Origin: Halothiobacillus sp.
Lineage (GTDB): Bacteria; Pseudomonadota; Gammaproteobacteria; Halothiobacillales; Halothiobacillaceae
Assembly: GCA_024636015.1 (NCBI GenBank)
Contig: JAGXHU010000077.1
Location: 1 to 64,000 of the forward strand
Reading direction: 5' to 3'
Length of the DNA: 64,000 nucleotides
Shown: positions 1 through 64,000 of the stretch, piece after piece
Layout of the letters: each line of letters starts with the position of its first letter
How positions within the stretch are numbered: position 1 is the stretch's first letter
Position numbers and translations under genes: made by a program
Notes under the pieces: generated by a model
Database searches by the model: none
What the model was told of the DNA's origin: nothing
What the model saw: only the letters and a program-made list of their open reading frames with translations

Positions 1-1686
1 CTCGTCACTGCGTTTCGCTTGGCGCTGGAGTCGCTGCAAATCTATTTTTTAGGGTTGCCGGCACCGGGCGAATATGCCGCGCTGCCGCTGATCTGGCGTT
101 TTCTGCTTCCCGCCATCGGGGGGATCACGCTCGGTTTGATTGTGCACCGATTACCGATCGGCATCCGCAATGTCGGCGTGGGTCACGTGATTATCCGGTT
201 TCATCGTTTTGAGGCCGACCTGCCTTGGCGCAATGCGGCAGTCATGTTTTTTAGCGGCATCTATGCGCTCTTGGTTGGCTTGTCGAGCGGACGGGAAGGC
301 CCGGGGATTCACCTCGGCGCCTTCGGTGGCAGCCTGCTGGGCCGGAAGCTCGACCTGCCCCATAACAGCGTGCGCACCCTGGTCGGCTGCGGTGCGGCTG
401 CCGCGATTGCCGCCTCATTCAACACACCTCTGGCTGCCGTGATCTTTGCCCTGGAGCTGATCGTTCGCCAATACACACTGGCGACCTTCATTCCGATCAT
501 GCTGGCATCCTCCGCCGGCGCGCTATTTTCAACCGTCTTTTTCGGCCACAACCCCGCTTTCAATATACAGCTCCTGCATAATCTGGCTCTGTGGGAAGTG
601 CCCATCCTGATCGTATTGGGGCTACTCATCGGCAGCTTCTCCGCGGCCTTCATCCAGATCACCGAAACGGCGATTCACCGAACCTGGCACTGGCCCGTAT
701 GGCTGCGATTCGGTGTTATCGGCGTGCTGACAGGTCTGATCGGCCTGGGACTGCCCCAGGTCATGGGCATCAGTTACAGCCCGGTCGATCTGGCGGCAAG
801 CGCCAAGCTGGCGCTGGGATTGCTGGTATTGCTGGCGATGGCCAAGCTCATTCTGAGCGCGCTCACCTTCGGCTTCGGGCTCCCACTGGGACCGATCGGG
901 TCGTCACTGGTCGTCGGTGGATTCACGGGCAGTGCGGTCGGCACCCTGTTGCTGAATTACACGCAGATCCCCCTGTCCGATGTGGCTTTCTACACGGTTC
1001 TGGGCATGGGGGCGATGATGGGCGCCACGCTGCAAGCCCCTTTGGCCGCACTGACCGCGGTCATCGAATTGACTGGGGACACCGGTGCCATCATGCCGGC
1101 CATGTTGACGATCATCATCGCGAGCCTGACGAGCCGGTCGTTGTTTCACAAGGAAGGCATTTACGACACCGTGCTAAGGGCCAACGCCCACCAGATGCAG
1201 GGCCTGTCCCTCTGGCACAACGCCAACGATGTCGGTATCAGCAGCCTAATCGACCGCAATTTTGCCGAAATTGCACAGCAGTGCACCTGGGACGAGCTGA
1301 CTGCAGCAATCGTGGACACTCCCACCTGGCTGATCGTACGCGACGAAGCGCGTAAACCCATGGGCGTTCTGCCGTTGGCAACGGTGCAGAAACTGCTCAC
1401 CCAACAGATGCAGAATGACGAGAACACGCAGGGCGAGGATACCGCCGACACCTTGAACACCGCCCCGACGACGGGGTCTGAGCCCATTGATCTATCCTCA
1501 GTACTGACCCTCACACCCGTTGAGGCCGTCGATTTGGGGCTCACTTTGAACGAAGCTCGTGAACTCATGCGCAGCAAGCAGGTCGATGTACTGATCGGTC
1601 AACGCATCACGGTCCCACCGTTCAAACGAACCTACGGTGTTCTGACGCGCGCAGATCTGGAGGAATACACGCGTAATGCGGCTTGA
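1..1686 (+). CDS. ClC-type chloride channel/antiporter with C-terminal CBS pair (5' end outside window)
   Basis: The reading frame is open from base 1, so the N-terminus lies outside the window; a TTG at 19 is the first start-like codon but is probably internal. This is an integral membrane protein of the ClC family, which moves chloride, often in exchange for protons. The GREGP motif with the gating glutamate is seen near base 290, followed by many hydrophobic helices. The segment at the place of the usual GSGIP selectivity motif reads VGVGHV, so the chloride-coordinating serine seems to be absent. About 150 C-terminal residues form a degenerate pair of CBS domains, a usual cytosolic regulatory tail. 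The family call is firm; ion specificity is open. Confidence 0.9.
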   Translation, partial: LVTAFRLALESLQIYFLGLPAPGEYAALPLIWRFLLPAIGGITLGLIVHRLPIGIRNVGVGHVIIRFHRFEADLPWRNAAVMFFSGIYALLVGLSSGREGPGIHLGAFGGSLLGRKLDLPHNSVRTLVGCGAAAAIAASFNTPLAAVIFALELIVRQYTLATFIPIMLASSAGALFSTVFFGHNPAFNIQLLHNLALWEVPILIVLGLLIGSFSAAFIQITETAIHRTWHWPVWLRFGVIGVLTGLIGLGLPQVMGISYSPVDLAASAKLALGLLVLLAMAKLILSALTFGFGLPLGPIGSSLVVGGFTGSAVGTLLLNYTQIPLSDVAFYTVLGMGAMMGATLQAPLAALTAVIELTGDTGAIMPAMLTIIIASLTSRSLFHKEGIYDTVLRANAHQMQGLSLWHNANDVGISSLIDRNFAEIAQQCTWDELTAAIVDTPTWLIVRDEARKPMGVLPLATVQKLLTQQMQNDENTQGEDTADTLNTAPTTGSEPIDLSSVLTLTPVEAVDLGLTLNEARELMRSKQVDVLIGQRITVPPFKRTYGVLTRADLEEYTRNAA

Positions 1687-1786
1687 TCCCTGCGGTCATT
1701 TTCGGAAATGGCCAGCCTGGGAAAACCCGTACTGTTTGCTGTAAGCGTCCAAAATCATACACTTCGAAGAATCCACAGGAATAACC

Positions 1787-2311
1787 ATGAACGACCAACC
1801 GCCCACATCGCTTTCCCGTCGAACCTTACTCCGCAGCTTCGGTGCGCTGGGTGTGTTCGGGCTTTTGGCGGGATGCTCGACCGACACACCGGTCAACCTC
1901 ACCCATGTGACCGTGCAAACCATCGAAGGCAAACCCATTGATCTGGCCCAGATCAAAGGCAAGCCCACAGCCATTACCTTCTGGGCGACCACCTGCCCCG
2001 GATGCGTAGAGGAAATCCCGCGTATGGTGGCACTCCAGAAAAAATTCGGCCCCAAAGGCGTCCAGGTGATTGGCATGGCCATGTCCTATGATTCGTTAAG
2101 CCAGCTCCAGGCCATGGTTAAGGAAAAAAACATCGACTATACCGTCTGGCAGGATAAAACCGGCGGCGCTGCAGCTGCCTTCGGCCCAGTCCGTCTCACA
2201 CCGACCTTCTTCGTCCTCGATAGTGCGGGCGTCATCCGTTATCAAAAAATCGGCCCGTTCGATGCCAAGCGGGTCGATCAGCTCCTGACCCAACTAAGCG
2301 CTAACAAGTAA
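1787..2311 (+). CDS. TlpA-like thioredoxin-fold lipoprotein with CPGC active site
   Basis: 174-residue thiol-disulfide oxidoreductase of the TlpA/redoxin family, probably tethered on the periplasmic side of a membrane. The N-terminus has a twin-arginine pair (residues 11-12, SRRTLL), a hydrophobic stretch and a lipobox ending in LAGC with Cys30, so it combines Tat-like and lipoprotein export features. The active site is C70-P-G-C73 in WATTCPGC. The fold continues through a typical VRLTPTFFVLD segment with the cis-proline. Such proteins reduce disulfides in cytochrome c maturation or in other periplasmic partners; no ccm gene is nearby, so the partner is unknown. It appears to be a single gene with about 100 bases upstream. 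Confidence 0.85.
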   Translation: MNDQPPTSLSRRTLLRSFGALGVFGLLAGCSTDTPVNLTHVTVQTIEGKPIDLAQIKGKPTAITFWATTCPGCVEEIPRMVALQKKFGPKGVQVIGMAMSYDSLSQLQAMVKEKNIDYTVWQDKTGGAAAAFGPVRLTPTFFVLDSAGVIRYQKIGPFDAKRVDQLLTQLSANK

Positions 2312-2396
2312 AACGACCAATCCATGATCGATCACAAAGATCGCGGTGGGATTTGTTACACTCGTGCGTATTTGTTGCATTTAGACTAGGGCCGAC

Positions 2397-3161
2397 ATGA
2401 GCGTCACGATCAAAAACCCGGAAGAAGTCGAAAAGATTCGCATCGCCAGCCTGCTGGCCACCGAGGTCCTCAACCTCCTTCGGTCACTGGTGGTCGCTGG
2501 CGTCACCACCGAACACCTGAACGACGTGGCCCATCAGCACATCACTCAGGTGCAAGGGGGTATCCCCGCCACGCTGGGATATCACGGTTTCCCCAAATCC
2601 CTCTGCACTTCGCTGAACCATCAGGTCTGTCACGGCATTCCCGGCAGTCGAATTTTGCAGAATAGCGACATCCTCAACATCGATGTCACCGTCATCAAGG
2701 ACGGCTGGTTTGGTGACACCTCGGCCATGTACACCGTCGGCACCCCCTCGATCCGGGCACAACGTCTGATCGACGTAACCTACGAGGCCATGATGCGGGG
2801 CATCGAAGCCGTGCGGCCGGGCGCCACGCTGGGCGATGTCGGATATGCCATCCAAAAAACGGCTGAAGCCAGCGGTTTTTCCGTGGTACGAGAATATTGC
2901 GGGCACGGCCTTGGGCGCAATTTCCACGAAGAACCCCAGGTACTGCATTACGGCAAGCCCGGCGAGGGCCTCATCCTGGAACCGAGCATGGTGTTCACCA
3001 TCGAGCCGATGATCAACGCGGGCAAAAAAGACATCAAGCTCCTGAACGACGGCTGGACCGTCGTGACCAAGGATCGTTCGCTCTCCGCCCAATGGGAACA
3101 CACCGTTGCGGTCACGGAAACGGGCGTCGAAATCCTGAGCGGCGCGGCCCACCCCGAATAA
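2397..3161 (+). CDS. map: methionine aminopeptidase type I
   Basis: 254 residues, normal for bacterial type I enzymes, which remove the initiator methionine from nascent proteins in the cytosol. All five metal ligands are visible in order: the two aspartates in LNIDVTVIKDGWFGD, the histidine in CGHGLGRNFHEEP, and the two glutamates in FTIEPMI and QWEHTVAV. The start is ATG at 2397 after a weak purine-rich stretch. The gene lies 53 bases before glnD on the same strand; map next to glnD is a common arrangement in gammaproteobacteria. Confidence 0.96.
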   Translation: MSVTIKNPEEVEKIRIASLLATEVLNLLRSLVVAGVTTEHLNDVAHQHITQVQGGIPATLGYHGFPKSLCTSLNHQVCHGIPGSRILQNSDILNIDVTVIKDGWFGDTSAMYTVGTPSIRAQRLIDVTYEAMMRGIEAVRPGATLGDVGYAIQKTAEASGFSVVREYCGHGLGRNFHEEPQVLHYGKPGEGLILEPSMVFTIEPMINAGKKDIKLLNDGWTVVTKDRSLSAQWEHTVAVTETGVEILSGAAHPE

Positions 3162-3214
3162 GCCCGAGCGCCCGCTTGCGCCCAGTCTCCCGTCCATCGA
3201 GGTATCCCCAAGAC

Positions 3215-5818
3215 ATGATGACGTCGGCTTCCACCCAACACGCGACCACCGCACTTCAGCAGCAGATCGCGGATCTGCATGCCCGGTGGCCCGAAGCCAT
3301 CGTCGACAACCAGCGCGCCGAACAATTTCTGACCGAACTGAGCGATCAGATCGACCTGTTTTTACGCATCCTGTGGCCCGCCACTTTCACAGGTCAGGCC
3401 ATTGCCCTTGTGGCCGTGGGTGGCTACGGGCGGCGCGAGCAATTTCCGCATTCGGACATCGATCTGTTGATCCTGATCGACGACCATCGCTGGGACGAGC
3501 CCATCCACACCTTTTTATACGCCCTGTGGGATGAGGGCCTGCCGATCGGCCACGCCGTCCGCACGATCGACGAATGCATTGTGGCGGGCAAGGAGGACGT
3601 GACTGTCTACACCAACCTGCTCGACGCCCGCCTGATTACCGGCGATACAGCACTGTTCGACGCAATGACCAAGGTGATTCGCTCCGATCAAATCACCCAG
3701 GACTGGCCGTTTTTCCTTGCGAAAATGGCTGAACAGAACCAGCGCTACGAGGCCCAGGATTCCATGGGTGCGCGCATCGAACCCAATATCAAGGAAAGTC
3801 CCGGCGGGCTGCGTGACTTGCAAACCATCCGCTGGATCGGCAACCGCGTGACCCAAGCCGGCACCCTGGCCGCCATGCATCGCGCCGAGCTGTTGCGCGA
3901 TCAAGAATGGCAAGCTCTTGAAGCAGCCCAGGGATTTTTGTTCCGCGTACGCATCGGCCTGCACGCCCTGGCCGGTCGCGGTGAAGAGCGGCTACTGCTC
4001 ATGCATCAAAAGGCATTGGCGGCGCACTTCCAGTTTACGGCGGATGACGACGGCAATCTGGCCGTAGAGCACTTCATGCAGGAATACTTCCGTGCCACCA
4101 TTGAAGTCGAGCGACTCAACCTTCTGATATTGCAAAATTTCCGCGAACAGCTCGACCCGCATCCGGTGACCCGCATCCTTCCGATCAACCCCCGATTCCA
4201 AATTCGCGGGCATTTGCTGGAAACGACGGATGCCCAGGTGTTCATGCGCGCACCGACTGCGATGCTAGAACTTTTTTTATTACTGGCCATGCGTCCGGAG
4301 CTACGCGGCATGAGCGCCTCAACGGCGCGCCAGCTGCGCGCTAACCTTTCGGTCATCGATGCCGGTTTCCGTAGAAATCCCCACGCCCATCAACTCTTCC
4401 TGTCCATCCTACGGGTGGAGCAGGGCGTATATCGGGCCCTCAAGGCCATGAATCTCTCCGGCGTGCTGGCCGCCTATATCCCGGCCTTCGGCGAGATCGT
4501 CGGGCTGATGCAATTCGATTTGTTCCATGCCTATACCGTCGACGCGCACACGCTCCTCGTCATCCGCAATCTACGCCGCCTGTCCCGCCCGGAGTTCACC
4601 GCCGAACTCCCGTTTGCCGCCGCCGTTTTCCAGCGCGTCGAACAACCGGAAATTCTGTATCTCGCCGGGTTATTCCACGACATTGCCAAGGGTCGCGGTG
4701 GCGACCATGCGTTGTTGGGTGCCGTAGACGCCCACGACTTCGGCGTGCAGCACCGCTTGCCAGCGGCCACCATTCTTAGATTGTCGTGGCTCGTGGAGCA
4801 TCATTTGCTGATGTCCTTTACCGCTCAGCGCCGTGACATTGATGATCCAGCCATTATTCGAGAATTCGCGCTCAAAGTCGGCAGCCTGGCCAGACTCGAC
4901 GACTTGTACTTGCTCACGGTAGCCGACATTCGCGCCACCAACCCCAATCTTTGGAATTCCTGGCGCGACGCGCTGCTCAAGCGCCTACACCAACTCACCC
5001 ATGCCTGGTTTCGGGAAGGAGAGCAAAGCGCCCAAGAAACGATTGCGGCCACCCGCGCGGATGCTCAGCGCCAGGGTATTGCCACCGGACTGCCCGCACC
5101 GGGCTTGCACGACTGGCTCACCGCACTACCGGATGATTACTTCTTGCGTACCGATCTGGGCCCCATTCTGCACCATGCCCAACTGGCGCTGAGCCAACCG
5201 CTCCCCCTGCTCTGGATCAGTAGCGACCCGGATCAACATGCGACGAAAATCCTGATTTTAGCCGCCGATCACCCCGCTCTGTTTGCGCACATTGTGGCTG
5301 AAATAGACCGCGCGGGATTGAATGTGCAGTCGGCCAACCTGACACTGATCGCAAGCAGCCAGCCCGATCAGCCGGATCGTGCCCTGTTCGAGTTTTTTGT
5401 TTTAGGCGGGCAGGGAACGCCCATGCTGGATCCCTGGAGCCTCGATCACTTGGCTGCGCATATCCGTGCCCGACTCGCCCACCCCGATAGCCCGGCCGCC
5501 ACTGTCTCACGGCGAACCACACCGCAACTCGCCAGTCTGGATGTGGCCACCCAGATAGAATTCATGACTGACGCGGTCCGTCAACGCACCCTCATACAAA
5601 TCAGCACCAAGGACCGACCTGGTTTGCTCGCGGATCTCACGGATGCCTTTGCCCAATCCGGTATCTTTCTGCGGCATGCCCGAATCAGCACGCTGGGCGA
5701 ACGTGTTGAGGATGCGTTCTATGTGGTCGATGCCCAGGATCAATCCATCGAAAAACCCGAGATTCTGGGCAAATTGGAAACCGCACTCCGGGCCGCCATT
5801 CACAGTTGGTATCGGTAA
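3215..5818 (+). CDS. glnD: bifunctional PII uridylyltransferase/uridylyl-removing enzyme
   Basis: 867 residues from ATG 3215. The frame stays open upstream into map, but this start gives the usual GlnD length and N-terminus. GlnD adds UMP to PII proteins under nitrogen limitation and removes it when glutamine is high. Domains in order: nucleotidyltransferase with GGYGRREQFPHSDIDL at residues 69-84 (the two catalytic aspartates are present), a helical GlnE-like linker, an HD hydrolase with LFHDIAKGRGGDH near residue 488, and two ACT domains from about 678 and 792 that bind glutamine. The stop codon overlaps the next start (TAATG), so the downstream pseudouridine synthase is probably translationally coupled. 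Confidence 0.96.
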   Translation: MMTSASTQHATTALQQQIADLHARWPEAIVDNQRAEQFLTELSDQIDLFLRILWPATFTGQAIALVAVGGYGRREQFPHSDIDLLILIDDHRWDEPIHTFLYALWDEGLPIGHAVRTIDECIVAGKEDVTVYTNLLDARLITGDTALFDAMTKVIRSDQITQDWPFFLAKMAEQNQRYEAQDSMGARIEPNIKESPGGLRDLQTIRWIGNRVTQAGTLAAMHRAELLRDQEWQALEAAQGFLFRVRIGLHALAGRGEERLLLMHQKALAAHFQFTADDDGNLAVEHFMQEYFRATIEVERLNLLILQNFREQLDPHPVTRILPINPRFQIRGHLLETTDAQVFMRAPTAMLELFLLLAMRPELRGMSASTARQLRANLSVIDAGFRRNPHAHQLFLSILRVEQGVYRALKAMNLSGVLAAYIPAFGEIVGLMQFDLFHAYTVDAHTLLVIRNLRRLSRPEFTAELPFAAAVFQRVEQPEILYLAGLFHDIAKGRGGDHALLGAVDAHDFGVQHRLPAATILRLSWLVEHHLLMSFTAQRRDIDDPAIIREFALKVGSLARLDDLYLLTVADIRATNPNLWNSWRDALLKRLHQLTHAWFREGEQSAQETIAATRADAQRQGIATGLPAPGLHDWLTALPDDYFLRTDLGPILHHAQLALSQPLPLLWISSDPDQHATKILILAADHPALFAHIVAEIDRAGLNVQSANLTLIASSQPDQPDRALFEFFVLGGQGTPMLDPWSLDHLAAHIRARLAHPDSPAATVSRRTTPQLASLDVATQIEFMTDAVRQRTLIQISTKDRPGLLADLTDAFAQSGIFLRHARISTLGERVEDAFYVVDAQDQSIEKPEILGKLETALRAAIHSWYR

Positions 5819-6474
5819 TGACCACGAGACAACCCCCAGGTGTCACCGATACCTGCGAGCCCTGGTTGCTGTGCGCGGAACAACGGGATTTCCTGGTGGT
5901 TGGCAAACCAACGCGAATGCTTTCAGTACCCGGCAAAGAAGCGCACAAGCAGGATTGCCTGATCACCCGGGTACAACAGGAATTCCCCGAGGCGCGCATC
6001 GTCCATCGGCTGGACTGGGACACCTCGGGCCTGCTCGTGCTGGCACGCAACGCACGGGCGCACAGCCTACTCTCGCAAGCCTTTCAGAACCGGAAAACGC
6101 AAAAACGCTATATCGCCCGGATCGATGAACCGCTAGCCCCGGCCGAAGGGAACATCGACCGCCCCATCGGCCCGGATCTCGATCGACGACCGCGCTATCG
6201 AATCGACCCGGAACACGGCCGCCCCTCACAGACCCGCTACCGGACTCTGGATACTCAACCCGACTTCACGCGGATTGCGCTCGAACCGATTACCGGGCGC
6301 TCCCATCAGCTGCGGGTCCATCTGCTGTCGCTCGGTCGTCCGATTCAGGGCGACTCGCTCTATCACCCCGAACATGCACGCCACGACCGACTCATGTTGC
6401 ACGCAGAGCAACTGGGATTCCCCGATCCTGAAACGGGGATATGGCAGCAATACGAGCTCCCCGCCCCTTTCTAA
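5818..6474 (+). CDS. RluA-family RNA pseudouridine synthase
   Basis: 218 residues from ATG 5818, whose A is the last base of the glnD stop. The enzyme isomerises uridine to pseudouridine in rRNA or tRNA. The family motif HRLDWDTSGLLVL is at about residues 62-74, with the catalytic aspartate in the D-x-x-T-S-G core; further family blocks are KRYIARI and PITGRSHQLRVHL. No S4 RNA-binding domain precedes it, so it resembles the short RluA type (23S U746 and tRNA U32) more than RluC or RluD. The exact target cannot be read from sequence. Confidence 0.88.
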   Translation: MTTRQPPGVTDTCEPWLLCAEQRDFLVVGKPTRMLSVPGKEAHKQDCLITRVQQEFPEARIVHRLDWDTSGLLVLARNARAHSLLSQAFQNRKTQKRYIARIDEPLAPAEGNIDRPIGPDLDRRPRYRIDPEHGRPSQTRYRTLDTQPDFTRIALEPITGRSHQLRVHLLSLGRPIQGDSLYHPEHARHDRLMLHAEQLGFPDPETGIWQQYELPAPF

Positions 6475-6480
6475 CGCACC

Positions 6481-6888
6481 TCAAACGGCGGCGCCCTCAC
6501 TGGGCCGAGCCACCAGTTCCAGGGCATTGCCATCCGGATCGCGCAGGAACACCGCATCCCGCCCGGATTGTGATTGGGTAAATGGCCAGTTCATGGCCTC
6601 CAGCCTCCTGATGAACGGCACCGTCGACGCCACGCGTAGTGCGACATGCCGGTCCCGCCCACCATGCCGTGGGCGACCATCCACGGGATCGGGGTTCGGC
6701 AACTGCAGCACGTGCAGGTCGACCCCTTCCGTTAGCCGTAACCATGCCCCTGGAAAACCCAGATCTGGCCGAGCTACTTCCGACAACCCGATCACCTTCT
6801 GATAAAACGCCGTAGCGATAGCGACATCGGCCACCATCACACTCACATGATCCACAGCCAGAATCACCGGCTCGATCGATTCACTCAT
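6481..6888 (-). CDS. VOC-superfamily (glyoxalase/dioxygenase-like) protein
   Basis: 135 residues, one vicinal-oxygen-chelate module. The N-terminal half has LAVDHVSVMVADVAIATAFYQ with the metal-ligand-type histidine, and the C-terminal half ends RDPDGNALELV, the classic glyoxalase signature with the metal-ligand glutamate. GRPRHGGRDRHVALRV supplies a further histidine. Members act as glyoxalase I-like lyases, dioxygenases or resistance proteins; substrate unknown. Its stop is only 6 bases past the convergent stop of the pseudouridine synthase, and its 5' end is divergent from dapC. Confidence 0.8.
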   Translation of the reverse strand: MSESIEPVILAVDHVSVMVADVAIATAFYQKVIGLSEVARPDLGFPGAWLRLTEGVDLHVLQLPNPDPVDGRPRHGGRDRHVALRVASTVPFIRRLEAMNWPFTQSQSGRDAVFLRDPDGNALELVARPSEGAAV

Positions 6889-6950
6889 CGTTACACTCCA
6901 AGTCCATCACGTATACTACGGGCCACATTTACCGAACCTCAGACCGCACC

Positions 6951-8156
6951 ATGAATCCTGATCTCGCCCGCCTCCATCCCTATCCCTTTGAAAAACTGGC
7001 TGAGCTCAAGGCGGGCATCACGCCCACGACCACCGCCAAACACATCGCCCTATCGATTGGCGAACCCCAGCATGCGCCACCTGCCGTGGCCATGACGGCC
7101 ATGGCCGAATCGCTGGGTGGACTGGCGCGCTATCCACTCACCCGTGGCGAGCGCAGCTTGCGACAAGCCATTGCCGATTGGCTGACGCGCCGCTTTTCGC
7201 TCACCGCCGGGCAGGTTGATCCCGATCGACACGTGCTACCGGTTGCCGGCACCCGCGAGGCGCTATTTTCCTTTGCTCAAGCGGTCATTGCCAAACCGAC
7301 CGATCCGACAGCGCCCCGCCCCTTGGTGCTCATGCCCAATCCGTTCTACCAGATTTACGAAGGCGCTGCCTTGCTGGCCGGGGCAGAACCCTATTACTAC
7401 CCGACAGACGCAACCAATGATTTTCTGCCGGATTTTAGTGCCATTCCCGCCGAAATTTGGGCGCGCGCACAGCTGATTTACGTCTGTTCACCGGGCAACC
7501 CGAGCGGTGCGGTGATTGATCGCGCACGCTATCAGACCCTGCTGACGCTGGCCGACCGGCACGATGTGCTCATCGCAGCCGACGAATGCTATTCGGAAAT
7601 CTATGATGACCGCGCCGTACCGCCCGCCGGTCTGCTCGAAATCGCCCATGAACTGGGGCGCAATGACTTTAGCCGCATTGTCGTATTCCACAGCCTGTCC
7701 AAGCGCTCGAACCTACCCGGCCTGCGCTCCGGATTTGTTGCCGGCGATGCAACGGTTCTCGAACAGTATTTGCGCTACCGCACTTACCAGGGCTGCGCGC
7801 TCTCACTCCCCGTGCAAATGACGAGCATTGCCGCCTGGAACGACGAACACCACGTCCAGGAAAACCGGCGCCACTACCGCGAAAAGTTTGATGCCGTGCT
7901 GGATATCCTATCGCCGGTACTTCCGGCCCGTCGGCCGAATGCCGGATTCTACCTATGGACCGATGTCGGCGGCGATGAACGCGAATTCTGTCGTGCCCTG
8001 TTTGCCGAACAGAACATCACAGCTTTGCCTGGCCGCTACCTGTCTCGCGCCGTAGATGGGGTCGACCCCGGGGCTGGTTTTGTGCGCATGGCGCTCGTCG
8101 CAGAACTCGCCGACTGCGTGGATGCCGCACAACGGATTCGGGCTTTTCTCAGTTAG
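6951..8156 (+). CDS. dapC: N-succinyldiaminopimelate aminotransferase
   Basis: 401-residue fold-type I PLP aminotransferase. The opening MNPDLARLHPYPFEKLAELKAG block and the overall length match the DapC type known from proteobacteria. The PLP lysine is in FHSLSKRSNLPGLRSGF; nearby VCSPGNPSGAVI and AADECYSEIYDD carry the asparagine and aspartate that hold the cofactor. It converts succinyl-amino-ketopimelate to succinyl-diaminopimelate in lysine and peptidoglycan synthesis. dapD, the preceding enzyme of the same succinylase branch, lies at 20667 in this window, which supports the assignment over a generic aspartate aminotransferase. Confidence 0.88.
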   Translation: MNPDLARLHPYPFEKLAELKAGITPTTTAKHIALSIGEPQHAPPAVAMTAMAESLGGLARYPLTRGERSLRQAIADWLTRRFSLTAGQVDPDRHVLPVAGTREALFSFAQAVIAKPTDPTAPRPLVLMPNPFYQIYEGAALLAGAEPYYYPTDATNDFLPDFSAIPAEIWARAQLIYVCSPGNPSGAVIDRARYQTLLTLADRHDVLIAADECYSEIYDDRAVPPAGLLEIAHELGRNDFSRIVVFHSLSKRSNLPGLRSGFVAGDATVLEQYLRYRTYQGCALSLPVQMTSIAAWNDEHHVQENRRHYREKFDAVLDILSPVLPARRPNAGFYLWTDVGGDEREFCRALFAEQNITALPGRYLSRAVDGVDPGAGFVRMALVAELADCVDAAQRIRAFLS

Positions 8157-8241
8157 CCCTGAATACGTCCAACCCAGACGGCTTCACTGGTGTGGTGTTT
8201 TTATCCGCAATGAATCGACACACCCGTAGCCTCCTGATTCG

Positions 8242-9474
8242 CTATTCGCGCGACTCAAGCAAATCGGCCAGCATCTCGGCTGTGGCGGCGGATAGCGTCC
8301 ATCCTAGGTGTCCGTGGCCGGTGTTGTAATACACATTCTCACGCCGACCACGACCAACTCTCGGCATCATATTTGGCATCATGGGGCGCAAACCGGCCCA
8401 GGGAATCACTTGACGAGTATTGATCTCGGGAAAATATGACTGCACCCAATCGACCAAGGGTTTGATCCGGTCGGCCCGAATATCCTGGTTATAGCCGTTG
8501 AATTCCGCCGTACCGGCCACGCGGAGACGATCAACCCCAAGGCGACTGGACACGAGCTTGGTCGCATCATCCAGTAAGCTGACATTCGGTGCGGCGCGCT
8601 GGCTTTGCTCATCGGTCAGCGGCACCGTAATCGAATACCCTTTGACCGGGTAAATATTGAGGCGATCACCCAGCGATGCCGCCAGCGAACGGCTGCGCAC
8701 CCCGGCGCAGATCACCACCGCATCGAAAGCCAAAGCCGAAGTCGGGGCCGAAGCCGGGGTGTGCGCTTCATTGATATCCACCTGAACCGTCGACCCAGAA
8801 CTGTGCACGGCCCTAACATCACGGTTCCAGAGAAAACGAGCCCCCAAACGCTCGGCCGCCGCCGCAAGCCCCTGAGAAAATTTATGAAGATCCCCGCTGG
8901 CATCGCTTTCGGTGAGATACCCCCCGTAAAACCGCCCCGTGAGGGCCGGCTCAATCTCGCGCATTTCCTCCGGTGTCACGGCACGGCGTGTCAATCCACC
9001 CGCAGCCAGCAGTTTCGATACATGCCCCGCATGTTCGAAACTCGACTGCGTGCGGTAAAAGTGCAGAATACCTCGTTGTTTCAAATCAAAATCGATCTGT
9101 TCCGTCTCCGCCCAGTCATATAAGTACTGCCGCGCGGCAATCGCCAAACGTGTCGTTTCGATGGTATTGCTTTTATAATTGGGCACATTGGACACAAATT
9201 CGGCGAACCAGCTTAATTTGTGCCAGCTGGGCTTGGGGTTCACCAGTAACGGTGCGTCCTTACGCATCATCCATTGCATGCCATGGAAAATAGTGGGCCA
9301 ACTGTTCCACACCTCGGCATTAGACGCGGAAAGCTGGCCACCATTGGCATACGACGTTTCCATCGCTGCGTAACGATTTTTTTCGAATACCGTCACCGCG
9401 AAGCCACGCTTGGCGAGCGCGTACGCTGTCGTCACGCCCGTAATACCCCCACCAATGACAGCAATTGATCGCAT
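8242..9474 (-). CDS. dadA: D-amino-acid dehydrogenase small subunit
   Basis: 410-residue FAD-dependent oxidoreductase of the DAO family. The dinucleotide-binding motif is at the N-terminus (VIGGGITGVTTAYALAKRG), followed by the DadA-typical ETSYANGGQLSASNAEVWN and a C-terminal NTGHGHLGWTLS block that closes the FAD site. DadA oxidises D-amino acids, mainly D-alanine, to keto acids, passing electrons to the respiratory chain. No alanine racemase (dadX) is adjacent. Transcribed away from the porin gene at 9655. Confidence is good for the family; a glycine-oxidase-like relative is the alternative. Confidence 0.85.
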   Translation of the reverse strand: MRSIAVIGGGITGVTTAYALAKRGFAVTVFEKNRYAAMETSYANGGQLSASNAEVWNSWPTIFHGMQWMMRKDAPLLVNPKPSWHKLSWFAEFVSNVPNYKSNTIETTRLAIAARQYLYDWAETEQIDFDLKQRGILHFYRTQSSFEHAGHVSKLLAAGGLTRRAVTPEEMREIEPALTGRFYGGYLTESDASGDLHKFSQGLAAAAERLGARFLWNRDVRAVHSSGSTVQVDINEAHTPASAPTSALAFDAVVICAGVRSRSLAASLGDRLNIYPVKGYSITVPLTDEQSQRAAPNVSLLDDATKLVSSRLGVDRLRVAGTAEFNGYNQDIRADRIKPLVDWVQSYFPEINTRQVIPWAGLRPMMPNMMPRVGRGRRENVYYNTGHGHLGWTLSAATAEMLADLLESRE

Positions 9475-9625
9475 GAATACACAACCTCCAAATAAGAAGC
9501 CGTCAAAGCCCGGCTGAGAACACCCTGGATAAGAAAGTATCCAGACACGTATAGCGTATCGTACTCACGTCCCCGATCGAGCCCAAGAAGCGAAAAAGCC
9601 AAGTCAACTGTACGACCTTGAAAAA

Positions 9626-9644
9626 CGAAATGAGATTCATTATC
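9626..9644. promoter_or_regulatory. Fur-box-like operator upstream of the first OprB-type porin
   Basis: The 19 bases CGAAATGAGATTCATTATC match the classical Fur consensus GATAATGATWATCATTATC at 14 of 19 positions by eye. It ends 10 bases before the porin ATG at 9655, a position where a bound repressor would block initiation. A 13-base core, AATGAGATTCATT, recurs with one change upstream of the second porin at 10860-10872. Confidence 0.45.
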
Positions 9645-9654
9645 ATCCTTGCCC

Positions 9655-10857
9655 ATGAATATTCCTAGCCATTCCAATCCCATTACCGCAACAGCTCTGA
9701 TCGCCACCCTAGTCGGCTCCTTCAACAATGCAAACGCGGCTGAAGTACCCGCCTCGATGCCCGCTCCGGTAGCCATGCTAGCCGCACCACCGACCGCGGC
9801 CAGCTACCCGCCGCCACTGGATGAGTCTCAGATTTTTTCCGTGTACGGCCACTGGGATTCAGAACTGATCAGCAATCTAAAAGGGGGAATCCGGACCGGC
9901 AGTGCGTTCGATAGCGTGGCGGTCGGTGGGGTCACGCTGCGCGGGGACAATCTTGGTTTGCCCGACACCTTGCTCAACGTGTCCGTCATGGGCATTCGCA
10001 CGGGACATGCGAATGCCAACTTGGTCGGAGACCGTCTCGGCACCAGCAATATCGAAGGTAGCCGTGACCGATTCTTGCTGGATACCGCGTTTTGGCAGCA
10101 GAATTGGCTCACTCGCCCCGGATTTCGATTCAATACGCGCCTAGGGATGTTCGATCTCAATTCCGAATTCACCAGCACCGGTAGTGCCGCGCAATTACTG
10201 AATGGATCATTTGGCCCAGATCCCTCCATGACGGGCAACTTTACAGCCTCTACATTCCCGCTGAATGGCACGGGGCTGGTGGCGACTCTGGACAATGGCA
10301 CCGGAAAAAATGAACCGACAGGATTTGCACCACTGACCGTCAAGATCGGGCTGCTTCAAGGGGAAAGCAACCAGCAAACCCAACCGTTCAACCAAGGAAC
10401 CCTAAATATTGTCGAGGGACAATGGCGCCCTGAAAGCGGCACCACACTAAAACTGGGGCTCTGGCGCAAACGAGGATATGGATCGCAAAATCTGCAAGGG
10501 GCCTACCTCAGCGGCGAACACACGATTTTCAGCCAGAATGAGACAGCGCTGGGCGGATTTATCCGTGCCAGCACCGTACATAGCGATACAGCGAATAACC
10601 TCGTTATCAATCGTTACCTCGGCGCTGGCATCAACTGGCAGGCCCCCTTCGCCGGCCGACCGGACGATTTCCTGACTCTTGGCATCGGAGAGGCACGCTT
10701 CCACCAGGATCAACGTCACGAGCGTCTGGTCGAACTCGCCTATATCTTCCAGATCAATCACCGGGTATTCCTGCAGCCCGACCTGCAATACATTAATCGC
10801 CCGTCCGGCACGCTGCCAACCGCCTGGGTCGCCACCCTGCGACTCCACATCGAATAA
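9655..10857 (+). CDS. OprB-type carbohydrate-selective porin (short form)
   Basis: 400 residues from ATG 9655; an in-frame TTG at 9649 is less likely. The N-terminus is a signal-peptide-like hydrophobic stretch ending in NANAA. Family features of OprB porins are seen: VYGHWDSELISNLKGGIRTG, LLNVSVMGIRTGHANANLVGD followed by SNIEG, and a C-terminal ELAYIFQINHRVFLQPDLQYI strand. It should form an outer-membrane beta-barrel passing sugars or other small solutes. The terminal residue is Glu rather than the usual aromatic. No sugar transporter is adjacent, so the substrate is not inferable. A Fur-like element covers the region just before the start, suggesting iron-linked control. Confidence 0.75.
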   Translation: MNIPSHSNPITATALIATLVGSFNNANAAEVPASMPAPVAMLAAPPTAASYPPPLDESQIFSVYGHWDSELISNLKGGIRTGSAFDSVAVGGVTLRGDNLGLPDTLLNVSVMGIRTGHANANLVGDRLGTSNIEGSRDRFLLDTAFWQQNWLTRPGFRFNTRLGMFDLNSEFTSTGSAAQLLNGSFGPDPSMTGNFTASTFPLNGTGLVATLDNGTGKNEPTGFAPLTVKIGLLQGESNQQTQPFNQGTLNIVEGQWRPESGTTLKLGLWRKRGYGSQNLQGAYLSGEHTIFSQNETALGGFIRASTVHSDTANNLVINRYLGAGINWQAPFAGRPDDFLTLGIGEARFHQDQRHERLVELAYIFQINHRVFLQPDLQYINRPSGTLPTAWVATLRLHIE

Positions 10858-10874
10858 CCAATGAAATTCATTGG
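10858..10874. promoter_or_regulatory. perfect 8+1+8 inverted repeat between the two OprB-type porins
   Basis: CCAATGAA, A, TTCATTGG begins at the base after the first porin's stop. Its core AATGAAATTCATT differs at one position from the Fur-like core at 9629-9641. It lies 160 bases before the second porin start. It has no T-tract, so it is a poor terminator and a better protein-binding-site candidate. Confidence 0.4.
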
Positions 10875-11033
10875 CTTGCTTGGATAAAACGAGAGGGAAC
10901 ACCCCCTAATCTGGCCCACCCGCTACCCGACATCCACGATCTGAAAATACCCGCTTGCAAAGGGAAATAGGAATGCCCATCATCCGCGCAGCCCGTTAGC
11001 CCAACACGGCTTTCCTTACCCTGAGCAGTCGCG

Positions 11034-12422
11034 ATGATCGATAAAAATTCTTTACTCAAAACCGATTTTCGCCTGCCCAACCTGGTCAAAATAATCGTCA
11101 TCATGATGGGGGTGATTGTCTTCAATCCGTTGGCGACCGCTGCCGATATTGCCCGCGCCCCATTGGACTCTGTCGATGTGGCGTGGGCACAGGCCAAAGC
11201 CCAGAGCACGTTGATCTGGCAAGACAAACCCGCCTTCGCTGCCGCCTATTCCGGCGCCAATAGCCTGTCCCCCTATGCGGAACAGGGTTATTCATTATCA
11301 GGAACAGCCTATCTGGGCGCCCGCGTGTTGCGGCATACCGAGATCTATTTGAACCCGGAGACCATTTCAACACGGGCTCTGTCCAACGGTTTGGGTCTGG
11401 GTGGGCTCACCAATGGTGAAAACCAGAAGGGGAGCTTTGAGCAACCACAGTTCTATCTGGCGAGGGCCTTTATTCGCCAGACCTGGAACCTTGGCGGTGA
11501 AACGACCCACATTGACGCGGATCAAAACCAGCTCGCCGACGTCGTCGACAAACGACGAATTGTCTTAACAGCAGGCAAGTATGCAGTTACCGACATTTTC
11601 GACACCAACACCCTGGCAGACGACCCCCGCACGCAATTCATGAACTGGTCATTTATTGCCGACGGGGCCTATGACTTTGCCTCCGAGGCAAAGGGTTACT
11701 CCGTAGGTGCGGCCCTTGAGTTCTATATGGATGATTGGGTAGTCCGTATGGGGCGTTTTGAACAACCCGCAGAATCCAATGGTGCCACGTTGGATCCCCG
11801 TGTTTTTCGGCACTATGGCGACCAACTGGAAATCGAGCACAACCACATGATTTTCGGCCAGACAGGATCAATCAAAATCCTGGCCTTCCACAATCGATCA
11901 AACATGGGGAGCTTCCAGGACGCCCTAAACCTCTGGCGAACCCAAGGTGAAGTCGGTGTACCGAGCGTTGCCGCCGTGCGGCGGAATCAAACCAAAACCG
12001 GATATGCACTCAACATGACTCAGAACCTGACGCCGATTACCGGCGTGTTCTTCCGGCTAAGCAAGAATGATGGGGCACAGGAAACCTACGCTTTCGCCAA
12101 AATTGAGCAACAGCTATCAGCCGGCATAGTGGCCCATGGTACAAACTGGGGCCGCCCCAATGACACCGTTGGTTTGGCCTATGCCAGCAACGGTCTGTCG
12201 AAAACACATCAAGCATATTTGAAGGCGGGCGGATTGGGTGCATTTCTGGGGGATGGCACCTTGAGCTACGCCCATGAAAATGTCTTTGAAACCTACTACA
12301 GCCGGCTCCTCACACGTATCGCCACTGTCTCGATGGATTATCAACGCATTTTCCACCCCGGCTACAATGCCGATCGCGGCCCGGTCAATGTGTTCAGCAC
12401 GCGCCTGCATGTTGCGTTTTAA
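11034..12422 (+). CDS. OprB-family carbohydrate porin (long form)
   Basis: 462 residues starting ATG 11034, with an N-terminal hydrophobic signal ending near NPLATAAD. The sequence follows the OprB family closely: FAAAYSGANSLSP, ARVLRHTEIYLNPE, FYLARAFIRQTWNLGG, RIVLTAGKYAVTDIFDTNTLADDPRTQFMNW (in pieces) and a C-terminal RGPVNVFSTRLHVAF ending in the phenylalanine expected for outer-membrane insertion. Predicted role is outer-membrane diffusion of sugars or related solutes. It is a different subfamily from the neighbouring 400-residue porin, so this is not a recent tandem duplication. It converges on the sensor kinase gene with 47 bases between stops. Confidence 0.82.
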   Translation: MIDKNSLLKTDFRLPNLVKIIVIMMGVIVFNPLATAADIARAPLDSVDVAWAQAKAQSTLIWQDKPAFAAAYSGANSLSPYAEQGYSLSGTAYLGARVLRHTEIYLNPETISTRALSNGLGLGGLTNGENQKGSFEQPQFYLARAFIRQTWNLGGETTHIDADQNQLADVVDKRRIVLTAGKYAVTDIFDTNTLADDPRTQFMNWSFIADGAYDFASEAKGYSVGAALEFYMDDWVVRMGRFEQPAESNGATLDPRVFRHYGDQLEIEHNHMIFGQTGSIKILAFHNRSNMGSFQDALNLWRTQGEVGVPSVAAVRRNQTKTGYALNMTQNLTPITGVFFRLSKNDGAQETYAFAKIEQQLSAGIVAHGTNWGRPNDTVGLAYASNGLSKTHQAYLKAGGLGAFLGDGTLSYAHENVFETYYSRLLTRIATVSMDYQRIFHPGYNADRGPVNVFSTRLHVAF

Positions 12423-12469
12423 GGCCATAAGGATATGCCAATCAACGACGTCATAACCGGGGCGTAGTT

Positions 12470-13876
12470 TTATACGTGATGAACAGACGCGTCCGGTGAC
12501 TCCGCGCAGGGAAAGGACAGGATAAACACGACACCCCGCCCGCTCGGGGCATCCTCTATTCTCAGCTGGCCCCGGTGCAGCCGGACAATATCACTGACGA
12601 TGGCGAGGCCAAGCCCGCTCCCCTCGCCACTGGAGATCGCCCCCCGATAAAATCGTTGACAGACCCGGGCTCGCTCCTCGAACGGAATACCCGGGCCATT
12701 GTCCTCAACGCTAAGCACGCACTCCGATCCTGAGTGCTGACTCCGCACAGTGACGACACACCCGGGGCCAGCATAGAGAAAGGCATTATGAATCACGTTC
12801 GCCAACCCCTCGATCAGCAGGAACTGCTGACCAACGATCGGGGCAGACTGCAACTCGAACCCCAAATCTATCCCCACAGACAAGGCGCGCGGCGACCATT
12901 CCTCCAAAGTCCGAATAGCCACATCCCTAAGATCAACGGGCAACCAGCGCATTGCGGAATTCATGTTGTTTTCCACACGCGCTAGACTCAGCAACTGAGC
13001 AGCCAAATGGGTAATCCGGTTTGCGGAACGATTGATATTTTCGAATTTTTCCCTCAATGCCGGTGGCGAGGGCTCGAGCAAAAGCAGCTCAACCTCCATC
13101 TGCAATGAGGTCAATGGGGTGCGAATCTGGTGCGCCACATCAGCAATGAAATTCTTCTGTGTTTGATGCGCCACGTGCAACCGCTCGAGCAAGAGATTCC
13201 AGGAATGAATCATCGGCTGCAATTCACTGGGGACTTTTTTATCATCCAGCACAGAGAGGCGCTCGGGGGATTGTCGGGCCATGTCCTCACTTAGTTCACT
13301 GATTTTCCTCAGGCCGGATTGAACGGCCAGAATCATGACCACCATCGTCATCACGCCAAAAAACAAGGAAAACGCCGCCGTGGCAAACAGAGCCTCATCC
13401 TTGATTCGATGTCGCTTGACCCAGGTCTCCCCAATCCGCACCTGGCAAATCCCTGGTCCGCAGGTTATGCCATAAATCAGCATGCGCAGCCAATGACCAT
13501 CCACCTGATGATCCAAATACCGCCATTCTCCAGCAGCGAGTTGAACACGCGGATCCAACAGACTGGGGTCCCCACCCAACACGCGCCCTTCGGGGTCAGT
13601 CACCAGGAAAAACTCCCGATCACTTTGATCGGTCAGCAATAAGCTCTTGGCCTGCGGATTGATAGAAAACTCGACATGATTACCCTTTGCATGGATAAAG
13701 CCAGATACAGCAATCGCGTCATCGCCCAGTTGACGATCAATTTCCAGCTTTGCCGGGGTGACAATCAGCCAGTATTGAATCATGGCAATGGCGGGCATGA
13801 TCAGTAATAACGGGACGATCAATCCCAGCAGCAGACGGCGCTGCAAACTCGCGGTTCTCAGGATTTTTTGAATCAT
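12470..13876 (-). CDS. sensor histidine kinase of the efflux-linked two-component system
   Basis: 468 residues, two membrane helices (about 15-37 and 168-190) around a periplasmic domain of roughly 130 residues. The phospho-accepting box FIADVAHQIRTPLTSLQ is followed by an HATPase domain with NVIHNAFLYAG (N box), VEDNGPGIP (G1) and GSGLGLAIV (G2). The overall pattern is TctE/QseC-like. The periplasmic domain contains CGPGIC, two cysteines that could form a disulfide or bind a metal ion. It overlaps the regulator gene by 4 bases (ATGA). Being at the end of the RND operon, it probably senses what the pump removes; heavy metals are the simplest guess. Confidence 0.9.
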   Translation of the reverse strand: MIQKILRTASLQRRLLLGLIVPLLLIMPAIAMIQYWLIVTPAKLEIDRQLGDDAIAVSGFIHAKGNHVEFSINPQAKSLLLTDQSDREFFLVTDPEGRVLGGDPSLLDPRVQLAAGEWRYLDHQVDGHWLRMLIYGITCGPGICQVRIGETWVKRHRIKDEALFATAAFSLFFGVMTMVVMILAVQSGLRKISELSEDMARQSPERLSVLDDKKVPSELQPMIHSWNLLLERLHVAHQTQKNFIADVAHQIRTPLTSLQMEVELLLLEPSPPALREKFENINRSANRITHLAAQLLSLARVENNMNSAMRWLPVDLRDVAIRTLEEWSPRALSVGIDLGFELQSAPIVGQQFLLIEGLANVIHNAFLYAGPGCVVTVRSQHSGSECVLSVEDNGPGIPFEERARVCQRFYRGAISSGEGSGLGLAIVSDIVRLHRGQLRIEDAPSGRGVVFILSFPCAESPDASVHHV

Positions 13877-14574
13877 GGGTACCCAGCGTCGGAGGAACCT
13901 GTCTGTTCAACCGGTGCTTCCAGCAAATAGCCGAAACCACGCACCGTTTGAATCTTCACCTCCGCATCCGCAAGCTTGGTGCGCAGTCGAGAGACATACA
14001 CCTCCGCCGTATTGCTGCCCGGGGATTTGTCCCAGTTGAATATCGCCGACAAAATCTGCTCTTTGCTCACCACGCGTCCCATGTTTTTGAGCAAATAATG
14101 CAAAACAGCCCATTCCCGCGGGAGCAATTCGACAGACTTCTGATTGATGAAAAGACGTTTGGCCGCCAGGTCCATCCGCAAATTACCCAATGTGATATCG
14201 TCTGTGACAAATGCATGCACCCGCCGCATAACGGCTTGAATTCGCGCCAATAGTTCCGCCAAGGCGAACGGCTTGATCAAATAATCGTCTGCGCCGCATT
14301 GCAAGCCCTGTACACGTTCATCAACTGCATCCCTGGCCGTTAGAAGCAACACCGGCGTCTTGATGCCTGCAACACGTAGCCGGCGTAACGCCGTCAGACC
14401 ATCTACACCGGGCAGGCCGACATCCAGCAGAATCAGATCAAATTGTCCCGACTGAACGAGATGGTTGAGGTTATTTGCCTCCCGGACCCAGTCAACAGCC
14501 CAGCTTTGCGTACACAATGCGCGCAGGGTCACCTCACCCAGCGTTGCATCATCCTCGACAAACAATATCCGCAT
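13873..14574 (-). CDS. OmpR-family response regulator of the efflux operon
   Basis: 233 residues: receiver domain with ED at positions 8-9, phospho-acceptor aspartate in LILLDVGLPGVDG, switch threonine in LLLTARD and lysine in IKPF; then a winged-helix domain ending VYVSRLRTKLADAEVKIQTVRGFGYLL (in pieces). It is the DNA-binding partner of the kinase encoded directly downstream. It sits 29 bases after the outer-membrane factor gene, so it is probably cotranscribed with the pump. The TGACAG/CTGTCA cluster upstream of the operon is its likely target. Confidence 0.92.
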   Translation of the reverse strand: MRILFVEDDATLGEVTLRALCTQSWAVDWVREANNLNHLVQSGQFDLILLDVGLPGVDGLTALRRLRVAGIKTPVLLLTARDAVDERVQGLQCGADDYLIKPFALAELLARIQAVMRRVHAFVTDDITLGNLRMDLAAKRLFINQKSVELLPREWAVLHYLLKNMGRVVSKEQILSAIFNWDKSPGSNTAEVYVSRLRTKLADAEVKIQTVRGFGYLLEAPVEQTGSSDAGYP

Positions 14575-14603
14575 ACGTCATCCCTATCTTGATCGATCCG
14601 TTT

Positions 14604-16079
14604 TCACGTAGCGGTGTGCGCTCTATCCCGCCATCCGCCACCCAGCGCCTGAAATAATGCGGCTGAATCGGCGAAGCGATTGGCCTTCACTTGAATCAGG
14701 CCAAGCAAGGATTGTCGATAGACCTGCTCGACCGCCAGCACATCATAAGGACTGATATCGCCAAGGACGACCTGACGCCGAGCGCTGTCCAAACTGATTT
14801 TGGCCGTTTGCACAATATGATCCTGAGACGTCACCGCCTGAGCATCATAGTCCAGCGCATGCAGGGTATCCGCCACATTGGCAAATGCATTCAACACCGC
14901 GGCACGATATTGAGCCTTGCTTTGCGCAAACCCGGCTTCAGCGGCGCGCTGCCGATGCAGCAAGGCACCGCCATCAAACACCGGCTGAACAACCCCACCC
15001 GCCAGTGCCCAAAATGTACTCGCGCTATTGAACAGATTACCCAGCACCGAACTCATCTGTCCGGCGTCGGCGGTAATCATCAACTGCGGCAAACGACTGG
15101 CGACGGCCACGCCCACCTGTGCACTCGCAACATGAAGCATCGCTTCGGCGGCAAGTATGTCCGGCCGCTGGCGAACCAATACCGACGGCAGCGATAGCGG
15201 AAGATCCTGTGGCAGGGATAAATCGGTCAATGAAGTGGGCAGTACGATTTTCTTGTTTGGGAAGTCGCCCAGCAGCGCATTGATCTGATCGTTCTGCTGC
15301 TGCAGTTGTTTTTGCGCCCCGACCAATGCCAATCGGGTTTGTTCGACGATCGTCTGCTGATTGATGGCCGTCAGTTCGGGCAACGAACCGAGTTTGACTT
15401 GTCGGTTCATCAAGTCGAGTTGCTGCTGATCAAGCTGCAGTAATGCTCGGGTCTCTCGAATCTGGTCCTGTAACGCGGCGCTTTGCACGACCGCAGTCAC
15501 CAGCGTGGTCACCAAGGTGATCCGCGCCGCCTGGAACAAATCACGCTGAACTTCCTCCTCGGCCTGTTGAGATTCGTACTGCCGCCGGTTCAGGCCAAAC
15601 ACATCCAGGGAATACCCCACCGCAACCCCAGCAGTATGCAGATTGAACAGGGTACTGCCCGAATTCAGCGTGGATGAGATGCCATTCGCTACCCTTTGTC
15701 GTGACGGAGAAAATGCCAGCTGCGCCGTCGGTAGAAACGCAGCCTGCGCCACTCGAGTATTTTCCTGAGCCTGCTTGAGTGCCGACTGCATCGATTGCAG
15801 ATCAGGATTGGCGCTTAATGCTTCGGCAACGAGATCATTCAGTTTTTGCGAATGGAACAATTGCCACCAGTCGTCCGGCACCGCCGCCCCCTTATTCAGC
15901 TTCTGACTCGATGCCGCACCGGCATCGAGTACCGGAACGCTACCCGCCGTGTAACCCGCCGCAGAGGACAAGATGGGCCGATGAAAATTGGGACCCACGG
16001 TACACCCCGTCAGCAAAGACAGACAAGTAATCAACACACTGGCCAATCGGCGAGAGGAATGGAAAAACGCAAAGCTCAT
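14604..16079 (-). CDS. NodT-type outer-membrane efflux lipoprotein
   Basis: 491 residues with a signal peptide and lipobox LLTGC, then VGPNFHRP, the hallmark opening of NodT/OprM-type outer-membrane factors. Two outer-membrane efflux repeats follow, with alternating coiled-coil and barrel segments (for example AVLNAFANVADTLHALDYDAQA). It would form the trimeric exit duct of the tripartite pump encoded immediately upstream; the gap to the RND gene is 9 bases. Substrate is set by the inner-membrane component. Confidence 0.9.
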   Translation of the reverse strand: MSFAFFHSSRRLASVLITCLSLLTGCTVGPNFHRPILSSAAGYTAGSVPVLDAGAASSQKLNKGAAVPDDWWQLFHSQKLNDLVAEALSANPDLQSMQSALKQAQENTRVAQAAFLPTAQLAFSPSRQRVANGISSTLNSGSTLFNLHTAGVAVGYSLDVFGLNRRQYESQQAEEEVQRDLFQAARITLVTTLVTAVVQSAALQDQIRETRALLQLDQQQLDLMNRQVKLGSLPELTAINQQTIVEQTRLALVGAQKQLQQQNDQINALLGDFPNKKIVLPTSLTDLSLPQDLPLSLPSVLVRQRPDILAAEAMLHVASAQVGVAVASRLPQLMITADAGQMSSVLGNLFNSASTFWALAGGVVQPVFDGGALLHRQRAAEAGFAQSKAQYRAAVLNAFANVADTLHALDYDAQAVTSQDHIVQTAKISLDSARRQVVLGDISPYDVLAVEQVYRQSLLGLIQVKANRFADSAALFQALGGGWRDRAHTAT

Positions 16080-16088
16080 AACATCTCC

Positions 16089-19000
16089 TCACACGGCCTG
16101 TTGAACTGTTTTTCGCCGCGAAAACAACACGATGAGCACAGGCAAAACGGTCAGGATCAGAATGGGCGCCAACAACATCCCACCCACGACAACCAGGGCC
16201 AGCGGTTTTTGCACCTGCGAGCCGATGCCCGTTGCAAATGCAGCAGGCACCAGACCGACAGAGGCGACGATACACGTCATCATGACGGGTCTGAATTGCA
16301 CCACGCAGGTTTTGCGAATGGCCTCAAGACGCTCTATACCGCTATCAAGCTGATTATTGAAATACGACAACATCAGAATCCCATCCATTGCGGAAATTCC
16401 GAACAAAGCCACAAAGCCGATTGCCGCCGAGATACTGAACGGCGTGCCGGTCAGGTACAGCGCAAAAATCCCTCCCAACATGGCCATGGGAATCACGCTC
16501 ACCGCCAGTAAAACATCGACAAAAGACCGAAAATTCATAAACAGCAACAATCCGATCAGGGCGATGGACAAGGGCACCACAATGGCAAGCCGGGAAATCG
16601 CATCCTGGAAGTTTTGAAATTGGCCGACCCACTCCATCCGATAGCCCTGGGGCAGATGAATCTGCTGGGCGAGCTTGGTTTGCGCATCAAGGACGGTCGT
16701 CCCCAAATCCCGGCCCCGTACACTGAATTTGATCGGAATATAGCGTTCCTGATTTTCCCGATAGATGAACGATGCCCCGGTTGTCAGCCGGATCGTGGCC
16801 ACGTCGGCCAGCGGCACCTCGATGATCCCGCCGTTACCACTGGGGTCAGGGGCGGGAATTCCGATCCGCTTGATGGCCGCCAGATTATCTCGATACTTGG
16901 GCGCCAACCGCACCATGATCGGGAAATGCTGATCATGACCGGGCTCGTACAAATCCCCTGCCGACTGACCGCCAATGGCCACCTGGATCGTCGTGTTGAT
17001 ATCCCCGGGCGCAAGTCCATAGCGCGCAGCCTTGGCCCGATCAATATCAATCCGCAAGGTGGGTTGCCCCAATGAGGTATAAACCCCCAAGTCCGCCATG
17101 CCGGGCACCGTGCTCAGCACCTGCTTGATCTGTTCGGCATACTGTTCCAGCACCGCCAGATCATTACCGAACAACTTGATCGAATTCTCCCCTTTGACCC
17201 CGGATGCCGCCTCCTCGACGTTATCTTCGATGTATTGGGAGAAATTGAAATCAACGCCCGGGAATTCCGCAGTCAAGGCCGCTGACATGTCACTGGTCAA
17301 CTTTTCCTTGTTGATCCCCTTGGGCCACTGGTCGAAGGGCTTGAGCGGCACAAAGAACTCCGCATTAAAGAAGCCGGTAGCATCCGTACCGTCATCGGGA
17401 CGGCCATGTTGAGACACCACATGTTCCACCTCGGGATAATGCTCGATCAAACGCCTCATCCGATTGACGTAGGGATCACTGGCCTCAAGGGAAATGGTTT
17501 GCGGCATGGTGGCGCGAATCCAGAGATTCCCTTCCTCCAGCTTCGGCAAAAACTCCAGCCCCAGCGTTCTGCCCAGCAAAACGGCCACAATCAGCAAAAT
17601 GAAGGTCAAAAGCAAAACAGGGCCCTTGAACGCCAATGCCCACCGGATCATGGGTTCATAGACGCGTCTCAACTTGCGAACCAGCCAGGTTTCGGTCTCC
17701 TCGATATGTGCAGGCAATAAAATGGAGCTCAGTGCGGGTGAAATGGTGAAGGTCGCAATCAACCCGCCGGCAATGGCATAGGCGTAGGTTGTCGCCATGG
17801 GCCCGAAAATATGGCCCACGATGCCCGTCATGGTAAACAGAGGCAAAAAGCCGGCGATAATGATCACCGCAGAAAACAAAATGGATTTGTTCACCTCAAT
17901 CGCCGCATTGGCGATCGTCGCAAACTTGCCGGTCAGCCCCACCGGCGTGTAAACCCGATGCAAAATCGATTCCTCAGCCACGCGATGGTGTCGGCTTTCC
18001 CCGAGGTTGCGCATGATGTTTTCCACCATGATGACGGAGGCATCAACGACCAGTCCGAAATCGATCGCCCCCATGGAGAGCAGATTTGCGGATTCCCCCC
18101 GAATAACCATCAACAGCACAGCAAACGCCAGTGCGAACGGAATCGTCATGGCGACGATAACGGCGCTGCGCAGATTACCCAGGAATACCCACTGCAATAC
18201 AAAGATCAGCAGCATCCCCGTGATCATGCTTTCCATGACCGTGTGCATCGTGATCTCAATCAGGGCTTTGCGGTCGTAGATCCGCTTGATTTCAACGCCC
18301 GGTGGCAGAATATGCTGCGCATTGATCTTCGCTACTTCCGCTTCAACACGCTCAATCGTCGGCATGCTCTCGCCACCCCGACGCATCAGCACAATCCCCT
18401 GAACGATATCGTCCTGATTATCCAGACCCGCAATCCCCAGGCGAGGCAGATTGCCCACCCCGACCGTAGCCACATCGCTCAACAACACCGGCACACCTTT
18501 GCTCGTGGTCAGCATGGTGTTGCGCAAATCATCCAGCGAACGCATCAAGCCGATACCGCGCACCACAACGGCCTGCTGGCCGATATTCAGCGTTTGCCCT
18601 CCCACGTTGATATTGCTGTTGCCGATTACCTGCAAAATTTGTGAAAGCGACAAGCCATACTTTTCCATTTTTTTGAGGTCAACATTCACCTCGTAGGATT
18701 TTGTCTTGCCGCCCCAGCCAGTGACGTCAACGACCCCGGGTACGGCCTTGAAGCGCCGCTCCAAAACCCAATCCTGCAGCGTTTTCAGTTTGCGGGATGA
18801 GTATCCGGGTGGCCCCGCCAACTGGTAGCGATAAATCTCCCCAATCGGGCTCGTAGGGGAAATACTTGGCTGCGCCCCATTGGGCAGAGGGGACAATTGC
18901 GATAACCGGTTAATCACCCATTGCTGGGCCTGCTCATGTGTAAAGTGATAGTTGAAACTGATCTTCACATCCGACAGACCGAACAGGGAAATGGAACGCA

Positions 19001-19241
19001 CGCTGGTGACATTCGGAATCCCCGCCATATCGGTTTCGATCGGGATCGTAATGTACCGCTCAATCTCCTCGGCAGACTGCCCGGTACTCTGCGTCACAAT
19101 TTCGACCATAGGCGGAACAGGGTCTGGATAAGCTTCGATATTAAGCACGCGGAAGGCAAAAACACCCGCCACCAACGTTGTTCCCAGCAGAACAAGCATC
19201 AACATGCGCTGCGTCAAAACAAACTTAATCAGGGCGTTCAT
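16089..19241 (-). CDS. HME-family RND efflux pump, inner-membrane subunit (CzcA-like)
   Basis: 1050 residues, standard for RND pumps: 12 membrane helices and two large periplasmic loops, driven by proton import. The fourth-helix signature AIDFGLVVDASVIMVEN keeps the Asp, Asp and Glu of the CzcA-like proton relay and differs from the CusA pattern, which lacks the first Asp. The second Asp is followed by Ala-Ser instead of Gly-Ala, so the metal class is uncertain; divalent metals (Zn, Co, Cd, Ni) are favoured over Cu/Ag. The start codon overlaps the fusion-protein stop by 4 bases. Confidence 0.9.
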   Translation of the reverse strand: MNALIKFVLTQRMLMLVLLGTTLVAGVFAFRVLNIEAYPDPVPPMVEIVTQSTGQSAEEIERYITIPIETDMAGIPNVTSVRSISLFGLSDVKISFNYHFTHEQAQQWVINRLSQLSPLPNGAQPSISPTSPIGEIYRYQLAGPPGYSSRKLKTLQDWVLERRFKAVPGVVDVTGWGGKTKSYEVNVDLKKMEKYGLSLSQILQVIGNSNINVGGQTLNIGQQAVVVRGIGLMRSLDDLRNTMLTTSKGVPVLLSDVATVGVGNLPRLGIAGLDNQDDIVQGIVLMRRGGESMPTIERVEAEVAKINAQHILPPGVEIKRIYDRKALIEITMHTVMESMITGMLLIFVLQWVFLGNLRSAVIVAMTIPFALAFAVLLMVIRGESANLLSMGAIDFGLVVDASVIMVENIMRNLGESRHHRVAEESILHRVYTPVGLTGKFATIANAAIEVNKSILFSAVIIIAGFLPLFTMTGIVGHIFGPMATTYAYAIAGGLIATFTISPALSSILLPAHIEETETWLVRKLRRVYEPMIRWALAFKGPVLLLTFILLIVAVLLGRTLGLEFLPKLEEGNLWIRATMPQTISLEASDPYVNRMRRLIEHYPEVEHVVSQHGRPDDGTDATGFFNAEFFVPLKPFDQWPKGINKEKLTSDMSAALTAEFPGVDFNFSQYIEDNVEEAASGVKGENSIKLFGNDLAVLEQYAEQIKQVLSTVPGMADLGVYTSLGQPTLRIDIDRAKAARYGLAPGDINTTIQVAIGGQSAGDLYEPGHDQHFPIMVRLAPKYRDNLAAIKRIGIPAPDPSGNGGIIEVPLADVATIRLTTGASFIYRENQERYIPIKFSVRGRDLGTTVLDAQTKLAQQIHLPQGYRMEWVGQFQNFQDAISRLAIVVPLSIALIGLLLFMNFRSFVDVLLAVSVIPMAMLGGIFALYLTGTPFSISAAIGFVALFGISAMDGILMLSYFNNQLDSGIERLEAIRKTCVVQFRPVMMTCIVASVGLVPAAFATGIGSQVQKPLALVVVGGMLLAPILILTVLPVLIVLFSRRKTVQQAV

Positions 19242-20488
19242 GACGGATCATTCGCGGCAGAGATTGCCTGCTCGATAAAAATCGCACCCTGAGTAACCAC
19301 CCGCTGCCCCACGACGAGCCCGTGGGTAACCTCAACCAATCCCGGATCGGTCGTCGCATCGCCCAAAGTCACGGTGCGCGTTTCCACGGCGCCATCCGGT
19401 CGCTCGACACAGACCACCGTGCGATTTTCTTCCTGAATGACGGCGGCCTGAGGTACAAACAATGTCGGCTGTGGCGAGGCGGTTTCAATCGACATGCTCG
19501 CGAACATCCCCACCTTCAGCGCGCCGTCTGGATTGGCGATCTCTGCCCGTACCGGCAAGCGGTGCGTACTCGCATCCAGGGCCGACGCGATCCAGACCAG
19601 CTTCGCGTGGAAAACCCGCCCAGGAAACGCCAGCAAACGAACGGTAATTGATTGGCCGACGTGGATGTTCGGCACATCGACTTCACGCACTTGCGCGATC
19701 ACCCAGAGCGAAGTCCCGCCCTCGACGGTAAACAGGGGCGTGGTTGCCCCCATCGCCGCGCTCGTAATGAGTTGCCCGACGCCGACTTGGCGCTGGATGA
19801 CTGTGCCGGAAATGGGCGCACGCACCAACGATTCAGGCATCTCAGGGTGTTTTCCCGCCCCATGGATCAACGCGGTAATCTCCGCATTCGACTGGCCCAA
19901 CACACGCAATCGATTTCGCACTGCGATCAATGCACTCTCTGCGGCTCCCTCGGCATTCTGCGCCGTTGACCGATCGACCTGACTTTGCAGCCAGTCTTTT
20001 AACGCGCCCGTTTTGGCCAGATACAAACCATGCTGGCGCGACTCATTTGCGATCGCGAGTTTCAATTGCGCCCGCGTCGTGTCCAACGTATCCCGCGCCG
20101 AGATCAGATCACTCTGGGCTTGCGCCACCTCGGTTGCTGCCACCGCCATCAGAGGCTCGCCGGCTTTCACTCGATCGCCTGGCCGGGCAAAAATCTTGAT
20201 CACGCGACCACTGAAGGGCGAAAACACGGGCGTTAGCGCATCCTCGTTATAGGCGAGCGTGCCTTCCGCGACGTCTTTGGGTGAAAACAGGATTGATTGA
20301 ACCGCCGCAAAACCCAGGTTTGCCCGCTGGGCATCGGTCGGTCGAAAAAGCACCGGCGCCCCCGCATCTCCCGATGCCGCAAAGACACCAGTGACCGGTC
20401 CTAGCAGACAAAGCAGGGGCAAGATGCACCATGCAAATAATGGGCGGCGGGGGACGCAGCCCATAAAAAACACCCGGGGAAAACTCAT
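19238..20488 (-). CDS. RND periplasmic adaptor (membrane fusion protein)
   Basis: 416 residues from the ATG whose complement is 20486-20488; a TTG further up (20512) is in frame, but the GGAG 9 bases before this ATG decides the start. A signal peptide ends near VFAASGD. The order is barrel-sandwich half-motif (FSPFSGRVIKIFARPGDRVKAGEPLMAV), alpha-helical hairpin, second half-motif (VRAPISGTVIQRQVGVGQLI), then the beta-barrel domain. It lacks a histidine-rich N-terminus. First gene of the five-gene efflux/two-component operon; it bridges the RND pump and the NodT-type duct. Confidence 0.9.
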   Translation of the reverse strand: MSFPRVFFMGCVPRRPLFAWCILPLLCLLGPVTGVFAASGDAGAPVLFRPTDAQRANLGFAAVQSILFSPKDVAEGTLAYNEDALTPVFSPFSGRVIKIFARPGDRVKAGEPLMAVAATEVAQAQSDLISARDTLDTTRAQLKLAIANESRQHGLYLAKTGALKDWLQSQVDRSTAQNAEGAAESALIAVRNRLRVLGQSNAEITALIHGAGKHPEMPESLVRAPISGTVIQRQVGVGQLITSAAMGATTPLFTVEGGTSLWVIAQVREVDVPNIHVGQSITVRLLAFPGRVFHAKLVWIASALDASTHRLPVRAEIANPDGALKVGMFASMSIETASPQPTLFVPQAAVIQEENRTVVCVERPDGAVETRTVTLGDATTDPGLVEVTHGLVVGQRVVTQGAIFIEQAISAANDPS

Positions 20489-20554
20489 GACGCCAGACTC
20501 CGCAATCGACAATAAAGCTGGTCGGCGATACTAATCTGCAAAACTTGCAACCGA

Positions 20555-20583
20555 TTGACAGATCCCTGTCAACAGGCTGACAG
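20555..20583. promoter_or_regulatory. TGACAG/CTGTCA operator-like cluster before the efflux operon
   Basis: A perfect palindrome TTGACAG-ATCC-CTGTCAA (20555-20572) is followed by another TGACAG at 20578-20583, which forms a second inverted pair with the central CTGTCA. The two TGACAG copies start 22 bases apart, two helical turns. The cluster is 67-95 bases upstream of the adaptor start and 84-112 bases upstream of dapD. OmpR-family regulators of metal-efflux operons commonly bind repeats near such promoters; binding by the operon's own regulator is inferred. Confidence 0.5.
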
Positions 20584-20666
20584 GGCATGCACCACCAATA
20601 TGTCGCCACGGGCTGCTAGAATGCCCCATTCATCTTTAACGACCGGCCGTACAGGAATTACCGATC

Positions 20667-21509
<843 letters not shown>

Positions 21510-21539
21510 GCAAGAATAGCTAGCCGGGGTGCGCCCCAA

Positions 21540-21577
21540 AAAAAAGCCCAGCCACCATCACGGTGCTGGGCTTTTTT
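21540..21577. terminator. bidirectional rho-independent terminator between dapD and aspS
   Basis: An A-tract plus GCCCAGC pairs with GCTGGGC followed by six T. The symmetry with A and T tracts on opposite sides means it can stop dapD on the + strand and aspS on the - strand. Confidence 0.9.
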
Positions 21578-21591
21578 GTCGCATTTGTAGC

Positions 21592-21615
21592 AAAGGCCCG
21601 CACATGCGGGCCTTT
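21592..21615. terminator. second hairpin downstream of aspS
   Basis: AAAGGCCCGCA and TGCGGGCCTTT form an 11-base perfect stem with a 2-base centre, lying between the first terminator and the aspS stop. T-tract is short, so it is an auxiliary terminator or an RNA 3'-end stabiliser. Confidence 0.55.
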
Positions 21616-21647
21616 GAATTCGGGCGGATGTCTCCGGCTTTTGAGGC

Positions 21648-23474
21648 TTACGCCTTTTTGGCCTCGTCTTTCTCAACCACTGGTTTACGTACCCGGATCG
21701 ACAGTTCACGCAATTGCGCCTCGTCGACTTCGCCCGGCGCATTGGTGAGCGGACAGGCGGCCGACTGGGTTTTGGGGAAGGCGATGACTTCGCGGATGGA
21801 GTTCGAACCGCTCATCAACATCACAACCCGATCCAGACCGAAGGCCACCCCGGCCATCGGCGGTGCACCATATTTGAGGGCATCGAGCAGAAATCCGAAC
21901 TTCTCTTCGGCCTGTTCGGGCGAAATACCCAGCAGCCCGAAAATCTGTTTCTGCAGCGCCTGGTCGTGGATACGCACCGAGCCGCCACCGAGTTCATAGC
22001 CGTTCAGTACGAAGTCATAAGCACGTGAGCGCACGATCTCGGGCTGGGTTTCCAGCAATTCGATATCGTCCAGATTCGGGGCGGTGAAGGGGTGGTGCAG
22101 GGCGTAGTAACGCCCTTCCTTCTCGTCGTACTCGAACATCGGGAACTCGGTCACCCACAGCGCCCGGAAGCCTGATTCCACAATCCCCATGTCATGCCCG
22201 AGCTTGACCCGCAGGGCGCCCAGCGCCTCGTTGACGATCTTGGCCTTGTCCGCCCCGAAGAAGATCAGATCGCCGGTTTCGGCACCGGTACGTGACATGA
22301 TCCCGACAATGGCCTCATCCGTCAGGAACTTCAGGATCGGAGACTGCAGCCCCTCACGGCCCGCTTGTGCATCGTTGACCTTGATATAGGCCAGCCCCTT
22401 GGCACCGAAAATCGACACATACTTGGTGTAGTCGTCGATCGTGCTGCGCGGCAGCGTATTGCCCTTGGGCACGCGCAGGGCGGCAACCCGACCGCGCGGA
22501 TCGGTGGCCGGGCCGGAAAACACCTTGAAATCGACGTCGACCAGCAAATCCGCCACATCGACCAGTTCCAGCGGAATCCGCAAATCCGGCTTGTCGGAAC
22601 CAAAACGCCGCATGGCCTCGGCCCAGGTCAGACGCGGCAGCGGATCAGGCAGGGCAATCTCGACCGTGCGGGCAAACAGATGCCGCATCATGTCCTCGAT
22701 CAGAGCCATCACTTCCTGTTCGTCCATGAAGCTGGTTTCGATATCGAGCTGGGTGAATTCCGGCTGACGATCGGCACGCAGATCTTCGTCGCGGAAGCAT
22801 TTGACGATCTGGTAATACCGCTCCAGACCGGCCACCATCAGCAACTGCTTGAAGAGCTGAGGCGACTGCGGCAGGGCAAAAAATTCGCCGGGATGCGTCC
22901 GCGACGGCACGAGATAGTCGCGCGCGCCTTCGGGGGTGGCACGCGTCAGCACCGGGGTTTCCACATCGATGAATCCGGCATTGTCGAGGTACTCACGCAT
23001 GGCGCGGGTCACCTGATGGCGCAGGCGCAACTTGGCCAGCATTTCGGGCCGACGCAGGTCGAGATAACGGTGACGCAGGCGATGCTCTTCCGCAACCCGC
23101 TCGTCGTCCAGCTGAAACGGCAACGGCTCGGAACGATTCAGAATACTGAGCCCCAGACCCAGCACTTCGATCTGCCCACTGACGATATTGGGGTTTTCCG
23201 TCCCGGCCGGGCGGCGACGCACCTTGCCGATTACCCGAATGACAAACTCGCTGCGCAGGCTTTCCGCCATGCCGAAGACGGTCAGATCATCCGGGTCGAA
23301 CACGATCTGCACCATGCCATCCCGATCGCGCAGATCCACGAAGATCACACCACCATGATCGCGGCGGCGATTGACCCAGCCCACCAGCTTGATTTCTTGA
23401 TCCAGCACGGCCAAATCAACCTGGCCACAGGTGTGGCTTCGGGCGTTCAGGGGAAAGTTTTGCGGCATATTCAT
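21648..23474 (-). CDS. aspS: aspartyl-tRNA synthetase
   Basis: 608 residues from the ATG whose complement is 23472-23474; a second ATG two codons on is equally usable. Bacterial-type class II synthetase: N-terminal OB-fold anticodon domain ([24 protein letters not shown]), class II motif 2 ([24 protein letters not shown]), the inserted GAD domain in the middle, and motif 3 in [13 protein letters not shown]. It charges tRNA-Asp; whether it also charges tRNA-Asn depends on whether asnS or gatCAB is present, which this window does not show. The DUF502 gene lies 39 bases upstream in the same direction, a common pairing. Confidence 0.97.
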
Positions 23475-23513
23475 CGGCAAGGTCCGTACATTAGTTCGGT
23501 AAAAGGCGGCATA

Positions 23514-24200
23514 TTAGCCGGATACGGGCGGATTTTCGAGCGCAGCGGGCGCTTCTTCCGACACCGTCATGGGCTTTTTATTGCCGCGCGGCACAACAAC
23601 ACCCAGCGAAATCACCATTCGAAAGCCTTCCTCGATGGTCATGTCCAACTCGATAATTTCATGCGCGGGCACCATGATGACAAAGCCGGAAGTGGGGTTC
23701 GGCGCCGTCGGCACAAACACCGTGGTCAGGTGTTGTGCTGTTTTCTCCTGCACCTCGCCGACCGGATCACCCGCCAGAAAGGCCAACGACCAACAATCCT
23801 TGCGGGGATACTCGACCAGAACGACCTTGCGGAACGAACGGGAGTCCTGCGATACAAAAGTCTCGATGACCTGCTTGACGGCAGAATAAACGCTGCGAAC
23901 CAACGGGATGCGGTGCAGGACCGATTCACCGAGCGCGACCAGCTTGCGCCCCAGAAAGTTGGCCACCAGCGCGCCGGTCAACAACACCAGAAACACGGCA
24001 AGGATCGCACCGAGACCGGGGATGTTAAAACCGAACAGATGTTCCGGTCGATAGTTCGGGGGCAAAAGCAGAAGGGTCTTATCCATAAAACCGACCACGG
24101 CGTTGATCACCCAGAAAGTGATAGCCAGTGGCGCCCAGACCAGAATTCCGGCCATCAGCCATTTGCGCAAGGTGGACACCTTGCTCGTCGCTTCGCTCAT
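23514..24200 (-). CDS. DUF502 family membrane protein
   Basis: 228 residues with two predicted membrane helices (about 15-37 and 63-85) and a soluble C-terminal domain. The family blocks RIPLVRSVYSAVKQVIETF and VFVPTAPNPTSGFVIMVP are characteristic of DUF502, whose function is unknown. The conserved pairing with aspS on the same strand is typical and probably reflects cotranscription, not a shared function. The sequence upstream to 24507 holds no gene. Confidence 0.88.
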   Translation of the reverse strand: MSEATSKVSTLRKWLMAGILVWAPLAITFWVINAVVGFMDKTLLLLPPNYRPEHLFGFNIPGLGAILAVFLVLLTGALVANFLGRKLVALGESVLHRIPLVRSVYSAVKQVIETFVSQDSRSFRKVVLVEYPRKDCWSLAFLAGDPVGEVQEKTAQHLTTVFVPTAPNPTSGFVIMVPAHEIIELDMTIEEGFRMVISLGVVVPRGNKKPMTVSEEAPAALENPPVSG

Positions 24201-24507
24201 AGTTTCATGGCTCTTTTGGTAATAATACAGTCAGATTCGATCCCGTTTTTATCCTCTGAAGGGATTAACGATCAACAGGCGAGATCGAACCGGAAACCCG
24301 GCAGCGGGCTATACCCGCGTGCGCCCGGACACAGTGTGCCACATCTCCCCATGACCAGCGGCAAAACCCCAGGATGGGCAGCCGATCCAACGACTTCCGC
24401 ACCCGTAACGCACCCCCGATCAACACCTGGGAAAAAGGCCCGGAAAAAAGGCCCGGGAATCCGGGCCATTGGGCATCCACCACTGACGCGGGCGTCTCAG
24501 GAAGGCG
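24201..24507. other. intergenic region between the chemoreceptor and DUF502 genes
   Basis: 307 bases with no supportable gene. It holds the chemoreceptor terminator at 24444-24467 and presumably the promoter of the DUF502-aspS unit; no convincing -35/-10 pair was recognised. Confidence 0.6.
24444..24467 (-). terminator. rho-independent terminator of the chemoreceptor gene
   Basis: On the - strand GGCCCGG, a short loop, CCGGGCC and six T. It ends about 40 bases past the stop of the methyl-accepting protein. Confidence 0.85.
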
Positions 24508-26517
24508 TCAGATCTTGAACTGACGCACCAATTCGGCGAGTGTCCTCGCCTGTATTGAAACAGCGGAACCCGCCTCAGCCGTTTGCGCGGCCGCCTTGGC
24601 CGTTTCGCTCGCCGTGCCATTGATGGATTGTATATTCTGCTTCATCCCGCTCGATACGGCAGTCTGCTCTTCCGCTGCCGCCGCAATTCGGGCGTTCATG
24701 TCGCTCAACTGATCAAACGAATGGGCAATGATTGTTAACATCTCATTGGCTTCGGTAATAGCGTCCAGGCTCTCATGGCTGACACCGCGCCCCTCGCCCA
24801 TGGCTTCTACCGCATCGTGCGCACCATGTTGAAGCTGACCGATGATCGCGGAGATTTCCCGTGTGGACTCCTGAGTACGCGTCGCCAAAGAGCGGACTTC
24901 CTCCGCCACAACCGCAAACCCACGACCTTGCTCACCGGCCCGCGCGGCTTCAATCGCCGCATTCAAGGCCAGCAGGTTGGTCTGATCGGCGATCCCCCGG
25001 ATGACGTCCAGCACCTTGCCGATCGTCTGGCTTTGTACCGAGAGCTGGTGAATCTTTTCTTCCGCACGCAACAGGGCGGTATCGAGCTGCTCGGCACTCC
25101 GGGTGCTCGATTGCACCTTGCCCATCCCCTCATGCAGTTTTGCGTTGGCTTCCTGTACCGACGCACTGGCCATTTCAGCACTCTGAGCGACTTCCTGGGC
25201 CGCCTCAAGCGTCTGGCTCATCCCGGTGACCAGAGAATCCGTATCCTGTGCCTGCCGGCGGGCGCCCTCCTGACCTCGCTCGGAGGAAACCGTCAGACGA
25301 TCTGCCGAATCAGCCAGAGAGCGGGTGGTTTCCACCACCTGGGTGACCAGGTTATGCGCGGTTTCGGCAAAGGTATTGAATGCCCGGCTGACTTCGGCGA
25401 TCTCATCCTTGCCCATAACCGGCAGACGCTTGGTGAGATCCCCCTCTCCTTCTGCGATATCCCGCATCCGCTCGGCCACTCGGCGCAATGGCGAAGAGAC
25501 GCCCAAAATGGACAGCATTGCCAGGATACCGACCACCACGATCCCCAGAATCACCAGCCCGACCTGCCCCAGCATGGTTTGCGAAATGGAGGCATTCAGC
25601 GTCTGTGATTGATCGCGAATCATGCCACGTTGGGTCTGCACAATACCTTCCACGGTATGCTCCACCTGATTAAAAGTCGGGTCAAGCTGGGTGCGGACGA
25701 GATAGGCATCCATCCGCCACTTTTCCGACTTATGGATGGCAAAGGCCTTCTGCGCCTGGTCGATGAAATCGGGCAACAACTTCAGAAGTTGATCGACAGC
25801 ATCCTGCTGCTCGAACGTCAGTAGGCTGGGATAATCCTTGCTGATTTCCTGGACACGCTTGAGCACCTCGGCGGAATACAAATCGAAGTTTTTTTCCAAC
25901 GCCGGACTCCGGAACGCCATGAATCCCCGCAAACCAGCCATGACATCCCCCCAATCTCCCCGGGCGCGGGCGATTTGGAGCACGAGGGGGCGACGACTGG
26001 CCGTCGGGCTGGATGGAACATCCGCCTCGGCACTGAGCAAAGTACCCATCAGACCCGAAATCTGGATGGCCTTGGGGTTCACGTGCTGATTGGCGTACTC
26101 CATAGCGGGGAGGTTGAGCTTGTCGTCGGCGGAGACTTTCATCACCTCATTCGCCTGAGCGGCAAACGCCTTCAATTGCTCATCCAGTTCCGGATAACTT
26201 GTGCCCGAAAACTTCTTGAGTTCGGCCTGAGCCGCCGTCACCCCGGCAATGGAATCGTCAAAACTCTTTCGATCGCCTTTGCTCTTGCTTTGCAGAAACA
26301 ACCCCACCGAGGCCATGGCGCGCTCGATCTGCACCCGTACGGCGTCTGCCGCAAAGGCAGATGGCTGGCGCTGGTTGATGACCTCGTCCGCCACGTCCTG
26401 CACGCGTGTCATGTTGAAATAAGTGAGTACCGCCATCGAGAACATCAGCAGCAAAATCAAGCCATAACCGAACAGATTCTTTTTGGCGATCGAAAAACCG
26501 GCAATCCAACTACTCAT
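24508..26517 (-). CDS. methyl-accepting chemotaxis protein
   Basis: 669 residues. First membrane helix about 17-34, a periplasmic ligand-binding domain of about 280 residues that is mainly helical, second helix about 318-340, a HAMP domain (PLRRVAERMRDIAEGEGDLT), then the signalling hairpin with the highly conserved tip IRGIADQTNLLALNAAIEAARAGEQGRGFAVVA (in pieces) near residues 500-535. It would signal through CheW/CheA to the flagellar motor or pili. There is no C-terminal pentapeptide for CheR docking. No other chemotaxis gene is in the window, so its ligand is unknown. Confidence 0.93.
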   Translation of the reverse strand: MSSWIAGFSIAKKNLFGYGLILLLMFSMAVLTYFNMTRVQDVADEVINQRQPSAFAADAVRVQIERAMASVGLFLQSKSKGDRKSFDDSIAGVTAAQAELKKFSGTSYPELDEQLKAFAAQANEVMKVSADDKLNLPAMEYANQHVNPKAIQISGLMGTLLSAEADVPSSPTASRRPLVLQIARARGDWGDVMAGLRGFMAFRSPALEKNFDLYSAEVLKRVQEISKDYPSLLTFEQQDAVDQLLKLLPDFIDQAQKAFAIHKSEKWRMDAYLVRTQLDPTFNQVEHTVEGIVQTQRGMIRDQSQTLNASISQTMLGQVGLVILGIVVVGILAMLSILGVSSPLRRVAERMRDIAEGEGDLTKRLPVMGKDEIAEVSRAFNTFAETAHNLVTQVVETTRSLADSADRLTVSSERGQEGARRQAQDTDSLVTGMSQTLEAAQEVAQSAEMASASVQEANAKLHEGMGKVQSSTRSAEQLDTALLRAEEKIHQLSVQSQTIGKVLDVIRGIADQTNLLALNAAIEAARAGEQGRGFAVVAEEVRSLATRTQESTREISAIIGQLQHGAHDAVEAMGEGRGVSHESLDAITEANEMLTIIAHSFDQLSDMNARIAAAAEEQTAVSSGMKQNIQSINGTASETAKAAAQTAEAGSAVSIQARTLAELVRQFKI

Positions 26518-26659
26518 CAGACTGATTCCTTATTGTTATTTAAGTCATGCACCGTGTCCCGGCCCCCCCGCTGAGTGCCCCGAGCCATACCATCAGGTAG
26601 TGCTGCTATCGGCCAAGCCCCCTGAAACTTTAACACTGCAACCCATCGCTACGGCATAT

Positions 26660-27235
26660 TTACACCCAATACTCCGGATAGGACCGCCGGGGAATCAGAT
26701 TGTTGAATACCAGCGCCACCAGTAACAGCACGAGCGGCATCACGAGTCCCGGGAACAGGACAAACCAATACCCCATTTCATGAATCTTATCGCTGCCGAT
26801 GACCGCAACCAGGGCAGTCGCACCACCCGGCGGATGCAGCGTTCGGGTGAGGTGCATGAGCGAAATCGCCAAGCCAACCGCCAACGCGGGCGCGATTACA
26901 CTTCCCCATGACGACCCACTGACGACAAGATGTACGCTCACCCCGACCAGTGCGGATAGGACGTGCCCGCCCACCAGGTTGCGGGGTTGGGCCAAGGGAC
27001 TGCGAACGGCGCCAAAAACCAACACCGCCGATGCACCAATGGAGCCGATCACCATCACTCGATCCAGACCGGAAAGGGCCAGCGCACAACCGCCAATCGC
27101 GAACAATCCCAGAAAACCACCGATCCCCGACCAGAGGATCTCGCGCCAGTCCACCCGAGGCGGAGAACCATGAGCCCGGCCTCGCCACTTACGCCAGTAC
27201 GAAGACGTCGTTCGTTGATCCCGAGCCGCGCTCAC
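26660..27235 (-). CDS. HPP family membrane protein
   Basis: 191 residues with four to five hydrophobic helices and the family-defining HPPGGATAL motif near residue 130. HPP proteins are integral membrane proteins; some cyanobacterial and plant members carry nitrite or nitrate across membranes, and many others are uncharacterised. The gene overlaps the upstream CBS protein by 4 bases (ATGA). In several lineages HPP and CBS domains are fused in one polypeptide, so the two proteins here probably act as one transporter plus its nucleotide-sensing regulator. N-terminal 25 residues are basic and polar, presumably cytosolic. Confidence 0.85.
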   Translation of the reverse strand: MSAARDQRTTSSYWRKWRGRAHGSPPRVDWREILWSGIGGFLGLFAIGGCALALSGLDRVMVIGSIGASAVLVFGAVRSPLAQPRNLVGGHVLSALVGVSVHLVVSGSSWGSVIAPALAVGLAISLMHLTRTLHPPGGATALVAVIGSDKIHEMGYWFVLFPGLVMPLVLLLVALVFNNLIPRRSYPEYWV

Positions 27236-27816
27236 AGCCAGTCTTCCAGATGGAATTGCTGCAGGAAATCCCGCCGCAGCACCACACCAATCAAGCGATT
27301 TTCGGCATCGACGACCGGCAGACGCTTTTCCTCGACCGCATGAAAGGCGCGTGCAATATCGACAAAGCTGCCGTCTTCCAGCAAGACGGTGGCCGGTCGG
27401 GTCATGACCTCACCGACATGCGTACGATTGCAGTAATCGACGAACCGCTGGTCGTGCGCCATCAGGCGGAACACCAGAAAGAAAAAGGTGTCAGCACCGT
27501 AGCCCTGTAGAAAATTCCACTCGCTCACATCGCCGAGAACCCGTCCATCCGCATCAATGACCGGCAGCGTGTGCGCATGCATCAGGGCCATCTGCTCGGC
27601 GGCAGCGGTCAGGGTCTGCTCTGGCTGCAAGGCGGATAGATCCCGCCGCATCAGATGCGGTACGTCCATCTGGCCGAACAAGCGCTTGACGGCATGCTCA
27701 TGAGCCAGCGTATAAATTTCTCGAAAGTCTTCTGTCGTGATATCGATATATCCCGACATGGCACGCATGGCCGCGTGCACATCCTCATCCGGCAGCAGGT
27801 GTGTCGGCTGTGTCAT
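27232..27816 (-). CDS. tandem CBS-domain protein paired with the HPP protein
   Basis: 194 residues from the ATG with complement 27814-27816, chosen because AGGGGGA stands 4 bases before it; the frame is open further up without a ribosome site. Two CBS motifs are visible: one around LMRRDLSALQPEQTLTAAAEQMALMHAHTLPVIDADGRVLG and the next around EVMTRPATVLLEDGSFVDIARAFHAVEEKRLPVVDAENRLIG (given in pieces by the repeat pattern). CBS pairs bind adenine nucleotides and gate partner proteins. Translational coupling with the HPP gene supports a regulatory role there. Confidence 0.85.
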   Translation of the reverse strand: MTQPTHLLPDEDVHAAMRAMSGYIDITTEDFREIYTLAHEHAVKRLFGQMDVPHLMRRDLSALQPEQTLTAAAEQMALMHAHTLPVIDADGRVLGDVSEWNFLQGYGADTFFFLVFRLMAHDQRFVDYCNRTHVGEVMTRPATVLLEDGSFVDIARAFHAVEEKRLPVVDAENRLIGVVLRRDFLQQFHLEDWL

Positions 27817-27951
27817 GGCTCCCCCTACGCAGGTTGCAGAAAACATCTTCAGCAAACCGGCGTTTATTTATCAAATAAGTGTTGATCGCATCTGGCTATA
27901 CAACCCGTACGACCACGCCTCAATCCATCCCTCAGGCAGCCGCTGACAACG

Positions 27952-29247
27952 CTATCGTGAGTGAGACGAGTGGGCGAGCGCGTTATCAGAAGTGCCCATG
28001 GCATCCAGTTTCACAATCATCGGCTTCAGGCGATACAGCAACCAAAGTCCCGGCAATGCCGCGAAAAAAGTTAACACGAAAAACAGCGGCCACCCCAGCG
28101 AAACGGCCGTAAACCCCGCCAACGGCCCCAGATAGACCCGACCCAGGTTGGCTAACGCGGAAAGCAGCGCAAACTGCGTAGCGGAATAACGGGTATCACA
28201 AGCCGACATCAGCAAGGCAACAAAGGCGGCCGTACCGAGGCCACCGGTAAAGTGCTCCAGCGCAATGACGGGCACCATCAAACCCAGGCTCGGCGCCAGC
28301 GCCAGAACGGCATAGCCCAGATTGGTCACCGCCTGCAAAATACCGAACGTCATCAGGGAGCGATACAGTCCCATCTTGACCATCCAGGCGCCGCCCAACA
28401 AGCCGCCAACAATCGTGATCGTCAGCCCCAGACCATTGTTGATCAGACCGATCTGCGCCAGCGAAAAACCAGCACCGCGAATCAAAAATGTCGTCGAAAG
28501 CGCGCTCGCGAACGCATCGCCGAACTTGTACAGCACGATCAGGGCAAGCAGGGCCCAGACATCCGTCCGCTGGAAAAACTCGCGCATTGGCCCCACGATT
28601 GCTTCGCTCAGGCTCGTCGGCGCCAAGTGGGCTGTATCCCGCTCGGGGGCGAGCAGCGTGGCGGCAATACCGATGCTCATCAGGAGCGCCATGACGAAAT
28701 AAGTCACCGGCCAACCATAATATTGGGCCACCACCAGTGCCACGCTGTTCGCCACGATCATGCCCACTCGGTAGGCAAGCACGAAAACCGCCGCGCCCAA
28801 CCCCCGCTCCTTGGCGGTCAGGGTATCGGTTCGCCAGGCATCGATCGCAATGTCCTGCGTGGCGGACAAGGTCGCCAACAATAAGGCCAGTAGGGCAAGC
28901 CCCCAAAGCTGGCGCTCCGGATCCGTCGCTGCCATCAACAACAGCACCCCGGCGATGGCCAGCTGCATCAGAAGTATCCAGCTCCGCCGTCGGCCCAGCC
29001 AACGCGCGCTGAAGCGATCAATCAGCGGCGCCCACAAGAATTTCAGCGTATAGGGCAGCCCGACCAGCGCAAACAGCCCGATGGTTTCCGTTTTGATCTG
29101 GCTGACCGCCAGCCAAGCTTGAAGGGTTCCGGAACTCAGCAGCAAAGGTAGCCCCGAGGAGAATCCCAGAAACAAGACCGCCAGCTCCCGACGCGAGGTG
29201 AGAATGTCGCGCAAGGAGGATATCCATGATTTATTCATGAAGCGCAT
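27952..29247 (-). CDS. AmpG-like major facilitator permease
   Basis: 431 residues with about 12 hydrophobic helices. The opening LFLGFSSGLPLLLSSGTLQAWL and LPYTLKFLWAPLIDRF are typical of AmpG, which imports anhydro-muropeptides from the periplasm for peptidoglycan recycling. The family also contains acetyl-CoA and other transporters, so the symbol is not given. ATG at 29247 with a second one three codons later. It is divergent from ycgL, with about 100 bases between the starts. Confidence 0.85.
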   Translation of the reverse strand: MRFMNKSWISSLRDILTSRRELAVLFLGFSSGLPLLLSSGTLQAWLAVSQIKTETIGLFALVGLPYTLKFLWAPLIDRFSARWLGRRRSWILLMQLAIAGVLLLMAATDPERQLWGLALLALLLATLSATQDIAIDAWRTDTLTAKERGLGAAVFVLAYRVGMIVANSVALVVAQYYGWPVTYFVMALLMSIGIAATLLAPERDTAHLAPTSLSEAIVGPMREFFQRTDVWALLALIVLYKFGDAFASALSTTFLIRGAGFSLAQIGLINNGLGLTITIVGGLLGGAWMVKMGLYRSLMTFGILQAVTNLGYAVLALAPSLGLMVPVIALEHFTGGLGTAAFVALLMSACDTRYSATQFALLSALANLGRVYLGPLAGFTAVSLGWPLFFVLTFFAALPGLWLLYRLKPMIVKLDAMGTSDNALAHSSHSR

Positions 29248-29345
29248 CCTCGCACAAATCCCCCCGTTCCCGATGGCGAAAACACCAACCGGAATTTATT
29301 TCCGCTACTATGCGTTGTCCTGAACATCATAAAATCCATACCACC

Positions 29346-29636
29346 ATGCAGTGCACCGTCTACAAAAGCAGCAAAAAAGCCGATTTGTTCCTGTTCGTTC
29401 CTTCGGAGACGACGCCGGACACCTTGGATGCCACCATTCTTGCGCCCTTTGGCCTCTTGCAGATTGTCATGACCCTCGACCTGTCAGCCGACCGGCGCCT
29501 GGCGCTCAGCGACACGGCCACCATTCGCCGGCATATCGACGCCTTGGGCTTCCATGTCCAGATGCCGCCCGGCAACGAAAACTGGGCGCACTGGGATAAT
29601 CTGAAGGCTGGCATTAGCGGCCAGGCCGAACAATAA
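29346..29636 (+). CDS. ycgL: YcgL-domain protein
   Basis: 96 residues from ATG 29346. MQCTVYKSSKKADLFLFVP at the start, the middle FGLLQIVMTLDLS block and the late LGFHVQMPPGNENW segment match the YcgL family, small cytosolic proteins found across gammaproteobacteria with a conserved fold and no settled function. Starts further upstream in the same frame lack family similarity. It lies 22 bases before the small lipoprotein gene. Confidence 0.82.
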   Translation: MQCTVYKSSKKADLFLFVPSETTPDTLDATILAPFGLLQIVMTLDLSADRRLALSDTATIRRHIDALGFHVQMPPGNENWAHWDNLKAGISGQAEQ

Positions 29637-29658
29637 ACGGGAAACCAAGGAGCCGGAT

Positions 29659-30075
29659 ATGTCCTTTTTTCGCCCCCTGTCTCGCACCCTTATCGTGCTC
29701 GCCTTGTTCGCACTGACGGGATGCGGATTCTTCAGCCATGGGCCGGACAAGGACACTGCCCGGCAAATCCTGCAGGATCAGATCGACCCCTCCGGCAAAG
29801 TCGTGATCGTTCAAAGCATCGATTCATTGAACGCGGCCGAACAAGGGCAGCAATGGCTTGTCGACGTCAATGCCACCCTTTTGTTCAAGAAAAGTGCGGA
29901 GCAGCTCGCCCAGTCACTGCAGGCGCCATCCTCCGGCGCGGGCATGCTCGGTACCATGGGACAGATCGGCCTGGTGCTGCAATTCGGAAATTTCAAGGCG
30001 GGCCAGACCCAAGCCTACCAAACACGATTGGTCCTGCTGCACGGCTCGGGGGGATGGATGCCCGCCCACCGCTAA
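29659..30075 (+). CDS. small putative lipoprotein of unknown function
   Basis: 138 residues with a clean lipoprotein signal peptide: positive start, hydrophobic core, lipobox LTGC with the lipidated cysteine near residue 22. The mature part is about 115 residues, mixed alpha/beta, no family recognised. AAGGAGCC before the ATG is a good ribosome site. It follows ycgL closely and may be cotranscribed. Confidence 0.7.
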   Translation: MSFFRPLSRTLIVLALFALTGCGFFSHGPDKDTARQILQDQIDPSGKVVIVQSIDSLNAAEQGQQWLVDVNATLLFKKSAEQLAQSLQAPSSGAGMLGTMGQIGLVLQFGNFKAGQTQAYQTRLVLLHGSGGWMPAHR

Positions 30076-30157
30076 ATGTCACGCAGGCGATCGGCGTGAC
30101 GGGCTTGATGCACGCCATACACCGGTTGCCGGGCTTCCTGATATAGTTTCGTCCTAA

Positions 30158-30209
30158 GGAACCGCTGGTTAATACCGCCATGGCCGAAGAGGTGTTAATC
30201 AGAGGTGCC
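30158..30209. repeat. long imperfect inverted repeat upstream of aroB
   Basis: Two 21-base arms (30158-30178 and 30189-30209) pair at 18 positions when two G-U pairs are allowed, around a 10-base centre. The right arm ends in CAGAGGTGCC, the left begins GGAACCGCTG. It could be an RNA hairpin in the aroB leader or a remnant of a small mobile element (MITE-like). No T-tract follows directly, so it is not a simple terminator. Confidence 0.55.
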
Positions 30210-30248
30210 CTATTGGGGATTTGATTTTTTCGCATGAAGGTTGCTGAT

Positions 30249-31406
30249 ATGTCCGAAGACCGTCCGCTGGCAAATACCGCTACATTGAATGTGGATCTGG
30301 GTGACCGAAGTTACCCGATCTACATCGGCACGGACCTGATCCAGCAAACCGAGCTGTTGGCACGGCACATCCCCGGCGAACAGGCCGTCATTGTTTCAAA
30401 CACCACCGTCGCCCCGCTCTATGCCGAGGCCTTGCGCAGCGGTTTGGCGCGCTTCAAGAACGTCGGCCTGGTGGTCCTACCGGACGGCGAACAATACAAA
30501 TCCCTCGAAACGCTTTCCACCATCTTCGATGCATTGGTCGACACGCACTGCGACCGCCAGACCACATTGATCGCCCTGGGTGGCGGCGTCATCGGTGATA
30601 TCACGGGCTTCGCCGCCGCCTGCTACCAGCGCGGCGTCCCTTTCATTCAGATCCCGACCACCCTGTTGTCACAGGTCGATAGCTCCGTCGGCGGGAAAAC
30701 CGGTGTGAATCACCCGCGCGCCAAAAACATGATCGGTGCCTTCTATCAACCCCGCTGTGTGATTGCCGACATCCGAACACTGGATACCCTGCCCGAACGC
30801 GAACTCTCGGCGGGTCTGGCCGAGATCATCAAATACGGCCTGCTCTGGGATACTGATTTTCTCGACTGGATCGAAACGAATCTGCCCAAACTGCGCGCGC
30901 GTGATGAAAAAGCACTCCGCCATGCCATTACGCGCTCCTGCGCCATCAAGGCCGACATCGTCAATCAGGACGAACGTGAGGGCGGTTTGCGCGCCCTGCT
31001 GAACCTCGGCCACACCTTCGGTCATGCCATCGAGGCGGGCATGGGGTACGGTAAATGGCTGCATGGTGAAGCGGTCGGCGCGGGCATGTGCATGGCTGCC
31101 GACCTCTCCCATCGGCTCGAATGGATCAGCACCAGTGACCTGCACCGGGTGCAAACGATCGTGGCCGCCGCCGGTTTACCCATTCGCAGCCCGGCCGAAC
31201 TCCCGATCGAAACGATACGCAGCTTGATGAACAGTGATAAAAAGGTGCAAAGTGGCCGCTTGCGGCTGGTTCTGATGCATGGTCTGGGCTCAGCCCTGAT
31301 TACCGATAAGACACCGGAAAATCTCATTATGGAAACCTTGCGCGCCACCCACGCAGGCAACACGTCCGAATTGCCCGAACCTCTTCCATTCACCGACAGC
31401 GAATAG
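30249..31406 (+). CDS. aroB: 3-dehydroquinate synthase
   Basis: 385 residues from ATG 30249; a second in-frame ATG at 30234 lacks a ribosome site, whereas AAGG stands 8 bases before this one. The enzyme cyclises DAHP to dehydroquinate in the shikimate pathway and uses NAD and a divalent metal. Visible blocks: [52 protein letters not shown] and the zinc-ligand histidines in [12 protein letters not shown]. aroK, the usual upstream neighbour, is absent here. damX follows after 5 bases, as in many gammaproteobacteria. Confidence 0.96.
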
Positions 31407-31411
31407 GCCCC

Positions 31412-32905
31412 ATGAATACCGCCCAAGAACACGCACTCGAACAAGCCAACCTCATTGCCCAGCTGGTGAAATACGCAGACCGGCTGATCGTCGTCGAAAG
31501 CGCATCGCCCCAGGAACGACACGATTTCGTCGAACTGGTCGCCGAACGCTTACCAGACAGTATCGAAACACTCGCCATCACCGCACAACCTGGCAATCTT
31601 CCCCTGGAAGTCATTTCCCTGGTCACCGAAGCCTTGCAACTGTCGCCCGGCATAGAGTCGCCGCGTCAGCTGGCTTCCGCCGTCCACGAGGCGCTCTCCG
31701 CCCAAGGCCGGATGCTGGTCATCATCGAGAATGCCAACGCCTGGCTCGAAACCGAATCCTGGCCGGAGTTGCTGCTCATGTTGCGCGCTGCCCACGAGCT
31801 CGCCCCCAACCACTTGCTGTTCCTCCTGACGGGTGAAATCGATCTCACCGAACATCTGCGCACTGAGCCGGAGCTAGCGGACATGCAGGGTGATATGCAC
31901 CAGTGTCTGCTGCTGGATGCCGCCTTTGCCAACACTGCCCCGGAAACGGCGCCACACGCCACGCAGAAGCAGCCCCCCCACAAAGACCCCAAGGAAGAAG
32001 CCTTGGTCGCCAGCCTGCAGGATTCGGAGGGCGGGAGCACACAGCAGCCAGGGAAAACGTCCCGCCGCCCCTTCAACCCGACCCTGTTGATCATTGCGGC
32101 CTTCAGCGTGGCCATCGTCAGTTTCGGTGGTTTTGCTCTGTTAACGCGCACCGCGGATAAAGGCCCGAGCAGCAAGAACCTCCCGCTCGAACAAGCGACC
32201 CCGTCCGCAACCACGAGCCAGCCCCCCCTCGAAACGACTGCCGCCACACCCGTGCCCCAGGTAGGCAACCCGCTACCGAACGACGGAGAAATTGGCAAAA
32301 CGGGTGCGCCAGAAACCCCCTTAACCGCAGCGGCGCCAGCCAGCAACCATCTGGAACCGGTACCCGCGCCTCAATCCGCCACGAGTGGCGCGGCTGAGCC
32401 TCCAGCCACGGGAACCCCATCGACGCTGGCCGCCATCAACGCCACCAAAGCGCCCGAAATAACCACATCGAATACAGCGACAAGACCCGCAGTGGAAATA
32501 CCCCCGCAAGCCAAGGTGATCATCAAGCACACCCCGGCCCAGGAGCCCCGTAAACACACACCGACACGCCGCCTACAGCCTGTTGAGGCCACCAAGATCA
32601 CCGGCGTAGACAATGCGTGGTATCACGCCCAGCCCAAAAACCATGCGGCACTCCAACTCGGTGCATTCACCGACACCAAGGCCGCCATCGACTTCGTTCG
32701 CAAACATAAAACCGCCACCAACCTCACGGACTGGCGCATCTTTTCACAACGGCCCAAGGATCAAACGCTCTACACCGTCACCGTAGGGAATTTCGACTCG
32801 CTGACCGAGGCCCGCAAGGCCATTGCCAAGCTGCCAGAGCCACTGCGTCAGATCAAACCCTATCCCCGAAGCTTCAACGCAATCGATCAGGTACTCACCA
32901 AATAA
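31412..32905 (+). CDS. damX: DamX-like SPOR-domain cell-division protein
   Basis: 497 residues. The N-terminal 200 residues resemble the AAA-type domain seen in DamX-like proteins, but no Walker A lysine motif is visible. A membrane helix follows at about 223-241 (LLIIAAFSVAIVSFGGFALL), then a long low-complexity Pro/Ala/Thr linker, and a C-terminal SPOR domain (HAALQLGAFTDTKAAIDFV to the end) that binds denuded septal peptidoglycan. It should act at the division site. Position directly behind aroB is the standard location. The linker length differs strongly among relatives. Confidence 0.85.
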   Translation: MNTAQEHALEQANLIAQLVKYADRLIVVESASPQERHDFVELVAERLPDSIETLAITAQPGNLPLEVISLVTEALQLSPGIESPRQLASAVHEALSAQGRMLVIIENANAWLETESWPELLLMLRAAHELAPNHLLFLLTGEIDLTEHLRTEPELADMQGDMHQCLLLDAAFANTAPETAPHATQKQPPHKDPKEEALVASLQDSEGGSTQQPGKTSRRPFNPTLLIIAAFSVAIVSFGGFALLTRTADKGPSSKNLPLEQATPSATTSQPPLETTAATPVPQVGNPLPNDGEIGKTGAPETPLTAAAPASNHLEPVPAPQSATSGAAEPPATGTPSTLAAINATKAPEITTSNTATRPAVEIPPQAKVIIKHTPAQEPRKHTPTRRLQPVEATKITGVDNAWYHAQPKNHAALQLGAFTDTKAAIDFVRKHKTATNLTDWRIFSQRPKDQTLYTVTVGNFDSLTEARKAIAKLPEPLRQIKPYPRSFNAIDQVLTK

Positions 32906-32929
32906 TCCGGGCAATAATCCGAGACCACT

Positions 32930-32963
32930 AAAAAGGGCGGCCCTGCTAGGGGTCGCCCTTTTT
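32930..32963. terminator. bidirectional terminator between damX and the anti-sigma gene
   Basis: AAAAAGGGCG pairs with CGCCCTTTTT around a 14-base interior that itself has CCC/GGG. A/T tracts on both sides suit both convergent genes. Confidence 0.88.
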
Positions 32964-32982
32964 GCGCGTAAAACATACGGGT

Positions 32983-33753
32983 TCAGATCGACAGGTAGGT
33001 CCAACCTTGGCGTATACGATGGGCGACCTGCTCAACTGCCGAATCGGTCACGGTCACATGGGGCAGCAAATTCGTATTCTTGCCGCTCTCCTTGAGTTTT
33101 TCCAGGCTCGTACCGCAGACCATGAAATGTACGTTGGGATACTTCGTCATCAGGGCTTCAATTTGAAGCGCATAAGGCGTTGTTCCAGAACGCAGGAAGT
33201 TTAGCCCGTCCGAATTGGTAAGCACCTCCAGCTGAAAACCCGGGTCCCGGGACGAGTTCTTCAGTACCTGCTCGGCAACCCGCAGGGTTTCTCGAAACTT
33301 CGCCGGCGAATCCGATCCCAGACGTAACAGGACATTGCGATGCTGGGCGGTCGCCATGAGCGATGACACCGTGACTTGCGGGGCGCCAGAAGCCTGCTGC
33401 ATCGACACGATACCCGAATCGCCCCCCGGCGAGGAATGTGACAGGGAACTGGCAACCCAGCCCGCCATGGCCCCGACGATCAGCAGGGCGACCGCCGCAA
33501 CAGCGGTCGGCATGAGCGCGAGAACACGTACCCGGGCCAGACGCTTGGGCGGCGGCGGAACCGATTGGTAGGCCTCCCGCACCCAATCCTGGAGCTGATC
33601 GATATCGCAGATCATTTGAGTCAATTCCGGATGCTGTTTGACGGCTGATCGTACCCGCTGCCGATCCTCGATAATCAGCTCGTCATCAACAAACGCATGA
33701 ACCTCTTCATCCGAAATCTGAGCTGAGTCCAACCGATGGCGCAAGTAACTCAT
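32983..33753 (-). CDS. membrane anti-sigma factor with periplasmic DsrE-like domain
   Basis: 256 residues. Residues 1-65 resemble a cytosolic anti-sigma domain (ISDEEVHAFVDDEL, His19, then HPELTQMICDIDQLQDWV) without the zinc CxxC. A single membrane helix spans about 77-101. Residues about 138-256 align along their length with the exported DsrE-like proteins encoded next door: FQLEVLTNSDGLNFL matches IDLEIVAFGPGLRLL, VHFMVCGTSL matches VRFSACENTI, and both end with an HxVxV-type strand and an aromatic tail. Cys213 falls at the conserved cysteine. It overlaps the sigma gene by 4 bases (ATGA). The likely role is to hold the sigma factor until the periplasmic domain senses a signal, perhaps reactive sulfur. 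Confidence 0.82.
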   Translation of the reverse strand: MSYLRHRLDSAQISDEEVHAFVDDELIIEDRQRVRSAVKQHPELTQMICDIDQLQDWVREAYQSVPPPPKRLARVRVLALMPTAVAAVALLIVGAMAGWVASSLSHSSPGGDSGIVSMQQASGAPQVTVSSLMATAQHRNVLLRLGSDSPAKFRETLRVAEQVLKNSSRDPGFQLEVLTNSDGLNFLRSGTTPYALQIEALMTKYPNVHFMVCGTSLEKLKESGKNTNLLPHVTVTDSAVEQVAHRIRQGWTYLSI

Positions 33754-34325
33754 ATCACCCTCCTCAAATGCCGCCCTGAAGACGCAATCTCTTGCGTCTC
33801 AAGTTGTGGACGTTCGATCAGGAGCTCCCTGAGTGCCTGGCGGCCACGCGACAGACGGCTCATCACCGTACCGACCGGGAGATCGAGAATCGTGGCGGTT
33901 TCCTTATAGGAGAATTCCTCAAGATCCACCAGGGTCACCACGATGCGCTGCATCTCCGGCAAGCTCATAATAGCGCGGCGCACGCACTCGATCATTTCAT
34001 CCCGACAATGAATGCAGTCGGGCGACTGCGTATCGTCCAAGCACAGCGTGTCCAGCATATCGTCGATATTTTCCTCGCGCGGCCGGCTTCGCACGTGGTC
34101 CAACCAGATATTCGCCAGAATTCGAATCGCCCACCGATCCAGCAATTCATCATCCCGAAGTTGTGCCTGTTTCTGCAGCGCCCGGATCATCGCCTCCTGC
34201 ACGAGGTCGTCTGCCAAGAAGGCGTCCTTGCTCCAGGAAAAGGCCAGCCGGTACATCCGGGGACGCAGCTCGTCCAACCGTCCGGCAAAGGAAAGCCGCC
34301 GAAACAAAAATGTCGAAATACCCAC
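33750..34325 (-). CDS. ECF-type RNA polymerase sigma factor
   Basis: 191 residues from a GTG whose complement is 34323-34325, preceded by GGGAG. Region 2 is DELRPRMYRLAFSWSKDAFLADDLVQEAMIRAL (in pieces), and region 4 is MSLPEMQRIVVTLVDLEEFSYKETATILDLPVGTVMSRLSRGRQAL (in pieces), with the helix-turn-helix at IAL-like ETATILDLPVGTVMSRL. No region 1 or 3, as expected for an ECF sigma. Two cysteines (CIHC) lie in the linker between regions 2 and 4. It carries in front of it the same promoter as the two DsrE/porin cassettes, so it probably drives its own expression and theirs. Confidence 0.93.
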   Translation of the reverse strand: MGISTFLFRRLSFAGRLDELRPRMYRLAFSWSKDAFLADDLVQEAMIRALQKQAQLRDDELLDRWAIRILANIWLDHVRSRPREENIDDMLDTLCLDDTQSPDCIHCRDEMIECVRRAIMSLPEMQRIVVTLVDLEEFSYKETATILDLPVGTVMSRLSRGRQALRELLIERPQLETQEIASSGRHLRRVI

Positions 34326-34372
34326 TGACTCCCACCCCGCGTCTGTTCGTTTTTTTATCGCTATACCATTGT

Positions 34373-34398
34373 GACGTAACGCCTTGTGTTTTCATTCC
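34373..34398 (-). promoter_or_regulatory. ECF-type promoter of the sigma/anti-sigma operon
   Basis: On the - strand GGAAT (34394-34398), 17 bases, CGTC (34373-34376). Same hexamer-like elements and identical spacing as the promoters at 34444 and 36665. A transcript would start around 34367 and give a leader of about 40 bases. Supports autoregulation. Confidence 0.75.
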
Positions 34399-34443
34399 CC
34401 CTATTTGTCATAAAAAATTAATACACCCATCAATATTAACGTT

Positions 34444-34469
34444 GGAATAAACGCATTCTCGATCTCGTC
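34444..34469 (+). promoter_or_regulatory. ECF-type promoter of cassette 1
   Basis: GGAAT (34444-34448), 17 bases, CGTC (34466-34469). Identical elements and spacing in front of cassette 2 and, on the opposite strand, the sigma gene. GGAAT-type -35 and CGTC-type -10 elements are characteristic of ECF sigma factors. Confidence 0.78.
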
Positions 34470-34533
34470 GTGATTTGTGAACCCAGCGTAAATGGGGGAT
34501 TAACAAGATGTCACTCACCACCAGGAGTTAACA

Positions 34534-35013
34534 ATGATTCATTTGTCACGGATCACGCCAATCGCGTTGCTTTTGGCTGCATCCCTTGCCACATCCGGCT
34601 TGGCACAGGCCAACCCCAACGCAGAATCAGTCGCGGCCGCCATTCAGGCCAAACCCTTTGCCCAAACCCGCGTTGCCTTGCAAATCAGTGATGGCGGTGC
34701 TGGAAAACAGACCTTGGTCCTGAATGTTGCCCACAACCTGCTCAAATTTTATGGACAGGACAAAATCGATCTTGAAATCGTCGCCTTTGGCCCAGGCCTG
34801 CGTCTCCTGTTCAAGGGCAATGCCAACAGCCAGCGCATTCAAGAATTAGCCGCCTCAGGGGTTCGGTTCAGTGCCTGCGAGAACACCATCAAGGCGATGA
34901 GCAAAAAACTGGGCCACCCGCCTGAACTCAACCCGATTGCCCGCATTGTCCCCGCCGGAATCGTGCGCATGGTCGAGCTGAATAAAGCCGGATTTTTCGT
35001 CGCCCGCCCGTAA
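34534..35013 (+). CDS. exported DsrE-like protein, copy 1
   Basis: 159 residues; Sec-type signal peptide (about residues 1-26, cut after LAQA), mature part of about 133 residues with a DsrE/DsrF-like fold. Family features: an early ALQISDG strand, IDLEIVAFGPGLRLLF, and GVRFSACENTIK with Cys115, the only cysteine, followed by a VPAGIVRMVELNKAGF end. Cytosolic DsrE/TusD relatives carry sulfur on a conserved cysteine; this one would sit in the periplasm, which is unusual, so sulfur binding is inferred only. The start is fixed by CAGGAG 7 bases before ATG. It is 45 bases ahead of the porin, surely one transcript. Confidence 0.85.
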   Translation: MIHLSRITPIALLLAASLATSGLAQANPNAESVAAAIQAKPFAQTRVALQISDGGAGKQTLVLNVAHNLLKFYGQDKIDLEIVAFGPGLRLLFKGNANSQRIQELAASGVRFSACENTIKAMSKKLGHPPELNPIARIVPAGIVRMVELNKAGFFVARP

Positions 35014-35058
35014 CCCACCACCCAGACATCCTATTAAAAACAGAAGGAACCATCATCC

Positions 35059-36369
35059 ATGCAATTACAAAAACCCAACAAGAAGTTTCAACGGTACCTG
35101 GCGATGACCACGCTCTGCGCCGGCCTGTTTGCAGCCATGCCCAGCGCCCACGCGGCCAACTGGCTGATGCTGCAGGGCACCGAGCCAGCCGACAACGCGG
35201 CCCGCGCGAAAGTTTGGGGCTTTATTCAGCCGATGTACTCCAAGGATTTCAGCAACGGCTTTGCCGGCAAATATGTTCCACCGAAACTGGTCGGCCCCAG
35301 CCTCGACTCCCAGTCTTCGTTCAATATCCTGCGCGCCCGGATCGGCGTTCGCGGCACCGGCTTCCCACTGGACAGCAAGGTCAACTATTTCATCCTGACC
35401 GAGTTTGGCAACAACGCCATTACCAATGGCGGCCACTATGGCAGCTACAAACCCTATCTTTCTGATGCCAGCGTTACCTTGAACTACATCAAGGGTGCGC
35501 GTGTCCGACTCGGTCTGTTCAAGTACCCCGGTTCCGAGGAAGGCCTGCAGGGCATCGCCGCGTTCCCCTACATCGGTTACACCAGCGTCACCAATCAGAT
35601 GCTGCTTGAGCGTTTCCCAACCAACGGTGAAACCAACATTGCACCGCAAACCGTCCCCAATGCCGATATGAACGCCTTTTCGGCGCCCGCTGGCGCATTC
35701 CGCGACGTCGGTGCCCAGGTATTCGACGCCTTTGACGTCGGCAACTGGGAACACACCTATGCGGTGATGCTGGGTAACGGTCATGGCATGCAAATGACTG
35801 ACAACAACAGCAGTAAGGATCTGTATCTCTACTGGTCTTCTGCCTATCTGTTCGACAAGAGCGCCAAAGGCCCTTTCCGCCCGAGTCTGAAGATGTTCAC
35901 TTGGTACCAGAGCGGCAAGCGCACCGATGCCTATGACAAGACCCAGGAACAGGAGCGCAAGCGTTATGGTGTCGGGGTCTCCTACCTGAAGAAGCCGTTC
36001 CGTGTCAGCGCCGAATACATGGTGGGCAAGGGCATGATCTTCCAGGGTGCACAGAACCCGCAACGCATGTTCAACAACAACAAGGCGGCCGGTGGGTATG
36101 TCGAAGGTGGCTATTTCATCCCCAATACCAAGTTTGAACTGGATCTGCGCTATGACACCTACAAGCGTAACAAGGGCATTTTGAAAGGCCCGACCCCCGA
36201 GGCCAAGTTCAACACCTGGACCGCCGGTGTGAACTATCACTTCAACAAGAAGACCCGGTTCACCCTGGATTACTCGATCCGCAAGGACAGCTCCGTATTC
36301 ACCCCGGTCAACAATCAGTTGAAGGACGTGAAAGGTCTGCTGGCCCTACAGGTTACGGCCGTTTTCTAG
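35059..36369 (+). CDS. outer-membrane porin, cassette copy 1
   Basis: 436 residues with a signal peptide cut near PSAHA-A. The sequence is rich in alternating beta strands and ends LLALQVTAVF with the terminal phenylalanine used for barrel insertion. NILRARIGVRGTGFPLDSKVNYFILTEFGNNA and VRLGLFKYPGSEEG recall OprO/OprP-type porins, which form anion-preferring 16-strand trimers; that substrate class is a guess. Cotranscribed with the exported DsrE-like gene, so it may admit or release the sulfur compound that the regulon deals with. Confidence 0.8.
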   Translation: MQLQKPNKKFQRYLAMTTLCAGLFAAMPSAHAANWLMLQGTEPADNAARAKVWGFIQPMYSKDFSNGFAGKYVPPKLVGPSLDSQSSFNILRARIGVRGTGFPLDSKVNYFILTEFGNNAITNGGHYGSYKPYLSDASVTLNYIKGARVRLGLFKYPGSEEGLQGIAAFPYIGYTSVTNQMLLERFPTNGETNIAPQTVPNADMNAFSAPAGAFRDVGAQVFDAFDVGNWEHTYAVMLGNGHGMQMTDNNSSKDLYLYWSSAYLFDKSAKGPFRPSLKMFTWYQSGKRTDAYDKTQEQERKRYGVGVSYLKKPFRVSAEYMVGKGMIFQGAQNPQRMFNNNKAAGGYVEGGYFIPNTKFELDLRYDTYKRNKGILKGPTPEAKFNTWTAGVNYHFNKKTRFTLDYSIRKDSSVFTPVNNQLKDVKGLLALQVTAVF

Positions 36370-36379
36370 TTCAAGGACA

Positions 36380-36398
36380 AAAATCAATGATTGATTTT
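36380..36398. repeat. palindrome AAAATCAA-TGA-TTGATTTT
   Basis: A perfect 8-base inverted repeat with a 3-base centre, 10 bases after the porin stop codon. AT-rich; possibly an RNA 3' hairpin or a protein-binding site. Confidence 0.5.
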
Positions 36399-36411
36399 CA
36401 AGGATGACCTC

Positions 36412-36447
36412 GACGTCTTAGCCAACAAGGAACCGGGCTAAGACGTC
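36412..36447. repeat. perfect 12-base inverted repeat with 12-base loop
   Basis: GACGTCTTAGCC at 36412-36423 and GGCTAAGACGTC at 36436-36447. No T-tract. It lies between the porin stop and the terminator, so it would be in the 3' end of the cassette 1 transcript. It is not present after cassette 2. Confidence 0.65.
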
Positions 36448-36457
36448 ACCCCACACC

Positions 36458-36491
36458 AGGCGCAACTGACTTCGCTCAGATGCGCCTTTTT
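36458..36491 (+). terminator. rho-independent terminator of cassette 1
   Basis: AGGCGCAACTGA pairs with TCAGATGCGCCT apart from one A/A mismatch, then five T. Confidence 0.88.
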
Positions 36492-36664
36492 CGTTTCCGC
36501 CTTTTTGTTTTCACAATCTGCACGACCTCCTCGCCACCTTCTCCTCGGCGACACTACCTATGCCTACCCTCCTGAGCACATCTGTTTTTAGTGGACGAGC
36601 TCGTCCGTTGTTTTCATGCCATTAACAAATCATAAAAACCGGTTATGCCATAAAAATTAACACT

Positions 36665-36690
36665 GGAATAAACGATTTCACAGTTTCGTC
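36665..36690 (+). promoter_or_regulatory. ECF-type promoter of cassette 2
   Basis: GGAAT (36665-36669), 17 bases, CGTC (36687-36690). Same as cassette 1. The flanking context TGGAATAAACG is also shared between the two. Confidence 0.78.
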
Positions 36691-36754
36691 ATGGTGCGTG
36701 AACCCGCAGTAAACGGGGGATTAAAAAGACGTCACAGACCACCAGGAGTTAACA

Positions 36755-37234
36755 ATGATCCATCTATCGCGGATAACACCAATTGCTTTGCTTTTGGCCG
36801 CCGCCCTCGCCACCTCCGGATTAGCCCAAGCCAATGAAAATGCTGAACCTGTTGCCAAAATTCTGCAGGAGAAACCGTTTGCACAAACGCGTGTAGCCCT
36901 GCAAATCAGTGATGGCAGCGAAGAAAAACAGGCCCTTGTTTTAAATGTCGCTAGCAACCTGCTCAAGTTTTACGGGCCAGACAAGATCGATATCGAAGTG
37001 GTCGCATTCGGCCCTGGCTTACGTCTGTTGTTTAAAGACAACGTCAATAGTCAGCGCATCCAAGAACTGGCAGCAGCCGGCGTGCGATTCAGCGCCTGCG
37101 ACAACACCATCACGTCCATGGCCAAACTACTGGGCCACCCGCCTGAACTCAACCCGATTGCACGCATCGTCCCGGCCGGCATCGTGCGAATGGTTGAGCT
37201 GAACAAGGCCGGGTTTTTCGTCGCTCGTCCCTGA
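36755..37234 (+). CDS. exported DsrE-like protein, copy 2
   Basis: 159 residues, same length as copy 1 and identical at 136 positions by direct count. The signal peptide and the last 29 residues are nearly or fully identical. Differences cluster in the N-terminal part of the mature protein (residues 32-60), which may mark a partner or ligand surface. The conserved Cys115 is kept in RFSACDNTI. Same ribosome site and same 5' leader as copy 1. Expected to lie in the periplasm; the biochemical role is unknown, with sulfur transfer or sulfur-species binding as the leading idea from the DsrE family. Confidence 0.85.
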   Translation: MIHLSRITPIALLLAAALATSGLAQANENAEPVAKILQEKPFAQTRVALQISDGSEEKQALVLNVASNLLKFYGPDKIDIEVVAFGPGLRLLFKDNVNSQRIQELAAAGVRFSACDNTITSMAKLLGHPPELNPIARIVPAGIVRMVELNKAGFFVARP

Positions 37235-37293
37235 TACACGCCCCAACAACCCGGTTAAAAACGTTCATTCAAAAAACAGTCAAGGAACCATCC

Positions 37294-38625
37294 ATGAAAC
37301 CGCAAACAACAAATAAGAAAATCCAACGTTACCTGGCGCTGACGAGTCTTTGCGCCGGAATTTTTGCCGCCATGCCGAGCGCCCATGCGGCAAACTGGAT
37401 CATGCTACAAGGCACCGAACCAGCCGGTACGGCCCCGCGCGCGGAAGTCTGGGGGTTTATCCAGCCAACCTACTCGAAAGACTTCAGCAACGCCTTCGCC
37501 GGCAAGTACGTTCCGCCAAAACTGGTCGGCCCCAGCCTGGATTCGCAGTCCTCTTTCAACATCCTGCGTGCACGAATCGGGGTGCGGGGCACCGGTTTCC
37601 CGCTGGATAACAAGATCAACTACTTCATCCTGACCGAATTCGGCAACAACGCCATGACGAATGGCGGCGCCTATGGCAACTACACGCCTGTGTTGACGGA
37701 TGCCAGCGTCACCCTGAACTACATCCCGGGCGCACGCATTCGACTGGGTCTGTTCAAGTACCCGGGCGCAGAAGAAGGACTGCAGGGCATCAATATGTCC
37801 CCCTATGTCAACTTTACCGATGTGACCAATCAGATGCTCCAGGAGCGTTTCCCAACAAAAGGGCAGGGCAACATTGCCCCTCAAGCAACGCCGAATGCCA
37901 ACATGAATGCCTACTCACAACCGTCCAGCGGTTTTCGCGACGTGGGCGCCCAGGTATTCGATGCGTTTGATGTCGGCAGCTGGGAACATACCTACGCGGT
38001 GATGCTGGGCAATGGGAACGGCGTCAATATGACCGACACCAACAACAGCAAAGACCTCTATCTTTACTGGTCCTCCGCCTATCTGTTCGACAAGAGTGCG
38101 AAGGGCGCCTTCCAGCCCAGCCTGAAAATGTTCACCTGGTATCAGAACGGCAAACGAAACAATGTGTGGAACACAACCCAGGAACAGGATCGTAAACGTT
38201 ATGGCGCGGGCGTCGCCTACCTGAAAATGCCGTTCCGCGTCACGGCCGAATACATGTGGGGCAAGGGCATGATCTTCCAGGGTGCTCAGAATCCGGGCAA
38301 TGGCACCATGACCGCCGCCTCAATTTTCAACGACAACAAGGCATCAGGCGGCTATCTCGAGGGTGGCTGGTACATTCCGAACACCAAGTGGGAGCTTGAT
38401 CTGCGCTATGACACCTACAAGCGCAACACGGGCATCATGTCCGGGCCAACGCCCGAGGCCAACTTCAGAACCTGGACCACCGGTGTGAATTATCACTTCA
38501 ACAAGAAGACCCGGTTGACTGTGGACTACGCCTTCCGCAAGGACAGTGCTGTAACCACCGCCACTAACAACCAGCTCAAGGACGTGAAGGGTCTGCTGAC
38601 ACTGCAGGTTACCGCCGCATTCTGA
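37294..38625 (+). CDS. outer-membrane porin, cassette copy 2
   Basis: 443 residues, paralogue of the porin at 35059, clearly alignable throughout; the extra length comes mainly from an insertion near NPGNGTMTAASIFND, probably in an extracellular loop. The signal peptide ends PSAHA-A, and the C-terminus LLTLQVTAAF keeps the terminal phenylalanine. The N-terminal strands around SLDSQSSFNILRARIGVRG are identical, while loops differ, suggesting the two porins differ in surface exposure or selectivity more than in pore architecture. Terminated at 38714. Confidence 0.8.
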   Translation: MKPQTTNKKIQRYLALTSLCAGIFAAMPSAHAANWIMLQGTEPAGTAPRAEVWGFIQPTYSKDFSNAFAGKYVPPKLVGPSLDSQSSFNILRARIGVRGTGFPLDNKINYFILTEFGNNAMTNGGAYGNYTPVLTDASVTLNYIPGARIRLGLFKYPGAEEGLQGINMSPYVNFTDVTNQMLQERFPTKGQGNIAPQATPNANMNAYSQPSSGFRDVGAQVFDAFDVGSWEHTYAVMLGNGNGVNMTDTNNSKDLYLYWSSAYLFDKSAKGAFQPSLKMFTWYQNGKRNNVWNTTQEQDRKRYGAGVAYLKMPFRVTAEYMWGKGMIFQGAQNPGNGTMTAASIFNDNKASGGYLEGGWYIPNTKWELDLRYDTYKRNTGIMSGPTPEANFRTWTTGVNYHFNKKTRLTVDYAFRKDSAVTTATNNQLKDVKGLLTLQVTAAF

Positions 38626-38713
38626 GGCGCGGACAGATCCGTTTGACTCGTAGGAATATTAAAGAGATAGCACGATAGGCAAATTTGATCTTGTTTAGCG
38701 TACAAAACGTAAC

Positions 38714-38748
38714 AAGGCGCGACTATATTTAGTTGCGCCTTTTATTTT
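38714..38748 (+). terminator. rho-independent terminator of cassette 2
   Basis: AAGGCGCGACT pairs with AGTTGCGCCTT (one G-U) around a 6-base loop, then a T-rich tract. It separates the cassette from the solute-binding protein gene. Confidence 0.85.
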
Positions 38749-38779
38749 GAGCCAGCTAACTACTGGCGAGGAGATATCA

Positions 38780-39793
38780 ATGACCCGTCATCGTTTTTCT
38801 CGCACCGCCCTTCATGCTGCAATTCTTACCGGTCTCCTGTTCGGTACCACGTTACCTGCCCTGGCCGCGCCGGCCAGTTCGCCGGAAAGCATGGGCAAAT
38901 ACATGAATAGCTATCCCCCCAAATTACTGGAAGTTCAGCCGCCCTGGAGTGCACCTTTGTACCCGGGGACCGAGGTCACTGTGCCCGGCATGGAAAATGT
39001 TCCCGACATCCATGGGGATATCAACAATCCCGAACTCGTCGTCTTTTTTGCGGGCAACCAGTACATGCTGGTCAATCGGCTCATGGAAGCCTTCAGCAAG
39101 GCTTATCCGCAATATCCGCGAGTCGTCGCCTTCACGCTTCCGCCCGGCCGTTTGATTACCGCCATCAAGCGGGGCAACGGCATCCTGCTGGGCAACATGC
39201 ACATCACTCTCCAACCTGATGTACTCACTGCCGGCCATGGCAGCATCATGCGTCTGCAGACCAACGACCACTGGTTCACCCAAACTGAGATCTATGCCAA
39301 GAACCGACTGGCCATCATGACGCAGAAGGGCAACCCCGATCACATCACCGGGCTCAAAGACCTCGCGCAGCCCAATATAAAGCTCTGTATGCCGAATCCC
39401 GCCTGGGAAGGCATCGCCAAGAGCTCCATCATTCCGGCCCTGAAGAAAACCGGTGGCGAAGCGCTGGTGGATGAGGTTTACAAGAATAAGGTAGCGGCCG
39501 GAACAACCTTTCTGACGCACGTCCACCACCGTGAAACCCCGATTCGCATCATGGAAAACCAGTGCAATGCTGGGGTCGTCTGGTACACCGAGGCCTATTT
39601 TCACGCCAAAATCGCGCATCATCCGACCGATATCGTAGAAATTCCCGCTGCGGACAACCAGGAAGTCAGCTATACCGCCGGGCAGATGAAAAACGCGCCG
39701 CACCCCGAAGCGGCCAAGGCCTTCATGACCTTCCTGCTGAGCCCAGAGGCTCAAGCGCTCTATCATCAGTTCGGATTCATGCCGCCCAAATAA
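38780..39793 (+). CDS. periplasmic solute-binding protein of the ModA/Fbp-like type
   Basis: 337 residues from ATG 38780, fixed by GAGGAG 8 bases before it. The signal peptide ends near PALAA. Type II periplasmic-binding fold: VVFFAGNQYMLVNRLMEAFSKAYP at the first lobe, GLKDLAQPNIKLCMPNPAWEGIAKS at the hinge, and a C-terminal HPEAAKAFMTFLLSPEAQALYHQFGF block typical of molybdate/iron/sulfate-type binding proteins. No permease or ATPase gene follows, so it is an orphan in this window. It is next to the DsrE/porin cassettes but has its own terminator-separated unit and no GGAAT-N17-CGTC promoter. Confidence 0.8.
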   Translation: MTRHRFSRTALHAAILTGLLFGTTLPALAAPASSPESMGKYMNSYPPKLLEVQPPWSAPLYPGTEVTVPGMENVPDIHGDINNPELVVFFAGNQYMLVNRLMEAFSKAYPQYPRVVAFTLPPGRLITAIKRGNGILLGNMHITLQPDVLTAGHGSIMRLQTNDHWFTQTEIYAKNRLAIMTQKGNPDHITGLKDLAQPNIKLCMPNPAWEGIAKSSIIPALKKTGGEALVDEVYKNKVAAGTTFLTHVHHRETPIRIMENQCNAGVVWYTEAYFHAKIAHHPTDIVEIPAADNQEVSYTAGQMKNAPHPEAAKAFMTFLLSPEAQALYHQFGFMPPK

Positions 39794-40168
39794 GTGCATC
39801 CAGCCCGGCACCTGCCGGGCGATTTTGCGAGCAGATAGACGCGCCCCCGCACCATACGCGTGCAAAAAGCGGATATCGACCACCGTCCCCAATTACAGCA
39901 TTCCGCCCTCCTATGGAAACCGCTGGCGTGCGCATTTCCCGAATATTTGCCAGCCCGCCGCCCTGCCGTTAAAATCCCATCCCATTTTGTCCGTATTGAC
40001 GGCCTTCGATGCTATATTCGCGAGACAGTTGCGATTCCACCGGTACGTGCCCGACAGGATTATAGCGATCCCGTCTCACCACGAATCGCGTCCTGGCTGG
40101 CGCTGAGTACTCAGTGCGCTTCCGATTGCAAGTGTTCCAAGAGAAAACGAGAAGAGGTTACGCCCCCG
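39794..40168. other. intergenic region upstream of gltB
   Basis: 375 bases with no supportable gene, although the gltB frame stays open through it. It holds a weak terminator for the binding-protein gene at 39803-39825 and a perfect 12-base palindrome CTGAGTACTCAG at 40103-40114, 55 bases before the gltB start, which could be a regulator site. No clear promoter was read. Confidence 0.55.
39803..39825 (+). terminator. weak terminator after the solute-binding protein gene
   Basis: GCCCGGC, ACCT, GCCGGGC followed by GATTTT. Strong stem, short T-tract. Confidence 0.6.
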
Positions 40169-43100
40169 ATGAATCGCGCCCCTACCGCCGGCCTGTACCA
40201 CCCCAGTTTCGAGAAAGACAACTGCGGTTTCGGTCTGATCGCCCACATGAAAGATCAACCCAGTCACCAGCTGGTATCGACGGCGATTGAGGCCTTGGCA
40301 CGCATGACCCATCGCGGCGGCATCTCGGCCGATGGCAAATCCGGCGATGGCTGCGGCATCCTCCTCAAGAAGCCGGATGCATTCTTCCGCGCCGAAGCAG
40401 CCCGACTGGGGTTCGATCTGAATGCCCGTTATTCGGTCGGCGTTGCCTTCGTATCCTTGGATGAAGCTGCTGCCACGCGCGTCAAAACCACGCTGACAGA
40501 TGCCCTCACCAGCCAGGGCCTGAGCGTCGCCGGCTGGCGTGCAGTACCCACCAACCCGGACGTACTGGGTGAAATCTCAGCCGCGCAACGGCCCGACATC
40601 CTGCATGTCTTCGTCAATGCACCCGAGGGGCTATCGGATCGAGAGTTCGATACCAAACTGTACATCGCGCGCCGAATGACGGAAAAGCAGCTCACGGACG
40701 ACCCGGTGTTCTACATGCCGTCGATGGCCGCGCAGGTCATTTCCTACAAGGGCCTGATGATGCCCGACGATCTCGCCGGGTTTTATCTCGATCTGCAGGA
40801 TCAATCCCTGGCCTCGTCGCAGTGTGTATTCCACCAGCGCTTCTCCACCAACACCTTCCCGGAATGGCGACTGGCTCAACCCTTCCGTTATCTCGCCCAC
40901 AATGGCGAAATCAATACCATTCGCGGCAACCGCAACTGGGCACTGGCCCGTTCGGCCAAATTCGCGACCCCGCTGATCCCGGACATGAGCCTCGTCACCC
41001 CGCTGGTCAACACCACGGGCTCCGACTCATCCTCCATGGACAACATGCTCGAGGCACTGCTGGCTGGCGGCGTGGACATGCTGCGCGCCATGCGGATGAT
41101 CGTGCCCCCGGCCTGGCAGAATATCGAACACATGGACGCCGATCTGCGCGCCTTCTACGAATACAACTCGATGCACCTCGAGCCCTGGGATGGCCCGGCC
41201 GGCATCGTCATGACCGACGGCCGCACCGTCGCCTGCGCCATGGATCGCAACGGCCTGCGCCCGGCGCGCTGGGTCATCACCAAGGACGATCACATCACCC
41301 TGGCTTCCGAAATCGGCGTCTGGGATTACGACCCGGCCGACGTGGTGCAAAAGGGCCGCGTTCGCCCGGGCCAGATCGTGGCCGTGGACACCGCGGAAGG
41401 CCAACTGCTCAAACCGCAGGTGGTCGATGACCTCATGAAACAACGCCAGCCGTATCGCGCCTGGCTGAAGGCACATTCGGCCCGTCTCGTCAGCGCACTG
41501 GACGAGGGCAAGCTCACCAGCACCCCCTTCGATGCCGACACGCTGCGTCAATACGAGAAGGAATTCCTGCTCACCTTCGAAGAGCGGGATCAGATCCTGC
41601 GCGTCATGGCTGAAGACGGTCAGGAAGCTATCGGCTCCATGGGCGACGATGCCCCGATGGCGGTTCTCTCCCAGACCCAGCGGTCGCTCTACGATTATTT
41701 CCGCCAGCAATTCGCTCAGGTGACCAACCCGCCTATTGATCCGCTGCGCGAAGCGATCGTCATGTCGCTGGAAACCCTGATCGGCCGTGAGCGCAACATC
41801 TTTGCCGAAACACCGGAACATGCCCACCGACTCCAACTGGAAACACCGATTCTGAGCGAGGGGAAGTTCAATGCCCTGCTCGGTCAGACCGATCCAGAGT
41901 TTATCCACGCACGCATCCAACTCAGTTATCCGCTGAACGAAGGGCTCCATTCGGCCATCAAGCGCATTTGCGACGAAGCCGTCGCGCTCGTTCGCAGCGG
42001 CAAGGTCGTCCTGGTGTTGTCGGATCGCGGCCTGACGGCCGAGACCCTGCCCATCCATGCCCTGCTCGCCACCGGCGCCATCCACCACCGGCTCATCCGT
42101 GACGGACTGCGTACCGATGCCAACCTCATCATCGAAACGGCCACCGCGCGTGATCCCCATCACTGTGCAGTGCTGATCGGTTATGGCGCCACAGCCGTGT
42201 ACCCCTATCTGGCCTTCGAAACCCTTCACGACATGCTTCAGGCGAAACAGATCAGTACCGGCACCAGCGAGAAGCTCGCCAGCAACTACATCAAGGGCCT
42301 CGGCAAGGGCCTGAAGAAGATCCTCTCGAAAATGGGGATCTCGACCGTTGCCAGCTACCGCGGCGCCCAACTTTTCGAGATCATCGGCCTGGCCGACGAA
42401 ATCGTGCACCTGTGTTTCAAGGACACGACCAGCCGCCTGCAGGGCGCACGGTTTGTCGATCTCGAGGCCGATCAGATAATCCTGCACAAGGAAGCCTTCA
42501 CCCGGCACAAATTGCCGCGTCAGGGCGGGTTGCTCAAGTACATCGACGGCGGCGAGTATCACGCCTACAACCCCGATGTGGTCAATACACTCCAACAAGC
42601 CGTAACCACCGGCGACTTCGACCTCTGGAAGCAGTACTCGGCACACGTGAATCATCGGCCGATCGCCACATTGCGCGATCTGTTCGATCTGAGTCACGAC
42701 ACAACGCCCATCCCGCTGGACCAGGTGGAATCCCTCGAATCCATCATTCGTCGCTTCGATTCGGCCGGGATGAGTCTCGGCGCCCTCTCCCCCGAGGCGC
42801 ACGAGACCCTGGCCGAAGCGATGAACCGGCTCGGCGCCCGCTCCAACTCCGGCGAAGGCGGGGAAGACCCGGCGCGTTATGGCACGGCCAAGATGAGCAA
42901 GATCAAGCAGATCGCATCAGGACGATTCGGCGTGACCCCGCACTACCTCGTCAACGCCGAGGTACTGCAAATCAAGGTTGCCCAAGGCGCCAAGCCGGGC
43001 GAAGGCGGTCAGCTCCCCGGCCACAAGGTCGACGAAACCATCGGGCGCCTGCGTTATGCCCGTCCTGGCGTCGCGCTGATCTCGCCGCCGCCCCATCACG

Positions 43101-44629
43101 ACATCTACTCGATCGAGGATCTAGCCCAGCTCATCTTCGACCTGAAGCAGGTCAATCCGGCTGCGCTCGTCTCGGTAAAACTTGTCTCCGAACCCGGTGT
43201 CGGCACCATCGCCGCCGGCGTCGCCAAGGCCTATGCCGACCTCATCACCATCTCCGGTTATGACGGCGGCACGGGCGCCAGCCCGCTGACTTCCGTCAAG
43301 TACGCGGGTTCACCCTGGGAACTGGGTCTGGCCGAAGCCCATCAAACCCTGCGGGCCAACGACCTGCGCGACAAGGTGCGCCTGCAGACCGATGGCGGCC
43401 TGAAAACCGGGTTGGATGTCATCAAGGCGACCATTCTGGGCGCAGAGAGCTTCGGCTTCGGCACCGGCCCGATGATCGCGTTGGGCTGTAAATATCTGCG
43501 CATCTGCCACCTGAACAACTGCGCGACCGGCATCGCCACCCAGAACAAACTGCTGCGCCTGGAGCATTTCAAGGGCAATGTCGAAAAGGTCATGAACTAC
43601 TTCCGCTTCATTGCACAGGAAGTTCGCGAACTATTGGCCCAACTGGGCGTGCGCTCCATCGACGAACTGATCAGCCGCACCGATTTTCTCAAGCGCCGTG
43701 CGCCCCAGAGCGACAAACAGGCCAATCTGAACCTGGACGCCTTGCTGTCCGACGGCGGCCTGATTTCCAACGCTCCCACCTGCTGCGTGGCGCCGCACAA
43801 TACACCGCACGATCAGGGGCAACTGGCCGAACAGATTGTCGCGGACATCCTGCCCGCCATTGAGGCCAAGCAAGGCGGCGAGTTCAGCTACACCCTGCGC
43901 AACACCAACCGGTCGATGGGTGCACGCATCTCAGGCGAAATCGCCAAGCGCTACGGCAACCTCGGCATGGTGGATGCACCCATCCATCTCCGGTTCACCG
44001 GCATCGCAGGCCAGAGCTTCGGCGTCTGGAATGCCGGCGGCTTGAACATGACGCTCGAAGGCGATGCCAATGACTATGTCGGCAAAGGCATGGCAGGCGG
44101 CGAACTGGTGATTTACCCACCGAAGGTGAGCACATTCAGCAGCTATGAAACGCCGATCATCGGCAACACCTGCCTGTACGGCGCAACCGGTGGGAAGCTA
44201 TTTGCCGCCGGGCAGGCCGGCGAGCGGTTCGCGGTACGTAATTCCGGCGCCTGCGCCGTTATTGAAGGTTGCGGGGACCATGGCTGCGAATACATGACGG
44301 GCGGCATCGTGACGATCCTCGGCGCCACCGGCATCAATTTCGGTGCGGGCATGACGGGCGGTTTCGCCTATGTGTTGGATGAAACCAGTGATTTCGTCGA
44401 TCGCTACAATCACGAGCTGATCGACATTCATCGGATGCAGGCCTCTGAACTCGAACCGCACCGTCAGCATCTGCGCAGCATTCTTAAGGCGCATGTGGAT
44501 AAGACCGGTAGCGCGCGCGCTACCGCGATTCTGGATCAGTTCGAGCTGTTCCTGCCGAAGTTCTGGCTGATCAAGCCGAAGGCCTCCGGCCTGGAGGATC
44601 TGCTGGCCACCCTGGCCAACGCCGCCTAA
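40169..44629 (+). CDS. gltB: glutamate synthase large subunit
   Basis: 1486 residues from ATG 40169 with GAGG before it; the long upstream extension has no family similarity. The mature enzyme should begin at Cys19 (FEKDN before CGFGL), the nucleophile of the class II glutaminase domain that releases ammonia from glutamine. Then come the central domain, the FMN-binding synthase domain ([32 protein letters not shown]) and the iron-sulfur cysteines 1107, 1113 and 1118 in [16 protein letters not shown], and a C-terminal beta-helix. Ammonia is added to 2-oxoglutarate. The small subunit gene gltD is not adjacent, which is unusual. Confidence 0.97.
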
Positions 44630-44668
44630 GCGATCGTCACATTCCGCAGCACACGCAAGCGGCGCGAT

Positions 44669-44707
44669 AACGGGGCATGGACATGTTTTCCATGCCCCGT
44701 TTTTTTT
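44669..44707 (+). terminator. rho-independent terminator of gltB
   Basis: A perfect 13-base stem (AACGGGGCATGGA with TCCATGCCCCGTT) followed by six more T. Confidence 0.93.
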
Positions 44708-44849
44708 CTGAAAGGCATAATCGACCAGAGTGCAACTGATGGCACAACGATATGTCTAAAATCCAACGAACGGCTGATTCGGTCGCAGGATAGGCAGAAA
44801 ATGTCTATAAGATTACCCGCACCGTACTGAACTCACCCAGAGAGGCCCC

Positions 44850-46802
44850 ATGTACGAACAAGCGTCCCATGCCCTGCTGAACGAGATCCTGATCGAACTG
44901 AAATTCGAGATCGGCAATGCCCACCTGCGTCATTTTTACACACGCCTCGGGGCAAATTTTTACGCCATCCACTCCCTGTTCAACCGGCTTTATGGTGAAC
45001 GTCCGGATTTCAAGAAGCAGATGGTCAAACTGGTCGAAACGCTGGTGCGCCGCTATATCGAGCGAACCCCCACCCTCCGAAAATCGGATCTGGCCCGGGA
45101 GCGCGACTACAACTGGTTCCTGAGCCAGGAATGGGTTGGCATGGCGCTGTACTGCGATCGCTTCGCAGACAACCTTCAGGGCCTGCGCACGCACCTGCCC
45201 TACCTACAGGAACTGGGCATCAACCTGTTGCATATCATGCCCATGCTCGACTGCCCGCCGGACAAGAGCGACGGTGGTTATGCGGTACGTGATTTCCGCC
45301 GCATCGATCCCCATTTCGGCACCCTGCGCGACGTGACAGCGCTCGGATCCGCGCTCCGAAAACGCGACATGCTGCTGGTTCTCGATGTCGTGGTCAACCA
45401 CACCTCGGACGAACACGAATGGGCCCAACAGGCCCGCGCCGGGGACAAGAAGTACCAGGACTATTATTTCGTCTTTGACGACCGGGAAACCCCCGACATC
45501 TACGAACAGACCATGCCGGAAATCTTTCCGGAAACCGCCGCCGGCAACTTCACCTGGGATGAGGAAATGGGCAAGTGGGTGATGACGGTATTCAACAACT
45601 ACCAGTGGGACCTGAACTACCACAACCCGTCCGTCCTGATCGAAATGATCGACATCATCCTGTACTGGGCAAACAAGGGGGCAGACATCCTGCGCCTCGA
45701 TGCGGTGGCCTTTCTGTGGAAGAAAATTGGCAGCGTCTGTCAGAACGAGCGCGAAGCCCATCTACTGCTGCAGCTGATGAAAGATTGCTGCCAGGTCACG
45801 GCCCCGGGCGTCCTGTTCATCGCCGAGGCCATCGTCGCGCCGGGCGAAATCGCCAAGTATTTCGGCGAGGATGCGATCAATGCGAAGGAATGCGAAATCG
45901 CCTACAACGCCACCCTCATGGCCCTGCTCTGGGACGCCGTGGCCACCAAAAATGCGGTCCTACTCAACCAGGGCATCAAAAGTCTGCCGCACAAACTCGA
46001 ACGCGCAACCTGGCTCAACTACGTCCGCTGCCACGACGATATCGGGCTCGGCTTCGGAGACAGCGACATCCGCGCATCAGGCTATGATCCGGCCCGGCAC
46101 CGGCGCTTCCTCATCGACTACTTCACCGGCCGATTCCCCAGTTCACCCGCTCGGGGGCTTCCCTTCGGTGAAAACCCCAAAACGGGCGACTCACGCATCT
46201 CCGGCTCACTGGCTTCCCTGGTCGGGCTCGAAAGTGCGCTCGAAAGCCGGAATGAAGAAGCCATCACAGCCGCCATCAAAACCATCGCGCTCTTGCACAG
46301 CGTGATCCTGTCGTTCGGCGGCATTCCGCTGCTGTACTACGGTGACGCAATTGGCACGCTCAACAGCCTCGCCTACCTCGCAGATCCCGCCAAGGCCAAC
46401 GACAACCGCTGGATGAACCGGTCACACTTCGACTGGAACAAGGCGAACCGGCGTCATGAAAACGGCTCGGTCGAACAACGCATCTTCAGTGCACTGAAAC
46501 AGATGATCGCCCTGCGCAAGGAAATCACGGTACTCGCGGACTTCGACAACCGCGAGCTACTCGCGGTTGAAAATCCCCACCTGTTGGTGTTCACCCGCAA
46601 CGATCCGCACAATTTCAATAACCACGTCCTCGTGATCTGCAATCTGAATGATGCACCCCAGACCCTGCCCATCGGGAACCTGCGCGCGCACGGCTACTTC
46701 CTGCAGGAGTGCATGAAGGATCTGATCTCGGGTTCGTGCATCGAAGCGGAAAACGATGCGCTGATCCTCCCGCCGCTTTCCTACCATTGGCTCACGGATT
46801 GA
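44850..46802 (+). CDS. amylosucrase (GH13)
   Basis: 650 residues, the usual amylosucrase length. The enzyme cleaves sucrose and transfers the glucosyl unit onto a growing alpha-1,4-glucan, releasing fructose. The N-terminal helical domain is followed by a TIM barrel: substrate motif DVVVNHTSDEH, nucleophile Asp284 in LRLDAVAF, acid/base Glu326 in IAEAIVAP, and RCHDDIG with the third carboxylate. These positions are within two residues of the characterised Neisseria enzyme as remembered. No signal peptide, so cytosolic. AGAGG stands 6 bases before ATG. A sucrose phosphorylase is the closest alternative, but length and motifs favour amylosucrase. Confidence 0.9.
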   Translation: MYEQASHALLNEILIELKFEIGNAHLRHFYTRLGANFYAIHSLFNRLYGERPDFKKQMVKLVETLVRRYIERTPTLRKSDLARERDYNWFLSQEWVGMALYCDRFADNLQGLRTHLPYLQELGINLLHIMPMLDCPPDKSDGGYAVRDFRRIDPHFGTLRDVTALGSALRKRDMLLVLDVVVNHTSDEHEWAQQARAGDKKYQDYYFVFDDRETPDIYEQTMPEIFPETAAGNFTWDEEMGKWVMTVFNNYQWDLNYHNPSVLIEMIDIILYWANKGADILRLDAVAFLWKKIGSVCQNEREAHLLLQLMKDCCQVTAPGVLFIAEAIVAPGEIAKYFGEDAINAKECEIAYNATLMALLWDAVATKNAVLLNQGIKSLPHKLERATWLNYVRCHDDIGLGFGDSDIRASGYDPARHRRFLIDYFTGRFPSSPARGLPFGENPKTGDSRISGSLASLVGLESALESRNEEAITAAIKTIALLHSVILSFGGIPLLYYGDAIGTLNSLAYLADPAKANDNRWMNRSHFDWNKANRRHENGSVEQRIFSALKQMIALRKEITVLADFDNRELLAVENPHLLVFTRNDPHNFNNHVLVICNLNDAPQTLPIGNLRAHGYFLQECMKDLISGSCIEAENDALILPPLSYHWLTD

Positions 46803-46846
46803 TTCACGCTCGAAACCCTCATCGAGGGCGAAGTCTCTGACAAACA

Positions 46847-46876
46847 AAAAGCCCGAAGCAGATGCTCCGGGCTTTT
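46847..46876. terminator. terminator after the amylosucrase gene
   Basis: AAAAGCCCG pairs with CGGGCTTTT, with an inner AGC/GCT. Flanking A and T tracts make it usable from both sides, including for the tRNA transcript coming from the right. Confidence 0.85.
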
Positions 46877-46924
46877 CGCGCAATTGGTTCTCACATAAGG
46901 ATAAAAACCAACCAAAAGGATTAA

Positions 46925-47000
46925 TGGTGGCCAGGGGCGGAATCGAACCGTCGACACGCGGATTTTCAATCCGCTGCTCTACCAACTGAGCTACCTGGCC
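46925..47000 (-). tRNA. tRNA-Phe (anticodon GAA), CCA encoded
   Basis: 76 bases on the - strand. Acceptor stem GGCCAGG/CCTGGCC, D-loop GCTCAGTTGGTAGAGC, anticodon arm GCGGATTGAAAATCCGC with GAA (complement at 46965-46967), TpsiC arm GGTTCGATTCC. The 3' CCA is in the gene (46925-46927). One copy, its own promoter upstream. Confidence 0.97.
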
Positions 47001-47014
47001 ATGCAAGGCCGCGA

Positions 47015-47043
47015 ATTAAACGCGATTTGGTCATTCTCGTCAA
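47015..47043 (-). promoter_or_regulatory. sigma-70 promoter of tRNA-Phe
   Basis: On the - strand TTGACG (47038-47043), 17 bases, TTTAAT (47015-47020), each matching the consensus at 5 of 6 positions. The bases between -10 and the tRNA are GC-rich, like stringently controlled tRNA promoters. Confidence 0.75.
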
Positions 47044-47137
47044 GCCCTCTGCGGCAATTTTTACAGGAATTGCTGACGGCGAGTCATTGTCCGTTGTATG
47101 CTTCACGTCTCTTTTCCGACTCGAACAGATAACGCTC

Positions 47138-47734
47138 ATGATGCCCGCTCGCACCACGTCAGTGACCCGCCACACGGCGGAAACCCAGATTGACCTTTCG
47201 TTGAATCTTGACGGCTCAGGACGCACCGAGCTCAACACGGGCGTCCCGTTTTTCGAGCACATGCTCGACCAGATCACGCGACACGGTCTGATCGATCTCA
47301 CCCTGACCGCTCAGGGCGACCTGCACATCGACGACCACCACACGGTCGAGGACTGCGGGATCGTGTTCGGCCAGGCGCTGGCCAAGGCACTGGGCGACAA
47401 GCGTGGCATCACGCGCTATGGTCACGCCTATGTGCCACTGGACGAAGCGTTGTCCCGTGTGGTCATCGACCTCTCCGGCCGACCGGGTCTGGTGTTCTCC
47501 TGCGACTTCACGCGGGCGACCATCGGCCGGTTCGAAACCCAACTCGTCGAAGAGTTCTTTCGGGGTATGGTCAATCACGCTGGCATGACCCTGCACATCG
47601 ACAATATCCGCGGCGAAAACGCACACCATCAGGCCGAGACCATTTTCAAGGCGTTTGGTCGGGCACTGCGGATGGCAATCAGTGCCGATGAACGTCAGGT
47701 CAACCAGATCCCCTCCACCAAAGGCGCCCTCTAA
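47138..47734 (+). CDS. hisB: imidazoleglycerol-phosphate dehydratase
   Basis: 198 residues from ATG 47138 (a second ATG follows directly). Monofunctional form without the HAD phosphatase domain that is fused in enterobacteria. Catalyses the dehydration of imidazoleglycerol phosphate in histidine synthesis. The two internal repeats carry the manganese-binding histidine clusters [13 protein letters not shown]-type ([10 protein letters not shown]) and [14 protein letters not shown]. First gene of a tightly packed his run; hisH starts two bases after its stop. Confidence 0.96.
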
Positions 47735-47736
47735 CC

Positions 47737-48387
47737 ATGGCGGGATCGATCGTGATCGTCGATTACGGCATGGGCAACCTGCGCTCGGTCGCAAAAGCCG
47801 TCGAGCATGTCGCCCCGGTTGGTACGCAGGTTCTGATCTCGGATTCGGCCGATGCGATCCTGAACGCGGATCGCGTGGTGTTTCCGGGCCAAGGGGCGGC
47901 CGCCGATTGCATGGCAGCACTGCACGGACGCGGGCTGGTAGCCCCCCTAGCCGAGGCCGCCCGTACCCGCCCCTTTCTCGGCATCTGCATGGGTATGCAG
48001 GTCATGCTCAGTCACAGTGAAGAAAATCAGGGCGTTCATCTGCTGAACTGGTTTGAAGGCACGGTGCAGCATTTCCCATCAATGCATGATGCCAACGGTT
48101 TGGCGCTGAAGATCCCGCAAATGGGCTGGAACGGTATTCGACACACGCATCCGCACCCTTTGTGGCACGGCATCGCCGATGAGGCCCGTTTCTATTTCGT
48201 TCACAGCTATTTCTGCCGCCCGAACGACACCAACCTCGTCGCCGGTAGTACGGATTACGGCATGACATACGCGTCAGCATTGGCGCAGGGTTCGGTATTT
48301 GCCATTCAGGCACATCCGGAAAAGAGTGCGGCGGACGGATTGACGCTGCTGAAAAATTTCACCCGCTGGGACGGCAAAGCCGACTAG
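47737..48387 (+). CDS. hisH: imidazole glycerol phosphate synthase, glutaminase subunit
   Basis: 216 residues, class I glutamine amidotransferase. Visible: [10 protein letters not shown] at the N-terminus, oxyanion PGQGAA, nucleophile Cys in FLGICMGMQ, and the His-x-Glu of the triad in QAHPEKS. It supplies ammonia to HisF to form imidazoleglycerol phosphate and AICAR. Two bases separate it from hisB; hisA follows after 35 bases. Confidence 0.96.
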
Positions 48388-48422
48388 CTCACCCCAATAC
48401 CCGCGTATCGAGGACGCGTTCT

Positions 48423-49178
48423 ATGTTACTCATCCCAGCGATTGACTTGAAAGATGGTGCCTGTGTCCGATTGAAACAGGGCAGGATGGAAGACAATACG
48501 GTGTTTTCGGACGACCCGCTGGCCATGGCACAGCGTTGGGTCGACGCCGGCGCACGTCGTCTGCATCTCGTCGACCTGGATGGCGCCTTTGCAGGCAGCC
48601 CCCGGAATCGCAGCAGCATTGCCGCGATCTGCGAAGCGTTCCCCGATCTGCCCATCCAGGTCGGCGGCGGCATCCGGGACGAGGAGACCATCGAGCAGTA
48701 TCTCGATATGGGCGTGTCCTACGTCATCATCGGCACGAAAGCGGTTGCCGAACCCCACTTCATCGCAGACGTCTGCCTGTCCTTCCCCGGACATATCATC
48801 GTTGGTCTAGATGCCAAGGACGGCAAGGTCGCCATTGATGGCTGGTCCAAAATATCCAGTCACGATGTCACTGATCTGGCCCGGCGATTCGAGCAGGATG
48901 GGGTCTCCTCGATCGTATTCACGGATATCGCCCGTGACGGCATGATGCAGGGCGCCAATATGGAGGCCACCCGAGCCCTGGCGCGCGCCGTACGCATCCC
49001 GATCATTGCCTCAGGCGGCATGACGGACATGAGCGATATCGAACGGCTCATCGACGCAGCAGATGACGGCGTTGCCGGGGCCATCATCGGCCGAGCCCTG
49101 TATGAAGGCGGCATCGATCTGGGCGTTGCCCAGGCACGTGTCGACGAACGCTGCGGCATCCCACCTTTCACGGAATGA
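48423..49178 (+). CDS. hisA: ProFAR isomerase
   Basis: 251 residues, a TIM barrel with two-fold symmetry. [13 protein letters not shown] at the first strand carries the catalytic Asp; the second half has [16 protein letters not shown]-type [11 protein letters not shown] with the second Asp. It opens the ribose of ProFAR in histidine synthesis. The close relation to hisF, which lies 65 bases downstream, is visible in the GGGIRD and GG phosphate loops. RBS is weak before ATG 48423. Confidence 0.96.
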
Positions 49179-49243
49179 GCCCACCGGCATCGGACCATAC
49201 CTTCCATCCGCCCACGCGCACAGACATCCATGAGCACACACCC

Positions 49244-50017
49244 ATGACCCTCGCCAAACGGATCATCCCCTGTCTCGACGTGGCCGACGGCCGTGTCGTC
49301 AAGGGCGTCCAGTTCGAATCCCTGCGCGATGCGGGCGACCCGGTCGAGGCCGCACGCCGTTATAACGACGAGGGCGCGGACGAACTCACCTTTCTGGATA
49401 TTTCCGCCTCCCACGAGGGCCGGGACACCATGCGTCACGTGGTCGAACAGGTGGCCGAGCAGGTGTTCATCCCGCTGACCGTTGGGGGTGGGATTCGCGC
49501 CCTGTCCGATGTGCGGCGCCTGCTGAACGCCGGGGCCGACAAGGTGTCGATCAATACCGCCGCCGTGCACAATCCGGATCTCATCAAGGAAATCGCCAAC
49601 TCGATCGGGGCGCAATGCCTGGTCGTGGCGATCGATGCACGGCGTGTTTCCGCCCCCGGCGAACCCCTGCGCTGGGAAATATTCACGCACGGCGGGCGCA
49701 AGCCCACCGGGCTAGACGCGGTGGAGTGGGCTATTCGCATGACGCAGTTCGGCGCCGGCGAACTGCTGGTCACCAGCATGGATCGGGATGGCACCAAGCA
49801 GGGTTTCGACCTGCCGCTCACCCGCGCAATTGCGGATGCCGTCACGGTCCCGGTCATCGCCTCGGGCGGCGTTGGCACGTTGGACGACCTGACTGCGGGC
49901 ATTCTCGAAGGCCACGCGGATGCCGTTCTGGCCGCCAGCATCTTCCATTTCGGCACCTACCGGATCGCCGAGGCCAAGGCCAACATGGCGGCCGCCGGCA
50001 TTGAGGTCCGTCAATAA
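49244..50017 (+). CDS. hisF: imidazole glycerol phosphate synthase, cyclase subunit
   Basis: 257 residues from ATG 49244, giving the family start [24 protein letters not shown] (in pieces). The frame is open further up without similarity. Catalytic aspartates are in IPCLDV and TSMDRDGTK; phosphate-binding loops are GGGIR and ASGGVG. It joins the ammonia channel with HisH. Part of the his cluster. Confidence 0.96.
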
Positions 50018-50087
50018 ACGGCGCGCGGGGCGCCGAGGATCGATTTTCGGTCGTCGCTGCTATACTCACCCTCCATTTGATTTTCTG

Positions 50088-50495
50088 ATGACGCCCGCCA
50101 TGCCCGACGCCACCACCAACTGGATTGCCGACATCACCTGGACCGACGACGGCCTGGTACCGGTGATCGCCCAGGATCATAAGAGCGGTCGCATCCTGAT
50201 GTTCGCGTGGATGAACCGCACGGCGCTCGAGCAAACGGTCGCCACGGGCGAAGCCGTCTATTACTCCCGGTCGCGCGAGCGGCTCTGGCACAAGGGGGAG
50301 CAAAGCGGTCATGTTCAGCGTGTCCACGACATCCGGCTGGACTGCGATGGCGACGTAATTCTGCTGTGTATTGAACAGATCGGCCACATTGCCTGTCACA
50401 CAGGGCGGGAAAGCTGTTTTTACCGTCATTTGCACAATAATGAATGGCAGATCACCGACCCTGTATTAAAATCCCCGGATGAAATTTATGGCTAA
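50088..50495 (+). CDS. hisI: phosphoribosyl-AMP cyclohydrolase
   Basis: 135 residues from ATG 50088; an ATG at 50100 is a slightly shorter option. Monofunctional His[25 protein letters not shown], then the zinc and magnesium site in [14 protein letters not shown] and [14 protein letters not shown] with three cysteines. It hydrolyses the adenine ring of PR-AMP. The 3' end overlaps hisE by 8 bases. In many gammaproteobacteria hisI and hisE are fused; here they are separate. Confidence 0.95.
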
Positions 50496-50841
50496 CCCCG
50501 AGAACACCCCCGAGGCCAACGCCATTCTCCAGCAGCTCGCTCAAGTGATTGAGCAACGCAAGCTGGCGGACCCGTCAAGTTCCTATGTGGCCGCTCTGTT
50601 TGCTAAAGGGCGCGGCAAGATCGCCCAAAAGATTGGCGAAGAAGGCGTAGAAGTCGCCCTGGCTGCCGTTGGCGGTCATTCGGAAGAGATCATCGCCGAA
50701 ATGGCGGATTTGTGGTTCCACAGTCTGGTATTGTTGGCGGACGCCAATCTATCGCACCAGGCTGTGCTGAATGAACTGGCACATCGCTTTGGCCTGTCCG
50801 GACTTGAAGAAAAGGCAAGCCGGTCCAATAACCCTTCATAG
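50488..50841 (+). CDS. hisE: phosphoribosyl-ATP pyrophosphatase
   Basis: 117 residues from ATG 50488, with an in-frame ATG at 50479 as alternative. All-helical MazG-like fold with the metal site in [13 protein letters not shown] and [17 protein letters not shown]. It removes pyrophosphate from PR-ATP, the second step of histidine synthesis. It ends 28 bases before tatA, and a direct his-tat junction like this occurs in many proteobacteria. Confidence 0.95.
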
Positions 50842-50869
50842 ATTCACGTTTTTTTGAGGAGCATAAACA

Positions 50870-51154
50870 ATGGGTAGTTTTAGTATTTGGCACTGGTTGG
50901 TTATTTTAGCAATCGTGTTGCTGCTGTTCGGCACCAAGCGTCTGAAAAACCTGGGCAGCGATCTGGGCAGCGCAATCAAGGGCTTCAAAAGCGCCGTGAA
51001 GGATGAAGAAAAAACGGACGAAACACCCGCTCAGGCAGCCAACAAGGCACCTGATACCATCGTCCACAAGGACGTTGATGCGGGCCGCGTGATCGAAGGC
51101 GAGCCGACGACACGCCAGGAACACACGGATACGACGCCCCCCAAACAAGGCTGA
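50870..51154 (+). CDS. tatA: twin-arginine translocase TatA
   Basis: 94 residues. N-terminal membrane helix ([16 protein letters not shown]), hinge [21 protein letters not shown] with the conserved Phe-Gly, then an amphipathic helix and a polar tail. TatA oligomers form the passage for folded, cofactor-bearing proteins. Good ribosome site GAGGAG 8 bases before ATG. Its customers in this window probably include the thioredoxin-like lipoprotein at 1787. Confidence 0.95.
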
Positions 51155-51195
51155 ACGACGTGTCTTTATTCCGCATGACTGCCAGGGGCTAAACC

Positions 51196-51777
51196 GTGTT
51201 CGGACTCAGCATCTGGGAAATCTTTCTGATCCTCGTGATCGCCCTGCTCGTGGTCGGGCCCGAACGGCTGCCCGGGCTGGCGCGCACCATCGGCGGCTGG
51301 GTATCCAAGGTGAAGCGATTTGTCGCCAAGGCCAAGGAGGAGCTGGACAGTGAGTTCAATCTGCAAGACATGCATAATCTTTTGAATTCGCAAGAATCGG
51401 AGATCGCCAAGTTGCGCGCGCTGGTTGAGGAAACACGTCAGGAAGTCACCGACTCGGGCCGGCAGGTTCTAGGCGCGGTGGATGAGGCTCATGCCAGTTT
51501 CCGTGACGCAGCGCAATCCGAACATGCAGCGACTTCCGCGTCTGAAGAGGCCACCGCGCACGGCACGGGCGAGTCAGCCACGTCGCCAGACCATCCTGCC
51601 CCCCCGGCAGAAGCGGCCAAGCCCCTGAGCTTCGAAGACGAAATCCGCGCGCTGGAAGAAAGCTCCGGCCAAGCATTCAAGCGCCCGTTCGAGCCTTTGC
51701 CCGAACCGGTCCCCGAACCGATAGCGCCCACCAGTGGCGCGACCGAATCAAACAGTCAGAATCCAAAATCAACATGA
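51196..51777 (+). CDS. tatB: twin-arginine translocase TatB
   Basis: 193 residues from GTG 51196. Opens MFGLSIWEIFLILVIALLVVGPERLP (in pieces), the hallmark of TatB, with Glu8 in the membrane helix and the GPERLP hinge; then the amphipathic helix and a long Glu/Ala/Pro-rich tail. TatB with TatC forms the signal-peptide receptor. Overlaps tatC by 4 bases. Confidence 0.94.
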   Translation: MFGLSIWEIFLILVIALLVVGPERLPGLARTIGGWVSKVKRFVAKAKEELDSEFNLQDMHNLLNSQESEIAKLRALVEETRQEVTDSGRQVLGAVDEAHASFRDAAQSEHAATSASEEATAHGTGESATSPDHPAPPAEAAKPLSFEDEIRALEESSGQAFKRPFEPLPEPVPEPIAPTSGATESNSQNPKST

Positions 51778-52841
51778 GCGAACATGAATCGTCCGCCCCT
51801 GATACCGACGTGCAAGAATCCGGCATCAGCGGATTTCTCACGCATCTGGTCGAGCTCCGCAACCGACTGCTGAAATCCGTGCTGGTTGTGCTCCTGCTGT
51901 TCCTGGCCCTGTTTCCGTTCCGCAACGAACTGTTCACTCTGCTGGCAGATCCGCTGTCGCGCCACATGCCGGCCGGCACCACGATGATCGCTGTCCAAGT
52001 CGCAGCACCCTTTTTCATTCCGTTGAAACTGACCGCCCTGACGGCCGTGTTTATCGCCATTCCATTCCTGTTGTATCAACTCTGGGCCTTTATCGCTCCC
52101 GGTCTGTACAAGCACGAACGAAAAATGGTCGCGCCACTAGTCTTTTCCAGCACGATCCTGTTCTATCTGGGTGCGTGCTTCGCCTATTTTGTCGTCTTCC
52201 CCATTGTGTTCGGTTTCCTGAGCACGGCCGGTCCCGCGGATGTGAACTTCGCGCCTGACATCGGTGAGTACCTGAGCTTCGTCACCTCGTTGTTCTTTGC
52301 CTTCGGGTTCGTATTCGAGGTCCCCGTCGCCATCGTGCTGCTGGTGATCGTCGGGGTGGTCACGCCGGACAAGCTGGCGGAGTTTCGGCGGTATGCCATC
52401 CTCAGTGCCTTCATCATCGGCGCTATCCTGACCCCACCCGATGTGCTGTCACAATTCATGATGGCCGTGCCTATCTGGTTACTGTACGAACTGGGCATCA
52501 TCGTTGGTCGCATTGTGCTTAAGACACGGAAAGCCAACGAGGAAGACGCAACCGAACCTGAAGCACCGACTGATCCGGAGGACGATCAGGCCACCACGGA
52601 GCGGCATCAACGCTACGAACTGGAAGCCGTAGACACTGTCGATCTGGACAAGGCTTTTGATGAGGCAGAGGCGGAGCAGCGTCAGCTTGATGAACCCAAG
52701 AAGGACGATGAATCTGGGCAACCCCCGGAAGATTCAGCATCCTCATCTCCCGTGAACGATGCGCCCGAAACCGGAACAACACCCGATTCGACGCCGCCCC
52801 CAGCTGAAACGCCACCCAAAAAGCCTGGTGATCCGGCTTAA
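51774..52841 (+). CDS. tatC: twin-arginine translocase TatC with long acidic tail
   Basis: 355 residues; a normal TatC is about 250. Residues 20 to 250 contain the six membrane helices and family blocks HLVELRNRLLKS, the conserved LWAFIAPGLYKHER and FAFGFVFEVPV, and GAILTPPDVLSQ. The remaining 105 residues are hydrophilic and strongly acidic with Pro/Glu/Asp repeats and would lie in the cytosol. TatC recognises the twin-arginine signal. Start ATG at 51774 overlaps tatB. Confidence 0.94.
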   Translation: MSEHESSAPDTDVQESGISGFLTHLVELRNRLLKSVLVVLLLFLALFPFRNELFTLLADPLSRHMPAGTTMIAVQVAAPFFIPLKLTALTAVFIAIPFLLYQLWAFIAPGLYKHERKMVAPLVFSSTILFYLGACFAYFVVFPIVFGFLSTAGPADVNFAPDIGEYLSFVTSLFFAFGFVFEVPVAIVLLVIVGVVTPDKLAEFRRYAILSAFIIGAILTPPDVLSQFMMAVPIWLLYELGIIVGRIVLKTRKANEEDATEPEAPTDPEDDQATTERHQRYELEAVDTVDLDKAFDEAEAEQRQLDEPKKDDESGQPPEDSASSSPVNDAPETGTTPDSTPPPAETPPKKPGDPA

Positions 52842-52916
52842 AAAGTCGAACACGAACCGAACCCTGACGGGCAGCCACCCTGCCCGACGGAATTGTTTGA
52901 ACCCGAGGAAGTACCT

Positions 52917-54458
52917 ATGTCGAGAAATGCGCCCCGCCGTCCTGTGTTGCTGGTGATCATGGATGGGATTGGCGTCAATCCCAGCCGTGAAAACAATGCT
53001 TTTGTCCTGGCAAAAACCCCCAACCTGGATCATCTGTTTGCGCACCACCCACACACCGTCATCGAGGCTTCCGGGCGCGCCTGCGGTCTGCCGGATGGAC
53101 AGATGGGCAACTCCGAGGTGGGGCATCTCACCCTCGGCTGTGGCGACCTGCTGCGCCAGGATTTGGTGCGCATCGATGACGCGATTACCGATGGCAGCTT
53201 TTTCAACAACACCGCGCTGATCGAAGCGGCGCAAAAAGCGGCACAGGACAAACGCCCCCTGCATTTGATCGGCCTGGTTTCCGATGGCGGCGTCCACAGC
53301 CACATCAACCATCTGCTGGCTCTGGTCGACCTGGCCGGCCAGCACGGCGCGCGCCCACTGATCCATATGATCACCGACGGACGAGATACAGCCCCCAAAT
53401 CCGCGCGCAGCTATCTGCCGGAGCTTGAAGCGAAACTAACATCGGTCGGCGGCGCCATCGCCACAATCAGCGGTCGTTACTATGCGATGGATCGCGATCA
53501 ACGCTGGGAACGGACCGAGCTAGCCTGGCAAACCATCGTCCGCGGCGCGGGCGAACACTTCGCCACGGCCGCCGATGCGCTGACGCACTCCTATGCAGCC
53601 GACAAAACCGATGAGTTTGTGCTACCGGCAACGCTGGATGCCTATGAACCCATCGAGGATAGCGACGCGGTCATTTTTTTCAATTTCCGTAACGATCGCC
53701 CCCGCCAACTGACCGAAGCCTTGGGGCAACCTGAGTTCAGCGGCTTTGATCGTGGCGACTATCAACGGGCGCTAGTCACCTGTCTGACCGAATACGATCC
53801 GCGTTTTCTTTCCCCAATTGGCTTCCCACCGGAACGGCCAAAAAACGTTTTAGCCGAGGTGATCAGCCAAGCCGGGATTAAACAGTTTCACTGCGCGGAA
53901 ACCGAGAAATACGCCCATGTGACTTTCTTCTTCAATGGCGGCAAGGAAGAGCCCTTTGCTGGCGAGGATCGCTACATGGCGCCCTCACCCAAGGTGGCGA
54001 CCTATGACCTGCAACCCGAAATGAGTGCGGCGGAAGTGGCAGATGCGGCCATTAGAGCGGTTGAAAGCGAGCAATATGGTTTTGTACTGGTCAATTTCGC
54101 CAACGGCGACATGGTGGGCCATACCGCAATTCGCGAAGCCGTCATCAAGGCCGTCGAAACGGTGGATACTCAGGTTGGCCGTCTGGTCGAAGTGGCACAG
54201 AAGAGCGGTTACTCCATCATCCTGACGGCCGATCACGGCAACTGTGACGAAATGCTCGACCCGGTCACCGGCGAGCCGCACACCCAGCACACGGTCTATC
54301 CCGTGCCCTGCCTGCTGATCGACGAAACACCATCGCGGCTGCGCACCGGCGGCGGTATCGCCCACATCGCTGCCACCGTGCTGGAACTGATGGGACTTCC
54401 CGTCCCCAAGAAGATGAAGCGTTCGCTGCTGCTGAATGGTCCCGGCACGGTCGAATAA
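52917..54458 (+). CDS. gpmI: 2,3-bisphosphoglycerate-independent phosphoglycerate mutase
   Basis: 513 residues from ATG 52917 with GAGGAA 7 bases before it. Interconverts 3- and 2-phosphoglycerate using two manganese ions and a phosphoserine intermediate. LLVIMDGIG has the first metal aspartate; catalytic Ser66 is in GQMGNSEVGH; DGRDTAPKSA and FNFRNDRPRQL bind substrate; GDMVGHT and TADHGNCDEM complete the metal sites. Belongs to the alkaline phosphatase superfamily and is unrelated to the cofactor-dependent enzyme. Last gene of the his-tat run, 75 bases after tatC. Confidence 0.97.
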   Translation: MSRNAPRRPVLLVIMDGIGVNPSRENNAFVLAKTPNLDHLFAHHPHTVIEASGRACGLPDGQMGNSEVGHLTLGCGDLLRQDLVRIDDAITDGSFFNNTALIEAAQKAAQDKRPLHLIGLVSDGGVHSHINHLLALVDLAGQHGARPLIHMITDGRDTAPKSARSYLPELEAKLTSVGGAIATISGRYYAMDRDQRWERTELAWQTIVRGAGEHFATAADALTHSYAADKTDEFVLPATLDAYEPIEDSDAVIFFNFRNDRPRQLTEALGQPEFSGFDRGDYQRALVTCLTEYDPRFLSPIGFPPERPKNVLAEVISQAGIKQFHCAETEKYAHVTFFFNGGKEEPFAGEDRYMAPSPKVATYDLQPEMSAAEVADAAIRAVESEQYGFVLVNFANGDMVGHTAIREAVIKAVETVDTQVGRLVEVAQKSGYSIILTADHGNCDEMLDPVTGEPHTQHTVYPVPCLLIDETPSRLRTGGGIAHIAATVLELMGLPVPKKMKRSLLLNGPGTVE

Positions 54459-54468
54459 GCGATTATCG

Positions 54469-54500
54469 CACCCCGGCTAAGACAGGCGGGGTGGGTGTTT
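54469..54500 (+). terminator. possible terminator of gpmI
   Basis: CACCCCG and CGGGGTG form a 7-base stem around an 11-base loop; the T-rich tail (GGTGTTT) is weak. It runs up to the convergent fetB-like stop. Confidence 0.5.
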
Positions 54501-55293
54501 AACTACCCAGTCGATCCAGTCGCAGGCGATCCCGTGCATCGAACAGACGCAAACTGCCCAGATGCACGGCCAACATCGAACCGAATCCGGTGGCGGCCGT
54601 AATCAATAACATGATCAGAATCTGGTAGCGCACGGCCTCCATCGGCGGTGCGCCCGCTAGTATCTGCCCGGTCATCATGCCGGGCAGACTGATCAACCCG
54701 GCAGCCGCCAACATGTTCAGGGTCGGGATCAACCCGGCGCGCAAGGCGTCGGCCCGCAACTCACGGGTTGCCGTGCGTGCGGTTTGCCCCATCAGCAACC
54801 GTGCCTCGATCTGATTCCGACTCGACCAGGCGGTTTGTGTCAAATGATTCAGCGCCAGACCGATTCCGGTCATCGTGTTCCCCAAAATCATGCCCAACAG
54901 GGGAATCGCATACTGGGGGGTATACCAGGGCTGGGGCTGAATAATCACCGTCAGGGTGAACAGGGTAATAATCGCCGCCGTCACGCCCATTGAAGCCAGA
55001 CCAATCCCATACCCACGCCAGCCCTTGATCGGCCGTTTCTGGCGCGCAGTCACCTCATACCCGGCTAACAGCAGCATCACGGCAGCCATCAGGGTGATCC
55101 AGCCCAGATTGGCGACGGCGAACAGGCTTTTGAGCACCATCCCGACCAACAGCAGTTGCAGCACCATTCGCACGCTGCCCCAAACCAAGGACCGTAACAG
55201 CCCCAGGCCAAGCAGCAGCTGCACGCCACCGAGCGCCAACACCAAAAGGCCGGCCAAGACGAGATCAAACACCGAAAGAATCTGAATATTCAT
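54499..55293 (-). CDS. fetB: FetB/YbbM-type ABC exporter permease
   Basis: 264 residues, about seven hydrophobic helices, UPF0014 family. Family blocks: LGLLRSLVWGSVRMVLQLLLVG near the start, IPLLGMILGNTMTGIGLALN in the middle, and NMLAAAGLISLPGMMTGQILAG late. In E. coli FetAB lowers iron stress by exporting iron or a related substrate. The start overlaps the ATPase gene by 4 bases, so the two form an operon. Whether the substrate is iron here is unproven, though iron-sulfur-rich metabolism would make iron export useful. Confidence 0.85.
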   Translation of the reverse strand: MNIQILSVFDLVLAGLLVLALGGVQLLLGLGLLRSLVWGSVRMVLQLLLVGMVLKSLFAVANLGWITLMAAVMLLLAGYEVTARQKRPIKGWRGYGIGLASMGVTAAIITLFTLTVIIQPQPWYTPQYAIPLLGMILGNTMTGIGLALNHLTQTAWSSRNQIEARLLMGQTARTATRELRADALRAGLIPTLNMLAAAGLISLPGMMTGQILAGAPPMEAVRYQILIMLLITAATGFGSMLAVHLGSLRLFDARDRLRLDRLGS

Positions 55294-55883
55294 GAGAACA
55301 GTGCCCCTTCCGCCGTCATCTGCAAGACATGGGATCCCAGCTGTTCACGTGCTGTTGCGTCGTGGGTAACCCACACCGCTGCCGCCCCTTGTGATTGCAC
55401 GTAATCAGCCACAAGGGTTGCCATGGCGTGGGTATTTGCCTCGTCAAGATTGGCTGTTGGTTCGTCGAGCAGCAATACCTTGGGCTGCATCATAAGCGCC
55501 CGAAGTAACGCCAATCGCTGGCGCTCGCCAGTCGACAATCGCTCCACCGTAGCATTCAGCATCTCTGGCGACAGCGACAACCGCTGCAACCAATCGGCAG
55601 GCGGCAGCACCGTGAAGTGCGCCGACACTCCATCGGCCCACCAGCCGGACTCTGCCGGCACATAGGCCACTTGCCTGCGCCATTCGTCGGGTGGGGTGGC
55701 CGATTGAGCCACGTCATCGAGCGTGATCTCACCCGTATGCTCGGACAGATCGGCCAATGCGCGGAGCAATTGACTCTTACCCACCCCCGAAGCCCCTCGA
55801 ACGGTGAGTATGTCGCCGGATGTTAGCGTGAAACTGACCGGGGGCAAGTGCGCGCCCGCCACCTGTTGTACGGAAAATTGCAT
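55290..55883 (-). CDS. fetA: FetA/YbbL-type ABC ATPase
   Basis: 197 residues, short single ABC domain. Walker A GASGVGKSQLL at about residue 33, signature LSTGERQRLALLRALMM, Walker B VLLLDEPTANLDEAN, and the switch histidine in WVTHDATARE. Energises the adjacent FetB-like permease, whose gene overlaps its stop. ATG with complement 55881-55883. No substrate-binding protein is present, in agreement with an exporter. Confidence 0.87.
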   Translation of the reverse strand: MQFSVQQVAGAHLPPVSFTLTSGDILTVRGASGVGKSQLLRALADLSEHTGEITLDDVAQSATPPDEWRRQVAYVPAESGWWADGVSAHFTVLPPADWLQRLSLSPEMLNATVERLSTGERQRLALLRALMMQPKVLLLDEPTANLDEANTHAMATLVADYVQSQGAAAVWVTHDATAREQLGSHVLQMTAEGALFS

Positions 55884-55998
55884 CAGACGGTCAACCCGAA
55901 CGGTGCGGCGGTGATAGCGAAGGGGCGCATGGGGGGATTTTCCAAAAGAGCATCAAGACACGGCGTCACAGTATAGACGCCTCGCCAGCGCCCCGCAT

Positions 55999-57228
55999 TC
56001 AGGACAAATGCGTGGGCGGCGGAGTCAACCGAATCCAGAGATAAAGCCCAGACAAGAACATCGAGACGGCCACGAGCCAGAAAGGCAGGCTGAGCCCCCC
56101 GCTCCATTGTGCCGCCAGGCCTAAACCCAACCCGCCCACCGCATAACCCAGATCGCGCCAAAATCGGTATACACCTAAAATCCCCGCCCGCTGGGCAGGT
56201 TCGGCCCGATCGGCAACCGAGGCACCCAGCGTGGGATAGAGCAACGCCATACCGACGCCGATGGCACTCAACTCAATCACCCACAACCATGCTGTGGTGC
56301 TCAATCCAACCGCGAGCACGCCCGCGCCGCATAGCCACATGCCAGCCACCATCATCAACTTGCGGCTGATCCGATCCGACAACGGCCCCGTCACTAACTG
56401 GCCAGCGCCCCATACCACGCCATACACGGCAACCAACGAACCCGAAACGACCAGACTCATCCCATGTGCCATGAAGTACACCGGGAAGAACAGCCAAACG
56501 ATCGAATCAGTGAATTTCTCGACTAAACCGGCCTGATTCAAGGCGAACAGTGATCGATTTCCCCAACTGGCATAGCCAAAAAGTGCCCGCAGCCCTATCG
56601 GCTTGATCGGCGTCGAACCCTGATGAAGTAAGGCCCAGGGACGTGTCTCCTTGACCACCACAAGCGCAATAATCAATGCCAGCACGATCAGGGTTGTTGC
56701 AAAGTAAAACAGCCCAATGCGCGCACCATAAGTGTGAACAACCATCGCCGAGAGCATCCCGGCTATCGCCACACCGCCGTAACCAGCGAACTCGTTGAAG
56801 CCATTCACCAGGCCGCGCTGTCGAGCGTGGGTCAGATCCAGTTTGCTGTTCAGCGCCATCGACCAACTCAAGCCCTGGTTGATCCCCAAAAATACCGTGG
56901 CCAGGATAATCCAGCCCCAGCTGGGTCCATACAAGATGAGAAAGGGGATGGGCAATGCGCTGACCCAGCCAGCGATAAGCACCCGTCTGCGCCCCCATCG
57001 ATCCGACAATCCACCCGCGACCAGATTCAACAACGCTTTGACGACACCAAAAACAACAACAAACGTGGCAAGCGCCATAAAAGAGGTGGCGGCAAGCCCA
57101 AAATCAGATTCCGCCAGCTCCGGGAGCACGGTGCGCGTCATGCCGACCAGCCCCCCCACGAGGAATACTTGAAGCAAGTGCAGCGTGAACTGAGCGAGAT
57201 TGGGACGTATTCCATGGATCGGCGTCAT
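55999..57228 (-). CDS. major facilitator superfamily permease
   Basis: 409 residues from the ATG with complement 57226-57228, with AGGAA 7 bases before it; the frame is open 8 codons further. Twelve hydrophobic segments; the loop 2-3 motif GGLSDRWGRRRV and its second-half copy GPLSDRISRKL are classical MFS. LGINQGLSWSMALNSKLDLTHARQRG and FNEFAGYGGVA suggest a drug-resistance-type subfamily that contains many uncharacterised exporters. Its promoter region is shared with the divergently transcribed sulfur operon, and an operator-like inverted repeat lies between them, so it may belong to the same response. Substrate unknown. Confidence 0.82.
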   Translation of the reverse strand: MTPIHGIRPNLAQFTLHLLQVFLVGGLVGMTRTVLPELAESDFGLAATSFMALATFVVVFGVVKALLNLVAGGLSDRWGRRRVLIAGWVSALPIPFLILYGPSWGWIILATVFLGINQGLSWSMALNSKLDLTHARQRGLVNGFNEFAGYGGVAIAGMLSAMVVHTYGARIGLFYFATTLIVLALIIALVVVKETRPWALLHQGSTPIKPIGLRALFGYASWGNRSLFALNQAGLVEKFTDSIVWLFFPVYFMAHGMSLVVSGSLVAVYGVVWGAGQLVTGPLSDRISRKLMMVAGMWLCGAGVLAVGLSTTAWLWVIELSAIGVGMALLYPTLGASVADRAEPAQRAGILGVYRFWRDLGYAVGGLGLGLAAQWSGGLSLPFWLVAVSMFLSGLYLWIRLTPPPTHLS

Positions 57229-57278
57229 ACGCGTGTTTCCTGCTGACAACAATGAAGGTGAGTGCAGTATGAAACAAC

Positions 57279-57308
57279 TTGACTAAACATTCAATAGAGT
57301 GATTGAAT
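57279..57308 (+). promoter_or_regulatory. promoter of the persulfide dioxygenase operon
   Basis: TTGACT (57279-57284), 18 bases, TTGAAT (57303-57308). The -35 element matches at 5 of 6 positions, the -10 at 4 of 6. The inverted repeat at 57286-57311 fills the spacer and the -10, a layout suited to repression. Confidence 0.5.
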
Positions 57309-57311
57309 GTT
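57286..57311. promoter_or_regulatory. perfect 10-base inverted repeat, putative ArsR-family operator
   Basis: AACATTCAAT (57286-57295), 6 bases, ATTGAATGTT (57302-57311). ArsR-family dimers typically bind such AT-rich TTCAA/TTGAA inverted repeats overlapping the promoter. The ArsR-rhodanese protein encoded as third gene of the operon downstream is the obvious candidate. Confidence 0.65.
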
Positions 57312-57359
57312 ATTCGTTACTCATGACAAAACCATCCTGTAACCTGGGGAGTGCTCAAT

Positions 57360-58088
57360 ATGTTTCTTGAACAAGTTGCCTGTGATAAATCCTCTTTAGC
57401 GTACCTATTCGGCTGCGCTGGCCAGAGTTTGGCCATGGCTGTCGACGTCCACGCCGGTGATGAAGACCGATTCGTGGCGATGGCTGAAGCGCGCGGCGTG
57501 AAAATCCAATATGTCGTCGACACCCACATTCATGCTGATCATATCTCTGGAGGACGGCAGCTGGCCGCACTGACCGGTGCACAGTACGCACTCCACGAAG
57601 GTGACCACAGCCTGCCTTTCGACTTTCTTCCGTTGGCCGATGGACAGACGCTCAAGATGGGGAATGTGTCGGCCCAGGTACTGCATACGCCCGGGCACAC
57701 CGATGATCATATTTGTCTGCTCGTCACCGACCACTCGCGGGGAGAGGAACCCTGGTTCGTCTTGACCGGACACGCGCTATTCGTCGGCAGTGTCGGCCGA
57801 CCCGACCTGCACGGACGCACACAGGAAATGGCCGAGCGACTCTATGATTCGTTGTTTGCCCGATTGTTGACGCAACCGGACTATCTGGAAATTCTGCCGG
57901 GTGCACAGGCCGGCAGTGTCTGCGGCGGCGGCATCAGTGGCAAACCCTGCTCCACCATCGGATTTGAAAAGCGTCATAACCCGACGCTAAGCAAATCACG
58001 CGAACAGTTCATTGAAGAAGTCAGCGCGGCGGTGCTCCCACCGGTCGATGAGATTCAAGCCATCATCAAAGCCAATACATCCCTCTGA
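57360..58088 (+). CDS. metallo-beta-lactamase-fold persulfide dioxygenase (ETHE1/Blh-like)
   Basis: 242 residues from ATG 57360, chosen over an upstream GTG (57351) because GGGGAG lies 8 bases before it. Motifs: DTHIHADHISGGRQL (metal site), VLHTPGHTDDHICL, and LTGHALFVGSVGRPDL, the last typical of ETHE1-like non-haem iron enzymes. These oxidise glutathione persulfide to sulfite in sulfide detoxification and sulfur oxidation. SVCGGGISGKPCSTIGFEKRHNP is a family C-terminal block. First gene of an operon with a YeeE/YedE transporter and an ArsR-rhodanese regulator. A glyoxalase II function is the less likely alternative. Confidence 0.88.
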   Translation: MFLEQVACDKSSLAYLFGCAGQSLAMAVDVHAGDEDRFVAMAEARGVKIQYVVDTHIHADHISGGRQLAALTGAQYALHEGDHSLPFDFLPLADGQTLKMGNVSAQVLHTPGHTDDHICLLVTDHSRGEEPWFVLTGHALFVGSVGRPDLHGRTQEMAERLYDSLFARLLTQPDYLEILPGAQAGSVCGGGISGKPCSTIGFEKRHNPTLSKSREQFIEEVSAAVLPPVDEIQAIIKANTSL

Positions 58089-58107
58089 TCCAGACAGGAG
58101 AACCATC

Positions 58108-59241
58108 GTGGATCCAGCTATTACCGGTTATTTATCCTGGGTGCTCGTCTTGTCGATCGTTTTCGGCCTGGCGGCTCAGTTTTCCCGTTTTTGCCTGCTG
58201 GGCGGGCTCAGCAGCTATCAGCAATCGCGGGACGGACGGCGCTTGGCGGTCTATCTGGCCGCCATTGGCGTTGCCATTCTGGCGACCACACTGATGCAAT
58301 CGGTCAGTGGCATTGATCTGGACAATACACGCCCCATGTATCGCTCGCCGGATTTTGCCTGGGGACGTTATTTGATTGGCGGCTTTGTGTTTGGGGTCGG
58401 TATGGTGTTGGCCCGGGGCTGCCCAGTACGCAGTCTCGTTAAAGTCACACAAGGCAACCTTCAGGCGCTGCTTGCGGTGATCGTGATGGCGCTCGGTGCC
58501 TACGCCATGACCCGTACCACCTTGTATGCCACGGCTTTTCTGCCCTGGGTGGGGAATTTGAGTACCAACCTGACTTCATTTGGCATTCAACATCAGGATC
58601 TGTCCAGCATTCTGGGGGGTGGCCGCGGGCTTTATTTGACTCTGGCGCTGGGCATCAGCGCCCTGTTGCTCTTTGTTTCCTGGCGCTGGCTCCCCCTGTG
58701 CGCCAATTGGCTGGGATGGCTGGGGGCGCTTTCGATCGGCGTCGTCGTGGGGCTCGCCTTTTGGGTCACCGGCGGATCCCTGGGACAAGCGGCGTCCGAT
58801 GCGGCTGAAATGATGAACAATCCGCAACAGGGATTGGGCTTGCAGTCATTCACCTTCAGCGCACCGATGGGCGATGTCGTCTATTACCTGCAACGTCCCA
58901 CCACATTCGCCGCAATTACTTTCGGTGTCGTAGCCGTCGCAGGACTTCTACTGGGCAGCCTGATCAGCACCCTCGTGCGGCGAGAGTTTCAGTGGTCCAT
59001 ACCACACTCCTGGCAGGAATGGGCCCGCACCGTTATCGGATCCCTGATGGTCGGCATCGGCAGCGTATTAGCGATGGGGTGCACCGTAGGCCACGGCCTC
59101 AGCGGCATCTCAACACTCGCATTGGGTTCGTTCATGGCACTCGCCGCCATCATGGCTGGCGCCTGGATCGCTTTGCGTATCGAGCGGCGATGGGTATCCA
59201 TGTGCGCGCCCGCCGGTTGTACAATACCGACATCACCTTGA
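58108..59241 (+). CDS. YeeE/YedE-family sulfur transporter
   Basis: 377 residues from GTG 58108 with AGGAG 7 bases before it; the open frame begins earlier, inside the previous gene. About nine or ten hydrophobic helices with two halves, each having a conserved cysteine motif: QFSRFCLLGG, ARGCPVRSLVK, and AMGCTVGHGLSGIST. Characterised members import thiosulfate (TsuA) or move related sulfur species along a path of cysteines. A pair PDO-YeeE is common in bacteria that deal with sulfide and polysulfide. The C-terminus has two more cysteines (CAPAGC). Confidence 0.86.
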   Translation: MDPAITGYLSWVLVLSIVFGLAAQFSRFCLLGGLSSYQQSRDGRRLAVYLAAIGVAILATTLMQSVSGIDLDNTRPMYRSPDFAWGRYLIGGFVFGVGMVLARGCPVRSLVKVTQGNLQALLAVIVMALGAYAMTRTTLYATAFLPWVGNLSTNLTSFGIQHQDLSSILGGGRGLYLTLALGISALLLFVSWRWLPLCANWLGWLGALSIGVVVGLAFWVTGGSLGQAASDAAEMMNNPQQGLGLQSFTFSAPMGDVVYYLQRPTTFAAITFGVVAVAGLLLGSLISTLVRREFQWSIPHSWQEWARTVIGSLMVGIGSVLAMGCTVGHGLSGISTLALGSFMALAAIMAGAWIALRIERRWVSMCAPAGCTIPTSP

Positions 59242-59270
59242 CCCGTCGGGGCTCCCATCGAGCCTCGCAT

Positions 59271-59957
59271 ATGCCTGGAGTCTTCGCACCCGTGGGATTT
59301 AAACAGCAACTCAACGATCAGTTCGCCCGCCTGGGTAAGGCCCTATCGAATGGACCTCGCCTCGAAATCCTGGAGTACCTCGCGCAAGCAGAGCGTTCGG
59401 TCGACCAACTCGCCACCTTGAGCGGGCTCAGTGTGGCCAACACTTCACAGCACCTGCAGCGCATGCACCAGATCGGGCTGGTCGCCTCACGGCGCCAGGG
59501 CAAGCAGATCTTCTACCGTCTGGCGGATGAGGATGTGGTGGAACTGCTCGCGATCCTGAAGCGGGTCGCCGAGCGTCATCTGCACGAGGTGCGCGACCTT
59601 ATCGACCGGCATCTCACGCACAGAGATAGTCTGGAGCCCTTGTCGGCCGAGGAGTTGATCGCCCGTTGCCGGGATGGTCTGGTCACCGTTCTGGATGTGC
59701 GACCCGCGGAGGAATATGCGGCCGGCCATGTACCCGGCGCAGTCAACGTCACCTTGGCGGATCTGGAACGCAAGATGACCGAACTCGATCCACAGCGTGA
59801 AATTGTGGCTTATTGCCGAGGAGCCTACTGCGCGCTGTCATTCGAGGCCATCGAACGACTTCGTGCGCATGGATTTCAAGCACGCCGACTGGCCGATGGC
59901 TTTCCGGAGTGGAAACTCGATCACCACCCGGTAGCGGTTGGGACCGAGGACGCCTGA
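59271..59957 (+). CDS. ArsR-family regulator fused to a rhodanese domain
   Basis: 228 residues from ATG 59271; a GTG at 59292 is possible, and the open frame further up lies over the transporter gene. Residues 12-100 are the winged helix (RLGKALSNGPRLEILEYLAQ, then SVANTSQHLQRMHQIGLV as recognition helix). The C-terminal 110 residues are a rhodanese domain (VTVLDVRPAEEYAAGHVPGAVNV) with active-site loop YCRGAYC. The DNA-binding part has no cysteine, unlike SqrR/BigR, so persulfide sensing would have to come through the rhodanese cysteines. Likely autorepressor of the operon via the inverted repeat at 57286-57311. Confidence 0.88.
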   Translation: MPGVFAPVGFKQQLNDQFARLGKALSNGPRLEILEYLAQAERSVDQLATLSGLSVANTSQHLQRMHQIGLVASRRQGKQIFYRLADEDVVELLAILKRVAERHLHEVRDLIDRHLTHRDSLEPLSAEELIARCRDGLVTVLDVRPAEEYAAGHVPGAVNVTLADLERKMTELDPQREIVAYCRGAYCALSFEAIERLRAHGFQARRLADGFPEWKLDHHPVAVGTEDA

Positions 59958-59999
59958 CGGCAATGGTGATAAATTTCAGGGAATGAATTTAAACCACAT

Positions 60000-60028
60000 A
60001 AAAACGCCGGGACTTGCCCGGCGTTTTT
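60000..60028. terminator. bidirectional terminator between the ArsR-rhodanese and cytochrome c genes
   Basis: AAAAACGCCGGG, 5 bases, CCCGGCGTTTTT. Perfect 12-base stem with A and T tracts for both convergent genes. Confidence 0.93.
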
Positions 60029-60048
60029 CATGGTACTGAACAGAAGGT

Positions 60049-60975
60049 TTATTCGGTCTCAGTGCCGTGCATTTTCTTCATGCCGATCGTGGAGATGAAG
60101 GCCGCCAGATCATGGATTTCATCGTCCGTGAGGTATTTGGCTTGCGGAATCATCGCATAGGAATTCGGCCCCATCTGCTGGCCCTTGCGGTACAGCTCAA
60201 GCAGAGACACCACCGAGTTCGCAGGCAAACCAGCCAGCTTCGGCGCGTTCAGCAGATGTCCACCCTCACCCCCAGCACCATGGCAAACGGCGCAGGAAGA
60301 GAAGTAGGCATGGCCACGTGCGACAGTTTCACTGGAGATGATCACAGCTGTCTTGGCCGGAGCGGGGGCCGCTGCGGGGGCTGCTGCTGTCGCCGGGGCC
60401 GGGGCGGGGGTTGCTGCTGTCGCTGCCGGGGCAGCAGCAGCCGTGTGACCGCCCAATTCGGCGATGTATGCCGCGAGGTTGGCAATATCAGTTTCGGACA
60501 GGTTGGCCACCTGAGGAGCCATGGTGCCGTAACGCGCACCACCCAGGTTGTGCTTCTTCAGGGTGTCCATGTCGCCTTTTTTGAAGGCGGTCAGGATCGT
60601 GTCGGCATCTGCTGCATTCAGTTTGGTCAGATCCGGGAACGCGCCCCCGTTACCTTTGCCGTCCATACCATGACAGGCAGCACATGAGGCAAATTTAGCT
60701 TTGCCGGCCGACGCATCGCCCCCTGCAGAGGCCGTTTTCTCGGCAGCAGGTGCAGGAGCGGGGCTGGCCGCAGGGGCTGACCCACTCGCTGTTGCGGCGG
60801 CGGGCGCAGCCGGTGTCGCGGGGTGATCGACAACCGTGGACTCAAATGAAGTACGGTCAACCACGTTAACCATCGCGTTCACCAAATAAAAAATCGGTGC
60901 CAGCAATAAAATTGCCGCCACGAAACCGATCAGCTTCGCGCTGGAATCAACCTTAGGGGTGTTACCTTGTGCCAC
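60049..60975 (-). CDS. membrane-anchored dihaem cytochrome c
   Basis: 308 residues from a GTG with complement 60973-60975, preceded by GGAGG; an upstream TTG is less likely. One N-terminal membrane helix (about 14-37) acts as an uncleaved anchor, then two class I cytochrome c domains on the periplasmic side, each after a long Ala/Pro-rich linker. Haem sites: C98-A-A-C101-H102 and C228-A-V-C231-H232; likely sixth ligands are Met152 (YGTMAP) and Met275 (SYAMIP). It should carry electrons from periplasmic sulfur oxidation or a bc1-type complex to a terminal oxidase; the partner is not in this window. Confidence 0.9.
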   Translation of the reverse strand: MAQGNTPKVDSSAKLIGFVAAILLLAPIFYLVNAMVNVVDRTSFESTVVDHPATPAAPAAATASGSAPAASPAPAPAAEKTASAGGDASAGKAKFASCAACHGMDGKGNGGAFPDLTKLNAADADTILTAFKKGDMDTLKKHNLGGARYGTMAPQVANLSETDIANLAAYIAELGGHTAAAAPAATAATPAPAPATAAAPAAAPAPAKTAVIISSETVARGHAYFSSCAVCHGAGGEGGHLLNAPKLAGLPANSVVSLLELYRKGQQMGPNSYAMIPQAKYLTDDEIHDLAAFISTIGMKKMHGTETE

Positions 60976-61115
60976 TGGAACCTCCAATACATAATCTAAA
61001 TGCCAAAAATAAACTTCGCCCGACTCGGAAAATTGGCGACAAAAACCATACCCCAGACAATGCGCACAGGCACCCCGGAATATCAGCTATATCCATAAGC
61101 CGGAAAGTATATAGT

Positions 61116-61142
61116 GATTATATGCCCTTGGCGCATATAATC
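61116..61142. promoter_or_regulatory. perfect 10-base inverted repeat between cytochrome c and recG genes
   Basis: GATTATATGC (61116-61125), 7 bases, GCATATAATC (61133-61142). Each arm contains a perfect TATAAT -10 hexamer, one facing each direction. No good -35 was found for either, so it reads best as a regulator operator over divergent promoters. It lies 27 bases before recG and 141 bases before the cytochrome gene. Confidence 0.6.
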
Positions 61143-61168
61143 GCTCAATAATCCATCATGTGAAGGCT

Positions 61169-63244
61169 ATGACACCGCACCGGTTGCCGCCCAAAGCGGA
61201 CACACTCATGGACCCCGTGGATCGGCTCGCTGGCGTAGGCAGTCGCGTGGCGGCCCAGTTGGCCCGACTGTCGATCCACCTCATTGGCGACCTGTTATGG
61301 CACCTGCCCCTGCGTTATGAGAATCGCGGGCAGATCCAGTCTCTCAGCCCCTATCTGATCGGCCAGTCTGCTCTGATTCATGTGACCATCCATGATGCGC
61401 GACCACTTCGCCGGGGCAAGGCGAGACAAGTGGCGCAGGGCTATGACGATATGGGTGAGATCACCCTGTGGCAGTTCGGACGTTTTGGCCCGACACTTCA
61501 GCCTGGTCAGCAGTACCTATTGTACGGCGAGATCCGCGCCGGTGCGCACGGCGGGCTGGAAATGGCCCAGCCCGAAATCATGCAGAGCGCCCAACACGAG
61601 GCCATTCTCGCCGTCTACCCAGGCACCGATGGTTTGAATCAGAGCAAGTTGCGCGCTTTGGTCGATCAAGCTCTGACTATTGCCTTGCAGGATATGGACG
61701 ATCTGCTCCCGTCGACGGTACGACGACGCGAAGGATGGCCCGGCCTGCTTGCTGCACTACAGCGCATCCATGTCCCCACCCTCTCGGAAGGAATTCCACA
61801 ACGATCGGACCCGGCGTTCGTGCGCCTGATCGTCGAAGAACTGCTGGCCCATTTGCTGGCCCTGCGATTGAGGCATCATGAGCTCACCCAAGAATGTGCG
61901 CACAAGCTTCCTTCTGGTGGTTCGTTGTATCAACGCCTCTTGCACAACCTGAGTTTTGAACCCACCCGAGCCCAGGCCCGGGTGCTGCAGGAAATTCATG
62001 CCGACCTCGATCGAACCGCACCCATGCTGCGTTTGGTACAGGGGGATGTTGGTTCGGGCAAAACCCTCGTCGCGGCCGGCGCCGCGCTGACAGCGATCGA
62101 ACAGGGCTATCAGGCGGCGCTCATGGCACCGACCGCCCTGCTGGCCGAACAGCACCATCGCAATTTTTCCCAATGGCTAACCCCACTGGGCGTCTCGGTG
62201 CATCTGCTTTCCGGTCAACAATCCGCCGCCGATCGCCGCGCCAATCTGGCCGCACTGGCCGATGGCCGGGCGCAGATGGTGATCGGCACGCACGCCCTGT
62301 TTCAAGAGCAGGTTCAATTCGACCGCCTGGCGCTCGTCATCGTGGACGAACAACACCGGTTCGGTGTGCATCAACGGCTCGCCCTCAGCGACAAAGGCAC
62401 CCGTCGGGATGGCGCGAGTATTCGGCCCCACCAACTCGTCATGACGGCGACCCCGATCCCCCGAACGCTCGCCATGAGTGCCTATGCAGACCTGGATATC
62501 TCGATCATCGACGAACTCCCGCCCGGCCGCAGCCCGATCACCACGGCACTGATCCGTGCCGACCGCCGGGACGATCTCATTGCACGCATCAGCGCGGTAT
62601 GCGACAGCGGTCGACAAGCCTATTGGGTATGCCCGCTGGTCGAAGACTCCGAACGTATCGAGGCGCAAGCCGCCGAGTCCACTGCCACAGCTTTGAGAGA
62701 GGCACTGCCACATCTGCGTATCGGCCTCGTGCATGGGCGCATGTCCTCGACGGATAAAAATCGGGAGATGGCCCAATTCAAGGCACACGAATATGATCTG
62801 CTGGTCGCCACCACGGTGATCGAGGTCGGGGTGGACGTCCCCAATGCCTCGCTGATGATTATCGAAAATGCCGATCGCATGGGACTCGCCCAATTGCACC
62901 AGCTGCGCGGTCGGGTCGGACGCGGCGCGACGGCTTCGTTTTGCATCCTGCTGTTCGACGAACCGGTCTCGGACAAGGCCCGGACCCGGCTGGCCCTAAT
63001 GCGGGAAACCCAGGACGGTTTCCGGTTGGCCGAAGCCGACCTCGAACAACGGGGCCCCGGCGAGATTCTGGGCACCCGCCAGACTGGCCTCGCCCGTTTG
63101 CGGGTTGCCGATCTGATCCTGGACGAGCATTGGTTGGAACTCGCCCGCAACCTTGCAGACGAATTGATCGCCGAGAACCATCCGCACAAGGATGCCCTGA
63201 TCCGCCGCTGGATCGGGGCGGCACAACAATACGGACAGGTCTGA
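61169..63244 (+). CDS. recG: ATP-dependent DNA helicase RecG
   Basis: 691 residues from ATG 61169; a GTG three codons upstream is an alternative. RecG remodels stalled replication forks and Holliday junctions. The N-terminal wedge domain includes the OB fold (ITLWQFGRFGPTLQPGQQYLLYGEI); helicase motifs follow: motif I GDVGSGKTLVA, Ia LMAPTALLAEQH, II IVDEQHRFG, III MTATPIPRTLA, then V EVGVDVPNASLM and VI QLRGRVGRG. The C-terminal RecG-specific block (LEQRGPGEILGTRQTGL) is present. Length and order are normal. Confidence 0.96.
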   Translation: MTPHRLPPKADTLMDPVDRLAGVGSRVAAQLARLSIHLIGDLLWHLPLRYENRGQIQSLSPYLIGQSALIHVTIHDARPLRRGKARQVAQGYDDMGEITLWQFGRFGPTLQPGQQYLLYGEIRAGAHGGLEMAQPEIMQSAQHEAILAVYPGTDGLNQSKLRALVDQALTIALQDMDDLLPSTVRRREGWPGLLAALQRIHVPTLSEGIPQRSDPAFVRLIVEELLAHLLALRLRHHELTQECAHKLPSGGSLYQRLLHNLSFEPTRAQARVLQEIHADLDRTAPMLRLVQGDVGSGKTLVAAGAALTAIEQGYQAALMAPTALLAEQHHRNFSQWLTPLGVSVHLLSGQQSAADRRANLAALADGRAQMVIGTHALFQEQVQFDRLALVIVDEQHRFGVHQRLALSDKGTRRDGASIRPHQLVMTATPIPRTLAMSAYADLDISIIDELPPGRSPITTALIRADRRDDLIARISAVCDSGRQAYWVCPLVEDSERIEAQAAESTATALREALPHLRIGLVHGRMSSTDKNREMAQFKAHEYDLLVATTVIEVGVDVPNASLMIIENADRMGLAQLHQLRGRVGRGATASFCILLFDEPVSDKARTRLALMRETQDGFRLAEADLEQRGPGEILGTRQTGLARLRVADLILDEHWLELARNLADELIAENHPHKDALIRRWIGAAQQYGQV

Positions 63245-63395
63245 TGACAGCGCCACCGGCGTCAAACCGGAGGACATCGACGTATACATAGAAAAGGGCG
63301 TGCTCAATATCACGACCCCGAAGCGGTTCAACCACGCAGAATCAATGTACTGTCCGACCGAAACTGAACGGCAGATTCGCAATAGTTTGGTCTGA
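63243..63395 (+). pseudogene. decayed Hsp20 (small heat-shock protein) fragment
   Basis: In one frame the DNA reads DDSATGVKPEDIDVYIEKGVLNITTPKR, which closely resembles the central alpha-crystallin strands of Hsp20 proteins (GVKPEDIDVSVENGVLTI-type). It then runs out into unrelated sequence and stops at 63395. No start codon precedes the similarity, and the rest of the domain is missing, so it is a short remnant wedged between recG and the GGDEF gene. Confidence 0.6.
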
Positions 63396-63433
63396 ATCTC
63401 TGGAGAGAAAATGCGCCCCGCAGCAATGCTCGA

Positions 63434-64000
63434 CTACTGAATACCGAGCGTGCCCACTTGGTTACGACCGGCTGCCTTGGCCTGATACAGCCCCTTGTCG
63501 GCCAAATTGATCAGGGCGCTGGGCTCGCAAAATGCTGTCGGGCGCCATTCCCCCACCCCCAGGCTGGCGGTCACCACCGGCATCACCGAACTGGCTGGAT
63601 GTGGCAACGCCAGGTCCATAATGGCGCAGCGGACCCGTTCCGCAACACTGATGGCATCCGCCAGTGTCGTTTCGGGCAGAATGACAGCAAATTCCTCTCC
63701 GCCGTAGCGTGCGGCCAGATCCTTGGTTCGAAACAGCCCCGCGCTGACGGCCTTGGCCACCCGCATCAGGGCATGGTCGCCTGCCTCGTGCCCCAGTGAA
63801 TCGTTGAAGCGCTTGAAGAAGTCCACATCGATCAGAATCAGGGAAACCGGCGACCCTTCCTGCTGTGCGCGACGCCAGATTGTCATAAGGTACTCATCGA
63901 ACTTCCGCCGGTTCGCGATCGCGGTCAGCCCATCAATGTAGGAGAACTGCTTGAGCTGGCGATTGGCTTCAGCCAGTTGCTGCGTCACCTTGCGCAGATA
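63434..64000 (-). CDS. GGDEF-domain diguanylate cyclase (5' end outside window)
   Basis: The frame stays open through the right edge, so the N-terminus is missing; an internal GTG lies at 63988. The visible 189 residues start with a short coiled-coil (QLAEANRQLKQ) and then a complete GGDEF domain: DGLTAIANRRKFDEYL, DVDFFKRFNDSLGHEAGD and the active site RYGGEEF. A product-inhibition site RTKD stands five residues before GGEEF. It should make cyclic di-GMP from two GTP; the sensor part is outside the window. Confidence 0.92.
   Translation of the reverse strand, partial: YLRKVTQQLAEANRQLKQFSYIDGLTAIANRRKFDEYLMTIWRRAQQEGSPVSLILIDVDFFKRFNDSLGHEAGDHALMRVAKAVSAGLFRTKDLAARYGGEEFAVILPETTLADAISVAERVRCAIMDLALPHPASSVMPVVTASLGVGEWRPTAFCEPSALINLADKGLYQAKAAGRNQVGTLGIQ

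Follow-up and report, generated by a model that had tools for sequence, protein, structure and literature searches.

Within a 64,000-nucleotide stretch of DNA from Halothiobacillus sp. (the window; assembly GCA_024636015.1, contig JAGXHU010000077.1), one conserved predicted promoter stands ahead of an ECF sigma factor gene and of two dsrE/porin cassettes; it recurs at one or more distant genes of the same genome and, in some relatives, at thiosulfate-oxidation genes. Based on this distribution, the locus probably encodes a sulfur-sensing control system not yet described. We consider it likely that an ECF26-like sigma/anti-sigma pair with a DsrE sensor controls dsrE/porin and DUF302 genes and, in some relatives, sox genes. 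What the sequences compared here show directly is the motif with its positions and fixed-spacing conservation, how the predicted proteins are built from domains, and the linkage to sox in relatives.

The Locus and Its Predicted Proteins

The sigma gene (33750..34325, minus strand) begins with GTG and encodes a 191-residue protein with Sigma70_r2 and Sigma70_r4_2 domains above the Pfam cut-offs; a homologue search found 83 relatives, of which 80 were kept. Its stop codon overlaps by 4 bases the gene for a 256-residue protein (32983..33753, minus strand) that we assign as an anti-sigma factor with a DsrE-like C-terminal domain from an AlphaFold model, Foldseek, hhalign and its likeness to EcfR6. 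The model has a helical N-terminal anti-sigma domain (residues ~1-63, with four helices within 2-63), a predicted helix at ~85-102 and a DsrE-fold domain at ~138-255, the helix and linker being poorly modelled. The helices, together with homology to EcfR6, indicate the N-terminal sigma-binding-type domain of class I anti-sigma factors, and sigma binding is predicted. Placed by eye, the ~85-102 helix is taken as a membrane helix, in which case the DsrE domain would be periplasmic and may be the sensor. This domain matches 1l1s in Foldseek (E 2.2e-7) and the secreted DsrE family in hhalign (99.2%). Its Cys213 is present in 100/100 aligned anti-sigma factors and aligns with the cysteine of the secreted DsrE, and His144 is found in 92/100, the residue being Arg in all eight sequences of the window's genus. 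Among 369 genomes sampled from the class, several dozen have full-length matches to the anti-sigma factor.

On the plus strand, cassette 1 encodes a 159-residue DsrE-fold protein with Cys115 and a signal peptide recognized by eye (34534..35013), and an outer-membrane porin of the Porin_O_P family (35059..36369; PF07396, 58.9 bits against a cut-off of 20.9). Cassette 2 encodes, by Pfam scan and alignment, a second 159-residue DsrE-fold protein (36755..37234) and a second porin (37294..38625), 86% and 78% identical to their counterparts. Three matches to the DsrE/DsrF family PF02635 score 19.8, 18.3 and 18.9 bits, below the gathering score of 22.7; the fold is clear by profile and structure (Foldseek to 1l1s, TMt 0.93 and 0.84; E 2.5e-9 for DsrE-fold protein 1). 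Cys115 of the secreted protein is conserved in 49/49 aligned sequences. A possible terminator with a 16-base loop follows cassette 1 (36458..36492, plus strand; AGGCGCA...TGCGCCTTTTT), identified by eye and not reported by the terminator tool. A terminator-like hairpin after cassette 2 (38714..38741, plus strand) comes from a consensus scan in which the region yields six hairpins and its shuffles a mean of 7.2.

The Promoter Motif and Its Conservation

An earlier note on this DNA had described three occurrences of GGAAT-N17-CGTC, and a pattern scan confirms them: ahead of the sigma/anti-sigma genes (34373..34398, minus strand), cassette 1 (34444..34469, plus strand) and cassette 2 (36665..36690, plus strand), the latter two reading GGAATAA-N15-CGTC. 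A fourth match, which that note had not listed, lies inside a glutamate synthase gene identified by Pfam (42727-42752, plus strand). The note further held that such equal spacing is hard to obtain by chance. Dinucleotide shuffling of the window gives an expectation of 0.73 matches (maximum of 3 over 100 shuffles), and the whole-genome search that the note had suggested returns 26 matches in 2.54 Mb against ~29 scaled from the shuffle rate (reversed pattern, 6). Taken alone, the pattern is weak evidence. The sites at the locus stand out because they lie 47, 64 and 64 bases ahead of a start codon, carry a longer -35 element, GGAAT(A/G)AA, and are conserved at fixed spacing. Seven of the 26 genomic matches fall outside reading frames of at least 100 residues, namely the three at the locus, a pair ahead of a single DUF302 gene, one ahead of a gene for an M48 protease and one further match.

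Phylogenetic footprinting marks the three sites as putative promoters. The divergent pair is kept with its 71-bp offset in 6/10 genomes of the genus; in genus alignments of the sigma and cassette promoters both boxes are invariant and the spacer drifts, the sigma boxes being unchanged in six genomes. The cassette 2 site is kept in a genome with the same duplication (G001). The footprint and the ECF26 consensus discussed below both uphold the assignment of GGAAT and CGTC as an ECF-type promoter ahead of the sigma gene and the two cassettes.

The same arrangement extends to 101 regions upstream of sigma genes (up to 400 bases each, window and genus included) and 46 upstream of dsrE genes, which are phylogenetically non-independent, many being from Thioalkalivibrio and one genus. 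Upstream of the sigma genes, exact boxes occur at N17 in 66/101 and at N16 in 7/101, and no other spacing between 12 and 23 gives any (the reversed sequences, as control, give 0 at N17 and 1 at N16). Of the 28 regions left, 13 are recovered by allowing one mismatch at N16 or N17 (control, 1), for a total of 86/101; in 12 of these 13 the -10 box is the variant CATC. The dsrE regions have exact boxes at N17 in 21/46 and at N16 in 6/46, while N14 and N23 account for one apiece; of the 19 regions without an exact site at N17 or N16, 12 are recovered with one mismatch, bringing the N16/N17 total to 39/46 (controls: 0 at N17, 0 at N16, 1 with one mismatch). No site is recognisable in 15/101 sigma regions, one of them only 169 bases long, or in 7/46 dsrE regions. 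At other loci, 0/46 related ECF sigma genes have the exact motif at N16-N18, and 42 of these loci have no match to the window's anti-sigma factor.

The -10 boxes vary together. At the 30 loci with CGTC or CATC at both genes, the combination is CGTC/CGTC in 24, CATC/CATC in 4 (L230, L233, L265, L274) and unequal in 2 (L251, L273); at still other loci one of the two genes lacks a site. This agreement in 28/30 loci fits one sigma factor reading both promoters, and the comparison supports the view that sigma and cassette promoters go together across loci. Thus, the earlier proposal that the sigma factor activates itself and both cassettes stands as regards promoters at all three positions, and we infer, with good support from the sequences, that this sigma factor is the one that reads them.

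Putative Targets Beyond the Locus

The regulon had been called self-contained, a description that must be abandoned. In the same genome an unlinked DUF302 gene carries the motif, as do four orthologues of at least 66% identity. It is present in 3/10 genomes of the genus, with the site in 3/3; among homologues in 40 other genomes with the system, the two closest (G165 and G064, 68% and 66% identical) both have the site at N16, and the next 14 homologues examined, of at most 44% identity, have no exact site. By contrast with these targets, the substrate-binding protein gene beside cassette 2 (38780..39793, plus strand; PF13531) has no upstream motif in the window and was therefore left out, although its homologue in G165 (35% identity) has one.

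The site also reaches sox genes, preceding soxX, soxB or soxA in some related genomes. Across 26 system-bearing genomes we count 59 sites, where the reversed pattern gives 16, a wrong spacing 15 and the reverse of that wrong spacing 26. Among the 41 sites outside system loci, 9 precede soxX (6) or soxB (3), all passing NCBIfam cut-offs, 6 precede other sulfur-type genes and 26 precede genes without a clear sulfur role. In one family the sigma and anti-sigma genes head a soxXYZAB array: G276 has the order sigma-anti-soxX-Y-Z-A-B as a single array with all five sox genes above cut-off, and G165 keeps this order as far as the retrieved piece extends. A site before soxX is found in a minority of loci, 5/19 system-bearing (G268 and G273 included, with partial anti-sigma matches only) and 1/11 system-lacking in set one, and 2/19 in set two. 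In the Halothiobacillus genome itself no sox gene has a clear site; the one candidate (G000:C61) is a GGAATGA site that precedes the M48 protease gene, soxX lying beyond it. Where the genus is named, loci with the pair come mostly from known sulfur oxidisers, foremost among them Thioalkalivibrio.

Relation to ECF26 and Other Known Systems

The closest described systems are those of the ECF26 group. Sinorhizobium meliloti RpoE1, RpoE4 and RpoE6 and Starkeya novella SigE use a -35 GGAAT and a -10 CGTC like those of the window (PMC3511301, PMC6527743, PMC6180224), and the rpoE4 promoter, counted from its printed sequence, also has an N17 spacer (PMC6180224). RpoE4 and SigE respond to sulfite (PMC6527743, PMC6180224), and the consensus for sulfite-responsive sigma factors was mapped by 5' RACE and reporter-tested (PMC6527743). 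The window promoters match the ECF26 consensus, GGAAT(A) and (C)GT(C) with a spacing near 17. The best plasmid-borne matches to the window sigma include RpoE6, at 38% identity, and an Agrobacterium sigma (42%) beside the same divergent S8 protease. The window pair shares the ECF26-type layout, with a downstream anti-sigma factor consisting of an N-terminal domain, a membrane helix and a periplasmic part (topology by eye). The N-terminal domain of EcfR6, an ECF26 anti-sigma factor, matches the window's anti-sigma family (domain i-E 7.6e-9 in a two-sequence search, covering profile positions 3-60 only), whereas its C-terminal part has no match to the DsrE-like domain that the window protein has there instead.

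The targets differ as well. ECF26 sigma factors regulate sulfur oxidation genes upon sulfite, the targets being sulfite oxidases (PMC3511301, PMC6527743, PMC6180224), whereas here we predict dsrE/porin and DUF302 genes as targets, joined in some relatives by sox genes. In the available portions of those reports, ECF26 contexts include no secreted DsrE or porin and the hosts are alphaproteobacteria; conversely, no sulfite oxidase, lipoprotein or S8 protease gene is among the genes adjoining the window locus. As a positive control, 30 sulfite-oxidase-type loci (PF03404) were examined; an ECF gene is present at 2 of them, and the motif is absent from the short flanks. A link between an ECF sigma and sox is also known for Arcobacter butzleri sigma-2 (AB1044), activation of which raises the sox operon, but its network is broad (nap, nrf, sox, hydrogenase) and the portion of the description available mentions no DsrE-type anti-sigma factor or GGAAT/CGTC promoter (PMC3445524). 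With MTH1491, YchN, TusBCD and DsrEFH the window DsrE proteins share the fold and one conserved cysteine, but here one is secreted (by eye) and one forms the C-terminal domain of an anti-sigma factor. We found no description of a DsrE-type anti-sigma factor in the literature, and the main text of a survey of class I anti-sigma factors (PMC7406223) does not contain the term DsrE. Thus, the earlier statement that this is not a described system applies to the DsrE-type anti-sigma factor, whereas the consensus and the general scheme of ECF sigma, membrane anti-sigma and sulfur oxidation genes are already described for ECF26.

Proposed Mechanism and Alternatives

We propose that the anti-sigma factor would hold the ECF26-like sigma at the inner membrane, its putative periplasmic half being a DsrE fold with an invariant cysteine. 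A periplasmic sulfur species, with sulfite, thiosulfate-derived sulfane sulfur and tetrathionate as candidates, would act on this domain and free the sigma; that the signal is sulfur is suggested by analogy with the ECF26 literature and by the regulon. The freed sigma would transcribe from GGAAT(A/G)AA-N15-CGTC promoters, including that of its own operon, giving positive autoregulation with the extra anti-sigma as a brake. It would likewise transcribe the two cassettes, supplying a second, secreted DsrE protein and an outer-membrane pore that may handle a sulfur substrate, and, away from the locus, the secreted DUF302 protein. The switch would in some relatives also drive soxXYZAB, soxX, soxB or soxA and sulfur transport genes. 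More tentatively, the DsrE domain of the anti-sigma could be a sulfur-charge receptor, its cysteine being charged with sulfane sulfur or sulfite, either directly or by way of the secreted DsrE, and its charged state releasing the sigma. Secreted DsrE and pore would then be both transport route and signal carrier, a trans-envelope relay reporting substrate flux to RNA polymerase.

The secreted DsrE, rather than the anti-sigma's own DsrE domain alone, might carry the signal, binding that domain and either keeping the switch off or handing over sulfur, with the cassette as a feedback arm. DsrE-fold proteins are known to form oligomers, and homology links the two domains, whose cysteines align. 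The neighbourhood search that had been suggested earlier finds a divergent dsrE adjoining 33/62 sigma genes at 60 loci of the class, with a porin too in 31 of those 33, and additional DsrE genes flank the anti-sigma gene at several loci. The other 29/62 sigma genes, however, have no nearby divergent dsrE in the piece examined, and at many Thioalkalivibrio loci the sole DsrE gene is a more distant one beside the anti-sigma gene; we regard this version as possible but doubtful.

It is unlikely that the pore and DsrE serve a role outside sulfur metabolism, such as anion uptake or arsenite, selenite or tellurite stress, with the sulfur link confined to relatives. Such a role would suit the Porin_O_P assignment, the weak match of porin 1 to ExtI, a porin for selenite/tellurite (29.8 bits, cut-off 150), and the report that arsenite alters DsrE/F-like genes in Thioalkalivibrio (PMC6620896). 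It accords poorly with the outlying sites of relatives before sox and other sulfur-type genes, and with the concentration of the pair in sulfur-oxidising genera.

We give still less credence to the idea that the promoters are read, or co-read, by another ECF sigma while the adjacent one has other targets. S. meliloti ECF26 sigmas do cross-activate one another's promoters (PMC6527743, PMC6180224), and G073, which lacks the system, has a perfect site before soxX, but the motif tracks this pair (86/101 against 0/46 for the exact motif at other related ECF genes) and the -10 variants agree in 28/30 loci with CGTC or CATC at both genes. Finally, chance plus duplication would accommodate the unremarkable genome-wide count and the fact that two of the three sites are copies from one duplication, but conservation at fixed spacing in separate genomes and the footprint contradict it, and we dismiss it.

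We favor control by the adjacent pair, with its DsrE domain as the proposed sensor. How ECF anti-sigma factors sense sulfite was named as work to come (PMC6527743), and a sulfur-charge receptor, if true, would answer this question at least for this branch. The pair offers a recognisable sulfur-carrier fold and an invariant cysteine, its promoter is defined, and its regulon takes in sox in some relatives. Since G001 and G002, single-contig genomes of the genus, contain the pair and the divergent sites, the model is testable in culture. To our knowledge, regulators of Sox-based sulfur oxidation are little known in these bacteria, and this system, if the model is true, would provide one.

Organization of the Locus and Its Promoters

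The ECF sigma gene (33750-34325, minus strand) overlaps the anti-sigma gene (32983-33753, minus strand), and divergent from this pair, on the plus strand, lie two cassettes (34534-36369 and 36755-38625), each composed of a gene for a DsrE-fold protein, predicted to be secreted, and a Porin_O_P porin gene. A scan of the window places the motif GGAAT-N17-CGTC upstream of the sigma gene (34373-34398, minus strand) and upstream of each cassette (34444-34469 and 36665-36690, plus strand). The earlier note had these three sites right, and their support is stronger than its reader could have known. A fourth exact copy (42727-42752, plus strand) lies within a glutamate synthase gene and is probably a chance occurrence. 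We excluded the substrate-binding protein gene at 38780-39793 (plus strand) from cassette 2, given that a terminator-like hairpin intervenes and the motif is absent upstream of it; the same arrangement of cassette 2, hairpin, and this gene is present in a second genome of the genus, G001.

Ten genomes of the genus were compared, own genome (G000) included. The divergent pair of sites is exactly 71 bases apart in six of them (G000, G001, G002, G006, G007, and G009), and in the alignment both boxes are unchanged while the spacer varies. G002 combines this site pair with sigma, anti-sigma, dsrE, and porin genes. Both cassettes and both cassette sites are also found in G001, and the cassette duplication is therefore common to these two genomes. 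In G004 the sigma site is exact and the dsrE site carries one mismatch, and the anti-sigma search of the genus gave no match in G003. The loci of G005 and G008 are interrupted by contig ends, and no site is present in the 169 upstream bases tested in G005.

Conservation Outside the Genus

A scan of named genomes contributed 80 loci, and the upper part of the list of anti-sigma matches in 369 genomes of the class supplied 60 more regions. The gene neighborhood that the earlier note proposed to seek elsewhere does recur: among the 62 sigma genes at the 60 class loci, a divergent dsrE gene is nearby at 33, with a porin gene as well at 31 of these, and a porin gene without dsrE is present at 3. 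Two tandem sigma/anti-sigma pairs occur at each of two loci, L254 (G236) and L259 (G119), and every pair has its own GGAATA motif; this is a natural duplication of the switch.

In the upstream counts, regions ending in the same 120 bases were treated as a single entry, and any region shorter than 120 bases was excluded. Among 101 non-identical sigma upstream regions, which take in the window and its genus and are related by descent, several coming from one genus, 66 have the exact motif at N17 and 7 at N16, spacings from 12 to 23 being otherwise empty; the reversed-sequence control gave 0 and 1, respectively. The remaining 28 contain 13 one-mismatch sites at N16 or N17, 12 of which have CATC replacing CGTC, versus 1 in the control. 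The 46 dsrE upstream regions, to which the same relatedness applies, yielded 21 sites at N17, 6 at N16, and 12 with one mismatch (controls 0, 0, and 1), with one additional exact match at N14 and one at N23. Where both genes have a CGTC or CATC site (30 loci), the −10 elements are CGTC at both in 24, CATC at both in 4, and differing in 2; the remaining loci have a site at just one of the two genes or at neither. The exact motif (N16–N18) precedes none of 46 related ECF genes from other loci.

The Anti-Sigma Factor and the Secreted DsrE Proteins

In the structural model of the anti-sigma factor, the N-terminus is helical, a helix and linker are poorly modelled, and the C-terminus has the DsrE fold (mean pLDDT 80.9). 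The best match of this model among solved structures is 1l1s, as is that of the secreted DsrE model, and the alignment of the two families (probability 99.2%) places their cysteines at the same position. Both cysteines, Cys213 of the anti-sigma and Cys115 of the secreted DsrE protein, are conserved throughout (100 of 100 and 49 of 49 sequences, respectively). The N-terminal domain of the anti-sigma matches EcfR6, the ECF26 anti-sigma of Sinorhizobium meliloti, and an Agrobacterium relative, whereas the C-terminal parts of these two proteins show no match to that of the window protein.

Probable Unlinked Targets

The bare pattern occurs 26 times in own genome, compared with about 29 expected from scaled window shuffles and 6 for the reversed pattern, and 19 of the 26 matches fall within reading frames of at least 100 aa (7 lie outside such frames). 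We therefore abandoned it as a measure of regulon size; because the total is close to the shuffle-scaled number, the pattern by itself is weak proof, and site position and conservation are decisive. The upstream sites in this whole-genome search, which the earlier note had suggested, include one at a DUF302 gene. This site, GGAATAA-N15-CGTC at G000:C3:51692 (minus strand), lies 160 bases upstream of an unlinked gene whose product is a secreted DUF302 protein (Pfam 23.9 bits against a cut-off of 23), and a second match (GGAATAT) is found 203 bases further upstream. The gene is present in three of the ten genus genomes, each time with the site. Across 40 other genomes bearing the system, that is, an ECF sigma with a DsrE-type anti-sigma, the two closest DUF302 homologs (68% and 66%) are preceded by GGAATAA-N14-CGTC; among the next 14 examined (at most 44%, five weaker matches, L519-L523, being left out), none has an exact site and one (G355) has a one-mismatch site. 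As the DUF302 gene carries a conserved site, the regulon is not self-contained, contrary to the original proposal, and its reading as an ECF regulon is upheld.

The four remaining DsrE homologs of own genome (C20, C25, C14, and C63) were rejected as targets, the exact motif being absent from the stretches fetched. At G000:C61 (locus L395, 911-3972), GGAATGA-N15-CGTC occurs upstream of the gene for an M48 protease, soxX lies further downstream, and a rhodanese gene and a TusA gene are on the opposite strand; judged by conservation, we regard the protease site as a candidate rather than a proven target. A GGAATAA site at a secreted TPR protein gene in two genomes of one genus (L354 in G193, L356 in G052) makes this gene a possible further target.

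Association with sox Genes

In 26 system-bearing genomes we counted 59 copies of the strict site GGAATAA-N15-CGTC, versus 16 for the reversed pattern, 15 with a wrong spacer, and 26 for the reversed wrong-spacer pattern. Sorted by hand, the 59 comprise 12 sigma promoters, 4 dsrE/porin promoters, 2 sites opposite a sigma promoter, and 41 elsewhere. The genes downstream of these 41 are soxX (6; 94.6 to 101.1 bits, cut-off 61), soxB (3; 706 to 871 bits, cut-off 550), DsrE (2), Sulf_transp (2, both TsuA-like transporters), rhodanese (1), a substrate-binding protein (1), and others (26), among them a frame matching sigma-70 region 4, a metallohydrolase that is related to SoxH but scores below its cut-off, and a thioredoxin-like protein. 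Among the 15 wrong-spacer sites, the 10 largest downstream frames gave no sulfur family in a Pfam scan, the other 5 sites having a downstream frame under 85 aa or none. A set of 34 sites drawn from the matches listed is made up of the GGAATAA sites that lie apart from the sigma and dsrE promoters, together with L337 and L363, which adjoin sigma genes; one of the 34 (L352, G266) comes from outside the 26 genomes. The substrate-binding protein gene, in G165, is a homolog of the window's 38780-39793 gene, which may therefore have belonged to the regulon in the past or belong to it only occasionally. Downstream of another strict site, a frame in G343 (L453, 339-893) matches sigma-70 region 4 (30.8 bits, cut-off 25.7) with region 2 unmatched, and is possibly a degenerate paralog of the sigma factor.

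Sites of the GGAATAG/GGAATAT type also precede soxA in G232 and soxX in G343. A perfect GGAATAG-type site precedes soxX in G073 (L462), a genome whose listed matches include no full-length DsrE-type anti-sigma. In G276, a single strand carries the sigma, anti-sigma, soxX, soxY, soxZ, soxA, and soxB genes in this order, dsrE and porin are divergent from them, and each of the five sox genes scores above its NCBIfam cut-off; in G165 the order is the same as far as the retrieved segment extends, and at L028 the sigma and anti-sigma genes are situated between soxY-soxZ and soxB. Most of the soxX genes examined in system-bearing genomes have no site (present in 5 of 19 in one set and 2 of 19 in a second), and no sox gene of own genome has a trusted site.

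Relation to Known Systems

The −35 GGAAT and −10 CGTC elements are reported for targets of S. meliloti RpoE4 and Starkeya SigE from 5' RACE and reporter tests, with sulfite as the signal and its sensing by the anti-sigma left as a question (PMC6527743). An ECF26 consensus of GGAATA/GT is given together with the rpoE4 promoter (PMC6180224), whose spacer, as printed there, counts as 17, and we assign locus L469 to S. meliloti rpoE6 because its upstream sequence is identical to that printed in the same source. The RpoE1 element GAAT-N18-GTCT (PMC3616915) is arranged in the same way. Other papers describe RpoE1/RpoE4 and sulfite (PMC3511301), an Arcobacter ECF sigma that activates sox (PMC3445524), and, for Thioalkalivibrio under arsenite, DsrE/F-like genes whose role is unclear (PMC6620896). 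Sulfite oxidase neighborhoods were dropped as a way to place the window sigma in ECF26: among 30 sulfite oxidase loci checked for neighboring ECF genes, two such genes were found, and the motif is at neither within the short flanks covered.

The earlier view that this is not a described system holds in part: within the open-access literature searched, we found no description of a DsrE-type anti-sigma, but this type of promoter and switch is already described for ECF26 sigmas. Based on this analysis, we favor as the best reading that the window pair is an ECF26-like switch, tied to sulfur oxidation, whose putative sensor half is the DsrE domain, with a mechanism of sensing that we infer.
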